From contig CM047429.1 of assembly GCA_026168455.1 (NCBI GenBank), positions 51,281,027 through 51,345,026 of the forward strand: a stretch of DNA of 64,000 nucleotides, read 5' to 3'. Below the pieces are notes generated by a model. The model searched no databases and had not been told where the DNA came from. It saw nothing but the letters and a program-made list of their open reading frames with translations. Origin of the DNA: Theocolax elegans (Eukaryota > Arthropoda > Insecta > Hymenoptera > Cerocephalidae). Of the stretch, positions 1 to 64,000 are shown piece by piece (the first letter of the stretch is position 1; each line of letters starts with the position of its first letter). The translations under genes were made by a program, and so were the position numbers.

Positions 1-2475
1 CCCACAAACGAGGTCCATACGAGGAGCGTCAATCGCGTTTCATTCGACGCATAAAGATGTAGCACGCGCTTCCTTCGGTGCATCCGATCTAAACATGGGG
101 GACATAGTCCGTTCCTGAGCTTTGTATCGGTCTCGGTCCTCTTTGGTACCACGGCTCCTTACTGAGCTTCGGTGCGCGAGTAAACAACATGTAAATTCGG
201 TGGCACGTCCAAGAGAGGAGAGTGAAGCTCAGGTAATTAGATGCAATGTTGCGGCGGCATCGAGCTACGCCCTCCACGCCTGCGCAACTTTGCGCTCGCG
301 CCGAAACACCAGTGTGTGGCTCGGGTCTTTTGCAACTTTACGAGTTCAGCACCGATGTGTGCTTCTGAAGCTCGTATAAAGAAAAACGCCATGGGAGGAG
401 CGTTACCGAAGGAGGTTACGGGTTTTCCACGAAAACCCTGTACGAGAATATTGCGTTGTCGAGGAACACGTGAATACCTTTCGCGGGATAATGAATTGTG
501 CATCAAATTATCTCGTATTGCAGCATTTATTAAAAATCGGTATAATTAGAAATATTTCGAAATTTTTACTACTAGTTCTTAAAATAATTTTATTAATATA
601 TTTCATATGCTTAAACAAAATATATCATAAAACTAAAAACTTAACATTAAATGACAAAATTTCATAGTTAGACAGAAGTCAAACATTATTTTACATATGT
701 TTAGTCCATGATTAAATGTATGTCCAATATAAATGAAAATATGTTACGCGGTTCTTACGAACAGCGGTATAACAGTTTTCCCTTGCTGGAAATAATTAAA
801 CTATAAGCATAAATTATTTAAGCGATAGGTGATTCAAATATCATTGAAAAGTAAATGTCAATGAAAGGTATATGTTGGTAAAAACTTGCGTCGCGTTAGC
901 ACAGACTCTTTTCAACGAATAAAGTGTACGTCGTGCCATTACGTGCACACGTGTGCATAATCTATAGCAATAATAATAATGCAAGCACACCAGCAACAAT
1001 AACAATATGGCCTGAAAGTAGAAGGTAGAAAGAGACCGTCAAGACGATTCTTTTGACTGCATGGTCTCGTTCCATTTCATACCAATACTGCTACGTGCGC
1101 GAGTGTGTGTGTATCCTAGTATATACCGATGGCGTTATCGTTTCCTCAACGCCCGAGAGCGATACGCGGAAACGTAAGCCATTCGCCTAATGCAAAATCG
1201 TTTTGTTTCTCCTATGTCGTCCACTGTTGCCTCATCGATTTATGCCTTTTTCTCACCGCTCAGTTTTTCTCGTTTACTGGATGATGGATTCTATGCAACT
1301 AAATAAAATTTACATTGCTCATCTGAATTTTATTAGAAAAACTTGCTAAAAAATATTTTTGTTCATGTTTATCCCAACATTTTTTATTGCATTTAAGCTT
1401 TCACGACAAAATACACGACTTTGTCCAATGGTTATTGGTAAAAATGGGTACTAAAATAAAATTTAATAGTAGGTTACCCGGTTAACATGATCGGTACTTG
1501 CCTTAAACTACTTTCTATAGCTACTGATGTACTTACATTGATAACATCCGGCTCACTCAAGACTGTGTAATGTGTTTATTACTGCGATTAACGATTTAAA
1601 AAAGATAAAAAAAATATCTTCTACATTGAATGATATAATTTATAGATTCAATTTAGCACATCACTAAGAGAAATTTTGTATCAAGAATCACAAAATCATT
1701 TACAAAAATTACTATAGTTCGTATTAAAATTTACGTAAGTTACAGTTAATGTTACAAGAATTATAGTAAATTTTATTATAAACTTTAGTTATTTTTCTGG
1801 AAATCATATTATTTTTCCTAATTTGTCAGTATGTGGTTTATTTACTAGACACTATTGTAATTTTAATCTACACTTTTCTCTATGTACTGTAATGTGCGTT
1901 TTATAAGATACTGATCTAAATTGCAATTTAGAGAAAAAATATAAATATTTCACAAGTTTAGTCAATTCTTTTTCATAACTACTACACCAAGAAAAAACTG
2001 CACAGTAATATTTACAAACAAAATATAGTAAAGTATAATATAACTAATACAATCTTATTATTTTATTGATCAAAAGGCGCGGTAGCGCCTGACGCAAGTA
2101 TATGCGCGAGATCCATTATATACAGCTAACTAGCCCTTCAGATTTTTACTTTTCTAACCGCTGCATTATTACATTATGTATTTGTGCTATTGGCCACGCA
2201 TTACGTTCCTTATTTATTAATCTTTACTGTACAACAAGTTTTACACGAATTCATTTACGCACAATCAAGAAAATCAATGCCGAAGATATTGCTTGCTGAT
2301 TTCCTTTCCTCAATTTTCGTCTTCTCCCTTTTGATATATAGAGATAGTATAGGAAATGCATGCGCGTACAGAGGTCCCACCGATTGGCAGGCAAAAGTTT
2401 AGACGTGGCAGCAAGAGGGAGCCACTGCTATTCTTAGCTGTCAAACATTTTGTTTGGTTATATACTTCTACCCTG
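1..2475. other. No gene recognised
   Basis: The first ~560 bases are richer in GC and contain several short overlapping open frames, none with a recognisable domain or codon pattern. From ~560 to 2475 the DNA is strongly AT-rich with scattered stops in all frames. A small GC hairpin (GGCGC/GCGCC) lies near 2076-2089. I see no RNA gene and no transposon terminus here. Confidence 0.5.
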
Positions 2476-2635
2476 TATGTATATACAAATATACAAATTT
2501 TGTTCGAGCAAACGATATCCGATAATCCGAGGCGAGACAAAACATTTTACAAATTAATCGCGAATATGTATATACAAATTATGTCCGAGCAAACGATATC
2601 CGAGGCGAGACGAAACATTACAAATTAATCGCGAA
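2476..2635. repeat. Two-unit imperfect tandem duplication (~90 and ~70 bp)
   Basis: Unit one (2476-2564) and unit two (2565-2635) both begin TATGTATATACAAAT, share the blocks GAGCAAACGATATCC and CCGAGGCGAGAC, and end ACAAATTAATCGCGAA. Unit two lacks about 19 bp. This is a local duplication and its origin is unknown. Confidence 0.85.
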
Positions 2636-3290
2636 AAACAGTTCAAATGTGGCTATAGGAATGTTAAACCGTTTGTATAAAGAAGAATTTGGTTACCCGA
2701 GACGGTCGAGATTCGAGAATTTTTTCTGGTTCTGGTCAATGCTCTCGATCTCCCAAAATTTCGGCTTAATCAAGAAAATTAACTTTGTGTTTATCATGTA
2801 ATAACGAACGAAAAGTTCGCTTACATCAGTGAGTTAATAGCTATACAAAAGAAGCCATCCAAAAAAATGATATCGTTTTTTGATAATTATACCAGAAAAG
2901 AACTTAAGCCAGTTCCTATTAAATTGGTAAACAATTTAGGCATGAGATCGAGCAGCTGATGTCGAAGAAATCTACAAAGACTGATGCACATCATCAAATT
3001 TATAAAGAGTAAGGATATAAACATAAACAATTCAATAAAGTAAGTAACTTTATCGTATATTTTTTTGTTTTTACTCAATTGCTACTGAAGCTAGACTGCG
3101 TTTTTGGAGTACTTTTTTTGGAACCTTTCATCGCTATATCGTAGGAATGTAGTGAAATCATTAGTATGTGAAAATTGAACTTTGTTTTCCAGAGGAGCCC
3201 TATGGCTGTCATATCACTGCACGTTCTAAATTGGAAGCCAGTTTACCTAAGATGGTCTTCAAAAATTCAAGAATTAAGAATACTAATTAC
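2636..3290. other. No gene recognised
   Basis: AT-rich sequence between the tandem duplication and the SINE. No domain-bearing open frame, no RNA gene and no repeat terminus were seen. Confidence 0.45.
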
Positions 3291-3303
3291 AAATACATAT
3301 ATT

Positions 3304-3476
3304 CAGAGGCCTGCGATGGCTCGGTCGATTCCCGGCCCCGACTTACTGATACAAGCACCACTGGGGAATGTATTTTCAACTAGTGCTTTCTTCACCAAGA
3401 CATCGTATGACCTCCGTCGCTGATAAGCACCGGTTTGGGAGCATAAAAAGAGCGACGTTAAAATAATAATAAAAAA
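3304..3476 (+). mobile_element. tRNA-derived SINE, copy 1 (internally deleted)
   Basis: A tRNA-like head (GCGATGGCTCGGTCG, then ATTCCCGGCC) is followed by a ~110-bp unrelated body and an A-rich tail. A 13-bp direct repeat AAATACATATATT flanks it at 3291-3303 and 3477-3489, as expected for LINE-mediated insertion. The copy at 9507-9706 shares the whole body (blocks such as AATGTATTTTCA and ATCGTATGACCT). This copy lacks ~46 bp of the tRNA head, apparently removed between two short GGTCG/GTTCG-like repeats, so the B box and upstream anticodon region are incomplete. Confidence 0.8.
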
Positions 3477-3535
3477 AAATACATATATTTTTTTACATTA
3501 CTGTAACTGTATAAAATAGACCTGATTTAATCATC

Positions 3536-3641
3536 ATGGGCAGAAAGAAAGTCAATGCAAAACATAAACACAATATTTCAAAGCAGAACACGTGTCAATT
3601 TAAAAAGGAAATTAATGCTGAATGTGACAAATTGTTGCATC
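3536..3641 (+). CDS. Possible first coding exon of an unrecognised gene
   Basis: An ATG at 3536 opens 35 codons of a very basic, Lys/His-rich peptide (begins MGRKKVNAKHKHN) and runs into a consensus 5' splice site C|GTAAGT at 3641/3642. It starts ~45 bp after the SINE's target duplication. The next exon-like segment (4643-4770, USB1) follows across a 1-kb intron-like gap, but its phase does not match this donor. Either one base has been lost or this exon belongs to another gene. I do not recognise the peptide. Confidence 0.4.
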
Positions 3642-4120
3642 GTAAGTAATTAACACTTTTTATTATAGCCTACAAATTAATTAGTAAATAGTGTCCAATT
3701 AATTAAATGAACTACACCTAATTTTGTGTCATGAAATCTAAGAATTCCTTAATTATCCGGAAGTTGTAAATATTTTTAATTTTAACTGTACTCAATATAT
3801 ATAGTACTAAGATTCTTAACGTGTAACAGCAAATATACATTAACGTTCAAGTATTCTACAACATTAAATCATATTGGTATTAAACGTAATAATGTCAATT
3901 GGATGGGTAACAATTAAAAAGTTAAAAAATTATTTGATTTTGGGTTATTGATTTATTTTGTGTATTCCATGTGAAATTCTATATTAGTTTATTAAGAAAA
4001 ATTTAAATGTGTGATTATTAGTAAGAAAATAATAATACAAGTTGTCATTACTGTTTATGCTTTTTCTAAATAATATTATAACAATGAATAGCTTAACCTT
4101 GTTATACCTTGTGTATAAGT

Positions 4121-4332
4121 TATAACGGGTACGGATTTTCGAGTGTCGGCGCAGGTTAGGTCCCTGAATTATCGGCGACGTTCGTCGATAGGACCAAGTC
4201 GACTAGCCGGGATAATTGCGAATGGTAGCGCAGTGGTGAGGCTTCTGCCTCGCGCTCCCGGGATCGTGGGTTCGCGCCCCGATACCTTCGTTGATTTTTT
4301 TATTCCTTATATTCAATCCGTACCCCGTTACA
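4121..4332. mobile_element. Short LTR-like element with embedded tRNA-like sequence (T1)
   Basis: A 212-bp element with near-perfect terminal inverted repeats (left TATAACGGGTACGGATT; right AATCCGTACCCCGTTACA) and a 4-bp duplication AAGT at 4117-4120 and 4333-4336. The expected TG end is mutated to TA on the left, and CA is kept on the right. Its centre (~4215-4292) looks like a tRNA: A-box-like TAGCGCAGTGG, B-box-like GGGTTCGCGCCCC, and partly complementary ends (CGAATGGTA / TACCTTCG). It sits in the intron-like gap of the pseudogene region. It is related in design, but not in sequence, to the elements at 29437-29694 and 49326-49584. It could also be a MITE, but the TSD length and CA end favour an integrase-type insertion. 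Confidence 0.6.
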
Positions 4333-4642
4333 AAGTATAAAGTTGTAATATTAATCAATGTAACAGAAAATATCAAAATTTTATTAATGCATTCATTAAT
4401 TTAATAAATTAAAAAAAATAAATCTTATATTATTGAATATATGTATTTTAAAATTTTAAAGAAACCAAGTTTTATACTTATATCATTTAAACACACAAGC
4501 AAATGAACAGACATTAATTTATTATTTTTTTTACAAATTGTAATGAAAAAAGAACTATTAAGTGTATAATGAGTTGTACATAGTAACAAAATTAATAACA
4601 ATATATTTAAAGAATATGTACATAAATTATTTGTAATTCCAG

Positions 4643-5177
4643 CACTAAATTACCGTTACCACAATCAATATTATCATGGAAAGATGTCCAGTATCATGAG
4701 GAAAAAGTGGACGAGTCAGATTCATTTAAACACGAAAGAAGAAATTGGGCAACCTTAATTTACATAGATTGTAAGTAACTAATTTGTAATGTAAACAGCA
4801 CATTTTGAACACTAACATAACATATAATTAATAATTATTTAGATGTGCCAAATGAGGAAATATTACAATGGATGAATAAAGTACTTGTAAAATTTATGAA
4901 CACTGGTAAACTTTTTGAAGAATTTCATATAAGTCTTACCCGTACATTGATATTAAAATTTCATTGGATTGATTCTTTCGTTGAGACTGTGAAAACAATT
5001 ACCAGTGGTCGTCAACATTTTGTTGTGGAATTGACTAATTTCAAGGTTTTCCGCAATGAAGAAAAAACTAGAACTTTCTTGGGTATTACAATTCAAAGCA
5101 CAAATATTTCCTTGCAATCATTTACACAAGCATTTGACAAGTTACCTAATGAATATTAGTTACCTACATTTTACAAG
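4643..5177 (+). pseudogene. USB1-like (U6 snRNA phosphodiesterase) pseudogene, two exons
   Basis: Two exons with good splice sites. Exon 4643-4770 (acceptor ..TTCCAG, donor GTAAGT) reads LPLPQSILSWKDV...FKHERRNWATLIYID. Exon 4843-5177 (acceptor ..ATTTAG, donor GTGAAT) continues in phase and contains FHISLTR, the first H-x-S motif of the USB1 2H-phosphoesterase fold, and the block KTRTFLGI. USB1 trims the 3' end of U6 snRNA in the nucleus. An in-frame TAG at 5157-5159 interrupts the protein just before the family's LPxFYK-type motif, and the exon with the second catalytic H-x-S motif is not found downstream. Because introns are retained, it arose by DNA duplication and not by retroposition. 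Confidence 0.75.
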
Positions 5178-5431
5178 GTGAATATGTATTTGAAAAATAT
5201 TTTATTTTTCATGAGAAGTATATAATGAAATGAAATGCATTTAGCTGATGATAGTATTAAAGAAGAATTATTTCTTAAGGGGTACTTTGATAATTAATTT
5301 TAAAAGATGTTTATAAATATTAATAGTACAAATCTAATAATTTAAAAATATATAAATTTAGGTTAAAATATAGTGTCAATAATTAACTTTTATAATATTT
5401 TTAGGAAAACCCCATCTAAAATTGATTTTGC

Positions 5432-5817
5432 AGTATTTACTGCCATTCCTTCAGAAATCGTTGTAAATAAGTATAGCTTTTGGAATGCGTAAAGCTTTAC
5501 AGGTAACAAGGATATAATGCATATTTAAATTACAATTCAATTATTTTAAGTTTATCTATTATTTATATTCTATTCATACCATCCTTACATATAAAAATAT
5601 ATTATTATTTTATAGGCTGAACAAGGTAAAGAAGACCTAAGTACTAGCAGCTGCCGATGAGCTTCGATTACAAAAATGTGAACTTGAGAATCTCATAGCA
5701 GAGCTAAGACAAAAATTTGATCAAGCTGAACGAAGAGCTACAGAATTAAGAGAAGCAGAAGATAAAAAGCATATGGAGGAAATTCAATTTAAAAAAAAAA
5801 CAGAGCAACAGTTAAAG
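5432..5817 (+). pseudogene. DNALI1-like (axonemal dynein light intermediate chain) pseudogene, C-terminal exons
   Basis: An exon ending at 5502 contains IAFGMRKALQ followed by a donor GTAAC. After a 113-bp intron with acceptor ..TTATAG, the exon at 5616-5817 reads AEQGKEDL and then, after a one-base frame change, a coiled coil beginning LAAADELRLQKCELE and including EEIQFKKKTEQQLK before a donor GTAATG. This matches the conserved C-terminal coiled coil of DNALI1/p28, an inner-arm dynein light chain of cilia and sperm flagella. The frame change near 5650 and an in-frame stop upstream of IAFGMRK show decay. It lies directly after the USB1 pseudogene on the same strand, suggesting the two came in one duplicated segment. 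Confidence 0.75.
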
Positions 5818-5834
5818 GTAATGGTTAAATATAT

Positions 5835-6829
5835 GGGGTATTCCACGTGAAGTGGTCCGATCAAAATTTATAATGCGCCAAATTTTGGGTACACATTGCA
5901 AATGCTTTTCAGAATACAGAAAAAAATTTTTAGGTACTGGAATTTATTAGTTCAAAAGTTATTCTAACCACAAAAAGTGAACTTTTTCCAGTTTTTTTCA
6001 ACACCAGCTGGGTTCATCGCTATTTAACTCAAAATCTATCAACTTTTACTATAGAACATTATATGTAACATTCGTTGCTAATTATGTCTAGAATTTATCC
6101 TTCTGGGTTAGAATTTCTAATTTCAAGGTAAATGTTATATAAACTACGTGTCAATATTCAACTTGAAAAAAATCTAACTTCGCCACAATTGATTTTTTTA
6201 TCCAAAAGTCCAAAAGAAAGCTTGGAGCAATACCTTTCAAATGATCTGTAGCATTTTTATGGCCTTCAATTCTGTAAAAAGTTATGATAATTTAAAGAAA
6301 CACGAAATTTTTTTAAAAATTTAAATGGGAAATACCATGTTAATTTTTGTGAATTTTTTGTCTTTCTTTAAATTGTCATAACTTTTTGCAGAATTGAAGG
6401 CCATAAAAATGCTATAGACCATTTGAAAGGTATTGCTCCAAGCTTTCTTTTGGACTTCTGGATAAAAAAATCAATTGTGGCGAAGTTAGATTTTTTTCAA
6501 GTTGAATATTGACATGTAGTTTATCTAACATTTACCTTGAGATTAGAAATTCTAACTCAGAAGGATAAATTCTAGACATAATTAGCAACGAATGTTACAT
6601 ATAATGTTCTATAGTAAAAGTTGATAGATTTTGAGCTAAATAGCGGTGAACCCAGCTGGTGTTGAAAAAAACTGGAAAAAGTTCACTTTTTGAGGTTAGA
6701 ATAACTTTTGAACTAATAAATTCCAGTACCTAAAAATTTTTTTCTGTATTCTGAAAAACATTTGCAATGTGTACCCAAAATTTAGCGCATTTTAAAATTT
6801 TGATCGGACCACTTCACGTGGAATACCCC
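5835..6829. mobile_element. Foldback element, family A, copy 1 (995-bp palindrome)
   Basis: The element starts GGGGTATTCCACGTGAAGTG and ends with its reverse complement. The two arms, ~490 bp each, match almost base for base around a centre near 6330. It has no coding capacity. It is bordered by ATAT on both sides, so the target was probably a TA run. It sits just after the last DNALI1 pseudo-exon. Further family A copies lie at 24365-24987 and 35345-35895. RNA from either strand would fold into a ~490-bp hairpin. Confidence 0.9.
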
Positions 6830-7984
6830 ATATGTTATCGTTTATGATTATTTATAAATATAACATATTATTTCTTTCAGATATAGCAGTCAGGCAAAAC
6901 TTGAAATTTTGAAATATGTTAACAATATTGCTTATAACTTATTTTAAAATCTTGCCAATAAATAAGTACAAAATTGGTAATCTTATAAACTCTTCATATC
7001 ATATAACTGTTTACCAATCAAAAATAATAATAAATTAAATAACAGATAAAACAAAGATAATAAATTAAATGCAAGATTGAAAAATACAACATGTATGCCA
7101 AGCCGTATTATAAGGCAAAATGTGATGTAAAAGTGAAATCTTGAAAAGAAATGCTCATAAGCTATTATATAAATTCTATTTTCGTACTGTTTTATACCAA
7201 TTACCTATAAATATATTTCTGAAGAATTAGAACAAAGTTTTAAAATATAAGGAAAACTATAAATGCGATTTAATTTATTCTATGTTCTAATAATATAGAA
7301 ATTTTATTAATGTATAACCTGTAATTGTGAATTATTAAAAAAAATATTTGATTGTAAACACAATAATAAAATATAAATTCATTATTTCTCAAATACATAC
7401 AGTGTATACTTTTATTAACTTAATTGTATAATTTCTCCCTTAGTACAATTTTCCAAAAAAATGAAACATTAAGCTAACTGAGATAATATTATACATTTAT
7501 GAAGAAGAAATTAAAACTTTTGTTTCATCGTTATTTAAAAAAAATCTTCCCTTGTAAAACTTCAACAAAAAACAAACCCTTATAAAATCTCCAAATTGTT
7601 ATTTGTCAGAAATTGTTTTAAGTATTTTGGATTTTTTGCATAATCATCAAAAAATTAATAATTATTACATGTACTCTAATTTTTGCAGTAGACTGATGGT
7701 GATGTTTGATATTAACAATATAGACAATGGACCATTCCTTCTTTTTTTATAGGTTTCTATTAAACCAAATAGAAGACATTTATTTTTAGATGAACAGTGG
7801 TTTGGAAGCTTTTATTATGAAATAGAAATAATAAATAATACTATCATTTTTTACAATCTAAGTTTTAATTGAAAAAATGATGAAATACATACATTTTACA
7901 TTAAAAAAAATTACAAGAAATTTATTACATACTTTATTTGAAAAAAATAGTTATAGTAAAAATTATAAATTTGTTGTCTAATAA
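6830..7984. other. No gene recognised
   Basis: AT-rich sequence with stops in every frame. The final DNALI1 exon was looked for after the TTTCTTTCAG near 6880 and was not found. Confidence 0.45.
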
Positions 7985-9062
7985 TTATCGTTATTTGTGT
8001 CCTTAGAAAGTACTTTATAAAACACCTTCGACGAAGGTGTCAAACTTCGCCAATATGGTTTCCAACCACACTTTCAAAAACGATGTTTGATAAAAAAATT
8101 TTTAATTCTTACTCCCATATTTTTCTACTTATTTTTGATTTTATAATTAAACATTTTATATATTTTGCTTAAACTTCATAAGAAGTTTCTGCTATTGAAA
8201 GTATTGAAATCAAAGCGGAAAATCTACAAGTATTTTTTACCATGCCATAAATTTGTGTTTTTTAAACACTTATACATTATTGCTTACAATTTCATACAAA
8301 TTTCTGCAATTGAAAGAACTGAAATCAAAATGGAATCGACAAGTATTGTGTAGCATATCAACACAAACTTTTAATTTATTTATTATTATTTTAGGTATTC
8401 AGATTAAATTTAAATAACTCGTTTATTCGTTATTTGTGTCTGTAGAAAGTACTTTATAAAACACCGTCGACAAAGGTGTCAAACTTCGCAAGTATGGTTC
8501 ACACATTCAAAAACGATGTCTGATAAAAAATATTTTAATTCTTGCTCCCATCTTTTTTCTACCATTTTTTGTTTTTATAATTAGACATTTTATATATTTT
8601 GCTTAGCAAATAAGTAGTTTCTGCTATTGAAAGTACTGAAATCAAAGCGGAATAATCGACAAGTATTTTTTACCATACCATAAATTTATGTTTTTGTTAA
8701 ACACATCTTTTTTCTACTTATTTTTGTTTTTATAATTAGACATTTTATATATTTTGCTTAGCAAATAAGTAGTGTCTGCTATTGAAAGTACTGAAATCAA
8801 AGCGGAATAATCGACAAGTATTTTTTACCATACCATAAATTGTATTTTAATTAAACGTTTATATTTATATATTGTTTCTTAAACTCCATAAATGTTTCTG
8901 CAATAGAAAGTATTGAAATCAAAGTAGAATCAACAAGTATTTATTTTGAAAAATACAAATATCTTTTAAATTGAAAACAAACATTTTTTCAAAAAAGTAT
9001 CTTACAAATTTACATTTCAATTCTAGTCCTGTCATGTCCTACAAGCAATAGATAAATAATTT

Positions 9063-9101
<39 letters not shown>

Positions 9102-9196
9102 TTCATTTGTGCAAAATTAATTTCTGCAAAAATAATAAAAAAGTTATTTCTCTCTTTTTTATTCTCTTTAAATAAAATAATACTTGCACCACTCGT
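7985..9196. repeat. Left arm of a large inverted repeat, with internal ~90-150-bp repeats
   Basis: The segment 8392-9196 is the reverse complement, with a few percent divergence and indels, of 21091-22007. Pairing runs from TTAGGTATTCAGATT (left end) to AATAATACTTGCACCAC (inner end). Inside the arm, an imperfect unit containing TTTCTGCTATTGAAAG and TGAAATCAAAGCGGAA recurs at about 8181, 8296, 8611, 8767 and 8886. The block 7985-8150 (TTATTTGTGTC to the AAAACGATG stretch) is a direct repeat of 8427-8560. A (TAA)n run lies at 9069-9102. No coding sequence was seen. Confidence 0.8.
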
Positions 9197-9506
9197 TGAA
9201 TTGTCACCTTACTCTTGTATAGTAAGTCTAATTCGAACTGCATAACACACTGCTTATGCATGTTTATATCAAGGGCTTATAAATATTTTAAGGTAAGATT
9301 AAGTATAAGACTTAATGTTAACTCATGAGACCTGTATATCTCGCAACAGTGATTAATTTTTATTTGACTTCTGCAGTTAAACAAAGTTCCAGCACTTGAC
9401 AACTATTTATGATTAGAAAAAGAATAGATATATATTACGTTTTAAATATTGGATTGCTTTATTTCAACTTTTTTACTTTTTTAAAACTATTTTCAGTATA
9501 CAAGAG

Positions 9507-9706
9507 AATTTTTTTTTTATATTTTAACGTCGTTCTTTTTGTTTTGTGTGTCAGCGACGAAGGTCATACGATTTCTTGGCGAAGAAAGCACTTGGTGAAA
9601 ATACATTCGCCAGTGGTGTTTGTATCAATCGGCCGGAGCCGGGAATCGAACCTTGAACCTCCAGATTACGAGCCCGATGCCCTACCGACCGAGCCATCGC
9701 AAGGCC
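9507..9706 (-). mobile_element. tRNA-derived SINE, copy 2 (full-length head)
   Basis: Read on the minus strand, it begins GGCCTTGCGATGGCTCGG. It has a tRNA-like head with an anticodon-loop-like CTCGTAA and a B box GGTTCGATTCCCGG, then a body shared with 3304-3476 and an A-rich tail. A perfect 14-bp direct repeat TCAGTATACAAGAG flanks it (9493-9506 and 9707-9720). The loop CTCGTAA would read as a Thr(CGT)-type anticodon, so the founder may be a tRNA-Thr; this is inference. The env retroelement starts 3 bp beyond the right direct repeat. Confidence 0.85.
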
Positions 9707-9723
9707 TCAGTATACAAGAGGAT

Positions 9724-10375
9724 TGTTATGTCCTGAATACTAAAAGCTTAATCTAAACAATGACGCCTGTCGCTTAGCCAGGACTCGAACCTAGGGAATG
9801 TTTAGGAAAACTAAGAGTATGTTTTACAGAACATAAACGTATTATCTAGTGGCAGGAAAGAAGGAGAGCTCTTTCCACACTAGTATTAATCAATTATTTT
9901 TATATAAATTGAGTACTTACTCAGTATTTCTTCTCTTGAAGATCTTTGCTTCCTTGTATTTTAAGTAAATGAATAATTAACACTTTGTTTATAATTGATT
10001 TAAATATATTATATAATTTATTAATTTTACACTTTTACAATATTCTTGATTTCTTTATAATTAGTACTCTCAGTCTTAAACACTTGAGAGACGAGCCGAC
10101 GCGTGATTCGAACTGCTTAATTGTAGGTCAACATCTTCAATTTATTGTAAAAGAATGTTTATAAATTATAAAATTAATTTACAAATTTTAGTCGAATATT
10201 ACCATGATCTCATTTAACAAATCGCTGAGTTTGCATTTTGACTCTTCGATTCATTGCTAATATCCAGGTCATTTACGAAACTCTACGTTCGCATTCTTTA
10301 AGCTGCAGTTGTTAGTTACGACTTGTTGTCGATTAAAAATTACAAAATTAAAAGTATACGTCTTATGACGTAACA
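9724..10375 (-). repeat. 3' LTR of the env element
   Basis: 652 bp, TG...CA, indistinguishable by eye from 20401-21052. On the coding strand it contains GGTTCGAGTCC, an exact match to the Pol III B-box consensus, immediately followed by the A-box-like TGGCTAAGCG. That order is reversed relative to a tRNA gene. The polypurine tract expected just inside this LTR is absent: the adjoining coding-strand bases are GGCCCCCCAGG. Confidence 0.95.
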
Positions 10376-10824
10376 CCTGGGGGGCCAGACGTTGCATATC
10401 GGAACGATATCAACTTCCTTTTAGTATTAGCAATCAATCGATTACATGATTTTAGGACACACTTTCATGTATGTATTGAGTCGACCACCTGTGCTACAAT
10501 ACAAACAAAACTTCAAACACGTACAAGCGAACATTGACCTTGTTTTGCTTCCGCGCGCACTTCTAAACAAATTGCATAAATCGACAACGCTACTCCATCC
10601 ATTGTGAATTAATATTGTATATTGAATTAATATTATGTATTAATTATGTAATATTGAATTAATATCGCTACTCCATCTGTTGTGAATTAATATTCACTAT
10701 CCTCCCCGCTTAAGTATTGTACACTATTTTGTGAAAACATTTAAGGAAAGAAAAAAAAATAGTGTGCAATTTTCTTTCTTTTTATTTTTATATTTTTTTT
10801 TTTTTTATTTTTTATTTATTTTTT
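10376..10824 (-). other. 3' untranslated region of the env element
   Basis: It lies between the env stop and the 3' LTR. It holds two copies of CGCTACTCCATC..TTGTGAATTAATATT (about 10588-10617 and 10668-10697) separated by more copies of the palindrome GAATTAATATT. There is no open frame of note. The end adjacent to env (10770-10825) is purine-rich on the coding strand but is not next to the LTR, so it cannot serve as the plus-strand primer. Confidence 0.6.
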
Positions 10825-12855
10825 TTATACATTTAACGAAAAAATATTATGATTTTTTGAATGTGAATTTGACATATTTTTACCTGATAGAGTAATTGTA
10901 GGATTAATTTTTGATGGGAATATTGATGGTGGTCTATTTGGGATTGGTGGAGGTTGCATGGGAGATGAAATCTTCGGTATAACTTTAATTTCTTTTAGTT
11001 CCACTTCTTCTGTTATTTCTGATTTCTTGTTATTCTCTTCATAATTTTCTTTATTTAATGTTGTCAATAAATGAGTAATTGAACTGAACACTGCTCCAAA
11101 AAGGTGAAGTGACCATCCATATATAGTATGTAGAGTATAGCCTCGAATTATTGTGTCAATGATTAATTTTATAACATGTAAAATTATTAGAATCATAATG
11201 AACATTGAGGAAAATGAGCCCCAAGTTGTCAATTTTCTAATAATTAGTTGCCATGTACTTTCTGCTATGTGTTTTAAAGTATTTTCTGTAAACATATTAG
11301 TTGTAGATTCATCTGAATTTTGTTGTCCCGTCATTTCTCTTGTAATTATATTTAATAATGAAGCTTTTTCGAGAGGAAACATGAGTTGTTGTTGTAGTTG
11401 GTCCAGGTCCGTTTGAGAATATACTCCACTAGTAGCCAAGGAATTAACTGTTTCATAGGTCCACCCAATCTGTGTATTAGGTTTAAACACATTAGGAGGT
11501 ATTGTTTTTGTTGGTGTTGGCAAAAATTTTATCCATTCGTCTCCAACTTTATAAAAAGTAGGAACTATAGAATTACAATCAACTTGAATTCCACGTTTTA
11601 CCAAAATATGTGTTTTTGGTGTAAGGAAATAAGTTTCATTTCCTGATGTAACAGGTAGATGATTATAACATTCCTTAGTGTGTAATAATTTTACCTCTTT
11701 TGGAGTACATTTTATCAAATAAACTGCTTCTCCCGCTAGTTTTGATATATAACCTGGTTTTTTCATAATGTTATATGCAAATTCATCTGGGGATAAGGTA
11801 GCAATGGATAAGGAATTTTGTATTGTTTTTCTTTCAATTTCACATTTTTGAGTTAATAGGTCTATATATATATTACCAAATTGATTCCTTAAATGTTTTT
11901 CTACATAAACAAATTTTGAATTTACATAAGTAAATAAATCTAAATGTACACTTGCTTTATTACTAACAATGTCATTTTCAAAATATAATCTATTTATATT
12001 ATTATTTTTTTCTAATATTAATAATTTTGGATGTTCAGTTCGGGTAAATTCGCGATTACAATTTGTGATTTTTTCCTTTGCCGCTAATGCAAAAGTAATT
12101 TCATTGGTATTTAACGTATAAGTAATTTCATTATTATTTCCGTTAGTAAACTTCTTTGCAAAACCTTTATATAAAACATCGTACTTATTTTTAAAACAAT
12201 CATCTGTTGGTAAAATATCCCAAAAAGTATAACCCCCTTCCATATCAAGACAATGTTTGTCTGAAAATTTACATACAGTACCCGAGCTTAATCTTAACTT
12301 ATCATTATTTAAATTTACTTGTGCATTGTTTCTTATTAATGTAATTTTGATTGTACCGTGTACAAATACCTTATTCCATGATCCAAAATTATCTGTATAT
12401 GACTCTCCTGAACATGAGTTTCCTTCTGCACTTCCCGCGAAATCTATTCCTTTTGTTGTAGTTGAATTTATTTTTAAATCGGCAATAGTATGTTTATTGT
12501 CATACTTAAAAACTCCTGTTTCTTGAATAAATTTACATTTTTCGTGACTTATATCGTAGATGTACTCTTGTTCTGCATTTTCCGTTGGAATCAAATGTCC
12601 AAAAATTCCACATTTGAAAATTGTTCTATGTATAATTATTTTACATTGAATAATTTTAGTGTTTTTAAATTCTGCTATTTGTAGTAATTCTATTGGAACC
12701 TCTGTTGAATTGATTTGTGCATTATGGAAATCACATTCGCCTGAATCAAGTAATGAAAATGTCGTAATATTTGGCATGGTTGTCCCACAATCAAACCCAA
12801 TAATCCCATGACAAATTTTTAAGATTGTCGAAAAAATAACTATTTGTTTAATCAT
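10825..12855 (-). CDS. env: Envelope glycoprotein of the LTR retroelement
   Basis: 676 aa, uninterrupted. A hydrophobic signal peptide occupies residues 1-~19. The ectodomain is Cys-rich with several N-x-S/T sites. A hydrophobic membrane segment follows at about 555-585 (MFIMILIILHVIKLIIDTII), then a ~100-aa cytoplasmic tail with a proline-rich MQPPPIPNRPPSIFP. The N-terminal block FDCG...NITTFSLLDSGECD resembles glycoproteins of Chuviridae-like negative-strand viruses captured by arthropod retroelements; this assignment is from memory and tentative. It starts 38 bases after the integrase frame ends and is probably expressed from a spliced subgenomic mRNA. The intact frame suggests recent selection or a very young copy. 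Confidence 0.85.
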   Translation of the reverse strand: MIKQIVIFSTILKICHGIIGFDCGTTMPNITTFSLLDSGECDFHNAQINSTEVPIELLQIAEFKNTKIIQCKIIIHRTIFKCGIFGHLIPTENAEQEYIYDISHEKCKFIQETGVFKYDNKHTIADLKINSTTTKGIDFAGSAEGNSCSGESYTDNFGSWNKVFVHGTIKITLIRNNAQVNLNNDKLRLSSGTVCKFSDKHCLDMEGGYTFWDILPTDDCFKNKYDVLYKGFAKKFTNGNNNEITYTLNTNEITFALAAKEKITNCNREFTRTEHPKLLILEKNNNINRLYFENDIVSNKASVHLDLFTYVNSKFVYVEKHLRNQFGNIYIDLLTQKCEIERKTIQNSLSIATLSPDEFAYNIMKKPGYISKLAGEAVYLIKCTPKEVKLLHTKECYNHLPVTSGNETYFLTPKTHILVKRGIQVDCNSIVPTFYKVGDEWIKFLPTPTKTIPPNVFKPNTQIGWTYETVNSLATSGVYSQTDLDQLQQQLMFPLEKASLLNIITREMTGQQNSDESTTNMFTENTLKHIAESTWQLIIRKLTTWGSFSSMFIMILIILHVIKLIIDTIIRGYTLHTIYGWSLHLFGAVFSSITHLLTTLNKENYEENNKKSEITEEVELKEIKVIPKISSPMQPPPIPNRPPSIFPSKINPTITLSGKNMSNSHSKNHNIFSLNV

Positions 12856-12893
12856 TATTGATAGACCTAAAACAGTAAAATTATATTAATACA

Positions 12894-13916
12894 TTATTTA
12901 TTTTTTTCATGCATAAATAATTTATTAGGATGGACTGTTTTTGGTTTTCCTTTATAATCTATGACTATATTACCATTCTCATGTACTTTTAAAATCTCAA
13001 AAGGTCCAAGATAATGATCTTTTTCTAATTTGCCTGGTTTAGGTTGTTTAGTGAACCAAACCTTATCTTTTATTTCAAATTGTACTGGATTTACGAATCT
13101 GTCATAATATTGTTTTGATTTCTCTTTAGATAATATTAAATTTTCTCGTGCTAATTTTGAAATTTCATCCATATTTAAAACTAATTTTTCAAGATAACCT
13201 TTAAAAGTGGGTAATTGTTCACTTTTCCTTAAAGGTTCATGTGATGGTAGTCTTGGAGGAAAACCAAAAACTATTTGAAATGGTGTATACATATGGCTAG
13301 TATGAACGTTAACATTATAATAAAATTGAGCTAATTCAATTAATTCATCCCATTCAATTTTCTTTGACGAAAAATTTCTTAAATACTCCATTAAAGGTGC
13401 ATGTGCTCTTTCTAAATTTCCATTTGCCCATGGAGTATAGGACGTTGTTTCTATTTTTGAAAATTTAAATCTACGAGCTATTGCTTTCATAATTTTCCCA
13501 GTAAAATTACCACCTCTATCAGTCAATAATAATTTAGGAAACCCAAAAATCAACAAGTATCGTTTTATAAAAGCATTAGCTACAGATTCTGCAGTTTGAT
13601 CTTGTAAAGGTACAGCTATTAAGTATTTTGAAAATTGATCTTGAATCGTTAAGATATATTTATTATTATTTTTAGTAATATTCAGTGGCCCTACAATGTC
13701 CATAGCAACTTTATCAAGAGATTTAAATGGTGTATCCGTTATTAACATAGGTTGTCTAACTCTTTTTCTTTTTAATTTATTTCTATTACAATCATCGCAA
13801 TTTTTAATTCTCTTTTGTATATCTTTCTTCAAATTTTCCCAAAAATACATAGTTTTAATTGTATTGTAAGTTTTTGTTATTCCTGCATGGCCTCCTAAAT
13901 TAGAAGAATGATACAT
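12894..13916 (-). CDS. pol: Integrase segment of env-element pol
   Basis: 340 aa in the third pol frame. It begins within the HHCC zinc-binding domain (HSSNLGGHAG, then CDDCNRNK). The catalytic core follows with D in VAMDIVGPL, D in LLTDRGGNF and E in NGNLERAH. A C-terminal GPF/GPY-like module (YLGPFEILKV) is present. The HHCC first histidine region is near the N-terminus, so the natural protein continues upstream in the preceding frame; the first ATG here is not a genuine start. A net one-base shift near 13910 separates it from the RNase H segment. Confidence 0.9.
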   Translation of the reverse strand: MYHSSNLGGHAGITKTYNTIKTMYFWENLKKDIQKRIKNCDDCNRNKLKRKRVRQPMLITDTPFKSLDKVAMDIVGPLNITKNNNKYILTIQDQFSKYLIAVPLQDQTAESVANAFIKRYLLIFGFPKLLLTDRGGNFTGKIMKAIARRFKFSKIETTSYTPWANGNLERAHAPLMEYLRNFSSKKIEWDELIELAQFYYNVNVHTSHMYTPFQIVFGFPPRLPSHEPLRKSEQLPTFKGYLEKLVLNMDEISKLARENLILSKEKSKQYYDRFVNPVQFEIKDKVWFTKQPKPGKLEKDHYLGPFEILKVHENGNIVIDYKGKPKTVHPNKLFMHEKNK

Positions 13917-15050
13917 ATCAATATTTTATCTCTTCCATCTAATGGTACGAAACGTATTTCATTTTTACATATTATTATATTAATTTGTGTATCTGCGAAT
14001 ATATCTTTTAATATTTCTTCAATTTCAATCCATTCAATATTAATTATTTCTATATCTTTTGATATACTAAAACTTAAATAATTTTTCTGCAATAATATGT
14101 TACTTAATAATTTAAATAAATTAATCAAATTTATTTTTACATTTATATATGATTCTGCAATATCCAAACATAATACAAACAATTTTTTATTGTCGATCTT
14201 AATTATTTCAATTTCATTTTTACTCAAAGATTTATTTATCTCAATTTGTTTATCATTAATTAATAACTCAGTATTATTATCGAACGATTTTCTTCCTTTC
14301 GAAATAATATGAACTATATTATCTTTCCTTAAATTAATAGAATCACGAGAGTAATTTATATTTTTACATTCTTTAAATATTTTTAAATGTTTATCCACTT
14401 GTGTAGAACTACCATTTATAATCAGTTTATTATCTTTTTTATGAGCTTGTTTAACTTCTTTCTTTTTATTCTCTAATTCTTGTATAGGTTCAGAAATTTT
14501 TACTTTTTCCGATTGAATTTGTTTAGCTTTTTGAGCTCTTGTTGTAACACTTATAATTGCACTTTCTATAGGATTTCTGGACAAAGCATCAGCATTTACG
14601 TTATTTTTTCCTGCTTTATAGACTACCTCATAATCGTATCCCATTAATTTAAAACGCCATTTTTGAACTCTAGTGTTATTATCAGCCATTTTTAATGATA
14701 ACAAAGGTTTATGATCTAAAATTATTACAAACTTATTTGCAAAAATATATTTATTGAATGTTTTAATAGCAAACATTACAGCTAATGCTTCTTTTTCATA
14801 CGTACAATAATTTTTTTCGGCACCTTTGATTACTCGAGACGCGTATGCTATCGGTCTATCTTCATTAATTTTCCCTTGTGATAAAATAGCCCCTAATGCA
14901 TACTTTGAAGCATCAGTAGTTATTAAAAAAGGTTTATCAAAATCTGGAAACTGTAAAACAGGTGCAGTACATAACGCAGTCTTTAATTTATCAAAAGCCT
15001 CTTGTATTTCTGTATTCCAAATAAATTTTACTTCTTTTGTAATAAAGTCG
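13895..15050 (-). CDS. pol: RNase H and connection segment of env-element pol (frame-shifted)
   Basis: This frame opens near 15050 and closes at 13895. The upstream part carries RNase H signatures (TTDAS, YCTYEKEALA) and continues with ILDHKPLLSLK and NVNADALSRNP, followed by a long Lys/Ile/Asn-rich spacer leading to the integrase zinc domain. The first in-frame ATG is at 14776, so an ATG-based annotation would miss the catalytic residues upstream. It is displaced by one base from both the RT and the integrase frames. The RT-side junction falls in a CAAAAG run, consistent with one missing base. Confidence 0.85.
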
Positions 15051-17433
15051 TTAAGGGTTTAGCTATTTCTGCAAAATTTTTAATAAATCGTCTATAATAA
15101 CCTGCTAAGCCTAAAAATTCTCTCACATTTTTAATATTTTTTGGACGAGGAAATTGTTTTATAGCAACTATTTTCTTCTCATCTGTTCTTATACCATCTT
15201 TACTTATTATATGGCCTAAAAATTCAATTTCTTTCTGAAAAAATTTACATTTACTTGTTTCAATTTTTAAACCTGCTTCCTTTAATTTTTTTACTACTAT
15301 ATTTAACCTCTGTATATGCTCTTCTATAGTTTCGGAAAAAATAATTACATCATCCATGTATACAAAACAAATTGTTCCAATTAAATTTTCTAAAACTCTA
15401 TTCATTACTCTTTGAAATGTTCTAGGTGAGTTTATTAAACCAAAAGGTAATACTTTAAACTCAAATCTTCCTAGTGGATGAATACTAAACGCTGTTTTAT
15501 GAATATCTTTTTCTTTTACTCTAATTTGATGGAATCCTGATACCATATCAATAGAACTAAATATTTTATTATTTTTTCCCATTTCATCAAAAATTTCTGT
15601 TATATTAGGTAACATATAGGGATCAGGAATGGTTTTTGCATTTAATTTTCTATAATCAATAACAAGCCTCCATTTCTTTTTACCATTACTCGCTAATGTC
15701 TTTTTTTCTACTAACCAAGTTGGTGCATTAAACGCGCTTTTTGAATTTCTTATAAGATCATTATTAATCAATTTTTTCGTTTCTTCAACTGCAATTTCTT
15801 TTAATTTATAAGGTAATGGGAACTGTTTAACGTATATAGGTTTGTCATCAATTAAATTTATTTCATGCTCTTCTATTTTACATAAACCAATTTTTTCACC
15901 TTCTAACCAAAATGACTCTCTATTTTCCAAAATAAAAGTTTGAACTGTTTCTTTATCCTCATTCGATAAGTGATTTAAATTTACTTTTTCTAGCAATTTT
16001 CTTTCTTTACTTAAATTATTTAATTTATTTTCTTCATCTTCTTTTGTAAAATAAATTGACCCCATATGTATTATTTCACTCTCATAAGGTAATATTGAAA
16101 CGTTAGTATTAATAATATCATTATAAAAGCCCTCAATATCTAATGAAATATAATTAATTTGATTTTTAAAATATGTATCCTCTCTATCAATTAAATTATT
16201 GTTTTTTAATGTTTCTTCAAAAATAAGGTAATTATTAATAATATATTCTTCTTCTTTAATATCATTTTTATTTAACATTGTATTATTTAAATTTCCTAAA
16301 AACTGTTCAATATTTATTTCTTTATTTTGTAAAAAATCTACAAGATTTACATAATTATCAACTTTTGATTGATCACTTACCCACGAATCTATTACACTTT
16401 CATCATTATTTTTTTCAGTTAAAATTTGCGTTTTTGTATTATTTACAGTATCAATTAATTTTGTTGTTTCAATATTTTCATAAAAATCAATTAAATCTTT
16501 ATTTGAAAAATCAATTAATTCTTTATTTGAAAAATCAATTAAATCTTCATTTAAAACATCGATTAAATCTTGATTCGAAAAGTCTATTAAATCATTACTT
16601 TTTCCAAAATTACCTTCAGCTACTTCTTGAAATTTATTTTGATTTATTTCTTCACAAGTTTTATCATGAATATTTTCAATTATATTGAAAAATTTTAAAA
16701 AATCTTCATTTATTGTACTTTGTATGCACATACTACTTTCTAAATTTTCTGTAAATTCTCTTTTTCTTATATTATTCTCATAATCTTTATCTTGTATTAC
16801 TTCGTTACAATTATCTTTTATAATATGTACAGAATTTTCTTTACTTTCTATAGACTGCAGTTTATTCGATTGAATTTTTAATTTATTGTTGTTAATTTCT
16901 AAATAGCCTTTATCTAACCGAAGTTTTTGTTGCATAAGAATTTTTATACCTATTATGCCATCATAAGGTATTGAAAAATCTTCAGGAGCTACGTGGAATT
17001 CAAAATTAATATTGTTTATTGCTAAATTTATAGTACCCAAAGTTTTAATAGCATTATCTGTTATGCCAGATATTAAAATTCTTTCAGTATTGTTTATTAA
17101 ATTAAATGGAATATTATCTTTTTTTATAAGATTAATTTGTGCTCCACTGTCAATTAAAAATTTACATTTTTTGTTTGGTATTAAATCATCAATTTCAATG
17201 TGTTGTAATAAATTCTCAATTTTAAAGACATAATTTCGTAAGTTATCCTGATTTACTAACGAATTATTACTCATATTATGAAACGATTGGTCAATAAACT
17301 CATGTTTTGTTGACATTTGATATTGTAGGTCACCGAGTGTCTTGTCTTTATTATCTCTCCCTATGCACTCGAACCTGGAAGAGTGTTCTCGTTTCCCGAA
17401 AATTTTTGCTGACTGTTTCGATATTTTACGCAA
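15028..17433 (-). CDS. pol: Protease-reverse transcriptase of env-element pol
   Basis: Open frame of 801 codons in the -1 frame relative to gag. The retropepsin active site LIDSGA lies at about residue 93. A ~280-aa low-complexity spacer follows and contains an array of LIDFSN(K/Q) repeats (16495-16580). The RT fingers/palm include WRLVIDYRKLN and the catalytic FVYMDD near residue 690, and the frame ends shortly after FLGLAGYYRRFI. It overlaps gag by 73 bases and has no convincing own start. Expression is explained by -1 frameshifting at GGGAAAC (17391-17397). The long PR-RT spacer is unusual for Gypsy pol. Confidence 0.92.
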   Translation of the reverse strand: MRKISKQSAKIFGKREHSSRFECIGRDNKDKTLGDLQYQMSTKHEFIDQSFHNMSNNSLVNQDNLRNYVFKIENLLQHIEIDDLIPNKKCKFLIDSGAQINLIKKDNIPFNLINNTERILISGITDNAIKTLGTINLAINNINFEFHVAPEDFSIPYDGIIGIKILMQQKLRLDKGYLEINNNKLKIQSNKLQSIESKENSVHIIKDNCNEVIQDKDYENNIRKREFTENLESSMCIQSTINEDFLKFFNIIENIHDKTCEEINQNKFQEVAEGNFGKSNDLIDFSNQDLIDVLNEDLIDFSNKELIDFSNKDLIDFYENIETTKLIDTVNNTKTQILTEKNNDESVIDSWVSDQSKVDNYVNLVDFLQNKEINIEQFLGNLNNTMLNKNDIKEEEYIINNYLIFEETLKNNNLIDREDTYFKNQINYISLDIEGFYNDIINTNVSILPYESEIIHMGSIYFTKEDEENKLNNLSKERKLLEKVNLNHLSNEDKETVQTFILENRESFWLEGEKIGLCKIEEHEINLIDDKPIYVKQFPLPYKLKEIAVEETKKLINNDLIRNSKSAFNAPTWLVEKKTLASNGKKKWRLVIDYRKLNAKTIPDPYMLPNITEIFDEMGKNNKIFSSIDMVSGFHQIRVKEKDIHKTAFSIHPLGRFEFKVLPFGLINSPRTFQRVMNRVLENLIGTICFVYMDDVIIFSETIEEHIQRLNIVVKKLKEAGLKIETSKCKFFQKEIEFLGHIISKDGIRTDEKKIVAIKQFPRPKNIKNVREFLGLAGYYRRFIKNFAEIAKPLTTLLQKK

Positions 17434-19373
17434 TTTTCAGCTGTATGCCCGATTGCTTTGCAATTTGAACATAATTCATCTACACTACTTTCCAAAAGTT
17501 TCAGCATACTACAATTATCAATCAAATGATCAAAATTTTTACAAAATGAACATTGTTTTTTAGTTTGTTTATAATTTTTTAATGCTTGTAATTTCCAACA
17601 TTCATCGATTACATGACCTTTAAACTTGCAATAGTCACAAACCTTTCCTTGAGACATATTTCTATTTATTTTATTTGTGTTATTATTAAAAATTTTATTT
17701 TGAAAATTACTATTCATATTTCTCGAATTTACTTGTTGATTATAATTTTGCGAAGATTTAAATTGTGCAACCATTAGTTTTATCTGTTCACATTCAGTTG
17801 ATAAATGTCCTTCATTACAAATTGAACAAAAGCTAATTTTTTCATTTTTACAATTTTTACTTATATGTCCCTTACCTTTACATTTGAGGCAAGTCATTTC
17901 TGGACAATTTTCTAAAGAATGATTTATTTTTCCACAAAAACCACAATTTTCTACTATAATTTTCTTTTGACCTGAACAAACATTAGGATTATGTCCGGAA
18001 AGACCACATTTCCAACAAATTATATATTCTGAAATAAAAGGACATTGATTTACTGTATGCGAAATTTCTTGACAATATTGACAATAACTATATTGATCTT
18101 TATTATATTTACAAGCACTTATTGAATGATTAGGTTGACTGCAATGTTTACAAGTTAAATTTATTTTATTTGTGACAACTCTACAATTATTTGAAAAATG
18201 ATCTGTTCCTTTGCAATAGACACAGCCTGCTAAAGGACAAAATAATGCTTCATGTTGAATACCATGGCAAATTTGACAAGTTAAAATTTTTTCCGTTTCT
18301 GATTTAAAAAAACTATTATTTGCAGATAAACAATTACTATCTCTTAAGCTGTCTTGTTTCAAAATTAAATTTTCTATTTCTATAGCTTTTATAGATATTG
18401 ATGATAAATCATTATGTTCCCCAACTCGGATATTTATTTCAAATTTTAAATCGTCTTTAAAATATTTTAAAGCATCTTTATCAACAGTATCATTAAAATT
18501 TTTAATACTAGTATTCGTTTCTCCCGATTGTGCTTTTTTAATTTCTTTCATTTGTTTTACCAAATCTGTAATTCTATTAGTGTAACTAACCACAGACTCA
18601 TTTTTACCTTGTATAATTTGAGATAGTTTGCCATATAGTTCATATAAATTATTTTTTGAAGGATATAATTTTCTTATAATAGAAACTAAATCTTCAATAC
18701 TTTTAATATTAGAATTACCCAAAGCCTTATATGCTTCTCCTTTTAACTTAATTTTTAATACCTTAATTAAATTTTCTTCATCAATATCTGCAATAATACT
18801 TTTAGCCTGTTTTAATTTTTCTATATATTCTGTTGGTGTTGGATTATGCCCATCAAATTCAGGCACTAAATTCGCAACATCCTTTAAAGATAATTTGAGT
18901 GCATTCTCTTGAGTCATATTTATGTTTTTAAAATCAAAATTTCCCAGATTAAGTGAACTATTCTCTACTTGATTTGGTGTTTCAATATCTATTAAATTAG
19001 TTACTTCTACTTCTTCAGAATTATTCAATAAAAGACTTCTTTGGTTTAATAAACCTTCAATATCTGTATAATCGTTAAATCCAGTCGAATTTGTTATATC
19101 CCAAATTGTATCATCTAATGCAATAGCTGAATCTTTGTAAATACTAGAATTTTGTTCTAATTCTAAAGAAGTTGATGGTTTAGGATGGTTAATTTCTGAT
19201 GAAGATTCAACGTTATTTTGTTCTGTTGGTAAATTAAAACTAACAGTTTTTGAAGGAGGAGAACGTATTAATTTTGAACTCTTTTGAAAAGGATTTAATA
19301 TTTGTTCTTTTAAAATAGGATTTTCTTTAACTAACCCTCTGGTTAATGGTTTATTATTTTCTGTATTTGACAT
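17361..19373 (-). CDS. gag: Gag polyprotein with eleven CCHC zinc knuckles
   Basis: 670 aa with an ATG start. The N-terminal ~150 residues are acidic and disordered with a LIDIE motif. A capsid-like region (about 170-380) follows, with LKDVANLVPEFDGHNPTPTEYIEKLK. The C-terminal half has eleven zinc knuckles. Ten are canonical C-x2-C-x4-H-x4-C (for example CWKCGLSGHNPNVC) and one (CSICNEGHLSTEC) has x3 before the histidine. Typical retroelement Gag proteins carry one to three. Multiple knuckles imply extended single-strand nucleic-acid binding, similar in layout to CNBP-type proteins. The gag stop lies 28 bases beyond the slippery site. Confidence 0.95.
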   Translation of the reverse strand: MSNTENNKPLTRGLVKENPILKEQILNPFQKSSKLIRSPPSKTVSFNLPTEQNNVESSSEINHPKPSTSLELEQNSSIYKDSAIALDDTIWDITNSTGFNDYTDIEGLLNQRSLLLNNSEEVEVTNLIDIETPNQVENSSLNLGNFDFKNINMTQENALKLSLKDVANLVPEFDGHNPTPTEYIEKLKQAKSIIADIDEENLIKVLKIKLKGEAYKALGNSNIKSIEDLVSIIRKLYPSKNNLYELYGKLSQIIQGKNESVVSYTNRITDLVKQMKEIKKAQSGETNTSIKNFNDTVDKDALKYFKDDLKFEINIRVGEHNDLSSISIKAIEIENLILKQDSLRDSNCLSANNSFFKSETEKILTCQICHGIQHEALFCPLAGCVYCKGTDHFSNNCRVVTNKINLTCKHCSQPNHSISACKYNKDQYSYCQYCQEISHTVNQCPFISEYIICWKCGLSGHNPNVCSGQKKIIVENCGFCGKINHSLENCPEMTCLKCKGKGHISKNCKNEKISFCSICNEGHLSTECEQIKLMVAQFKSSQNYNQQVNSRNMNSNFQNKIFNNNTNKINRNMSQGKVCDYCKFKGHVIDECWKLQALKNYKQTKKQCSFCKNFDHLIDNCSMLKLLESSVDELCSNCKAIGHTAENCVKYRNSQQKFSGNENTLPGSSA
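17391..17397 (-). promoter_or_regulatory. -1 ribosomal frameshift heptamer GGGAAAC
   Basis: On the coding strand the gag codons read TCG GGA AAC GAG, giving G GGA AAC, a canonical X XXY YYZ slippery site in exactly the correct zero frame. Slipping back one base enters the pol frame (KREHSSRF...). It lies 28 bases upstream of the gag stop. A short potential hairpin (CACTC / GAGTG) follows a few bases downstream. Confidence 0.8.
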
Positions 19374-19702
19374 TTGATTTTATGCATTATAAATTTCTTA
19401 CAAATTTTACAAATAGTAGTTTTATTAATAATAATATTTATAAACAAAAATTATGATTTTTTATGCTTTAATGATGTAAGATGCCAAGTCCAATTTTGGG
19501 AATTGAACCTGACTCAACTTAAAATAATATATATCCTGTTAAATTAAATTAATTTATTTAAAAAAGAAAAATCTGTGTAAGTTATTTATCTTTTTCCAAA
19601 ATTATTTATTCATACTTCTATAAAAAAAAATTTTATACTTAATTACTTTCTTACAAAGCTTGACTTAAAACCAATCCAGGTTAAAAAAAAATGCTTAGGT
19701 CG

Positions 19703-19720
19703 TATAAATTTATTATATAA
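19703..19720 (+). promoter_or_regulatory. TATA-like boxes upstream of the antisense gene
   Basis: TATAAATT at 19703-19710 and TATATAA at 19714-19720 lie ~80-95 bases before the ATG at 19799, with a further TATAAAA-like motif near 19761. In this AT-rich DNA such matches are weak evidence alone. They matter only because a complete spliced frame follows. Confidence 0.35.
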
Positions 19721-19798
19721 GTCGTATATGCTTCTGCAAGAATATTAATCACAACTTTGATATAAAAAACACCACATCTAGAAGAAATAAATACTACA

Positions 19799-20093
19799 AT
19801 GAATTCAGTAAGTTAAAATTATTTCAATTTTTTCTATTCTCTTTATCAATGTTTATCTTCTCTTTTTTTAGTCGACTTCCATAAATCAATCAACTATTTC
19901 TCAATTAGTAAAAAATGTGAATTTAACTTCCGATCCTGTGTACCAGATCGATTGTCATATTGAAGACTGGGATTATGAAAATTTTGTACCTCAATGTCAA
20001 TGGTGTAACAACAAAATTGACACTCCACCACAATTAAAAAGAACCATGAAAGTCAATTTAAATAATAATCAAATTATTGTAACATTTGAATAA
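19799..20093 (+). CDS. Antisense two-exon small gene in the env-element leader
   Basis: On the strand opposite to gag-pol-env, ATG AAT TCA (19799-19807) is followed by a consensus donor GTAAGT. A 64-nt intron (19808-19871) has a long pyrimidine tract ending TTTTTTTAG. Exon 2 (19872-20093) continues in phase for 73 codons to TAA, with AATAAA overlapping the stop (20089-20094). The predicted 76-aa protein starts MNSSTSINQST, is rich in Asn, Gln, Thr and Ile, and has a Cys/acidic centre DCHIEDWDYE...QCQWC that could bind metal. Exon 2 is visibly less AT-rich than its surroundings. Without splicing the frame stops after five codons. I recognise no homolog. It lies between the 5' LTR/PBS and gag, in what would otherwise be untranslated leader. 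An intron on the antisense strand would not be removed from the element's genomic RNA, so it could persist through transposition. Confidence 0.65.
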
Positions 20094-20386
20094 ATATTTT
20101 GACTTATGTATTTTTTCCTTAACTCGAATGAAAAAAAAAATTTTTTTTTTTATTTATTCCCAAGCTAATCTTAGTCAAAATTACTGATATGTTTCAATAC
20201 AATGAAATGTATAAACGAAAATAAGTTATTATATATTTTTAATAGAGTTATTTATACTTCTATTGTTAATAGAATTATTTATATTTTAATAAAGTTATTT
20301 ATACTGAAATCATTTGTTACGGTTTTTAAATTATTGGAACCCTTCTTCCAAAAAAAAAAAAGAATTTGTTTAATAATAGTGTGTTT

Positions 20387-20398
20387 GTACCGGAACCA
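20387..20398 (-). other. Primer-binding site of the env element
   Basis: Two bases inside the 5' LTR the coding strand reads TGGTTCCGGTAC, complementary to a tRNA 3' end finishing GGAACCA. The priming tRNA was not identified. Confidence 0.6.
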
Positions 20399-20400
20399 TT

Positions 20401-21052
20401 TGTTATGTCCTGAATACTAAAAGCTTAATCTAAACAATGACGCCTGTCGCTTAGCCAGGACTCGAACCTAGGGAATGTTTAGGAAAACTAAGAGTATGTT
20501 TTACAGAACATAAACGTATTATCTAGTGGCAGGAAAGAAGGAGAGCTCTTTCCACACTAGTATTAATCAATTATTTTTATATAAATTGAGTACTTACTCA
20601 GTATTTCTTCTCTTGAAGATCTTTGCTTCCTTGTATTTTAAGTAAATGAATAATTAACACTTTGTTTATAATTGATTTAAATATATTATATAATTTATTA
20701 ATTTTACACTTTTACAATATTCTTGATTTCTTTATAATTAGTACTCTCAGTCTTAAACACTTGAGAGACGAGCCGACGCGTGATTCGAACTGCTTAATTG
20801 TAGGTCAACATCTTCAATTTATTGTAAAAGAATGTTTATAAATTATAAAATTAATTTACAAATTTTAGTCGAATATTACCATGATCTCATTTAACAAATC
20901 GCTGAGTTTGCATTTTGACTCTTCGATTCATTGCTAATATCCAGGTCATTTACGAAACTCTACGTTCGCATTCTTTAAGCTGCAGTTGTTAGTTACGACT
21001 TGTTGTCGATTAAAAATTACAAAATTAAAAGTATACGTCTTATGACGTAACA
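20401..21052 (-). repeat. 5' LTR of the env element
   Basis: 652 bp, TG...CA, identical by eye to the other LTR at 9724-10375 over its whole length. Because the element is on the minus strand, this right-hand copy is the promoter-bearing 5' LTR. Transcription would proceed leftward over the leader and the antisense unit at 19799-20093. Confidence 0.95.
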
Positions 21053-21090
21053 AGGATATTAGTAAATAAAAAACTTCTGAAACACTTAAT

Positions 21091-22007
21091 TAACGGTGGT
21101 GCAAGTATTATTTTATTTAAAGAGATTAAAAAAGAGAGAAATTACTTTTTTATTAGTTTTGCAAAAAGTAATTTTGCAGAAATAAATATTATTATTATTA
21201 TTATTATTATTATATAAAATTGTTTCTATTGCTGCAAGACACGGGAAGGATATACATTGTGTATTTAAAGAGAATAAAAAAGTGAGAAATTTATTTTTTA
21301 TCAGTTTTGCAGAAATTAATAAAATTATTAAAACATTATTTATCTATTGCTTGTAGGACATGACAGGACTAGAATTGAAATGTAAATTTGTAAGATACTT
21401 TTTTGAAAAAATGTTTGTTTTCAATTTAAAAGATATTTGTATTTTTCAAAATAAATACTTGTTGATTCTACTTTGACTTCAATACTTTCTACTGCAGAAA
21501 CTTTTTATGGAGATTAAGAAACAATATATAAATATAAACGTTTAATTAAAATACAATTTATGGTATGGTAAAAAATACTTGTCGATTATTCCGCTTTGAT
21601 TTTAGTACTTTCAATAGCAGAAACTACTTATTTGCTAAGCAAAATATATAAAATGTTTAATTATAAAAACAAAAATATATAGAAAAAAGATGTGTTTAAC
21701 AAAAACACAAATTTATGGTATGGTAAAGAATACTTGTCGATTATTCCGCTTTGATTTCAGTACTTTCAATAGCAGAAACTACTTATTTGCTAAGCAAAAT
21801 ATATAAAATGTCTAATTATAAAAACAAAAAATGGTAGAAAAAAGATGGGAGCAAGAATTAAAAATTTTTTTATCAGACATCGTTTTTGAATGTGTGATTG
21901 GAAACCATACTTGCGAAGTTTGACACCTTTGTCGACGGTGTTTTATAAGGTACTTTCTACAGTCACAAATAACGAATAAACGAGTTATTTAAATTTAATC
22001 TGAATAC
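21091..22007. repeat. Right arm of the large inverted repeat
   Basis: Reverse complement of 8392-9196, beginning GTGGTGCAAGTATTATT and ending AATCTGAATACCTAA. It has an extra ~110-bp partial duplication after the (TTA)n run at 21188-21213. The two arms lie ~11.9 kb apart because the SINE and the LTR retroelement sit between them. Without those insertions the arms would be a few hundred bases apart. Confidence 0.8.
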
Positions 22008-22514
22008 CTAATCTCACTATACTATTGCTAAATTACTTATAAACGCATACTTAAATCAATCAACATTTTTAGTACACTGAGTCCAGTTGATTTATTGATA
22101 TTCAACTGTATTTTTTACTATAATTCGCTTAGTTAAATTGAGTGTTTAGAAATATTTAATATGACACCAGAATTTTAAAAAAAATATTTACAATTAAATG
22201 TTGTTACTGTTACAATATCACCCAAGTAAAAACAATTTGTAAAATTTTTATAAAGATTTTATAAATTGTGCTTTATAAAAGTTGTATAAAAAATTGGCCA
22301 TATAAAATTTTATACAAATATAAAATACTTCATAACTTTGTATAAATTGATATTTTATAAATATATTAATAAAATTTTATAAAAGATAGATAAAAAATTT
22401 ACAATTATAATTACATTAAAAAATGCATAAAAATTAATAAATTTTAATTAATTTATTTAAAATATAATGTTTATTCGCATAACATAACGATTTAAAAAAT
22501 TTAAATAAGTAATT
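22008..22514. other. No gene recognised (3' flank of the BEN gene)
   Basis: AT-rich sequence with repeated TATAAAATTTTATA-like stretches around 22230-22400. This is the likely 3' UTR and flank of the minus-strand gene that ends at 22515. Confidence 0.4.
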
Positions 22515-23380
22515 TTAATCTTTATTCTGCTTTAAATTAAAAGCTGCAGTATGTTTCTTCTCCACAGTTTGTCGACTTAGGCTTTGAATAATAATTTGGT
22601 CCTCGACATGAGGCCACTTTTCTTGTTTGGCGTAATGTCGAACAAATGCTAAAATCAATTAAAGAATAAATAATAATAAAATATAAGCATTAATATATAA
22701 TATAATTAGAAATATACATAAAATATCTTGGATACCATTTTGATTCAATCCTCGTCCTTTCCTACCGCGAATAGTGCATATTTTTAGTGCTTTTTCTTTA
22801 AAAACTATTAGTGTGAGTGCTCTAGCAAGAGTTGTTTGCTTCCTTTGCATAGTCCAAGAATTTTTTAACGCGTGTTTATTTACGTATATACCTGATCCAG
22901 TTATAAGTTCTTGTAGCGACTAAAAAATTGTTTTAGAAATACATTGTTTAATCCTCTTTTGTACAGATAACGAATTAAAATTAATTTATCTGTTACATAT
23001 AAAAGAGATCGTTCAAAATTTAAACTAACATGATTTTCTTTATCTTGTTGTTGATATTTTAACGTCCAACATCCATCATCATCATCCTCGTCATCATTAT
23101 CATCATAGTCATATTTTTTTTCCAGTTTTATACTTTTCATTTTAGTAGATTGCGTCAAATTTGAGGTTAAATCAGTCTCTTTTGTTTTAGAACCCTGAAA
23201 AGAATAAATTTAATACTTAATATAATTAAAAATGTATTCATAAATTTTACATAAATTATACTTTACCTTGATACTTCCATCGTCCGAATCACTTGATACT
23301 ATAATAAATGATTTTCTAGCTTTTAATTTAGGTCCTGAAAGGAATGGAGATTTCTATAAAATTAAACAACTTATTTAATT

Positions 23381-23420
<40 letters not shown>

Positions 23421-26371
23421 GCTATTTCACGTCAAATGGTACGATGAAAATTTTAAATCGCTCCAAAATTTGAAAACAGGCTGGAAATATCTTCCAGAAG
23501 ATAGAAAAAAATTTTTAGGTGTTAAAAATAATTTGCCTAAGAGTTATTCCACTATGAAAAATAGAAATTTTTCAATTTTTTAGAAAAGTTGCTATTTTTA
23601 AAGCCATTTATCTCAAAATCTATTGATTTTTTTGAAACAACTTTTGTTCAAAATAATCTTTAGAACTTATCTACCTAGGTTACAATTCTTAATTTTAAAA
23701 TGTCGAAGTGATAGAACACCCGGAAATATTGAATATCAAAAAAAGGCGACCACGCCACAATCGATTTTGATCTAACACCGCTCAAAAGATCACATTTTTC
23801 GAGAGCTTTCGAATGGCGGTGATTAGATTATTGGCCAAGACCGCTGGTGTAAGTTATACCTCATAAACCTCATAAAATCACTAATTTTCATGTATTTTAG
23901 GGCATAACTTACACCAGCGGTCTTGGCCAATAATCTAACCACCGCCATTCGAAAGCTCTCGAAAAATGTGATCTTTTGAGCGGTGTTAGATCAAAATCGA
24001 TTGTGGCGTGGTCGCCTTTTTTGATATTCAATATTTCCGGGTGTTCTATCACTTCGACATTTTAAAATTAAGAATTGTAACCTAGGTAGATAAGTTCTAA
24101 AGATTATTTTGAACAAAAGTTGTTTCTAATGTTTTTTCAAAAAAATCAATAGATTTTGAGATAAATGGCTTTAAAAATAGCAACTTTTCTAAAAAATTGA
24201 AAAATTTCCATTTTTCATAGTGGAATAACTCTTAGGCAAATTATTTTTAACACCTAATAATTTTTTTCTATCTTCCGGAAGATATTTCCAGCCTGTTTTC
24301 AAATTTTGGAGCGATTTAAAATTTTCATCGTACCACTTGACGTGAAATAGCCCATATATATATGCGATATTCCACACGAAGTGGTCCGATCAAAATTTTA
24401 AAATGCACCAAATTTTGGGTACACATTGCAAATATTTTTCAGAAATTTAAAGAAATAGAAAAAATTCACAAAAATTAACATGGTAATTCCCATTTAAATT
24501 TTTAAAAAATTTTCGTGTTTTTTAAATTATTATAACTTTTTACAGAATTGAAGGCATTATAAATGCTACAGACCATTTGAAAGGTATTGCTCCAAGCTTT
24601 CTTTTAGATTTTTGTATAAAAAAATCAATTGTGGCGGCCTTGCACTTTTTTCAAGTTGAATATTGACATGTAGTTTATATAACATTCACTTTGAAATTAT
24701 AAATTTTAACCCAGAAGAATAAATTCCAGACACAAAATTAGCAACGAATGTTACATATAATGTTCTATAGTATTAAATTTGATAGATTTTGAGTTAAATA
24801 ATGGTAAACCCAGGTGGTGTTGAAAAAAACTTGGAAAAATCCACTTTTTGAGGTTAGAATAACTTTGGAGCAAATAGATTCCAGTACCTAAAATTTTTTT
24901 TCTGTATTCTGAAAAATATTTGCAATGTGTACCCAAAATTTGGTGCATATTAAAATTTTGATCGGACCACTTCACGTGGAATACCCCATATATATAATTT
25001 AAAGTATTACTTAATAATATGTTTAATATAAACTAAAATATAGCATCTAAAACAGAATTACTTTAACTTCAGCCTCTTTATTGTCTGAAAATGTGCTAAT
25101 CAGGTTTGAGTAAGGATTCTCTAAATAGTCTAAGCTACTTTCTGTAAAATTATCGAATTGTTTGTTTATATTCATACTCGTACTATCGTCAGGACTACTA
25201 AAGACAATGTTTTTGGTACAGAGTTCTCTATTTTCACTATCCTTACTGCACCCAGCTTTCGATACCATTTTTGTTACTGAGGCGTCATAAGTATCCGCAA
25301 AGCTAGGTGACATATGTTTACTAAAATCTGCAGTAACGGACATATTATAGGATCGTCTTTTGATAGAATTATCTGTGTTTGAAGGCCCATCAGATCGAAT
25401 GATATTTTCCTTTATGAACATTATATTCTATGAAGATTAATAAAAACTGTCGTAATCATTATATCGTCGTGCCTTACGAAGACTAGCATATCTAAATGCT
25501 TTATTAAATGTAAACGTGCTACTCTTCGAAAGACACGACGATATAACAAATGAAATACTATACAAAAATTTTGAATTTTACCTCTTTTACAGTCTGTAGT
25601 GTACGTTGCGTTGAAATAATGTTAATTAATGAATCATCTACATTTGCTTCAATTGCACTTATAACGTCTTGAATTAAATTATTTTTATAATCAATATTTT
25701 TTGAAAGAATAGAAGTATCCGTATTTGGTTTTGAAATTTGCGCATCGAATTGAGGTTTTAACTCTTGCAATATATTCGATGCCATTAAATTTTTAATTTT
25801 TTTCTTCAGCTGATGTTGAGGTTTACTATCCTACATTATAAAATATTAAGCATTATAAGTAATGCATGAATAAACTACTACATAAATAAAAAATAAGCAG
25901 ATTACAATTATCAGCAGATCATCGTTATCAACACATTTTTGATTATTTATGTTTCTCTTATTATTTTTCCGTTTATTTACAAAATCATTCATTAAATTTA
26001 ACAAAACATCCTCGTTTTCTAAAATAATTTGATGAATATTCACAAATTATTGTAATTTATTATATATTAAGTTTTGAGCGATTTAATTTTAAGATAATAT
26101 AAACAATCATTATTTATTATGTAACAATATTTAGGTTATATTTTGAATTATTAAAAAAAATTTAGAAAATTACGAATAATTGATACTTAACTAGATTTTT
26201 TAAGAATTTGTCCTGTATATCTTTCAGCAGATCGAGAATCTTCTGGCCAAAGAAAGGTTATTTTATCATCTTCCTTTATATAATTTTGCTTTTCTGTACA
26301 AATCACCTAATGCTTGTAAATTATGCAATATGAGCTGTCATCGCATTCATTTAATACTGCGATTCATCCAT
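22515..26371 (-). CDS. BEN-domain protein, eight exons
   Basis: Exons on the minus strand with matched phases: 26371-26192, 26018-25906, 25830-25582, 25427-25062, 23353-23267, 23194-22997, 22919-22718, 22648-22515. Exon 1 includes FLWPEDSRSAERYTGQILKK, resembling the Tudor-like N-terminal module of insect BEN proteins. Exon 6 has an acidic run (DDNDDEDDDDG). Exons 7 and 8 form a BEN domain: LQELITGSGIYVNKHALKN, TTLARALTLIVF, GRKGRGLNQNGIQ, then FVRHYAKQEKWP, ending at TAA. BEN domains bind DNA in transcription and insulator complexes, so a nuclear role is inferred. Exon 1 from the ATG at 26369 contains a frame change and an in-frame TAG, so either the true start lies elsewhere or the 5' end is broken. 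Exons 2-8 are open with consensus splice sites. Intron 4 carries two foldback elements. Confidence 0.7.
23419..24353. mobile_element. Foldback element, family B, copy 1 (935-bp palindrome)
   Basis: It begins GGGCTATTTCACGTCAAATG and ends with the near reverse complement. Arms of ~440 bp meet near 23880. It is inserted at the end of a (TA)n run (23385-23418) within intron 4 of the BEN gene. Its termini share a pattern with family A (GGG.TATT.CACGT.AA.TGG), suggesting common recognition, but the interior differs. No coding capacity. Confidence 0.88.
24365..24987. mobile_element. Foldback element, family A, copy 2 (arm deleted)
   Basis: The left terminus is mutated (GCGATATTCCACACG) and the right end GGAATACCCC is intact. 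Most of the left arm is missing relative to the copy at 5835-6829, leaving a ~625-bp element. It lies ~10 bp after family B copy 1 in the same intron. Confidence 0.85.
25459..25546. mobile_element. 88-bp palindromic MITE-like element in an intron of the BEN gene
   Basis: Ends TTATATCGTCGTG / CACGACGATATAA. The inverted repeats extend ~30 bp each with a few mismatches, around a ~28-bp loop. It sits in the intron between exons 25830-25582 and 25427-25062. No target duplication is clear. Confidence 0.65.
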
Positions 26372-26955
26372 TTTGTCTTTGCACGTATAAATTATTGAAA
26401 AGATTTTATCAATCTCTTAAAATACTAAATTTATTTTTATACAAAAATCTATAGATGTGATAGTTTTTTATTTATTTGCTATAATCATGAAAAACAGAAA
26501 CTTCAAGCGGAAAAATTTGATATAACGAATGAATTTTCGAATTATCGATTGACGTTTGTATATTTTTCAAATTAACCTTTTACTGCTATATTAATAGTAC
26601 AAATTATTTATAAAAAATATCTTATCAACGAAGATAAGGTAAATAGATTTTTATAATTATTAATAAAAAAATTAAAATATCAATAATGTAGATAATTTTC
26701 ATCTACTGTCAAAGTGTTAATCTTTAGAACTTTGACATTCCTCGTACTACTGGGCGTCGATTTGCAAGGGAACAGGAAGATTGCATTATTCGATCAAGCG
26801 ACAGCTTTAACGACCTTGAAGTTAATTATATGGAATTATGTAAGGTACGGTATCTCTAAAATTGAAAAACAAAATTTGTTCAATCAATTATATTTATTAT
26901 TTATTTGTTACCAAGTATTCATTTTTAGGCACGACCGTTATGCGGGAGAGCCTTA
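26372..26955. other. No gene recognised (5' flank of the BEN gene)
   Basis: AT-rich. A short open stretch near 26714-26860 has no recognisable motif. The BEN-gene promoter would be expected here, but I see no distinctive element. Confidence 0.4.
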
Positions 26956-26959
26956 TATT

Positions 26960-28625
26960 TTTGTTATCGAAAAAAGTGTTGTTCCACGAATATCTCAAAA
27001 AGTTATTACCCGATTTGGCTGAAATTTTGAGGGTAGTAGTTTTCTCTACTTTTAAGAAGGTGCTGGTTCTATTTCCAGCCTCAACAGTGAAGCCATATTA
27101 AAGTTATAACAAAGTTTACATGTCTTTAAATAACGGATTTTTTTCATTCTTCGTACAATATCTCGAAATAGACATCTTCTACGAAAAAAAAATGTAAAGA
27201 CATAAAATATTCACATTAAAAATACGCAGCTTTTTCCCATTTAACATAGTATATTTTTCCCACTATTTTTGACGCTAGATACTCGCAAAGACGTAAATAT
27301 CAGAAAATTGAAAAATAAAAAAATCATTGTTCCACAAATACCTCAAAAAGTTACTATCCGATTTAGCTGAAATCTTGAGGGTAGTTTTCTCTACATATAA
27401 GAAGGTGCTGGTTCTATTTCCAGCAACATCGGCGGAATTATATTTAAGCTATAACAAAGTTTACATTTATCTAAATACGGCTTACATTCATTTTCCGCAC
27501 AATAATTCGAAATGTAGAACTCCTATCAAAAACTTTCTATTACCAAAATGTTTTAATTACAAAGACGGAACTTTTTCCTATGTAACGTAGTACATGATTT
27601 TCCACTATTTTTGGCGCTAGAGACTCGCAAAGTCGCTAATATCATCAATTTGAAAATTAAAACTTTCGATGTTTCACAAATATCTTGAAAAATTTTCAAC
27701 TCATTTGGCTGAAATTTTGAGGGTAGTTTTCTCTACTTTTAAGAAGGTGCTGGTTCTATTTCCAGCCTCAACAGTGAAGCCATATTAAAGTTATAACAAA
27801 GTTTACATGTCTTTAAATAACGGATTTTTTTCATTCTTCGTACAATATCTCGAAATAGACATCTTCTACGAAAAAAAATGTAAAGACATAAAATATTCAC
27901 ATTAAAAATACGCAGCTTTTTCCCATTTAACATAGTATATTTTTCCCACTATTTTTGACGCTAGATACTCGCAAAGACGTAAATATCAGAAAATTGAAAA
28001 ATAAAAAAATCATTGTTCCACAAATACCTCAAAAGTTACTATCCGATTTAGCTGAAATCTTGAGGGTAGTTTTCTCTACATATAAGAAGGTGCTGGTTCT
28101 ATTTCCAGCAACATCGGCGGAATTATATTTAAGCTATAACAAAGTTACATTTATCTAAATACGGCTTACATTCATTTTCCGCACAATAATTCGAAATGTA
28201 GAACTCCTATCAAAAACTTTCTATTACCAAAATGTTTTAATTACAAAGACGGAACTTTTTCCTATGTAACGTAGTACATGATTTTCCACTATTTTTGGCG
28301 CTAGAGACTCGCAAAGTCGCTAATATCATCAATTTGAAAATTAAAACTTTCGATGTTTCACAAATATCTTGAAAAATTTTCAACTCATTTGGCTGAAATT
28401 TTGAGGGTAGTTTTCTCTACATATAAGAAGGTGCTGGTTCTATTTCCAGCAACATCGGCGGAATTATATTTAAGCTATAACAAAGTTAGTTTCAATCAAT
28501 TTGGCTGAAATTTTAAGAGTAGTTCCTTTACCCTTCAGATGGTGCTGGTTCTATTTCTAGTAAGATCGATGGCATCATATTTTTGTTCTGCTATAACAAG
28601 GTCGGTAGAACCATATTTCAGCTGT
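26960..28625 (+). repeat. Satellite-like tandem array, ~342-bp monomers in a ~686-bp higher-order unit
   Basis: The landmark GGTGCTGGTTCTATTTCC recurs at 27059, 27404, 27746, 28089 and 28430 (spacing 341-345), with a diverged copy at 28541. Alternate monomers are of two types: one follows the landmark with AGCCTCAACAGTGAAGCC, the other with AGCAACATCGGCGGAATT. Monomers 1 and 3, and 2 and 4, are almost identical, while neighbours differ strongly, so this is a dimeric higher-order repeat present just over twice. It has no coding potential. Confidence 0.88.
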
Positions 28626-29070
28626 AACTAGACGAAAACTTGGTGCTATACTCAATAATCTGGATATTTTCTTTTGAATTATAATGCTTTATCCATTAGT
28701 TTTTTCATAAGTTTATTTTCGATTAAAAAAAATCAGTATTAATAGTTATTATTGATAATACTATTATTATCTTAAATGCTGTAAAAGAAAAGAAAAAACA
28801 ATAAATTAAATGTTTTTAATAAAAAAAAAATACTTGTTTTTTAAGGAATTGCAATAAATTAGTATATATATATATGTATCAATGAAATAATATCAAACCT
28901 TTGAAATGTAAAAGTAAAAAATAAATAACGTTGGTTGACTTACGATATCTTAATGACATTATGACGAAGGCGAAATCCAATTCGTTTATTTGGATGTTGA
29001 TGCAGCGGGTTATTGAACCATCATAAGTATATTTTGGAAAATAGAGGACGATAATGAAGTAACAAGTAAT
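28626..29070. other. No gene recognised
   Basis: AT-rich spacer with a short (TA)n tract near 28862-28876. Confidence 0.4.
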
Positions 29071-29074
29071 TCCT

Positions 29075-29375
29075 TGTAGTAGGCACTAAATTCAGGTGGT
29101 ACAAACAGACAAGTCAGTCAAGGAGTATTCAATGGTATTGATCCTGAGAAAAAGCCATTGTAAAACGCCAAGTAATAATCAAATTGAGAATCAGAAGAAA
29201 TTTGTCAGCCATTGCCGCTGAATTATTACCTGCAAGTTAGTGAGCGAGATACGTTGAACGGTTACTTGCTAATTATGGTATGAAACCAGTTAGGAGATTC
29301 GGTAAACTGTGTCGTCTCAATGATGAATCGATTTCCCTGGAAAATATAGACGTTTCTTTTAAACTTATAATGAAA
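29075..29375 (+). pseudogene. Coding-like remnant of unknown gene
   Basis: Frames with protein-like composition follow one another with interruptions: NSGGTNRQVSQGVFNGIDPE, then after a one-base shift KRQVIIKLRIRRNLSAIAAE, a TAG TGA pair (or a decayed intron junction), and ARYVERLLANYGMKPVRRFG followed by KLCRLNDESISLENIDVSF. The continuity of sensible sequence across the breaks suggests a decayed exon or exons. I do not recognise the family. Confidence 0.4.
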
Positions 29376-29436
29376 TATAAATAATATATAAATTACTGAA
29401 TTTGATTTATAGATTAGAAGACAGAGTGATAAAGAT

Positions 29437-29694
29437 TGTAACAATGAGACTCATTTGCTACAAATTAAAAAAAAGGAACGGGCGTCAGGTCTTGAACCCG
29501 AGCCCCTTCGGATCCGAAGGCGTTCACGCTACCACTGCGCTACGCCCGCAATTGGTCGTAGCTGTACTTTTCCATGTCTTCTGCCTACCGATACGCGCGC
29601 CATATGCCAAGTGCCGATTCTTGCGCTGGCCGCGTCGGTACTACAGAGCCCTAAGTGACGGGGATCTGTACTCATACAGATCCACCACGTCACA
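29437..29694 (-). mobile_element. Short LTR-like element with tRNA-like sequence (T2)
   Basis: 258 bp, TGTGACG...TTGTTACA on the minus strand, with a 4-bp duplication AGAT (29433-29436 and 29695-29698). About 90% identical by eye to 49326-49584. It contains a tRNA-like cloverleaf: a 7-bp acceptor GCGGGCG/CGCCCGT, a D-arm with TAGCGCAGTGGTAGCG, a T-arm TCGGG-TTCAAGA-CCTGA with five pairs, and an anticodon-loop-like CTTCGGA (Arg TCG type). The anticodon stem does not pair normally but lies in a strong CCTTCG/CGAAGG hairpin. A T8 run after the tRNA-like part could terminate Pol III. TG...CA ends and a 4-bp TSD suggest a solo LTR or TRIM-like unit. Confidence 0.65.
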
Positions 29695-29698
29695 AGAT

Positions 29699-30329
29699 AT
29701 ATCTATAGTCGATGTCATCAAATATACTGAACAATATAAAAACACAAGCAGCAAACAGTTTTAATAAAACATTCAAACTCCAGAGAAAAAAATAAACATT
29801 ATTAATTTTTTTTATTTTTCAGCTTACCAAGAACCCGAGAAGGGTTCATACAGCTATAAACATTATTATTAATAATAATAAAATAAAATATTATTTTATT
29901 ATATATTACACATTCCAAACTAAATAAACATTAAAAGTAAATTCAATTGTAATAAGTAGATTCAAAGCAAACTATATAAGTATTTTCAGTTCACTTTTAC
30001 AATTTTATAAAACATTTTCCGTTCGAACTATCTATTTTTTTCTCTGAAGTTTGAATTTTCGATTAAAACCGTTTGCTTCTTGTGTCTTCATATTATTCAG
30101 TACATTTGATGACATTGATTTTCGATATATGTTTATCACTTTGTCTCCTAATCTATAAATCAAATTTACTAATTGTTTTATTATACAATTACAGATATAT
30201 TATAAAAAAAAACAAACGAAAATGAAAACTACCTCGTGGTTAGAATAATTCTGGTACATGCCTTTGTAATTAGGCATTTCTTTATTCAGGAAATGAATCG
30301 CTAGATAACGAATACTTTGACTGAAATCA
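29699..30329. other. No gene recognised
   Basis: AT-rich sequence with no recognisable coding or repeat structure apart from a short ATTATTATT run near 29862. Confidence 0.4.
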
Positions 30330-32109
30330 TGACGGCTGTTGTTGTTCGAGCGACGTTGTTGGTAAAGTTAACTCGGCATTATTATGTCTAGTACAAACAG
30401 TATTATTTAATGACACGAATGGCCTCGTTGGTAATAGAGGTGGTAGCTGCTGCGATTGCTGTAGACCGAGACCACTGTTCGAGCTCAACGATAGTAATAT
30501 GTCAAAGCACCCTGTTAGATTATAATGACCAAATTTTAAAAATTAGTAATGCAGAAAATTTTATCTACATGTGTTCTCAAAGTGTTCCATCATTGTTGAC
30601 TTACCACTCGTAAGCTCATTCACTTTTTCGTAGTCTTGACAACTTCTTCAGATTTACACATAGTGTACGAATCGTGTCTATTTTTCGATTACGCTTGTTG
30701 AAGTTGGTTCGATGACAATGATGTCTTCTGGGGTGACAGAGTCTGCCAGAGCCGATGTAGCCCGTTCTATTGCAATATTACGAGAGGTTAACGTTCTGTT
30801 TTTGAGCTTGATGAGGTTGAGCTTGTAATGTAGACGCTGTAGAATTATTTGCAGTCGGCAGTATTACTATGTTCGATCCATCTGGTAATCGGCGTACACG
30901 ATTTCCCGATGATGAAGCTTCAATACCACTTGCGCTTTCCAATACGCTTCTGTTGCGGCGATTAGCAGCTAGTGATCTCGAGAATTCATTTAATTTAAGG
31001 CTAAAATATATAAAGTATACAATTATGTTTATTTAATGATAATTTGGATAATCGAGATTTAAAAATTCGCAAATTCGCAACACGAATCTTTCATTTAAAG
31101 TTTACTTAAAAAATATCCAATCTTAACTTAAAATCAATAATTTCCAATAAATTATAGAAAATTTTTTAAAAACTTAATTCACCTCTACTTCTCTAAAATC
31201 TTCGATAGTTTTAAATTTATGGAGATATTCTTATAATTTAGTGTCAACAAGAAGTTGATCTTAGTACTTATAATACTTAAAAAACGCCCAGAATTTTTCC
31301 AGTCCATAAACTTGATCTAAATAAAATTAATTTAAATCTTATATACCTATGTTTTATTTAGAAAGATGATTTTAATCTTTACAGCATTATTTTTTTATTT
31401 AATTTTTTTTAATAATATAATTTAATAGAACAATTTCAAAATATAAATTTTATTTGTAGCGTAAAATATAATTTCTATCTAAAAATCCTGAATATATCTT
31501 ATGTAGATAAATGCACTTTCCACTTTTATAATTTTTCGCTGTTTCCACTTGAAAATTTTTATAAAGTTGTGGTCTGAATTTTTGTTCTAAACTGTAATTA
31601 TAAAAAAATTCAAAACAGAGACTTAAACCCATAACAATATCCTTCATATCCTTCACATACATCTCCATAAGCTATTGTCCTAAACTCTTCGTACATAGTG
31701 CAATTGAAATTCTTTAAGAGAAATGACCAAAATTGGAAGAGTGTGTTCACCTCTTTCTCCATACCAAGGTTTTTCTAAAGTGAATGATGACTTTATGTAA
31801 ATTTTATAAATAATGAATACAACAACGTGATTTATGTCCACATGATTTCTTTAGCTAAGAAAAGAAAACATATTATAATAATCATCATCACATCAAGAAT
31901 TTATAACTTAGTTGCAAAAAGTAAATTCAAGATTTTTTAATATCTTACCTTTTAAACAATGTGAATGATATTTATGATGCACTTGTTGAGTGAAACCGTT
32001 TACTTTCAATAACGAATGACTAGGATGTTGGAAAGTTGACAATGATTGCGGAGCACTGCCGTAACTACTAGCTAAGAAACCTTTATTTGAACTTGTATCA
32101 GCGTTACTT
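30330..32109 (-). pseudogene. LARP1-like pseudogene (DM15 region and 3' exons)
   Basis: Exon 32109-31949 (acceptor TTTACAG, donor GTAAGA) reads SNADTSSNKGFLASSYGSAPQ and then HPSHSLLKVNGFTQQVHHKY, as in LARP1 just before the DM15 repeats. Exon 31774 to ~31451 carries NTLFQFWSFLL, MYEEFRTIAYGDV and, after a one-base shift at about 31628, FFYNYSLEQKFRPQLYKNFQ, matching the DM15 helical repeats that bind the mRNA cap and TOP motifs. Exon-like frames at ~30990-30690 (LNEFSRSLAANRRNRSVLES) and ~30510-30330 (Gln/Pro-rich) may be its 3' exons. Introns are retained; frameshifts and a phase-incompatible acceptor at 31774 make it non-functional. The La-motif half is absent; a Penelope element lies upstream. 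Confidence 0.7.
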
Positions 32110-32321
32110 CTGTAAATATTTGTTTATACAATATTACTGCACAAGAATAATTACAGGAGTGCAGTAATGCTATGTACAATGCAAGTTTTCACCGTGTGTT
32201 TCTGTCATGATAAGATTTGTCAATTCAACCACAAATTCAAATGGCAGGGACATATTCAACAGTATTTAGTATATACAATGTACATTGTATCTATACGGTT
32301 ATACCTTGAATATAATAATAA

Positions 32322-33848
32322 TAAAATCCACAATGACGATTTTAAAGGGTTAAATCCAGGTTGTAATAAAATTAACAACCAATTTGATTTTAAAAGTTGT
32401 ACGACGTTTCGTCTGCCAAGTTTTGCAGACCTCTTCAAGTACTAATTTATTGAAAACAAAAAATTATAAATAAATATACAAAAAACTTTTTAAATAACAG
32501 ACAATTCACAAAAAACACTATATATAACAAAACAATTTTTACCATAAATGTCAAACAATTAGCAATGATCTTCCATTACTCGTAGATGAGTAGAGTCAAG
32601 TGAAATTTCAAAAATTGTTATTGCTATAATATAGCGTGTACAAAAGATTGACATATGTATAAGATTCGCAGAAGTACAAGGATGTGATCGGTCTAACGAT
32701 ATTACAAGTTCTAAGAATAATTTTCAACGGTTACAAGATGTTGTTGTACATTCTACTCAACATAACAGTATCTTCTTTCTTATTAATAGTATTTTTAGTA
32801 CTTTTAATATGAAGCATTTCAGAAATCAAACGTTTTTTATAGCAGTTTTCAATGTCTAAAACTTTAACATTTTCAAAATCGAATTCATGATTTTAATTCT
32901 TCATGTGTAAACTCACAACAGACTCGGGATTACGTGACTTATTATGTTCAGAAATGCGTTCTCTAAGTGCTCTCTTTGTTTCGCCGACATATGATACAGA
33001 ACAATTTTTACAATTAAATTTATAAACAGCACCACATATATCCATTTTTTTTAATTTATCTTTTCCTAATTGTATGAAGGTACTGAGTTTGTTGCTTGCA
33101 ATTGGTAATGTAGATATATTAAATTTTTTTAACATGTATGATCATTTTTTATAAAAATTTGGATAAAAGGGTAGAGATAAAACTAGAAAAGGTGCTTTTT
33201 TATTGTCTTTACAGTTAGCAGAAATTTTAATTTTTCTAAGTCTCTCATTAATAGCCTCGTCATAAAATTTATTTGAATAGTTGTTCAGGTTTAAAATACG
33301 TTTTATTAAATTTATATTATCATTGTGGAAGTCAGTGTGAGACAGTAAAATTGCTCTATCAACTAAATTATAAACTATATTTTTCTTCTGTCGGTCAGAG
33401 TGATTTGAGTAAAAATTAAGTATTCTATCAGAATTTGAAGGCTTTCTATACCAGTTAGTTAAAATTTTGTCATTTGATCTGATTAATGAAATATCTAAAA
33501 AGTTTATAATGTTATTTTTTTCCAATTCATAATTAAATTGAAGATTTTCACTATAACTATTGAAAACGCTTATAACCACATCAACATGTTCTTTTTTAAT
33601 ACTCATAATAGTGTCCACATATCTATAGTAAAATAATGGAATACAATTGTATGAGTTTTTCAGTTTTAACAAACAATTATTTTCAAGATCTTCCATGATT
33701 AAATCAGCGAAAAGAGGAGATATTGGAGAACCCTTTTGTGATCCAAAAACTTGTTGATAAAATTTATCATTAAAACTAAAAAATGTGTTATTAAATAAAA
33801 ATTCTACAATATTACGGAAGTCACTGAAACGTATTTTACATTTATGAT
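32322..33848 (-). mobile_element. Penelope-like retroelement, copy 1 (RT C-terminus, GIY-YIG, 3' end)
   Basis: 5'-truncated element on the minus strand. The RT part (from ~33840) contains GSQKGSPISPLFADLI and the catalytic motif degenerated to RYVDTI (second Asp lost), then FLDISLIRS. An in-frame TGA separates it from the GIY-YIG endonuclease (33135-32893: AVYKFNCKNCSVSYVGETKR), and a TAA near 32893 truncates the endonuclease tail. The 3' end carries a hammerhead-like motif. RT plus a GIY-YIG nuclease is diagnostic of Penelope elements. The copy is dead. Confidence 0.9.
32399..32442 (-). ncRNA. Hammerhead-ribozyme-like motif of Penelope copy 1
   Basis: Minus strand: GTAC, core TTGAAGA, stem II GTCTGC/GCAGAC, GAAA, CGTC and GTAC. 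This matches the layout of the minimal hammerheads known in Penelope-like elements, but the core reads UUGAAGA where CUGANGA is expected, so activity is uncertain. Confidence 0.5.
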
Positions 33849-34822
33849 AAATTTAACAACTATATAAATAAATTTTATGACGAGGCTATTAATGAGAGAC
33901 TTAGAAAAATTAAAATTTCTGCTAACTGTAAAGACAATAAACAAGCACCTTTTTTAGTTTTATCTCTACCCTTTTATCCAAATTTTTATAAAAAATGATC
34001 ATACATGTTAAAAAAATTTAATATATCTACATTACCAATTGCAAGCAACAAACTCAGTACCTTCATACAATTAGGAAAAGATAAATTAAAAAAAATGGAT
34101 ATATGTGGTGCTGTTTATAAATTTAATTGTAAAAATTGTTCTGTATCATATGTCGGCGAAACAAAGAGAGCACTTAGAGAACGCATTTCTGAACATAATA
34201 AGTCACGTAATCCCGAGTCTGTTGTGAGTTTACACATGAAGAATAAAAATCATGAATTCGATTTTGAAAATGTTAAAGTTTTAGACATTGAAAACTGCTA
34301 TAAAAAACGTTTGATTTCTGAAATGCTTCATATTAAAAGTACTAAAAATACTATTAATAAGAAAGAAGATACTGTTATGTTGAGTAGAATGTACAACAAC
34401 ATCTTGTAACTGTTGAAAATTATTCTTAGAACTTGTAAAATCGTTAGACCGATCACATCCTTGTACTACTGCGAATCTTATACATATGTCAATCTTTTGT
34501 ACACGCTATATATAGCAATAACAATTTTTGAAATTTCACTTGACTCTACTCATCTACGAGTAATGGAAGATCATTGCTAATTGTTTGACATTTATGGTAA
34601 AAATTGTTTTGTTATATATAGTGTTTTTTGTGAATTGTCTGTTATTTAAAAAGTTTTTTGTATATTTATTTATAATTTTTTGTTTTCAATAAATTAGTAC
34701 TTGAAGAGGTCTGCAAAACTTGGCAGACGAAACGTCGTACAACTTTTAAAATCAAATTGGTTGTTAATTTTATTACAACCTGGATTTAACCCTTTAAAAT
34801 TGTCATTCTGGATTTTATCATA
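33849..34822 (+). mobile_element. Penelope-like retroelement, copy 2 (inverted, further truncated)
   Basis: Reverse-complement copy of 32322-33290, joined head-to-head to copy 1. It begins within the RT C-terminal part. The GIY-YIG frame 34005-34409 (134 aa) is intact to its natural stop, unlike copy 1. It shares the same in-frame TGA before the endonuclease, so the stop predates the split or is a family feature. Arm divergence is very low by eye. Confidence 0.88.
34697..34740 (+). ncRNA. Hammerhead-ribozyme-like motif of Penelope copy 2
   Basis: Same arrangement as in copy 1: stem II 34709-34714 with 34723-34728, GAAA at 34729-34732, cleavage-site-like CGTC at 34733-34736, and outer GTAC/GTAC stem. 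The first core base is U instead of C, which should weaken the C3-G8 pair. Confidence 0.5.
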
Positions 34823-35344
34823 ACCATGAAGGGTGCACATTCTGAAATAATATAATAATCATAATATAATATCACTCATAATTATCTTTAAATTTAATTA
34901 TAATGTACTCGACAATTTAAAACATAAATAAAATGTAAAAAAATAAATGTTACTTAGTTATTGACAACTTAATGTTTTCAAAAATAAATAAAATATAAAT
35001 CTTATACAATAAATAAATTAACTAGATAATAAATAAAAATTATTTAGCATCCAAAAATAGTTATTATTCTATTATTTTCAAACACTGCCAGTATTGGACA
35101 AATAATGGACAAGAGCTTCCGCTATTTAGTAATGCTCACTTAACAGTATATTAGAATAACTCATATCACACAGTAAAACATGATGAAAATCATATAAAAA
35201 AACTATGTGTAGACGTAATATATATATCTCTCTATAATATATAAATATTTCGCCGCCGCCGCCGCCGCCGTGTCTAAGAATTCAGAATTCTACATATATA
35301 AATATGTTTTATATATATATATGTCATATATATGTTATATATAT
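34823..35344. other. No gene; (GCC)n and TA-rich microsatellites
   Basis: AT-rich with a (CGC)n trinucleotide run at about 35250-35271 and TATA-rich tracts up to the next foldback. Confidence 0.6.
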
Positions 35345-36138
35345 GGGGTATTCCACGTGAAGTGGTCCGATCAAAATTTTAAAATGCCCCAAATTTGGGT
35401 ACACATTGCAAATGTTTTTCAGAATACAGAAAAAAAGTTTTAGGTACTGGAATTTATTAGTTCAAAAGTTATTCTAACCTCAAAAAGTGAACTTTTTCCA
35501 GTTTTTTTCAACACCAGCTGGGTTCATCGCTATTTAACTCAAAATCTATCAACTTTTACTATGGAACATTATATGTAACATTCGTTGCTAATTATGTCTA
35601 GAATTTATCCTTCTGGGTTAGAATTTCCAATCTCAAGGTTAATGACAAATAAACTACATGTCAACATTCAACTTAAAAAAAAACTAACTTCGCCACAATT
35701 GATTTTTTTATCCAGAAGTCCAAAAGAAAGCTTGGAGCAATACCTTTCAAATGATCTGTAGCATTTTTATGGCCTTCAATTCTGCAAAAAGTTATGATAA
35801 TTTAAAGAAAGACGAAATTTTTTAAAAAATTTAAATGGGAAATACCATGTTAATTTTTGTGAATTTTTTGTCTTTCTTTAAATTATCATAATTAATTAAT
35901 TATGATATGTTAGTTATGTTTTTAGTGAAAAATGCATCCCCTGGGAGCTAAAAATTCATGAAAATGGGCATATAATGCAAAAAAGTGCTAAAATGTCAAC
36001 TTTGACTCTCTGTAACTTAAAATAATGGCCCAGAAAAAATCTGAAAAAATTCAGGAGAACTACTGGATACCTCTAAAACATATTCCCACAGTTATAGCAA
36101 TATTTATTTTTTTCATCTTCGATGTCACAGAGAACCAC
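35345..36138. mobile_element. Chimeric foldback: family A arm joined to a third family (C)
   Basis: 35345-35895 is one arm of family A (begins GGGGTATTCCACGTGAAGTG). It stops near the palindrome centre and is followed by an unrelated ~210-bp segment ending GTCACAGAGAACCACCC directly before (TA)n, which looks like an arm of another foldback family with a GGGTGGTTCTC terminus. Neither half is palindromic here. Confidence 0.7.
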
Positions 36139-36170
36139 CCATATATATATATATATATACATATATATAT

Positions 36171-36679
36171 ACACCTTTGGTGTAAGTTATGTCCTAAAAT
36201 ACGTGATAATTAGTGATTTTATGAGGTTTATGAGGCATAACTTACACCAGCGGTCTTGGCCAATAATCTAACCACCGCCATTCGAAAGCTCTCGAAAAAT
36301 GTGAACTTTTGAGAGGTGTTAGATTAAAATCGATTGTGGCGTGGTCGCCTTTTTTTATATTCAATATGTCCGGGTGTTCTATCTCTTCGAGATTTTAAAA
36401 GAAATGTAACCAGGGTAGATAAGTTCTAAAGATTATTTTAAACAAAAATTGTTAATAATGTTTTTTCAAAAAAATCAACAGATTTTGAGATAAATGGCTT
36501 TAAAAATATAAATTTTTCTAAAAAATTGAAAAATTTCCACTTTTCATGGTCGAATAACTCTTAAGCAAATTATTTTTAACACTTAAATTTTTTTGTATGT
36601 TCTGGAAGATGTTCCAGCCTGTTCTCAAATTTTGGAGTGATTTAAAATTTTCATCGTACCACTTGACGTGAAATATCCC
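36171..36679. mobile_element. Foldback family B, copy 2 (one arm plus centre)
   Basis: It matches the right half of 23419-24353, from the central GTAAGTTATG hairpin to the terminus TGACGTGAAATATCCC, and is bounded by (TA)n on both sides. The left arm is lost. Confidence 0.8.
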
Positions 36680-37067
36680 ATATATATGTATATATATGTA
36701 TGTATGTATGTGGGTGTGTGTGCGTGCGGCGGAATATTTATATAATATATATATATTTTAAAATTGTTTTTTCAAGAATACATAATATATGTATTTTTTC
36801 CGTGCGCAAAAAAAAAGTTGTGAACATAACTTGAAAGAATGTGTATTTGTTTACTCATTCTTGATAAAACTCATAAAATGTTTAAACGTATACTCAATAA
36901 TAATAACGGATCTAAAATTCAATGTAATGCTTGAAATACAGATGCAAAATTGTTTGAAGATGAAATAAATATTAATCAAGTATAACATACACTTTTCCAA
37001 ATATCCATATGATATATACAATGGGTTAAAAATTAAATATATTAATTATTGCATTTTTAAGATAATT
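36680..37067. other. No gene; TA/TATG microsatellite then AT-rich DNA
   Basis: A (TATG)n and (TG)n run at ~36690-36725 is followed by featureless AT-rich DNA. Confidence 0.5.
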
Positions 37068-37730
37068 CTATTATAAACAGTATAGGCAAACGAAAATTCA
37101 AATTTTAACAGTGGCAATATAAAATACGAATTATATTTGAATAGATTTTCAAAAACTATTAATTTAGGAGCATTTAATTTAAATATTTTTTAAATTAATA
37201 TTTCAAAATTGAATGGATATATAAGTGAGTAGATTATGTATATTTATATAAAACAATATTTTAAATAAACAAGTATGTATTTATTAGAAACAGAAGGTTT
37301 TCTAAGGAATGAATTTGATTATAATAATCAAGATAAATATATGGGCTCTGTAACTAAAGGATAAAATAAATTGGATATAATTATGGATTAAAACGCAAAT
37401 TTTGAAAGAGGGTGCAAATTATGAATTACGGGAGAAATGGAAGAAACAGGTTTTTATTTATATGCCGCTAAAATGTTATAAATAATTCTTTAAAACTAAT
37501 ACAATTATTAATTTAATTAAGAAGAAAGTTTTATTACTCTAAAAGTACAAAATACTACTGACATATAGAACTCTTGGCGATGACCCTTCGTCATTAAATA
37601 AATTAATTTTAGGAGGTAAAGTTCTATTCAGATCTTTTTAAAATAATCTAAAATTTTAATAGGTTTTTACTAAATACTACAATTAAATATATGCACTTTA
37701 CTATTTTTGGTAAGTTAATTGTTCATTAAC
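37068..37730. repeat. Direct repeat D1 flanking the Copia element
   Basis: 663 bp matching 45451-46124 with scattered substitutions and small indels. It begins CTATTATAAACAGTATAGGC and ends GGTAAGTTAATTGTTCATTAAC. No coding sequence was recognised. The second copy abuts the other Copia LTR directly. Confidence 0.88.
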
Positions 37731-37744
37731 ACATATATATATAT

Positions 37745-37970
37745 GGGCTATTTCACGTCATGTGGTACGATGAAAATTTTAAATCGCTCCAAAATTTGAA
37801 AACAGGCTGGAAATATCTTTAAGAAGATAGAAAAAAATTTTTAGGTGTTAAAAATAATATACCTGAGAGTTATTCCACCATAAAAAATGGAAATTTTTCA
37901 ATTTTTTAGAAAAATTTCTATTTTCAAAGCCATTTATCTCAAAATCTATAGATTTTTTTGAAAAAATATT
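37745..37970. mobile_element. Foldback family B, copy 3, interrupted at the Copia LTR
   Basis: It starts GGGCTATTTCACGTCA after a TA run and follows the left arm of family B until the sequence stops at the Copia LTR (37971). The rest of the element is not found on the other side of the Copia. Confidence 0.85.
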
Positions 37971-38265
37971 TGTTGGAATAAAACCAGGAGAGGAAGGGCT
38001 TGGCTTCAATGATAAACTCACCGGTTTTATATTATGAAATAATAAACTCTTTTATTCTATATATTAATAATATGTACACTGGGGGAGGCCTTGGTACATC
38101 CGACCGTGTCGGGATCCGTGGCTCGAGTGCAGCAGCGGGAGAAACTGATCTCACCGCGCCGCCGCTTGCGTCGCTTCCTCCGGTGTCCTCCCCACTCCTT
38201 GTTACTCAGTTGGTAACGATAGAGAGAGAGAGAGAGAGAGAGACTATCACGTCTTATTTCCAACA
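37971..38265 (-). repeat. 3' LTR of Copia
   Basis: 295 bp with TGTTGGAA/TTCCAACA ends and a (GA)n run at ~38219-38243. The polypurine tract abuts its inner edge. Confidence 0.92.
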
Positions 38266-38274
38266 CTCCCTCCC
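38266..38274 (-). other. Polypurine tract of Copia
   Basis: The coding strand reads GGGAGGGAG immediately before the 3' LTR, the expected plus-strand priming site. Confidence 0.75.
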
Positions 38275-38400
38275 GTGGTTGTCTTGATCTCTTCTAGCTG
38301 CAATTTCTAAGTTAAACTTCTAGCTTCTTATCCAGCTATATCCAGCTCCAACTTATCTGCTCCATCTAGCTTTTATTTTCTGTAACGAAGCATCAATCTA

Positions 38401-38808
38401 TTAATTTTCTAAATAACAATTTAGAATTTCTCTAGCTAATTTAACATGCAAATATTGAGCCAATGGCTTTGTGAATATATCCGCTATTTGCTCCTTTGAA
38501 GCTATCCATTTAATTTCAATTAGGTTCCTGTCAACGCATTCTCTAACATAGTGCTCTCTAACCTCTATCATATGTCTGGGTTTATTGCTACAACTAACTT
38601 TTGTGCTTTGTATGACCGCCATATTATCACACCATAGAGTCACGGGCGCAAACGAGTTTTCTAACATTAAATAGATCGAGCATTGTAGAGATACTATCTC
38701 TTGGCACGCTTCACTCATGGCCACATACTCTGCTTGACATGTTGATAGGGAGACGTACGCTTGTTTGTGTGTTCTCCAGGATATAGTATTACCAAATAAC
38801 TTTATCAC
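38401..38808 (-). CDS. pol: Copia RNase H C-terminal part (after an in-frame stop)
   Basis: Continues the pol frame beyond a TGA at 38812-38814. It contains ISWRTHKQ, the RNase H block STCQAEYVAMSEACQE, the catalytic-Asp segment WCDNMAVIQ, and the C-terminal ADIFTKPLAQ typical of Copia. The stop lies where Copia RNase H normally has the T-S-G-Y-V motif, so it is a nonsense mutation and not a natural end. The last ~135 bases to the PPT are untranslated and also carry the GCTAGA motif. Confidence 0.88.
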   Translation of the reverse strand: MIKLFGNTISWRTHKQAYVSLSTCQAEYVAMSEACQEIVSLQCSIYLMLENSFAPVTLWCDNMAVIQSTKVSCSNKPRHMIEVREHYVRECVDRNLIEIKWIASKEQIADIFTKPLAQYLHVKLAREILNCYLEN

Positions 38809-38811
38809 ATA

Positions 38812-41800
38812 TCCTCAGGTAGTTAGGCTACCTCTACAATCAGCGAAACTAGCATCCGAATAAGCTTGTAAATCGTTTAGCTTCCCTTCGAACTTTAAAC
38901 CTAGACTCTTAGTATATTTTAAATATCTACATAATCGTTTTACCATTTTCCATTCATCATCAGTCGGATCTATTTGATGTCGACTCAATACATTTACCGC
39001 GTATGAAATGTCTGGTCTAACTGTGTTAGCTAGGTATAATAAAGTTCCAACTATTTCCCTATATGACGAATTTCCCTTATTGATAGTTGACTCTAGACTA
39101 GCCTTTTCATCACTTTCTTCTCTATCTCTTCTAGCTTGATTCGCGACTTGATTAGTAACCATAAGAGTTCTTTGAGGGTGCATTTCACTGTAACCGAATC
39201 TTTGTAACATTTTCTCTATATAGTTTTCTAGCTTTAATATCGTTACTTTGTTCTTTCTATCTCGGACTATCTCAATACCTAAAAATGTTTTCGGTTCTCC
39301 TAAATCTGTCATTTCAAATTCTAACTGAAGTTTTGTTTTAATTTCTTCTAGCTTCATCGAGTCATTACTAGCTATCAACATGTCATCAACATATATTATT
39401 AAGATTAATAATTTATTTTCATTTCTCCAAGTAAACAGACATGGTTCCCTTTTGTGCGATTTTAAACCTAAATTTATTGCCACCTCTGTAAACTTTTCAT
39501 TCCATCGTTTGGGACTTATCTTCAGTCCATACAGGTCTTTATTGATTTTACAAACTTTAACTTTTCTATCAATTTCGGAACATTCTATACCTTCTGGTAT
39601 CTCCATGTAAATTTCATTATCAATTGTCCCATTTAAAAATGCTGTCTTTACATCTAGCTGACAAACGTTTAAATCCAGCTTATTAATAATTGCAAAGGCT
39701 GATCTAATAATCTGCAATCGCGAAACAGGTGCATATGTCTCGTTTAGATCATAATTATTCTTATCCTTAAATCCGCGAATAACTAATCTAGCTTTATATT
39801 TACATTCATTCCCTTCTAGCATTTTCCTTTTTAGAACCCATTTGGACTCAATTATATTTGCTTTGCTTCCATCTATCGAATAATTTGGTCGATCTACTAA
39901 AGTCCAAACATTATTATTTTTCATCGATTCTAGCTCACTATCAATTGCCCTTTTCCATTCTAACTTATCGTTTGCTGACATAGCTTCTTTATACGAAGTT
40001 GGCTCTTTTCTTATGATAGCTAATAGAGATTGACAATTTTCTAATTCTAACATATTGATAATTGATTCTATCTGTTGCGTTGTTTCGGTTGCTTTAACCG
40101 TTTCTAACTCTCCTTCTAGATTTATAGTTTCGACAATTTTCCTAGGACGACCTCTTTTGCGTTTTACTCCCTTCGTTTCTAAAATTTCTTTTTCCTTTTC
40201 AAATTCTAAAAACCAACTTTCTTTATTTATTTCCTCTGCCGTTTTAGCCCAGTCTTTAATACTAGCTTTGTTGTACTTATCTCCGAATACCAGTTTTTCA
40301 CAAAATCTAACATCTCTACTTTCATAGATTTTACCTTCTTCCGGTTTCAAAAGTAAATATCCCGTATTAGTATATCCTATCATAACTACTCGTTTTCCTA
40401 GCTGATCGAACTTCGTTCCAACCTTTCTTTGTATTTTCATATAAGCTATTGAACCAAATCTTTTAAATCTTTCTACATCTATCTTGTAATTGGGGCAGAA
40501 TTTTTCTAGTGGTATTTCCATATTGTTCGATTTGTGCGGCGTTCTATTATACACGTATACCGCCGTGCCTAAAGCAAGATCCCATATATTCTCGGGCAAT
40601 CGCGTATCGTAAATTAAAGTTCTAACTTTCTTTTGAATCGTCTGGTTAAATCTTTCCGCAACACCATTATGTTCAGGTGTATCCGGAGGGGCTAATTGCA
40701 GTTCAGCTCCTAATTTATTTAATATTTCTAGCGTATATCCACCGGTAAATTCTGTTCCTTGATCGCACCTAAGATAACATACTTTTTCATCCGAGCCCAA
40801 GATATTTCTAGCGCTTCTAACAAATAATTCTAAGCAGTTTCCTGTCTCACTTTTATTTTTCATCGGATATGCCATCGCTAATCTAGCATAATCATCAATA
40901 AATACGGATATGAACCGATATCCCTTTGGATGAGTAGCTGGACTGATTAGACCCATTGTATCAGCATGTATAATTTGTAACGGTCTGGTTGCTCTTTCTC
41001 TTTGACTATTAAATGGCAATTTATTAAACTTCGAGACGATACAAACTTCACAATCTTGTATTGATTTATCGAACTTTACATTACTTAAATCTTTCTGATT
41101 TGGAAACCGTTTCTGAAATGATTTTAGATATTCTAGCGATGCGTGACCAAGTCTAATATGCCATAAAACAGCTTTGTTTTCTGAAATTGTATCTAAACTA
41201 CAATCTAACTTTGTTGTTTCGTCAGTTAATAGATTATCTATTTGGCTGATCTTTCTATCGTATATAGTATTCTCAAAGTTTGAAGACTGTGACTGAGGAG
41301 TTTCACGATCTATGTCTAGCGTATCTACTCTTCCGCTTTCCTCATCGTCAACATTGGCATTTTCCTTTTCTAGCTTTCTTTTACTGCCTTGGCTTCTCGT
41401 TGTTATGTAAGCGATGACTTTACTAACATTTTCTGGCTGGTTTAATTTCTTAATTTTCGATCTATCTATTTCTAACTCAATTATCCAATAAGGTTTTTCA
41501 TAAATTCCTGTAATGAACGACTCTTTTGTAAATGGATCAAATACGTTGATCTTTTCGTTATCTAGATATATGCCTAGACCCTGATCGACAAGTTTCCTCA
41601 AAGAAAGAAGATTTTCGGATAGCTGTTCGGCGCAAATCACATTTTCTAACTCTAGCGTTCTATCTTGTGAGGTTATACCACTAACTTGACCTACTCCCCC
41701 CGATTTTATAATCGCGTAATCATTTTTGTTTGCACATTTAATATCAATCTTTTTATTATTATCTAGCTTCTTAAAAATCAATTTTGTATTTGACATATGT

Positions 41801-42048
41801 TCTGTGGCACCGGAATCAGCCAGGAATTTAACTAATATATTATTTTGTGGAATCACGTTCTCTTCAGGAGTCGAATAATGCAAACTACTATTAGTTGTTA
41901 AAAGACCATTGCACTCACCGGGATTACTTTGATTTTTGTTTACTGGTGCTCTTTCTGTAGCTTTTCCTCTGCCTCTCGTTAACCCACGGTTGATTCTAGT
42001 ATTCCCTTTATCCTGACCTCTAGCCAAATCTAATCTAGGTCGTTTCTT
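38812..42048 (-). CDS. pol: Copia Pol: protease, integrase, reverse transcriptase, start of RNase H
   Basis: Over 1070 codons. The protease active site is [12 protein letters not shown] (about residue 75). The GAG_pre-integrase region has WHIRLGHAS with a following zinc-binding C-x2-C. The integrase core has D in HADTMG, D in RCDQGTEF and E in [13 protein letters not shown]. The RT begins with [10 protein letters not shown], has [11 protein letters not shown] and the catalytic YVDDMLIAS, and is followed by [16 protein letters not shown]. The frame extends upstream of the first start-like codon and overlaps the nucleocapsid frame by a few tens of bases (+1 relative to it), so it would be made as a fusion in an intact element. 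Leucine and Ala-Arg positions repeatedly use the CTAGA/GCTAGA spelling. Confidence 0.93.
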
Positions 42049-44052
42049 TGTTATGTTCGAGTCCGGGGCTTTGTCTTTTATTCGTTAAAAATCTAGCTCC
42101 TCGAATTAACCCTCGTTTAGTACACGACTGTCTAACATACCTTGGTCTAGCTTGGATTCCCATCTCTTCTAGCTGTCTGTCCGAATATGGGCAGGTCGTG
42201 CTAACGTGTCCTTCGTATCGACGACATCTGTAGCACATTCTGCCGTCTCTCGTGCAATCTCTAGCTGCATGTCCTTTATTGCCACACACGTAGCATGCCT
42301 CCTTTTGACTGCTCGTAGCATGTTGAGCAGTTGCCGATTTCGAACTTTCTCCTCTAGCTGCTTCCTGTTCAACAATATAGGGTTTTAATTGTTCAACCGA
42401 AAGGGGTGGCTGATGCGTATTTTTATTGAAAAATTCAGCATCTCTAACTTTGGGTACGTTTATTACTATTGCATCGTAAAATGCATTCTAATTTCCGTTT
42501 CCGTTAAATTTGGTACATTTGTCAAATTATTGTACTGTCTAGCTATTTTGTCGAACTTATCCCAAAATACCGAAGCAGTTTCTTTATTAGGTTGATATCT
42601 TAAATTATGCAATTGTTTTCTCAAATACCCGGATGTCACATTGGATTCACTAGCTTTAAGACTTTTAATTTTATCTAACAATTCAACTGGGTTATGAATG
42701 TGCGCGAGTTTTGAATGATACGATTGGTCGATTCTGTTTATAATTATGTCTCTAACTTTGAATTTTTCTTTTTCCAACGTATTGTCATCTATCCCGTCTC
42801 TAGCTTTTTGTCGAGGATCTATAACGTAAAGCAAATCACAAACGCGCAGTTCGGACGTCAGATAGTCCAAGAACTGTTCTAAACTTGAACCATTTGTTAA
42901 TTTGTACTCGCGCCTAATTGTCGTATCTTTATTTACAATTTCGATCTGAATCTTTTCTTTTAAGTTACTTGATCTATTTTCTAGCATATTATTTCTAATT
43001 AGTTTGTCAAATTCTTTTCTAACTGTTTCAGAAACTAATAATTTGTCTACCTTTTCTCTAGTTGGTTCGATTTCTTCAAATTCCTCCCATTTTGCCCATT
43101 TTTCTTGTAGCGTACCAATTCTATCATATATGTGACTTATCCTAGTCACTATATCGCCGTGGTATATCTTTTGGTCCTTCAAACCAAGTTCATATAGAGT
43201 CGGGACTCTATCTTCCAGCGACGCCACTCTAGCTGTTAATTTTTCTAGCATTCGGGTCAAATCTGAAAAATTACAATCTTTATTTATTCCAATTTTATTA
43301 ACTAAATCTCCCTTATCGGCTGTGTAACATTCTAACTGAGAATTCTCAAGGAGACTTCTCTCTTTCTTGAACCTACTCAGATTATAAACGCACGAGTCTA
43401 TTCGTTTTATCATTGGGGTTGAGTTACCTTTCATTTTCGTTTCTAACTTATCTAGCTTATCCCCAGACTCGAGCTCAGGTTCCTTTTCTAGCTCAAAATC
43501 TAGCTGTGGGTCAGGATCATTTTTCCCTTCCCTTTCTAGCTCCAGATCATCCTCCTGCTGGCTCAGAGGAGATTGGTTGGCGTCACTCGCCTCTAACAGC
43601 AGCCGTTTCCTTTCTAACTCTTCACTGACGACACGAATGATCTCGTCACTCAATTGCTCTCGTCCTGTGAAAATACAATGGGAAATTTAGATAGTTGTCC
43701 AAAATTTGACCGAACACAAGCCAAACATGAACAACAAGCGAATGCAGAAGCACTGGAACACACAGATTTTCCACATTCACTTAATATCATGAACAGACTG
43801 CATAAGAACACATTATACAGAAAATCCATGAGCCAGCTTTAATCTGAGATTTTTGCATGCTTCAAGGTATAATACCTACATATATATATGATTTTTAATT
43901 TCGTATCTAATTACTATCTAATTACTCTTACCACTCTAGCTTAAAAATTCATGTTTACCAACTGTATAACGTTTTCCGCCAGACATGGTGAAGACCACTC
44001 CTTCCTCCTGGATGTCGAAGACATATGTTTCGTCCGGGTGGTTCTCCGCCAT
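42035..44052 (-). CDS. gag: Copia Gag with a 5' intron and frame-shifted nucleocapsid
   Basis: Exon 1 (44052-43959) starts at an ATG ([18 protein letters not shown]...) and ends at a donor G|GTAAAC. Exon 2 begins at 43664 after TTTTCACAG and continues in phase (...[17 protein letters not shown]). The main frame is open to 42466 (397 codons) and includes a Copia-type capsid region ending ...[20 protein letters not shown]. The nucleocapsid continues in a frame displaced by one base (about 42475 to 42035) with the zinc knuckle [14 protein letters not shown] and a second, diverged [15 protein letters not shown]. No ATG exists in frame at the start of exon 2, which supports use of the intron. Unspliced RNA would give only a ~38-residue peptide. 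Confidence 0.7.
43665..43958 (-). other. Predicted intron in Copia gag
   Basis: 294 nt, GTAAAC...TTTTCACAG on the minus strand, T-rich towards the acceptor. It joins a 31-codon first exon in phase to the long Gag frame. Genomic RNA must retain it for it to be seen in the DNA copy. Confidence 0.6.
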
Positions 44053-45133
44053 TTGAAGCTCTAAGTCTTGCGTGAGCAAGAATAGCTTCAAGGTCCGTTG
44101 GTCTATACATCAAAACCATGTTAAATCCAACTTAAAATATTCAATCATTTCATGTATCTAACTTCAATATATTTTCTAACTTGATTTTAATTTTCGAAAC
44201 TGTACAGTATGTCTAGCTTGTATAGTCATTTATTGACTTTCTAGTAATGCGCATTGTCAAACTTTCAATTTCGAAGCATTCATCCGTATCAAACGATGTG
44301 CGGGTCTCGCATGTGCATTATTAGTTCTAACTAATTTCATGCGCGTCCATTTCACTCGGTCGCGCCACGTATCAACTGCAAATATCAAGCGATGTGAATG
44401 TCGATCGATCGATAGTTCGCGCGCGCCGGTCGAACGAGCATGCTCTCCAGTCGCGAGTTTCCCCCACTCCGCGCGGTCGAGCAACACGGCGAGAAACGGC
44501 GCGCTTCCCTGGCGCTCCCGCGCAAACCCGGCGTTCCCGCGCAAACCCGGCGTTCCCGCTCAGGCCCGGCGGCCATCTTGGCTTCCTTGCGTTTACCGAT
44601 TTCTCGGAACCGTCTAATCAAAAACCAATTTCGTGCACTTTTTGCAAAAACCCGGCACTCGAACGACACTCAAACGCTCAAAATTTTAAACTAGCTTCAA
44701 ACTAACATAACTCGGGATCGAGCATTTTCAATTGAATTTAATCTCAAACTAACAGAATTTAATTTCAAACTAACTGAATTTAACATGTAACTAGCCCGCA
44801 CTTTCGCTCGCTGAGTTACATACCTCTAGCATTTGCCGATTTGCGGAGGTCTCCTATCTCGTCCGCCATCTTCCTTTCTAGCTGCTGTAGATTCCTCTAC
44901 CTGATCCCGGTAGATCCTCTAGCTTTCTTTCTCCTAGCTAAATTTCCTTTGTGGTGGTTGACTGGGTGACCGTAGCTCTGTCTGATCTCCCTTTCTAGCT
45001 TCTTTCTAGCACAACACCAACAAAACTTTACACCAAACTTTTCTCACAAGCACTCGCGATCGCGAAGAAGGGACTTCTAACAAAATAACAAAGCCAAACT
45101 ATTCCTCTCAAACCAGCGCGCAGTGGAAGCGTG
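44053..45133 (-). other. Copia 5' leader
   Basis: ~1.1 kb untranslated. The middle (44340-44640) is GC-rich with a tandem GCGCAAACCCGGCGTTCCC (two and a half copies, ~44519-44570). The region 44690-45070 has many GYTAGA-type hexamers. Short GC-rich open frames on both strands here have no recognisable motif. Confidence 0.6.
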
Positions 45134-45147
45134 CTGGGCCCATAACC
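45134..45147 (-). other. Copia primer-binding site (initiator tRNA-Met half-molecule type)
   Basis: Directly inside the 5' LTR the coding strand reads GGTTATGGGCCCAG, complementary to the anticodon-stem region of initiator tRNA-Met. This is the cleaved-tRNA priming arrangement characteristic of Drosophila copia. Confidence 0.88.
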
Positions 45148-45393
45148 TGTTGGAATAAAACCAGGAGAGGAAGGGCTTGGCTTCAATGATAAACTCACCG
45201 GTTATATATTATGAAATAATAAACTCTTTTATTCTATATATTAATAATATGTACACTGGGGGAGGCCTTTGTACATCCGACCGTGTCGGGATCAGTGGCT
45301 CGAGTGCAGTAGCGGGAGAAACCGATCTCACCGCGCCGCCGCTTGCGTCGCTTCCTCCGGGGTCCTCCCCACTCCTTGTTACTCAGTTGGTAA

Positions 45394-45430
<37 letters not shown>

Positions 45431-45450
45431 ATCACGTCTTATTTCCAACA
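45148..45450 (-). repeat. 5' LTR of Copia
   Basis: 303 bp, TGTTGGAA...TTCCAACA, about 2.4% different from the 3' LTR plus a longer (GA)n. Its right flank (CTATTATAAACAG) is exactly the start of direct repeat D2. Confidence 0.92.
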
Positions 45451-46124
45451 CTATTATAAACAGTATAGGCAAAAGAAAATTCAAATTTTAACAGTCGCAA
45501 TATAAAATACGAATTATATATGAATAGATTTTCAAAAACTATTAATTTAGGAGCATTAAATTTAAATATTTTTTAAATTAATATTTCAAAATTATTTGGA
45601 TATATAAGTGAGTAGATTATGTATATTTATAGATAACAATATTTTAAATAATTAAGTATGTATGTATTAGAAACAGAAGGTTTTCTAATGAATGAATTTG
45701 ATTATAATAATCAAGATAAATATATGGGCTCTGTAACTAAAGGAAAAAATAAATTGGATATAATTATGGATTAAAACGCAAATGAAAGAGGGTGCAAATG
45801 ACGAATTACGGGAGAAATGGAAGAAACAGGTTTTTATTTATATGCCACTAAAATTATATAAATAGTTCTATAAAATTAATAAAAATTAATAAAAAAATTT
45901 ATTTATTTAAGAAGAAAGTTTTATTACTCTAAAAGTACAAAATATTAATGCCATAGAACTTTTGCCGATGATCCTTCGTCATTAAATAAATTAATTTTAG
46001 GAGGTGAAGTTCTATTTAGATCCGTTTAAAATATTCCAAAATTTTAATAAGTTGTTAACTAAAATACTACAATTTAGTAAGTATATGTACTTTACTATTT
46101 TTGGTAAGTTAATTTTTCATTAAC
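45451..46124. repeat. Direct repeat D2 flanking the Copia element
   Basis: Matches 37068-37730. After its end (CATTAAC) the sequence continues as AT-rich DNA without the foldback that follows D1. Confidence 0.88.
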
Positions 46125-46716
46125 ATTTATAATTATTAAAATATAAATTTAAGCTTTATAAGAATCCATATAGTTTAAAATTTACAGTTAACATTTAATA
46201 TGTCTCTATTTTTTTTATTGTTTTTATTCTGATTTCATTACACTAAATTTTAGTATACTTTTATTTATAAATTATAATAACTATAGCAATACCTCTAAGG
46301 TGTTGTGTGAATCTGTTTAATTTTTAAGGTGTCCATGGTAGTGAAAAAATAATATAATTTAAAACATTATTTTAAATAAATTAATTACGAAAAACCTTTT
46401 TCGAAATTAAAAATAGGGGGTTGGCGCGCGAAGCTAGTATGTATATATATATATACGTAATGTATATACATAATTATTTTATATACACTTGACGACCGCG
46501 CGTGCACGCTATGACTTTTTTCCCGTATCGCGAGTATCGGTAGAAGCTACGGTTCGGTTATTCCGGGATCATGTTTAGCGGATGCGCGGCAACGGGCGTT
46601 CTCGTAGACTCCCTCCTTCTCCCACGCCCTCCTCCGACTCGCCGAGTCGACCAATCGCGGCCGCTTATTGAGGCGCGAAGGGGGTCCGTGGCGTGAAGCG
46701 CGGCAGTCCCTTTTGG
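46125..46716. other. AT-rich then CpG-rich unassigned DNA
   Basis: AT-rich to ~46410, then GGGGTTGGCGCGCGAAGCTAG at a sharp transition, a (TA)n tract, and from ~46490 a CpG-rich stretch with a CCAAT motif (GACCAATCGC, ~46647). No coding frame was recognised. Confidence 0.4.
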
Positions 46717-46724
46717 GTCACCAG

Positions 46725-46826
46725 CAGAGTGACCAGTTGGCGATTTTTTTCCTTTTCTCTCTTACGTATATTGATGTTTATTATGCAAGAGCAACAAAGA
46801 AAAAAAATCGCCATCTGGCAACCCTG
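46725..46826. mobile_element. 102-bp hAT-type MITE
   Basis: Termini CAGAGTGACCAGTTGGCGAT / ATCGCCATCTGGCAACCCTG are inverted repeats of ~25 bp, with the CAG-rGnnGCCA look of hAT ends. An 8-bp target duplication, GTCACCAG (46717-46724) / GACACCAG (46827-46834) with one mismatch, is the hAT signature. Non-coding. Confidence 0.8.
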
Positions 46827-46834
46827 GACACCAG

Positions 46835-48240
46835 CTCGCGACCGTGCACAAAGAGAGCCGGCCGTAGCCAGCAGCCTTTGAGGGAGTCCGCTTTCGAGCA
46901 TCCACGCACGAGCGAGGACGTGGTATTTTTCGGTTACCCGCGATCGCGACTATAAGCGAAATAATCGGGCGCTCAGCTCTGCCGGTCGGCAAAACCTCGA
47001 GACAAACGGCGTGGTTTTATTTTTCTCTCAAAAGAAACCTCCCCTTCTACTTTTCACCTTTCCCCTTTGTCGACAATCTTCCCCTAAGATTTACGACACA
47101 CTATAAAATAAATAAACTAACTATCCGCTATATTCATTGTCCGTTTAAATAGCACCATTAGCGCCATCATATACACATAAGTACAATGTATATCGCATTT
47201 TATGTACGCCACGTCCCGTATCCAAATTTGAATTTCAAATTTCTTTTATTTTATTAGAAAAATATTTATTTATAACAATTCTCTTTTTTATTTATTTTTT
47301 AATACAAAAAATCGAATAGAAAAAAAAGAAATATAATAAAAAAATTTATTTATTAAAAAAAACTGATATTTTTATAACAAAATTTGATATAAAAAAATAT
47401 AAAACAATAAAAAATATTTACCACACACAACAATAAAATTTTAAAAGAAATCTAAACGTCAAACCCTATAAAGCATGTTTTCAATATGTCCAAATGTTTC
47501 TAAAATATTAAATTAAAATTTAATTAAAAGTTTTAAATATAATTAAACAAAAAATTTGTTTTTAAACTTGAAAAATTTGGACTTGAACGTTAAATAAACA
47601 TAACGAATTTTTTCTAAATTTAAGCCTATCTTTAATATTAAATAATATTAACTTTTTTTCTTAAATTAAATTTCAATTTCAGGAAAATAATCAACATAAA
47701 CAGTTATACCAGTAAATAAAAAATTAACAAATTTAAACAATATACATGAATGTTGCTCAATATCGAATAAATAAATTAATTATATATTTTCATATAGACA
47801 AATATAAATTGTACAATATTTTATCATATATACTTATCTTTACTGTCCAAAATATATGTGTCATTAACATTGTTTTACCAAATATTCTTTAGAAGAAACA
47901 TTAATGTAAAAAAAAAACTATATGGTTTTATATAGGCATATGAAAATTATGTATATATGTATTTTTTTTAAATTACGTTAACCCCTCTTTCAGAAATATG
48001 TTTCCTATTACTTCCCTCTTACCAAATATTTTTTTTTAAATTTTTGAGATATTTGAGGAACAACACTTTTTCATCAATACATTGATATTCAGAATATTAG
48101 AATAATATCTAAAATTTAACAACTATAAATACATTTTAAATTTATTATTAGAACATATATGTATATGCAAAATAATACTTCTGCATACTATAATTACAAT
48201 TCTAATTTTTATTATTATTATTATTTTATAGAATAACAAA
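46835..48240. other. CpG-rich flank then AT-rich DNA; no gene recognised
   Basis: 46835-47060 is CpG-rich with a TATA-like CTATAAG near 46950 followed by GCGCTCAGCTC, a possible but unsupported promoter. From 47100 to 48240 the sequence is very AT-rich with no coding frame. Confidence 0.35.
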
Positions 48241-48244
48241 AACC

Positions 48245-48385
48245 ACCAACGGTGCGAGCGCGAAGCGCGAGCTATATTCGGTCGTGCCTTATAAGTTTCG
48301 GTTCTCAGAACAGAAACTTGCGCGCGAGGCGCGCGGGGGGTTGGCGTGCGGCAGCGCGCAGGGGGGCTCGGCCCCCCAAGTTTAA
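48245..48385. repeat. GC-rich island with strong hairpins
   Basis: Runs such as GAGCGCGAAGCGCGAGC and GCGCGCGAGGCGCGC, and a perfect 7-bp hairpin GGGGGGC-TCG-GCCCCCC at 48361-48377, stand out against ~20% GC surroundings. GGGGTTGGCG is shared with the GC boundary at ~46420. It may be the end of an unidentified element. Confidence 0.45.
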
Positions 48386-48627
48386 ATTAAAAATAATGGT
48401 CCTACCAGTTTACAAACATAAATCTGATCAAAGTAAAATATGATAACAAGCAGCAATTTTTAATTCATATCGTAATTCTAATTATTTCTTGCATTATTTC
48501 AGTTGATTAATAAAAATTCAGTATTAATAAAATTTTATATTAAATATTTTTTATTTAAATGTATAAAAAATTGTATTCTGTTCCGGTTTATTTATTATAT
48601 TTTACAATTACATAATTTAATCCTAGG

Positions 48628-50807
48628 TTGTTAATGACATTCCGAATTATGGTACTTACTCCGAAAATCACGAGAATGATACCGTGAGCACCTTTTTACT
48701 TGATTCTAATGAATCATTACCTGTATTTTACAGTGGCTTCGAAGAAAACGTAAATTTTGACAGTTTTGACCAAGAAACGAATGTAGATGATTTATTGAGT
48801 AAACCTTTACATGTATTCACTGAAGTAACTGTCGAAAAAGCAATATTTGAAATTTTACATTTTTATTCTCAAAATCGTATCACAAAAACAGCTTTAGAAC
48901 GATTTTTAAGTACATTAAATAGTTTATTGCCTCAACCCAATAATTTACCCAAAACTAAGCACTTACTACAAAAACTATTAGAAAAATTGACACCTTTCCA
49001 GTATGAAGAAGTAAGGAAACATCGGATTTGCGAAATGTGTGCAAATTATTTAGGAAATTGGACAAGTAAACCACGACCAACAATTTGCGATGCTTGCAGT
49101 TGTAATAATGTAAATGGTTTATTTATAGAATATAATTTAGAATCATTGTTAAAAAACGCTTTTGAGCACAGAAATTTAAAGAATTTAATAGATGAATATA
49201 AAATTTATGAAAATTCGGATATAAATTATATTGAAGATATTTTTTCTGGATCGCAATATAAATCCATAAAAGAAAATGTTGTTCTTAATGATTATGACGT
49301 ATGTTTACTTTAGAACGCAGATGGTTGTGACGTGGTGGATCTGCATGAGAACAGATCACCCGTTACTTAGGGCTCTGTAGTACCGACGCGGCCAGCGCAA
49401 GAATCGGCACTTGGCATATGGCGCGCGTATCGGTAGGCAGAAGACGCGGAAAAGTACAGCTACGACCAATTGCGGGCGTAGCGCAGTGATAGCGTGAACG
49501 CCTTCGAATCCGAAGGGGCTCGGGTTCAAGACCTGACGCCCGTTCCTTTTTTTTAATTTGTAGCAATTGAGTCTCATTGTTACATGGTATACCAATATCT
49601 AACAGTTCTAATGGTGATTTATGGTTACTACAGCCGAGAAAAAAAACCTGATATGCTATGATTTTTAAGACTATTTGTCGAAAGTTTGAAAAAGTTACGC
49701 TTTGACGGCGTCAAATGGTTTGACAAAGAGAATCAAGTAATTAGGCACAGTATGATTTTTGCCCCTATAGCTACCTTAGATGCTCCAGCAAGAGCGGCTG
49801 TACAAAATATAAAACAATATAATGGCGAATATATTGCTTTAGGTTCTAAAAGAGTATATTTGTATCAAAAATCGCCGTATAGGACAGAAAGATCAATGAT
49901 AAAACAAGCATTTCAAGTAGAAAATGACAATGTACCCGCTGTAAACGGAGTGAAAGGGCCTTCAATTGCATCTTTAATATTTTGACGTATCAAAATCTTT
50001 TGTCACAGATTATATGCACGCGATTTTATTTGGTTCTCGAACATTATTTTCACTTTGGTTTGATTCAAAGAATCAAAATCAGGAATTTTACGTAAAAAAA
50101 TTGTTAAGAGACGAAATAAATAATGATTTAAAGTCTATCTTTCCCCCGGATTTTATACCAAGAAAATCCAGAATTATACAGAATATAAAGTATTGGAAAG
50201 CATCTGAAATACGTGCTTTTATACTATTTTATGGTCCAATTTTACTGAAAAATCAATTACCTGAAAAATACTATCAGCATTACTTACTATTAGTATATGC
50301 GACTAGATTACTTTTAAAAAGTAAAATTCATGTTATTGAAATAGATTTAGCAGAACATTTATATGATTTAATTGACGTTGAAATTGCAAATTCTTTAAAG
50401 CTTTTGTCAGTATATCGAATTATAAAATGCAAATTATTTAGCATAACACCTTATAAATCTAGTGAATGTAAAGCGTTGGGTACTAGACTTAAAAATAAGC
50501 TGTGTGAAAATGAACGAGCGTATATAGAAGATTTTTGTATGCAAAATCAATTAAATATTAAAAGTATACAAATATATGCTAGAGTAAAACTATACAACAC
50601 ATTTTTTACATCTGTATCATACAAAAGACAGAAAATTAGAGAACATTTTTATATTTATTATGATGATGGTTTATTTGGAAAAATATTGATTTTATAAACG
50701 TAAATAAGATGCTTTTTGCCGTTGTTAAGCAGCTAGTTGTTTCGAATGAAATTAGAAATATTGTATGTGTTCGCGCCAATATGCGCTTTGAATCACGGGA
50801 AATAGTA
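48628..50807 (+). pseudogene. DDE-transposase-like pseudogene (CACTA/EnSpm-like, tentative)
   Basis: A frame opens after an acceptor-like ..TTTAATCCTAG at 48627 and runs to 49313 with an acidic N-terminus, a helical region and a C-x2-C ... C-x2-C zinc motif (ICEMCANYLG...ICDACSCN). After the T3 insertion the homology resumes at 49686-49985 (MIFAPIATLDAPARAAVQN, NGVKGPSIASL), shifts frame by one base in a T run, and continues at 50014-50697 (preceded by SFVTDYMHAILFG; WKASEIRAFILFYGP). A further shift leads to KMLFAVVKQLVVSN before the Gypsy LTR cuts it. The NGVKGPS and DYMHA blocks are typical of a large family of uncharacterised animal transposase-like proteins. The superfamily name is from memory. 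Confidence 0.6.
49326..49584 (+). mobile_element. Short LTR-like element with tRNA-like sequence (T3)
   Basis: 259 bp, TGTGACG...TTGTTACA, with a 4-bp duplication TGGT (49322-49325 and 49585-49588). Close relative of 29437-29694 with the same tRNA-like core (GCGGGCGTAGCGCAGTG...CTCGGGTTCAAGACC...CGCCCGT) and T8 run. The anticodon-loop-like segment is CTTCGAA here against CTTCGGA in T2. It interrupts the transposase pseudogene. Confidence 0.68.
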
Positions 50808-51092
50808 TGTGGGGAGGTGTGTATGTGTATTATACACCGTTTACGCGGCCCCACACGTCCGCGTTGCCAGGTCGAGAGGATGGAGTGCGAGGTAATAATC
50901 TACAACAGATCTATAGTTAGTAATTGCTTTATTTGGCTCTCGTCCGCAATAGGCGGACTCATGCGTCGAAGGTTCAGACGCGACTGACTCTCTATCGCGA
51001 GTGTTGCGATATTACTAGTTCACTCGCTTAACTACAGATGCGCCCTCAGGCGTTACATTGTGGCACTAAGTCGTTAGGGCCGCCTGCCCACA
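50808..51092 (-). repeat. 3' LTR of Gypsy element
   Basis: 285 bp. Just inside it the coding strand has GAGGGGGGAG (51096-51105), the polypurine tract. Confidence 0.92.
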
Positions 51093-52094
51093 GTGCTCCC
51101 CCCTCAATGTCGACCTGCATGAAATGCAGCGAGGTCGAAATTCGACTGAAATTCTTGTGAAAGAAGGCCCTAAGAGTCATTTATTCTTTTTACAACAGTA
51201 ATTAACAGTCTTTATACATTAATCACAATACGCTTAACAACAATAACCGTTTTAAAGATTCTGAAGTAATTAACATTAGTTCTAAACATTCGTCATTCAT
51301 TAACGCTTTACAACTAGTTAAACAATCGCATATTCTTAACTGTGCGTTGAACGCAAATTCTGGAAAATCCAGATTAAACAATTTTGCTACGGTATAAACG
51401 CACACTTTATTTAAGGTCTTATTCCTCCATGCTAAACATAATCGTGCGCAGTGAAAAATCTTTACATGATTAATGCTACTACTGCAGTTGTGCAGTTCAC
51501 AGTTTCTTTACATTGTTAATTAAATACAATCGCTTCTTTTGAGTGCGGTGTCACAGCTAAATCTGTCTATTTCTATTCTAAATGACTCAAAATGTTAACC
51601 TATTGTTTGTCTCTTATCGTAACTAAATATCTACTGAACAAAGCACGGACTTACCCTACGCAATGTAAATAGCGAGGTACCGATTCTCGTAAACATTTTC
51701 GTTACTGAGATCTTTACTATCGAAATTATATTGTTATACTATTCTTGTTATACCCAGTCTTACTAATTATATATCACAGTTTTTACAGTCTTTGATTAAA
51801 CGCTTTTTTGCAGTATTCGTGAATGCGCGAGATTCTATACAATTAATATAGTCAGTCTTGTTTGCATTTATCACAGTTTTTCTTTTAATAGTTTCTTCTC
51901 TAAAACAGTCTGAACGTAACGTTCTTTCTTATTTTTACGGTAGATACGCGTGACTCTATACAGTCTATATTTTCAGTCTTTCTGTTTCTTTTTAGAATAC
52001 TAGGAATAAATTTTTTCTTTTTTATCACAGTAGGTTGCAAATTTGCAAGCGGTTCCGCGTTTCTTTCGTTCGAATCAAAAACTACATTTCGCGG
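51093..52094 (-). other. 3' untranslated region of the Gypsy element
   Basis: ~1 kb between the integrase stop and the 3' LTR. Only a 60-codon frame (51223-51405, minus) is present, without recognisable motifs or membrane/signal features. This is where an env would lie in env-bearing relatives, but none is seen. Confidence 0.55.
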
Positions 52095-53123
52095 TTAACT
52101 CGTCTTCGCGTTATCTACTAAAATTTTATTTTTTACTACATTTTTATTTCTATTTCGCATGATATCCGCTGATTTGCGTGAGTCGTTATTAATGGAATTA
52201 TCTCCGTTCGTTAAAATATTATCTGATGCTCTCACATCATGGTCATAAGCTGTACTGTCGTTGGCCTTCCTTTGCGTGTTAACTGCTGATTGATCGTCAA
52301 CACTATTCTCTTTATCCGCTTCTGCGTGAATTTGCGCTGTGGTAATTACAATATTTGCGCTATTGCCAATGACAGTATCGCTTTGATTATCAAAATTTCT
52401 GACGGTATTATCATCGTCGTCATCAATATGTTTATTCTGATTGCTAACATCATTTTTACCATTGTCAATGTCATTTTGATTATTTTTCACATTGTCTGTC
52501 ACCTCAGCGCGAATGAAATATGCTGGCTTTAAGTGCTCGGCATCTACTACTACGTTTTGACCATTTCTTTCGATCGTAAAAGTACGTCCGTTTTCGGATC
52601 GATCAATTACCCGATGTGGTCCCGTGTACGGTCTTTCTAACGCTGGCTTAATACGTTTAGTTAATTGTAAAACGTGTGTGCAGGATTTCAAGTCTTTATA
52701 TACGAATGGGCGCGATTTATTTTTGTGTTTTACCGGTACGGCCCTAACTCTTCGCATGTAGTCGCAGAATTCGTTCAAAAACGCGCTATTCTCGGCTTTG
52801 AATACGTCGAAGACGCATAATTCTCCCGGAATGCGCAGAGACTTTCCGAATACGAAATCTGCTGGACACGCGTCCGTTTCTAATCTAACGCGCGTTCTGA
52901 GGCCTAGTAATACCGTCGGAAGTACTCTTGCCCAATCTGCATTATCTGCGTGGCACATTATCGCCGCTTTGAGGTCGCGGTGCCATCTTTCTACCATACC
53001 GTTAGACGCTGGGTGATACGGTGTAGTGCGAATTCTTTTTATGCCCGTTAATTGCAATAATTCGTTAAATAACCTAGACTTGAATTGCTTGCCCTGGTCA
53101 GAAGTTATTCGCTGGTGCGCCAT
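52095..53123 (-). CDS. pol: Gypsy integrase, C-terminal part
   Basis: Carries the second catalytic Asp (TSDQGKQFKS) and the Glu (NGMVERWHR), a GPH-type C-terminal module (YTGPHRVIDRS), and then a ~150-aa Asn/Asp-rich tail (including DDDDDN) unlike typical Gypsy integrases. It is out of frame by one base with the upstream part; the frames overlap at 53098-53123. Confidence 0.9.
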   Translation of the reverse strand: MAHQRITSDQGKQFKSRLFNELLQLTGIKRIRTTPYHPASNGMVERWHRDLKAAIMCHADNADWARVLPTVLLGLRTRVRLETDACPADFVFGKSLRIPGELCVFDVFKAENSAFLNEFCDYMRRVRAVPVKHKNKSRPFVYKDLKSCTHVLQLTKRIKPALERPYTGPHRVIDRSENGRTFTIERNGQNVVVDAEHLKPAYFIRAEVTDNVKNNQNDIDNGKNDVSNQNKHIDDDDDNTVRNFDNQSDTVIGNSANIVITTAQIHAEADKENSVDDQSAVNTQRKANDSTAYDHDVRASDNILTNGDNSINNDSRKSADIMRNRNKNVVKNKILVDNAKTS

Positions 53124-54084
53124 ACCGCGCTATCCAATTATCGTAAAACGCTCGGGCCACTGTTGCTGCCGAGGTCTCGTATAAGGGAATCGCCTCAGGC
53201 CATCTCGAGAATCTGTCGATCATGGTGAGGATATATTTATACCCATTGCAGGCGCGTAAAGGTCCTACTAGATCTATATGTACGTGCATAAATCTTTCGT
53301 CTGGTGTGATAAACCGCTCTGGCATAAACTTATTATGCCTCGAGATTTTCGAGCGTTGACACGAAATACAGTTCCTACACCAGCGTTTAATATCTTTACT
53401 AATCGCCGGCCAAACATAGTGCTGCCTAACCATCCTATCGGTTGCTATGGCGCTCGGATGTGCCGGATCGTTAAATAATTTAATAATTTCTTCGCGTAAG
53501 GATTTCGGAACGTAAGGACGCAACGAATCACCTGACGTATCGCAGTAGAAGTCTAAATGATTACTCCCCCACGTTAGTTTCTTTAATTTCAACGAGAGTG
53601 TTGGATTATTAAGAATCTCCTTTAACTCATCGTCTTTTATTTGCTCTTCACGCAATTTTTCGAGGCTAAACACGGTCGGAAACATAAACGCGTCTACGTG
53701 AGTTTCTTTATCGGCAACGTTTTTGTCGACGGACGAATTAGCATCATTCTTTGTGATTTGAGTGTGATCAGTACTCGCGTCAACGCGTGATAAACTATCC
53801 GCCACCGAATTATCGTCGCCTTTAATATACTCAATTCGCGTGTCAAACTGGCTGATATATGCCAACTGACGCTCCCGTCGGACCGGAGCTTTATCTGTGT
53901 TTTGTTTTAACGCGTAAATTAACGGTTTATGGTCCGTCAAAATGACAAAACTCGTGCCCTCAACGAAATAGTAAAAATACCTAATAGCTTCATAAATCGC
54001 TGTTAATTCGCGATCGTAAGTTGAGTACTTAGCTTGCGCGTTATTAAATTTTCTTGAGAAAAAGGCTAAGGGTCGCCAATTCCC
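53098..54084 (-). CDS. pol: Gypsy RNase H end and integrase N-terminal part
   Basis: Starts after a TAA near 54090 that interrupts RNase H. It continues with ILTDHKPLIYALKQ and the chromatin-distal NSVADSLSRV. The integrase zinc domain (HPSAIATDRMVRQHY...CRNCISCQRSK) follows, then the first catalytic Asp in HVHIDLVGPL. It ends where the frame changes at GAPANN. Confidence 0.88.
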   Translation of the reverse strand, partial: GNWRPLAFFSRKFNNAQAKYSTYDRELTAIYEAIRYFYYFVEGTSFVILTDHKPLIYALKQNTDKAPVRRERQLAYISQFDTRIEYIKGDDNSVADSLSRVDASTDHTQITKNDANSSVDKNVADKETHVDAFMFPTVFSLEKLREEQIKDDELKEILNNPTLSLKLKKLTWGSNHLDFYCDTSGDSLRPYVPKSLREEIIKLFNDPAHPSAIATDRMVRQHYVWPAISKDIKRWCRNCISCQRSKISRHNKFMPERFITPDERFMHVHIDLVGPLRACNGYKYILTMIDRFSRWPEAIPLYETSAATVARAFYDNWIARYGAPANNF

Positions 54085-54093
54085 GTCTATTTT

Positions 54094-55060
54094 TTACTCT
54101 AGCACGGCTCCCATTGCTACATCTGACGCGTCGGACACTATGCGCGTTTCCGCGTTCTCCTTCGGAAAAGACAAATACGAGACATCAATCAAACTCTTTT
54201 TTATTCTATCGAAGGCTTTAACATCTTCTTCGTCCCATTCAATTACTCGTTTGTCTTTCTTTTTAGAACCTTTTAAGTGTCGATGTAACGGACGCTGTTG
54301 TTCCGCGGCACGTGGTAGACTTTTCTTATAAAAGTTCACCATACCTAAAAACCTTTGCAATTCATTGACTGTGCGCGGTCACGGAAACTCAGAGATACTT
54401 TTTATTTTCGCGTCGGTAGGCTTAAATCCGAATTTATTGACCTTATATCCCAGAAAATCGAGTTCTTTAACTCCGAACGAACACTTATCGAGATTTAATT
54501 TTAAATTCGCGTCTCTCAACCTTTCCATTACTACTTTTAGATGGTATTTGTGTTCTTTCTCGTTCCGCGAAGCTATTAAGATGTCGTCTAAATAGACGAA
54601 AAGAAATTCCAAGTCACCCAACAATTTATTAATGTATCGCTGGAATGTTTGACCCGCATTCCTGAAGCCGAAGCCCATAGCTAAATACTCGTAGAGCCCG
54701 AAGGGTGTTACAATTGCGGTTTTTTTCACATCCTCCGGCGCAATCGGTATTTGATGGAACGCCTTGTATAGGTCTAGCGATGTAAAAATAGTTTTGTTAT
54801 TTAAAAAATTTGGGAAGTCATGTAACTGCGGTACGGGGTAACGATCCGGAATGGTTATTGCGTTGAGTTTACGATAATCTCCGCATAATCGCCAATCTCC
54901 GTTTTTCTTTTTTACCATGTGTATTGGTGACGCCCACGGGCTATCAGACGGTCTACAAACACCTGCTTTACACAGTTTCTCTATTTCTGCTTTAGCAGCT
55001 CTTGTTTTTTCTACGTTAAGCCGTCTAGCCTTGTGATAAACAGGTGGGCCCTGAGTCGCG
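54094..55060 (-). CDS. pol: Gypsy reverse transcriptase and RNase H start (two nonsense codons)
   Basis: From ~55060 the frame reads [20 protein letters not shown] and [20 protein letters not shown], with the catalytic YLDDILIAS and [11 protein letters not shown]. It is stopped by TGA at ~54378 where the family has an Arg in FPxPxxVxxLQRFLG, and again by TAA at ~54090 in RNase H. Both stops are explained by C-to-T changes (CGA to TGA, CAA to TAA). Confidence 0.9.
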
Positions 55061-55070
55061 ATGTGATGCT

Positions 55071-55574
55071 CTATTCCGCATTTGCGAGTTTTACAGGTTT
55101 ATCTAAGCCGATAATTTCCGGAAATTTATTTAATATTTCCGCGTATTTGTGATCGGGGCTCACTATTGAGATTGCGTACACGTTCGCGCTTCGCGTATTA
55201 CCGCATACGTATTCCCCCGTGTCACCTTTGACCAGCCTGCCTAACTTTAAGTTGGGAATCAGGTAGTGGTGTACGATCGCGTCACCCCCGAGTATAGGGT
55301 AAGGCACGTCGACTATTACAAATTGCCAATCGATTGCCTTTCTAAAACCGAAGTCTACAGTGCGCTTCGTAAAACCATAAGTCTTTATTCGCGTATTATT
55401 TGCCGCGTGCAACCGAAGTGCTAGTGGCTTTCTCTTACATCCCGCTGGTCTTGGTACGACCGAAATTTCAGCACCCGTATCTATTAAATATACATCGCGC
55501 GTATTTTTATCAGTAACATGGAGACGAATTGACGAGCTTCCCGGCGTTTTTTGCCTCCGCAACGCCGGGAGCAA
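55071..55574 (-). CDS. pol: Gypsy protease region
   Basis: Retropepsin with active site [13 protein letters not shown] and the flap/ILGGDA region. In the same frame as the nucleocapsid but separated from it by a single TAG (55575-55577). The RT frame follows after a one-base shift near 55070. Confidence 0.88.
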
Positions 55575-56788
55575 CTAGTTTTCCGAATTCGTAATCGCTG
55601 CGACGGTTTTTTCGCCCGTCTGTCCCGTATGCTTATTCTCTTTATTCACGTCCCGTTTATTGTACGTGCACCCGGTTGTGCAATACCGAGATTTCTCACC
55701 GTATTGATAGTGACCTTTGCATATCCAATTGCGCTTTGGCGATTTACTCCGATCCTTTCTCCCGTTGTTATCATTCGGCTGGCTACGCGATCTACCGCGT
55801 CCGCGCTGGAACTGACGTCCCTGATTTGGCGTTTTATTACCTTTCTCCCGATTTCTAACACTCTCGCGGTTGGCGTTGTTTTTACCTACATGCACGGCCG
55901 ATACCTCGGGTTCTGATACGGAGATATCAGATATAGCATTGATCGCATCCACGCGTTGACGGCCTTTTCTAAAATTTTTACTTCGTCGCCCTTAGACAAC
56001 TCGTCTTGAATATGCAACGCGATATTAGTTGGGATTCTATTTGCCCATAATTTGATAACTGATTTTCGCGGCATCAACTCGTTCGCGGCGTCAACTAGTT
56101 CATTGAAGTACGCGGAAGGTCTCCTATTTTTCAATTTAGCATCTGTCATAAACCTATTCAATTTCTGTTCCGGAGTTTCCGTGTATTTCCGTAAAAATGA
56201 TATTTTAGCTGCTTGATATTTATTGTCTGCCGGCAGAGCTTTCAGAATGTCGAGGTTTTCGCGAGATATTTCGTCGCCTAAATTCTTTAATAAATTAAAA
56301 TATTTAACTTTGTCAGAAATGATGTTATTGTCCTCGAACTGCGATTCTAGCATGGAAAACCATGCTACTGGCTCATGCCGCCAAAACGATTGAAATTTAA
56401 TATTCATTGACCTTGATTTGTGAGCATTAGATTGTGAATTATTATTAAATCTTGGGAAATTACTTTCTTGTGAACCGCGTGCAAATTCTATACTATTTAG
56501 TCCGAAAGTAAATAAACGTTCGTCGTTATGTCCTTGTGATTGTCTAGTGTTTACATTTGGTAGGCCTAATCCGTCTCGATTATCCGGTAAACTAATGTTT
56601 GGTACTTGACTAGCTATGTTATTGTTTGGCCTTGCGTGAAGTTGTTGTTCAACTAAGCGCGTTAATTGCTCGACTTTGTTTCGGAGTTCAGTGTTTTCAT
56701 TACGTAGGATTTCTAAATTTTGGTTATCGGGTTCTATTTCCATATCGGTGGAATTATTATTTGCGCCCGAATTTATCGCGTTTTCCAT
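55575..56788 (-). CDS. gag: Gypsy Gag and nucleocapsid
   Basis: A 300-codon ATG-started frame (56788-55886) with a coiled-coil-like N-terminus (NLEILRNENTELRNKVEQLT) and a capsid region (WFSMLESQFEDNNI, TEQ-type helix ...NRFMTDAKLKNRRPSAYFNE) is displaced by one base from the second frame (to 55575). The second frame carries an Arg/Gly/Gln-rich segment and a single diverged knuckle (ICKGHYQYGEKSRYCTTGC). Confidence 0.88.
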
Positions 56789-57740
56789 TTTCGCCGGTCT
56801 AAATTGCTTGCCGTTACGAAGATATGAATTACTTTCTTTCTCTAATAATGGCTGTGGCCACTCGTATGTTCCTACAAAACCTGACTCTTTTCTACGTCTT
56901 TCGTTGTGTACATGAGCTTACAGGATTGCCCTACGGGTATATTGCAGATACCATAATCTTCGCTGTAAATCTAATTATTGCTCATGTACCTTCGCGCTTG
57001 TTTCGCCCTGACTCTAGCTATTTACTTGTTTTCGCATTGCTGCGCAAGCTGCCTGCTAGTTACCACACTATAACAAGGTCGCGACCTTAGCTGAATGGCA
57101 CAAGCTACTGCCTACGCCGAACAACTCGCGCCGCAATGTCGAAAGTTCCTAACCCCGTACGAATGACCGCGGCGAGCATTTGTTGCTCGTTCTGCGTTTT
57201 TCTCGAATTTATTTTGCATCATTTTATGCATCAAACCAACTATTTTCATTCGTACGTTTGTGTGACACCGTCGTAAAGTTACTTAAATAAAATTATGAAA
57301 TCGCGTAATTTTTCTTGATGAAATTATCCGGTGTCCTTGAACTTCGACTGAATTTATTTATTATATTTCTTTACTAATTAATGACCATCGCCTCAATTTA
57401 TTAAATTCTCGCGAAGGCGATGGTTTTGACCTTGGTGCAGTTATATTGATGATAACGCACCGTGAGGTCTTGCCTTTATACCGGTCGATCAATTTTTCGT
57501 CATCGGCCGGTTCGCAATTTACGCTCGCATTATACCTCCATGACGCTGTCTGTGAAAGAAGCGGTGCTCGAAAGTCTGGCTGTACTCGTTCCTCAGCTTC
57601 TGCGACGTAGGCAGAATCTCGCCACTGTTGGACTCACTAAATGGCGGTCGGCACGCTGCGTACCGGTCGATCTCGTATCGGCCGCTGGCTCGTCCGCTCG
57701 GTGTGTCCACGCCGCTCGTGCTGATTAACAGTCGGGATCA
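56789..57740 (-). other. Gypsy 5' leader
   Basis: ~950 bp between the PBS and gag. Open frames on the opposite strand (56824-57090, 57462-57728) have no intron signals or recognisable motifs. Confidence 0.55.
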
Positions 57741-57743
57741 CCA
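57728..57743 (-). other. Gypsy primer-binding site
   Basis: Two bases inside the 5' LTR the coding strand reads TGGTGATCCCGACTG, complementary to a tRNA 3' end finishing ..CGGGATCACCA. The tRNA was not identified. Confidence 0.65.
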
Positions 57744-57745
57744 GT

Positions 57746-58030
57746 TGTGGAGAGGTGTGTATGTGTATTATACACCGTTTACGCGGCCCCACACGTCCGC
57801 GTTGCCAGGTCGAGAGGATGGAGTGCGAGATAATAATCTATAACAGATCTATAGTTAGTAATTGCTTTATTTGGCTCTCGTCCGCAATAGGCGGACTCAT
57901 GCGTCGAAGGTTCAGACGCGACTGACTCTCTATCGCGAGTGTTGCGATATTACTAGTTCACTCGCTTAACTACAGATGCGCCCTCAGGCGTTACATTGTG
58001 GTACTAAGTCGTTAGGGCCGCCTGCCCACA
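57746..58030 (-). repeat. 5' LTR of Gypsy element
   Basis: 285 bp, TGTGG...CCACA, ~1.4% different from the 3' LTR by eye. Confidence 0.92.
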
Positions 58031-58855
58031 AGTATCTTTATTTTTTACATCGTCTATAGCTCGGCGCGTCGCGTATTTTTGAACGTAATAATAATATTTC
58101 CATTAAAATGTGCAAGGTTTCGATCAATTCGAGTTTAGGACATGCTTAAACAGGCAGGTACAAGCGGGCTTCGGGATTTTCCAATTGGTGAACAATTATG
58201 TCTCTCGTTATATTTCGTATTCTTGCACGGATGATTTTATTACCGCTATAAACATCAGTGGCGCGTCACCCGGGAAATCCCAGCTCGAGTCTTGACCATA
58301 GTAGCATCATGAGTTTCCGAGGTATGAAAAGTCATCGATATACTTCGTATATTAGTACGTTATGGGTCCAAAAGGGCATTGCGCCCCACCCTCCTTTCTG
58401 GTGCAGTTAGGACGATTGATTGCGACTTGAACGTCATTCGGGAATTACGCTCGTGCGTTCAACGTGATCGGTTCGTGCGTCGTGGAAGTTTCGGGTGATA
58501 CCTACGGGAGTCAATGGACGTTTTTGGCCGGGCGTCTGAGTGTGTCGTACGGAGTGCATCGCGAGTGCTAACGATATCGTGTGGGCCGTTTGTTCTGGTC
58601 CTTGTGCCTGTGAGCAGGTGGTTCAGTATTTGTTTGGCAAAGCGCAAGTGGCTTCGAATTTTCACGGGTTCGGTGATTGTTGTAAAACTGCCAGCCCCGG
58701 GTTGAGTGATAGAGCATACTGGTGGCCTATGCTAGTCCAGGACGTAATCCATGGTTAATTGAAGGATCTCCTGGGCGACGGACCACCTTAACACAGCGAG
58801 GACCAGCGGCGCACGTATATCCGAGCTCGAAGCAACGGCAAGAGTATTCGCATAA

Positions 58856-58856
<1 letters not shown>
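58031..58856. other. No gene recognised
   Basis: The first ~90 bases may continue the transposase pseudogene. The rest is mixed-GC DNA with short frames and no motif. Confidence 0.4.

Positions 58857-58907
<51 letters not shown>
58857..58907. repeat. (TA)n microsatellite
   Basis: About 25 uninterrupted TA units. Confidence 0.97.
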
Positions 58908-58911
<4 letters not shown>

Positions 58912-59612
58912 TATTAAGTTTCCGCGATTAAGTAATATTTCTTAGCGACTTTCATTAATAATTTATATGTTTGTCTTACTTGTATTTTAATCTTTTTTTG
59001 ATAATTGTAATGTTAACAATACCAAGGCTTTTTCCCTACTTAATCTAGGGTTTTTAATGCCGGTATTTTCTTTTCTAATAAATATTCTCTTTTATTTGAT
59101 TTACTTTAATTGCTGAGTTTTATTTTGATTATAAGTTGCACGATACCTCATTATCCTCGAATCACCCTCCTTTCCTTGTATTTGATAAATTCGTTTAATA
59201 AGCAAACGAAACAGTATGTTCATATGTCAATATTAATTTTGGTACTTATATAATACCTTATCGCGACACATACTAGCTGCACATAATTCCTGTACAATAT
59301 ATTAGTGGAAAACTTGTGTTACGTGTGGATACACGTCACGAATCTATTGAGATAAATAAATAGTTAGTTCGCCGAAAATGCTGACCGTTCAGGTCATTAA
59401 ACGGTGCCACGCGACTTCGCAAGTCGAGCATCGGTGCAACCTGAAGCGCAAGGATCAGCTAAGCGCCCCTCCAATTACACTCGTATATAGGTCACCAAAC
59501 TTATATAAAAGAAGATCGTAATATACAAACAAAAAAAGACAGAAGTAACATTTACGAGTGGAAGTCGAAGAATTGAGGATGATATTAAATGTTACTTAGC
59601 CGAACCTAATAT
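58908..59612. other. No gene recognised
   Basis: AT-rich sequence leading to the assembly gap. No motif was seen. Confidence 0.4.
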
Positions 59613-59712
59613 NNNNNNNNNNNNNNNNNNNNNNNNNNNNNNNNNNNNNNNNNNNNNNNNNNNNNNNNNNNNNNNNNNNNNNNNNNNNNNNNNNNNNNNN
59701 NNNNNNNNNNNN
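59613..59712. other. Assembly gap (100 N)
   Basis: Exactly 100 N, the usual placeholder for a gap of unknown size. Linkage between the two sides rests on scaffolding only. Confidence 0.99.
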
Positions 59713-62700
59713 TTGAATATTGAATACTTATCTAAGAAAAGCAGAAACTCGATTTGCGGCATTAATATACATTAAAAATATAAATAAATGTATAAAAATA
59801 ACAAATTGAGAATCAAAATGACAAAAATTTAGTTTCATTTAAAATATGATCGATTTTCGTTGGACATTAATGATACATAATTAGTGTCATATTTGTATCG
59901 ATTATACTATTGACAATTATTAAAATTTGATATTATACGAATAATTATCTACAAAAACCGATAATATATTTTAATCCTTTATTTTGATAATATTTCATTT
60001 TAGTACATAACGTATTAGTACAAGTTGTAAGGGGTAAAATTTTTAATAAAAGTCGAGAAGTTAATAGATTAAAAAAATTAAGCTTTTAATATAATACCTT
60101 ACGTGTTGAAATAAACATTAAATTACAATAAATTGGCTTTACTATTATTTTTAAAACATATATTTTTTATGAAACTGTAACCAAATTAGAGCTATCAAAA
60201 TGTAAAATACAAATTAACGAATAAATAGAATTTTCTTAATTTGCATGTATAAATATTTATGTAACAATTTGTAAACGATATCAACCTATCGTCAAACTCG
60301 AAAACAGTGAAATGAATGTAGTATGATCAATTATCTACATCCTGTTGTAATGATTTTGAAATTCCGACTATTAGTATTGATTGGTCCGAATATAAATCAA
60401 GCTTTCCATAGCGCTCACCTTGAAATATTAATGCGCCCTATTCCCGTTGGCCCATAAATGAACGGGAAAACTGTTTGGTAAGCTGCCTTAACGAAAACCA
60501 AAAGCCTAATTCGCAGGGCTGCTCTAAATATGTAATTAGTACTTGGCACGGCATCGCGTTTGCCGAGCTCTGCGTGCCACCGCCTCTCCCTATACCTATA
60601 ATACATTTCTATTCCGCGTTTTCTCTCGGTCTCACTCTGACTCGTGTGGAAGAGGATGTGCAGTCAGCAGTTCCAGTTGGAAACTCTACCGTTCGGAATA
60701 AACATACGAGGGCCACAAGTTCCGAGGATCGCGCACCAACCTACCTCCTTCTCTTTTCCTTCCCTTATTAGCTGTCTGTTTCCTATACTCTCCTACTCCC
60801 TGCAACTCCTCATGTACACGTGCCTCCGTTTCCAGAGAGATAGAGAGAGAGAGAGAGAGGGAGAATTAGAGAAATAGAGAGTGAGAGTCGGATATGGGAG
60901 CACTTGCGCGATTCGATGCGATAATACCCTCGAATGAATCCGCTTACAACGGTGCCTACCAATTCCCGAATGTATGATGTATCGATTGTCTATGTCCGTT
61001 AATACAATATTATTCTACAAATTTAAAAACGAAAAAACTTTGTTTTTACATTATCGTTTTGATATCTTACATTACTGCTTGCCAGTTTATTATTACTTAT
61101 ACAATTAGGTACATGCAGCTATTACTTATTCTTCAAGAATATTTCTAACAGCATAATCAAACCTCGTTATTTTCCTAATATATAGTAGAAGAATAATCAA
61201 TTCCGAAAGCAGGTAAAGTTTTAAATGCATCGGCTTTCGTCAAAATTGAGAAACATAATTTAAAAATTTTTCACCCACCGAGCACTCGAGCCGTCTCGTT
61301 ATATATATAATATCCGTGTCTTCGATCTTAGATGTAGTAGGGCGAACGATTATCATACTCATTCATCAAGCGCCGCGGCACAAAATTGATCGCTCGCTCC
61401 TAACGTTAGCATGAGCGATTCCATTTTTTAATTAGCGCCCCGTATAAGCTCACAGACTCAGAAAAAAAGGAGAGGAAGAACGCATAACTTATTCGCTCTT
61501 GCATAATTCCGTCGTCGCGCCCCGCATATTGCTGCTATCCCTTTCTCTCAGCTCCTCCTTCTCTGCTACCTTCTTTTTTTTCCACCCTCCTCCCACTCTT
61601 CTCTCACTAGCTCTCCTTCTTACTCGACGACGACGACGACGACGACGTGTGCGTGCATAATTTTTCGTCTTTTTTTTATCGCTTCTGCGCACCGTAACTC
61701 GGCCGTGCGTTCTTTCGCTTCCTCCTTCTTCTCGCCCATTCTTTCGCGCTTTCTTTTTGATCTTCCCACGATCACTGCTTCTCGCTTTCTCTTACACCAG
61801 TGCACCTCTACTCTTATAATATCTCTTATATTACACTTGCTCTACCGTCTTATATGTATACATATATACATATATTCGATGCTATCTTTTATTTCTATAT
61901 TCTGATTTGATTTCATTCTATATTACGTATATTTCACTCATATCCTAAGGTTTCTTTTTTGTCTTTCTTTTGTCTAAGGGAGAGTTATGAAAAGTAGCTT
62001 AATACTGAGCTTCGCTAGGTATATTAATAATCGGAGAAATGTATTATTAGTTTCGTCTATATTAAATTTATCGTACATACATTGATATAAAAATACAATA
62101 TAAAAAAGTGAAAATTGAATAACTTAAGATTCTAGTATATAATATGTAAGTTAAATCTTTGTAACTTAATGATTTTGAAACAACGAGATTTGAAACGCGT
62201 AAAGTAAAGTGCATTTCACGACACGTATAATTAGACAAAGAGTTGAGCAATCACGAATCCACCAAGTACCAAGTCGAAATAAATAGTTAAAAGTGTGAGA
62301 AAAGCAAAGCCTCCGGTCTTAGAGTCAACAAGAGGTTCATCTGTCATTCCACGTTCTCGCAACTACTCCAGGTTCTTATCCATCCAACTAATCCCCTTGA
62401 CGCGCTCATCTCGGGCTTGCCACGAAGTTACCCCTCCATGCCCTTTCGCGCTACTCTCGAGCTCTCGGAGTAAACGCCCTCGCTTAGCCATAGGTTTTAA
62501 AGGAGCCGAGAGAAGGTCGAGTTGATTAATCTCTACAATATTTAAGAAGCGCGCGCGTGGAAAGCTTTACGCATCTGCTCGAGGCGAGGCGGGGCAATTG
62601 CAACCACTAGTCTTTCTACCATCCGCGCTCTCCTCTCTCCCTTTCTGAACTCTTCTGTATAAATCTCAGCTAATCTACCGTTTACATCGAGCCCCCTTTC

Positions 62701-64000
62701 CAACGCACGCGTCTGCGTTAGTATGTAGAAGTGTCCGGAGACAAACGTGGTTAAGAAAATTATTCTTCCTCTCGCTCCGCAATATTATATCGCTTTTGTA
62801 TTCCTCTTCTCTTTACTTCTCTTTTCACTTCATGTATGCACACGCGCGTTTATCGGAATCGCGAGGGTGTTTATGGAGAGAAAGTTATTGCCTTCAAGAC
62901 CCCTGTTTATTCGTGTTTTCGATGTCTTTCCAAAGATTCTGATACTCGAACGTATCGACTGTTTTCAATTATATTCTGTTTGTCATTGTAAATATTATTC
63001 GATGGTTGGAAAATTAATTTTTATCGGTTTGTCAATATGTATATATATTAATATTAAGAAAACGTGTATAGAGAGTGTAAGAATAATTTAAATCGTATTT
63101 ATGAACTGGAACTTCTACACAATTCATTGGAAAATTATTCCATGTGTTGTTTCGCAACTGTTCCAAGTACTTCAATTAATAGTTACTGAAATAATGATGA
63201 TGCGAATATAAAGTCATATCATTTACATAAACCATAAAGATAAGCACAATTATGTGGATTAAAACAAATTGAATTAAACTTCAAGCCATTGAATATTTTT
63301 TCCTTATTCTAATGAACAATAATTATTTTACTACACTTATTACAAAATAAGGCTATTGACGACAAGTATTACGAATTGCATTAAGGGAATGTCAAGCCGA
63401 ATTAATCACCTTGAAGGTTTGCACAATTGTATTTTACATCATAAAAGGCAGTAATGTTCTCGTGGTTTCGCTAGAATTTTCCTATATAAAATATTGATTT
63501 TTGTAAATATAGTAATTCACAATATATAAATGATTCTGATCATAACTTAACAAGCTTGATATCCCTTTAATTAGTATCATGCAAAACAGTTAAAGAAACA
63601 TCTGTTGAAATATTTTTATATTGTTAATCGACTTCAACAAAATCTATGACTTTGCAAATTTAGAATGCTGTATTTTAAATAAAATATTAATCATATGTTA
63701 ATTAGCTTACAAATAGTTTGTAATCTCATTATAGTATATACATTATCAAACGTTACTAATACATATGTAAAGTTGAGACGAATTGAGAATTGTCTAGTTT
63801 TGGATAAAAACTCTGCGTATCTTTGACAGAATGAAGTGCTTTAGAATTATAATTGTATAAAATGAATATAGGTTACCTAATTATCTGGAAAGATATTGAT
63901 CGTCAAAAAAAGTATTGGAATGTCTAATGATTCTCCAGCAATTTTAAATAGCTGTACACGTTAAATTATCTCACCAATTAAATCGTGTATCAAAACGTTA
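59713..64000. other. No gene recognised; microsatellites
   Basis: Alternating AT-rich and CpG-rich stretches. (GA)n lies at ~60835-60862, a (CGA)n run at ~61625-61647 inside a pyrimidine-rich tract (61500-61800), and TATA/ATAC repeats at ~61850-61875. A 114-codon frame at 62747-63091 is hydrophobic at its start but has no homology signal I recognise. No splice-linked exons were found. CpG-rich parts could be promoters of genes outside the window. Confidence 0.4.

What the first reader, a model, noticed from the sequence alone, without database searches (positions are those of the whole stretch)
19703..20094. Antisense, intron-containing accessory gene inside an env-bearing LTR retroelement
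In the leader between the 5' LTR and gag, the opposite strand carries an ordered gene layout: TATA-like boxes, ATG, an immediate GTAAGT donor after three codons, a 64-nt intron with a long pyrimidine tract and TTTTTTTAG, a 74-codon in-phase second exon, and AATAAA overlapping the stop. Exon 2 is less AT-rich than its surroundings and encodes Cys/Trp/acidic clusters (CHIEDWDYE, CQWC). An antisense intron survives reverse transcription because the genomic RNA is the other strand. By analogy only, antisense proteins of complex retroviruses occupy comparable regulatory niches; for an insect Gypsy-type env element I know of no such gene. It would transcribe toward the element's own 5' LTR and could regulate it by the protein or by transcriptional interference.
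Basis: partly seen in the sequence, partly recalled or inferred. Interest (0 to 1): 0.9.

Follow-up and report, generated by a model that had tools for sequence, protein, structure and literature searches.

The report
Antisense spliced gene in a retroelement
A virus-like mobile element in this genome carries, on the strand opposite to its main genes, a tiny two-exon gene whose protein sequence shows signs of being kept by selection and which also occurs in an apparently unrelated repeat family, so it looks like a real accessory gene of still unknown job.

Summary
A Ty3/gypsy-type provirus (9724-21052, minus strand, identical 652-bp LTRs) carries on the plus strand ATG-AAT-TCA|GTAAGT...TTTTTTTAG|73 codons, stop, AATAAA. 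The open frame alone is unremarkable (151 of 1000 shuffles do as well). Comparison is not: in a subfamily at 79-85% identity, 9 of 10 copies keep the exon-1/donor block and 10 of 10 the acceptor AG. Exon-2 dN/dS against the two copies with a whole open exon 2 is 0.18-0.20. The window family uses an acceptor exactly 3 nt upstream of the other copies' one, which keeps the frame. The same two exons recur in a different repeat family, group C: 10 of 18 hand-listed non-array exon-2 places have exon 1 plus donor within 5 kb upstream. The gene thus looks like a module shared by two mobile families. Its 76-aa product, with conserved Cys/His, matched nothing in Pfam, PDB, IMG/VR or 5.8 billion proteins. 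Expression and function are untested; a trans-acting regulatory or counter-silencing role is a guess. Most diverged copies are broken. Env is chuvirus-type, not errantivirus-type.

The parts
20401..21052 (-). 5' LTR of the provirus
   Evidence: 652 bp, no mismatch to 9724-10375; AGGAT outside both LTRs
9724..10375 (-). 3' LTR
17361..19379 (-). gag frame (stop to stop; first ATG at 19373)
   Evidence: zf-CCHC above cut-off, Retrotrans_gag below cut-off
12894..17436 (-). pol, in three successive overlapping frames in this copy (protease-RT, RNase H, integrase)
   Evidence: RVP, RVT_1, RT_RNaseH, Integrase_H2C2, rve
10825..12885 (-). env frame, 686 codons, Monjiviricetes-type fusion glycoprotein
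   Evidence: PF24664, E 3.4e-204
19628..19798 (+). upstream block with TATA-like TTATATAAG near 19715, presumed promoter
   Evidence: aligned with exon unit in diverged copies; promoter activity not tested
19799..19807 (+). exon 1, ATG AAT TCA
   Evidence: block kept in 9 of 10 diverged copies; also in group C
19808..19871 (+). 64-nt intron, GTAAGT...TTTTTTTAG
   Evidence: splicing itself not observed
19872..20093 (+). exon 2, 73 codons and TAA
   Evidence: dN/dS 0.18-0.20 against two diverged copies; open in 21 of 26 recent places
20089..20094 (+). AATAAA poly(A) signal overlapping the stop
   Evidence: homology to group C ends near here

Best explanation
A real, self-contained two-exon protein-coding gene carried antisense in the leader of a Ty3/gypsy provirus. 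Shown by comparison: conserved exon 1 with donor, acceptor, reading frame and amino-acid constraint; homologous exons in a second repeat family. Inferred: own promoter and poly(A) site; removal of the 64-nt intron in the plus-strand transcript; survival of the intron in retrotransposition because the genomic RNA is the other strand; movement of the gene between the two families (direction unknown). Guessed, about 35%: the 76-aa product (C28-H29 ... C42-x-x-C45 core, perhaps metal-binding, with a basic stretch after it) acts in trans as a small regulatory or counter-silencing factor that helps the element propagate. The confidence given is for the gene reading, not for that function.
For: Exact layout. 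26 of 26 recent places keep exon 1, GTAAGT and AG|TCG; exon 2 open in 21 of 26. In ten diverged copies, exon-1/donor block 9 of 10, acceptor AG 10 of 10; in-frame 3-nt acceptor shift in the window family. dN/dS 0.20 and 0.18 for exon 2; no-stop simulations with as few amino-acid changes: 38 and 3 of 2000; gag of six copies 0.31-0.67 (simpler count). Of 19 fixed exon-2 differences 12 are at third positions. Five other frames hold 3-9 stops. Same exon-1/donor block within 5 kb upstream of 10 of 18 listed group C exon-2 places; deep group C pairs 0.18 and 0.19.
Against: No RNA or protein evidence. An open run this long is common in shuffles (151 of 1000). Only L013 of ten diverged copies has both exons open; L009 and L012 have a stop in exon 1; L010 and L011 share a stop in exon 2, so an element without the gene may have moved. 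Three recent copies lack an A in the same A run (L050, L051, L052). The 90%-threshold count makes the upstream block as conserved as exon 2, so not all conservation is coding. dN/dS rests on two non-independent pairs, one genome, 71 codons. Function rests on no data.
Confidence: 0.8

Rival explanations
1. The gene codes, but is a passenger: a gene of another repeat or of the host picked up by the element, with constraint mostly from before capture and no use to the element.
For: Homologous exons in group C; most diverged copies broken, shared stop in L010 and L011.
Against: Constraint is seen between two lineages that both lie in the element (window against L009 and L013: 0.20, 0.18), with third-position excess among fixed differences.
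Confidence: 0.1
2. Conservation reflects the other strand or the RNA/DNA: a packaging, leader or regulatory element, or a non-coding antisense transcript that interferes with the element.
For: The stretch lies in the leader, where such signals are expected (general knowledge); upstream block also conserved.
Against: Differences favour third positions of the plus frame and spare amino acids; other frames hold 3-9 stops in the window; intron diverges more than exon 2 (12 of 61 against 19 of 213 columns); the gene occurs in group C with other flanks. An added non-coding role is not excluded.
Confidence: 0.08
3. A chance open frame with chance splice-like motifs.
For: 151 of 1000 shuffles give as long an open run.
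Against: Exon 1, donor, acceptor and frame recur across subfamilies and in group C.
Confidence: 0.02

Closest known systems
Antisense additional ORFs of plant LTR elements (Grande gene23, RIRE2, Retand, PvRetro13); PMC7264820, passages read
   Same: Antisense accessory ORF in LTR retrotransposons; gene23 has its own upstream promoter and a nuclear product according to the review
   Different: There usually between pol and 3' LTR; here between 5' LTR and gag, with an intron, in an env-bearing element; the word intron does not occur in that review's text. No sequence comparison with those proteins was made beyond the database searches here
Spliced antisense genes of deltaretroviruses (HBZ, APH-2/3/4); PMC10186651, passages read
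   Same: Antisense, spliced, small regulatory product in a virus-like retroelement
   Different: Those start in the 3' LTR; here an internal start in the leader is presumed. HBZ has a bZIP domain; no Pfam domain here
sORF1/sORF2 of the Drosophila MDG1 group; PMC11952523, abstract and passages read
   Same: Small accessory ORFs upstream of gag in insect Ty3-type elements, described there as having low non-synonymous/synonymous rates
   Different: Listed there as ORFs transcribed with gag and pol, so sense; those elements lack Env; sORF2 is a transmembrane protein, and no long hydrophobic stretch is seen by eye here
Captured ORFs shared between retroelement types in bdelloid rotifers; PMC5408684, passages read
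   Same: One accessory ORF occurring in different mobile families
   Different: Rotifer ORFs described in the passages are enzymatic ORF3s (GDSL, DEDDy); the word intron does not occur in the text
Group C repeat of the same genome (no name known to me)
   Same: Same exon 1 with donor, same intron position, homologous exon 2 and poly(A) signal
   Different: Other upstream and downstream DNA, long intron with an insert, a divergent companion ORF instead of gag

Membership tests
Ty3/gypsy LTR retroelement (the carrier) | Matching LTRs with target-site duplication | tested here: met
   652-bp LTRs, 0 mismatches, AGGAT on both sides
Ty3/gypsy LTR retroelement (the carrier) | gag, then protease, RT, RNase H, integrase in that order | tested here: met
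   no phylogeny of RT was made, and pol lies in three frames in this copy
Errantivirus (insect gypsy with baculovirus-like env) | Env of the baculovirus F type | tested here: not met
   env matches Monjiviricetes_fusion only, at E 0.1 or better
Antisense accessory genes of LTR elements (works like) | Coding frame on the strand opposite to gag-pol | tested here: met
Antisense accessory genes of LTR elements (works like) | Transcribed from an antisense promoter | not testable with these tools
   no RNA data; TATA-like motif only
Antisense accessory genes of LTR elements (works like) | Location between pol/env and the 3' LTR, as in plant aORF-3R and HTLV | tested here: not met
   lies between 5' LTR and gag
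HBZ-type protein | bZIP or other named domain | tested here: not met
   no Pfam family for the product or the eight aligned relatives at E 10
MDG1-group sORF1/sORF2 | Small ORF upstream of gag | tested here: met
MDG1-group sORF1/sORF2 | Sense orientation with gag-pol | tested here: not met
   opposite strand
Two-exon gene shared with the group C repeat | Homologous exon 1/donor and exon 2 with the same intron position | tested here: met
   10 of 18 listed places

The most novel reading that the evidence does not exclude
A spliced accessory gene that travels as a module between unrelated mobile families and is kept antisense in an env-bearing animal Ty3 element, so that its intron survives the RNA stage, coding for a new kind of small Cys/His protein that the element needs in its host: an independently evolved counterpart of the antisense genes of complex retroviruses, placed in the 5' leader.
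Probability: 0.4. Interest if true: 0.85.

Novelty: new variant of a known kind. Interest (0 to 1): 0.72.

Why it matters
In the papers seen here antisense accessory genes of LTR elements are described for deltaretroviruses and plant elements. A constrained, intron-bearing one in an env-bearing Ty3 element of an animal would mean that such gene layouts arose more than once. The intron is a ready marker: one spliced plus-strand read would show expression. The shared exons in a second repeat family make gene traffic between mobile elements directly testable.

Tried and rejected
Homologues: the alignment of eight exon-2 frames found none among 1896 candidates in 5.8 billion proteins at E 0.01, none among 28 pattern matches in IMG/VR (that answer warns that records near this genome may be left out), best PDB match E 0.16. 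As a control, the element's integrase found 58 proteins at E 1e-10 in the same protein collection, some named from Ooceraea, Trichogramma, Pseudoatta and Schizaphis, so some insect proteins are held; how many is unknown. Structure: single-sequence model of exon 2 has mean pLDDT 38.7, useless; no fold search was run.

Hammerhead idea for the group C intron (a CTGATGAG...CGAAAC string seen by eye): no hammerhead in Rfam at gathering scores for 8 loci nor at E 1 for 5 loci. The string lies in an insert with inverted ends. Group C companion ORF: no Pfam match near a cut-off, none of 357 candidate proteins, BLASTP to this element's gag E 1.6. How often the companion occurs in the genome could not be learned: the search did not complete. 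A companion codon-position count at the end was out of register and is not used. The first dN/dS run had L060 out of frame and stopped with an error; it was redone. The 3' part failed and was not repeated. An early fixed-difference count included exon-2 codon 1, which is intron in the other copies; it gave 9 synonymous of 21 against 5.7 expected, 8% of simulations reaching it; one search leaves that codon out.

Full report
What is there. The window holds a Ty3/gypsy-type provirus on the minus strand: two 652-bp LTRs without a mismatch (9724-10375, 20401-21052) with AGGAT outside both; a gag frame 17361-19379; pol domains (protease, RT, RNase H, integrase) in three successive overlapping frames from 17436 to 12894, so pol may be damaged in this copy; and a 686-codon env frame 10825-12885 matching Pfam Monjiviricetes_fusion at E 3.4e-204. 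Between the 5' LTR and gag, on the plus strand, the layout is as described.

Chance. The leader is 22% GC and an open run of 74 codons is not rare in it: 151 of 1000 dinucleotide shuffles. The case rests on comparison.

Recent copies. The genome (658 Mb, 1277 contigs) gives 41 DNA matches to the 392-bp stretch, a lower bound since 40 of 85 candidates were scored; 26 are at 99-100%, the window's own included. In these 26 places exon 1, GTAAGT and AG|TCG are intact in 26 of 26 and exon 2 is open in 21 of 26. The five broken ones have one single-base indel each in exon 2; L050, L051 and L052 lack an A in the same A run. Copies so young say little about selection.

Diverged subfamily. Ten copies (L009-L018; 79-85%) were aligned. 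In L009-L013 blastn aligns 19628-20100 at 81-82% and the LTR border at 82-88%, while the leader on either side does not align; L014 aligns through most of it at 75%. The exon-1/donor block is recognisable in 9 of 10: exact ATGAATTCAGTAAGT in five (L010, L011, L014, L015, L016), another third codon in L013, a stop as third codon in L009 and L012, two changes in L017, absent in L018. Acceptor AG: 10 of 10. In the window family that AG reads CG and an AG stands exactly three bases upstream, so the frame stays in phase.

Coding constraint. Exon-2 dN/dS against the two copies whose exon 2 is open throughout is 0.20 (L009) and 0.18 (L013). Random placement of the same changes without stops gave as few amino-acid changes in 38 and 3 of 2000 runs. 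For gag, 6 of 11 loci tried gave usable alignment, with ratios 0.31, 0.33, 0.34, 0.37, 0.40 and 0.67 and 1-3 stops each (a simpler count). Fixed differences at the 75% threshold: 19 of 213 columns in exon 2 (codon positions 2, 5, 12), 12 of 61 in the intron, 23 of 139 upstream; at 90%: 17, 11 and 9; at 100%: 9, 4 and 5. So at stricter thresholds the upstream block is as conserved as exon 2, which fits a promoter but also shows that not all conservation is coding. The other five frames of exon 2 hold 3-9 stops in the window copy.

Against. Only L013 of the ten has both exons open, and its gag has 2 stops among 462 codons compared. L010 and L011 share a stop in exon 2: an element without the gene may have moved, or the change recurred. 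No RNA evidence exists here.

A second home of the gene. A protein search of the genome gave 85 matches to exon 2. By identity and place I assign 44 to another set, group C (mostly 49-64% identity; 25 of the 44 in one array at C2:78.69-78.71 Mb); some short ones were not examined. A pattern search for exon 1 plus donor with up to 3 mismatches gave 63 matches, reversed-pattern controls 16. Of 18 non-array group C exon-2 places listed by hand, 10 have it within 5 kb upstream on the same strand; two of these share one exon 1, and one exon 1 has lost its ATG. Clear homology between this element and group C begins 5-28 bases before the ATG (12 pairings) and stops near the poly(A) signal; beyond that the DNA is unrelated or too diverged. 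The group C intron contains an insert with inverted ends: 86% over 462 bp comparing the 5' end in L068 with the 3' end in L063, 83% over 169 bp within one copy (L065 with L063); the ancestral intron there was therefore probably short (inference). Deep group C pairs are constrained (L021-L060 0.18, L059-L060 0.19), the young pair L021-L059 is not (0 synonymous, 8 non-synonymous), as expected of a mobile family with decaying copies. Five group C loci carry a divergent ORF, pieces of a protein of perhaps 290 residues (longest open stretch 272 codons, L066; broken in L065 and L072), about 550 bp from exon 1 in L069, without relatives. What group C is stays open. A tree of 21 exon-2 sequences has the group C copies as one clade (support 1.00) and the window family on a long branch among the 79-85% copies; it does not tell the direction of transfer.

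Product. Eight exon-2 frames share 18 invariant columns, among them H29, D32, W33, C42, T51-P52-P53 and L55-K56-R57. C28 is missing only where L020's second frame has a gap, and C45 is changed only in L022. A small metal-stabilised fold is a guess.

Mechanism. Most likely: transcription from the leader toward the 5' LTR, splicing, polyadenylation about 300 nt short of the LTR, and a protein acting in trans. Because a copy fixed at one place drifts, constraint between element lineages suggests benefit to the replicating element (inference). A regulatory or counter-silencing role is a guess at about 35%.

Known things. Antisense ORFs near the 3' LTR of plant elements (PMC7264820), spliced antisense genes of HTLVs from the 3' LTR (PMC10186651), sense small ORFs upstream of gag in MDG1 elements (PMC11952523). 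An annelid LTR survey only mentions antisense ORFs in its introduction (PMC8220671, passages). Searches for antisense genes in LTR, gypsy or errantivirus elements listed no paper whose title or abstract start describes an antisense intron-bearing gene in an animal Ty3 element; most listed papers were not opened, and subscription papers are not held.

Noticed in passing
window 10825-12885 (-): A 686-codon open env frame of chuvirus/Monjiviricetes type (PF24664, E 3.4e-204) inside a Ty3/gypsy provirus with identical LTRs. PMC10084718 (2023, passages) says it found no clear evidence of such capture by Gypsy elements.
   Followed up: partly
window 12894-17436 (-): pol lies in three successive overlapping frames; damage in this copy or frameshifting was not examined.
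   Followed up: no
L065, L066, L069, L072, L073: Group C repeats carry a divergent companion ORF upstream of the two-exon gene, without Pfam match near a cut-off or homologue.
   Followed up: partly
L022 (C2:78.69-78.71 Mb): Array of exon-2 copies in repeated units; 25 of the 85 protein matches lie here.
   Followed up: partly
L068, L063, L065 (group C intron): Insert with long inverted ends (86% over 462 bp between two copies) and a hammerhead-like string by eye that Rfam does not support.
   Followed up: partly
window 10376-10391: No purine tract on the element's sense strand just before the 3' LTR; the bases there read purine-rich on the other strand (by eye).
   Followed up: no
window 9640-9705 and L064 1650-1720: Similar tRNA-like, SINE-like pieces, seen by eye; ARAGORN reports no tRNA in the window.
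   Followed up: no
window 27036-28503 and 23409-24996: A tandem array of about 342-bp units and long inverted repeats.
   Followed up: no
window 16482-16601: 24-bp in-frame tandem repeat in the first pol frame, coding LIDFSN-like units.
   Followed up: no
L027 (C3:24113500-24117500): Leader with the antisense gene duplicated in tandem, 954 bp apart.
   Followed up: no
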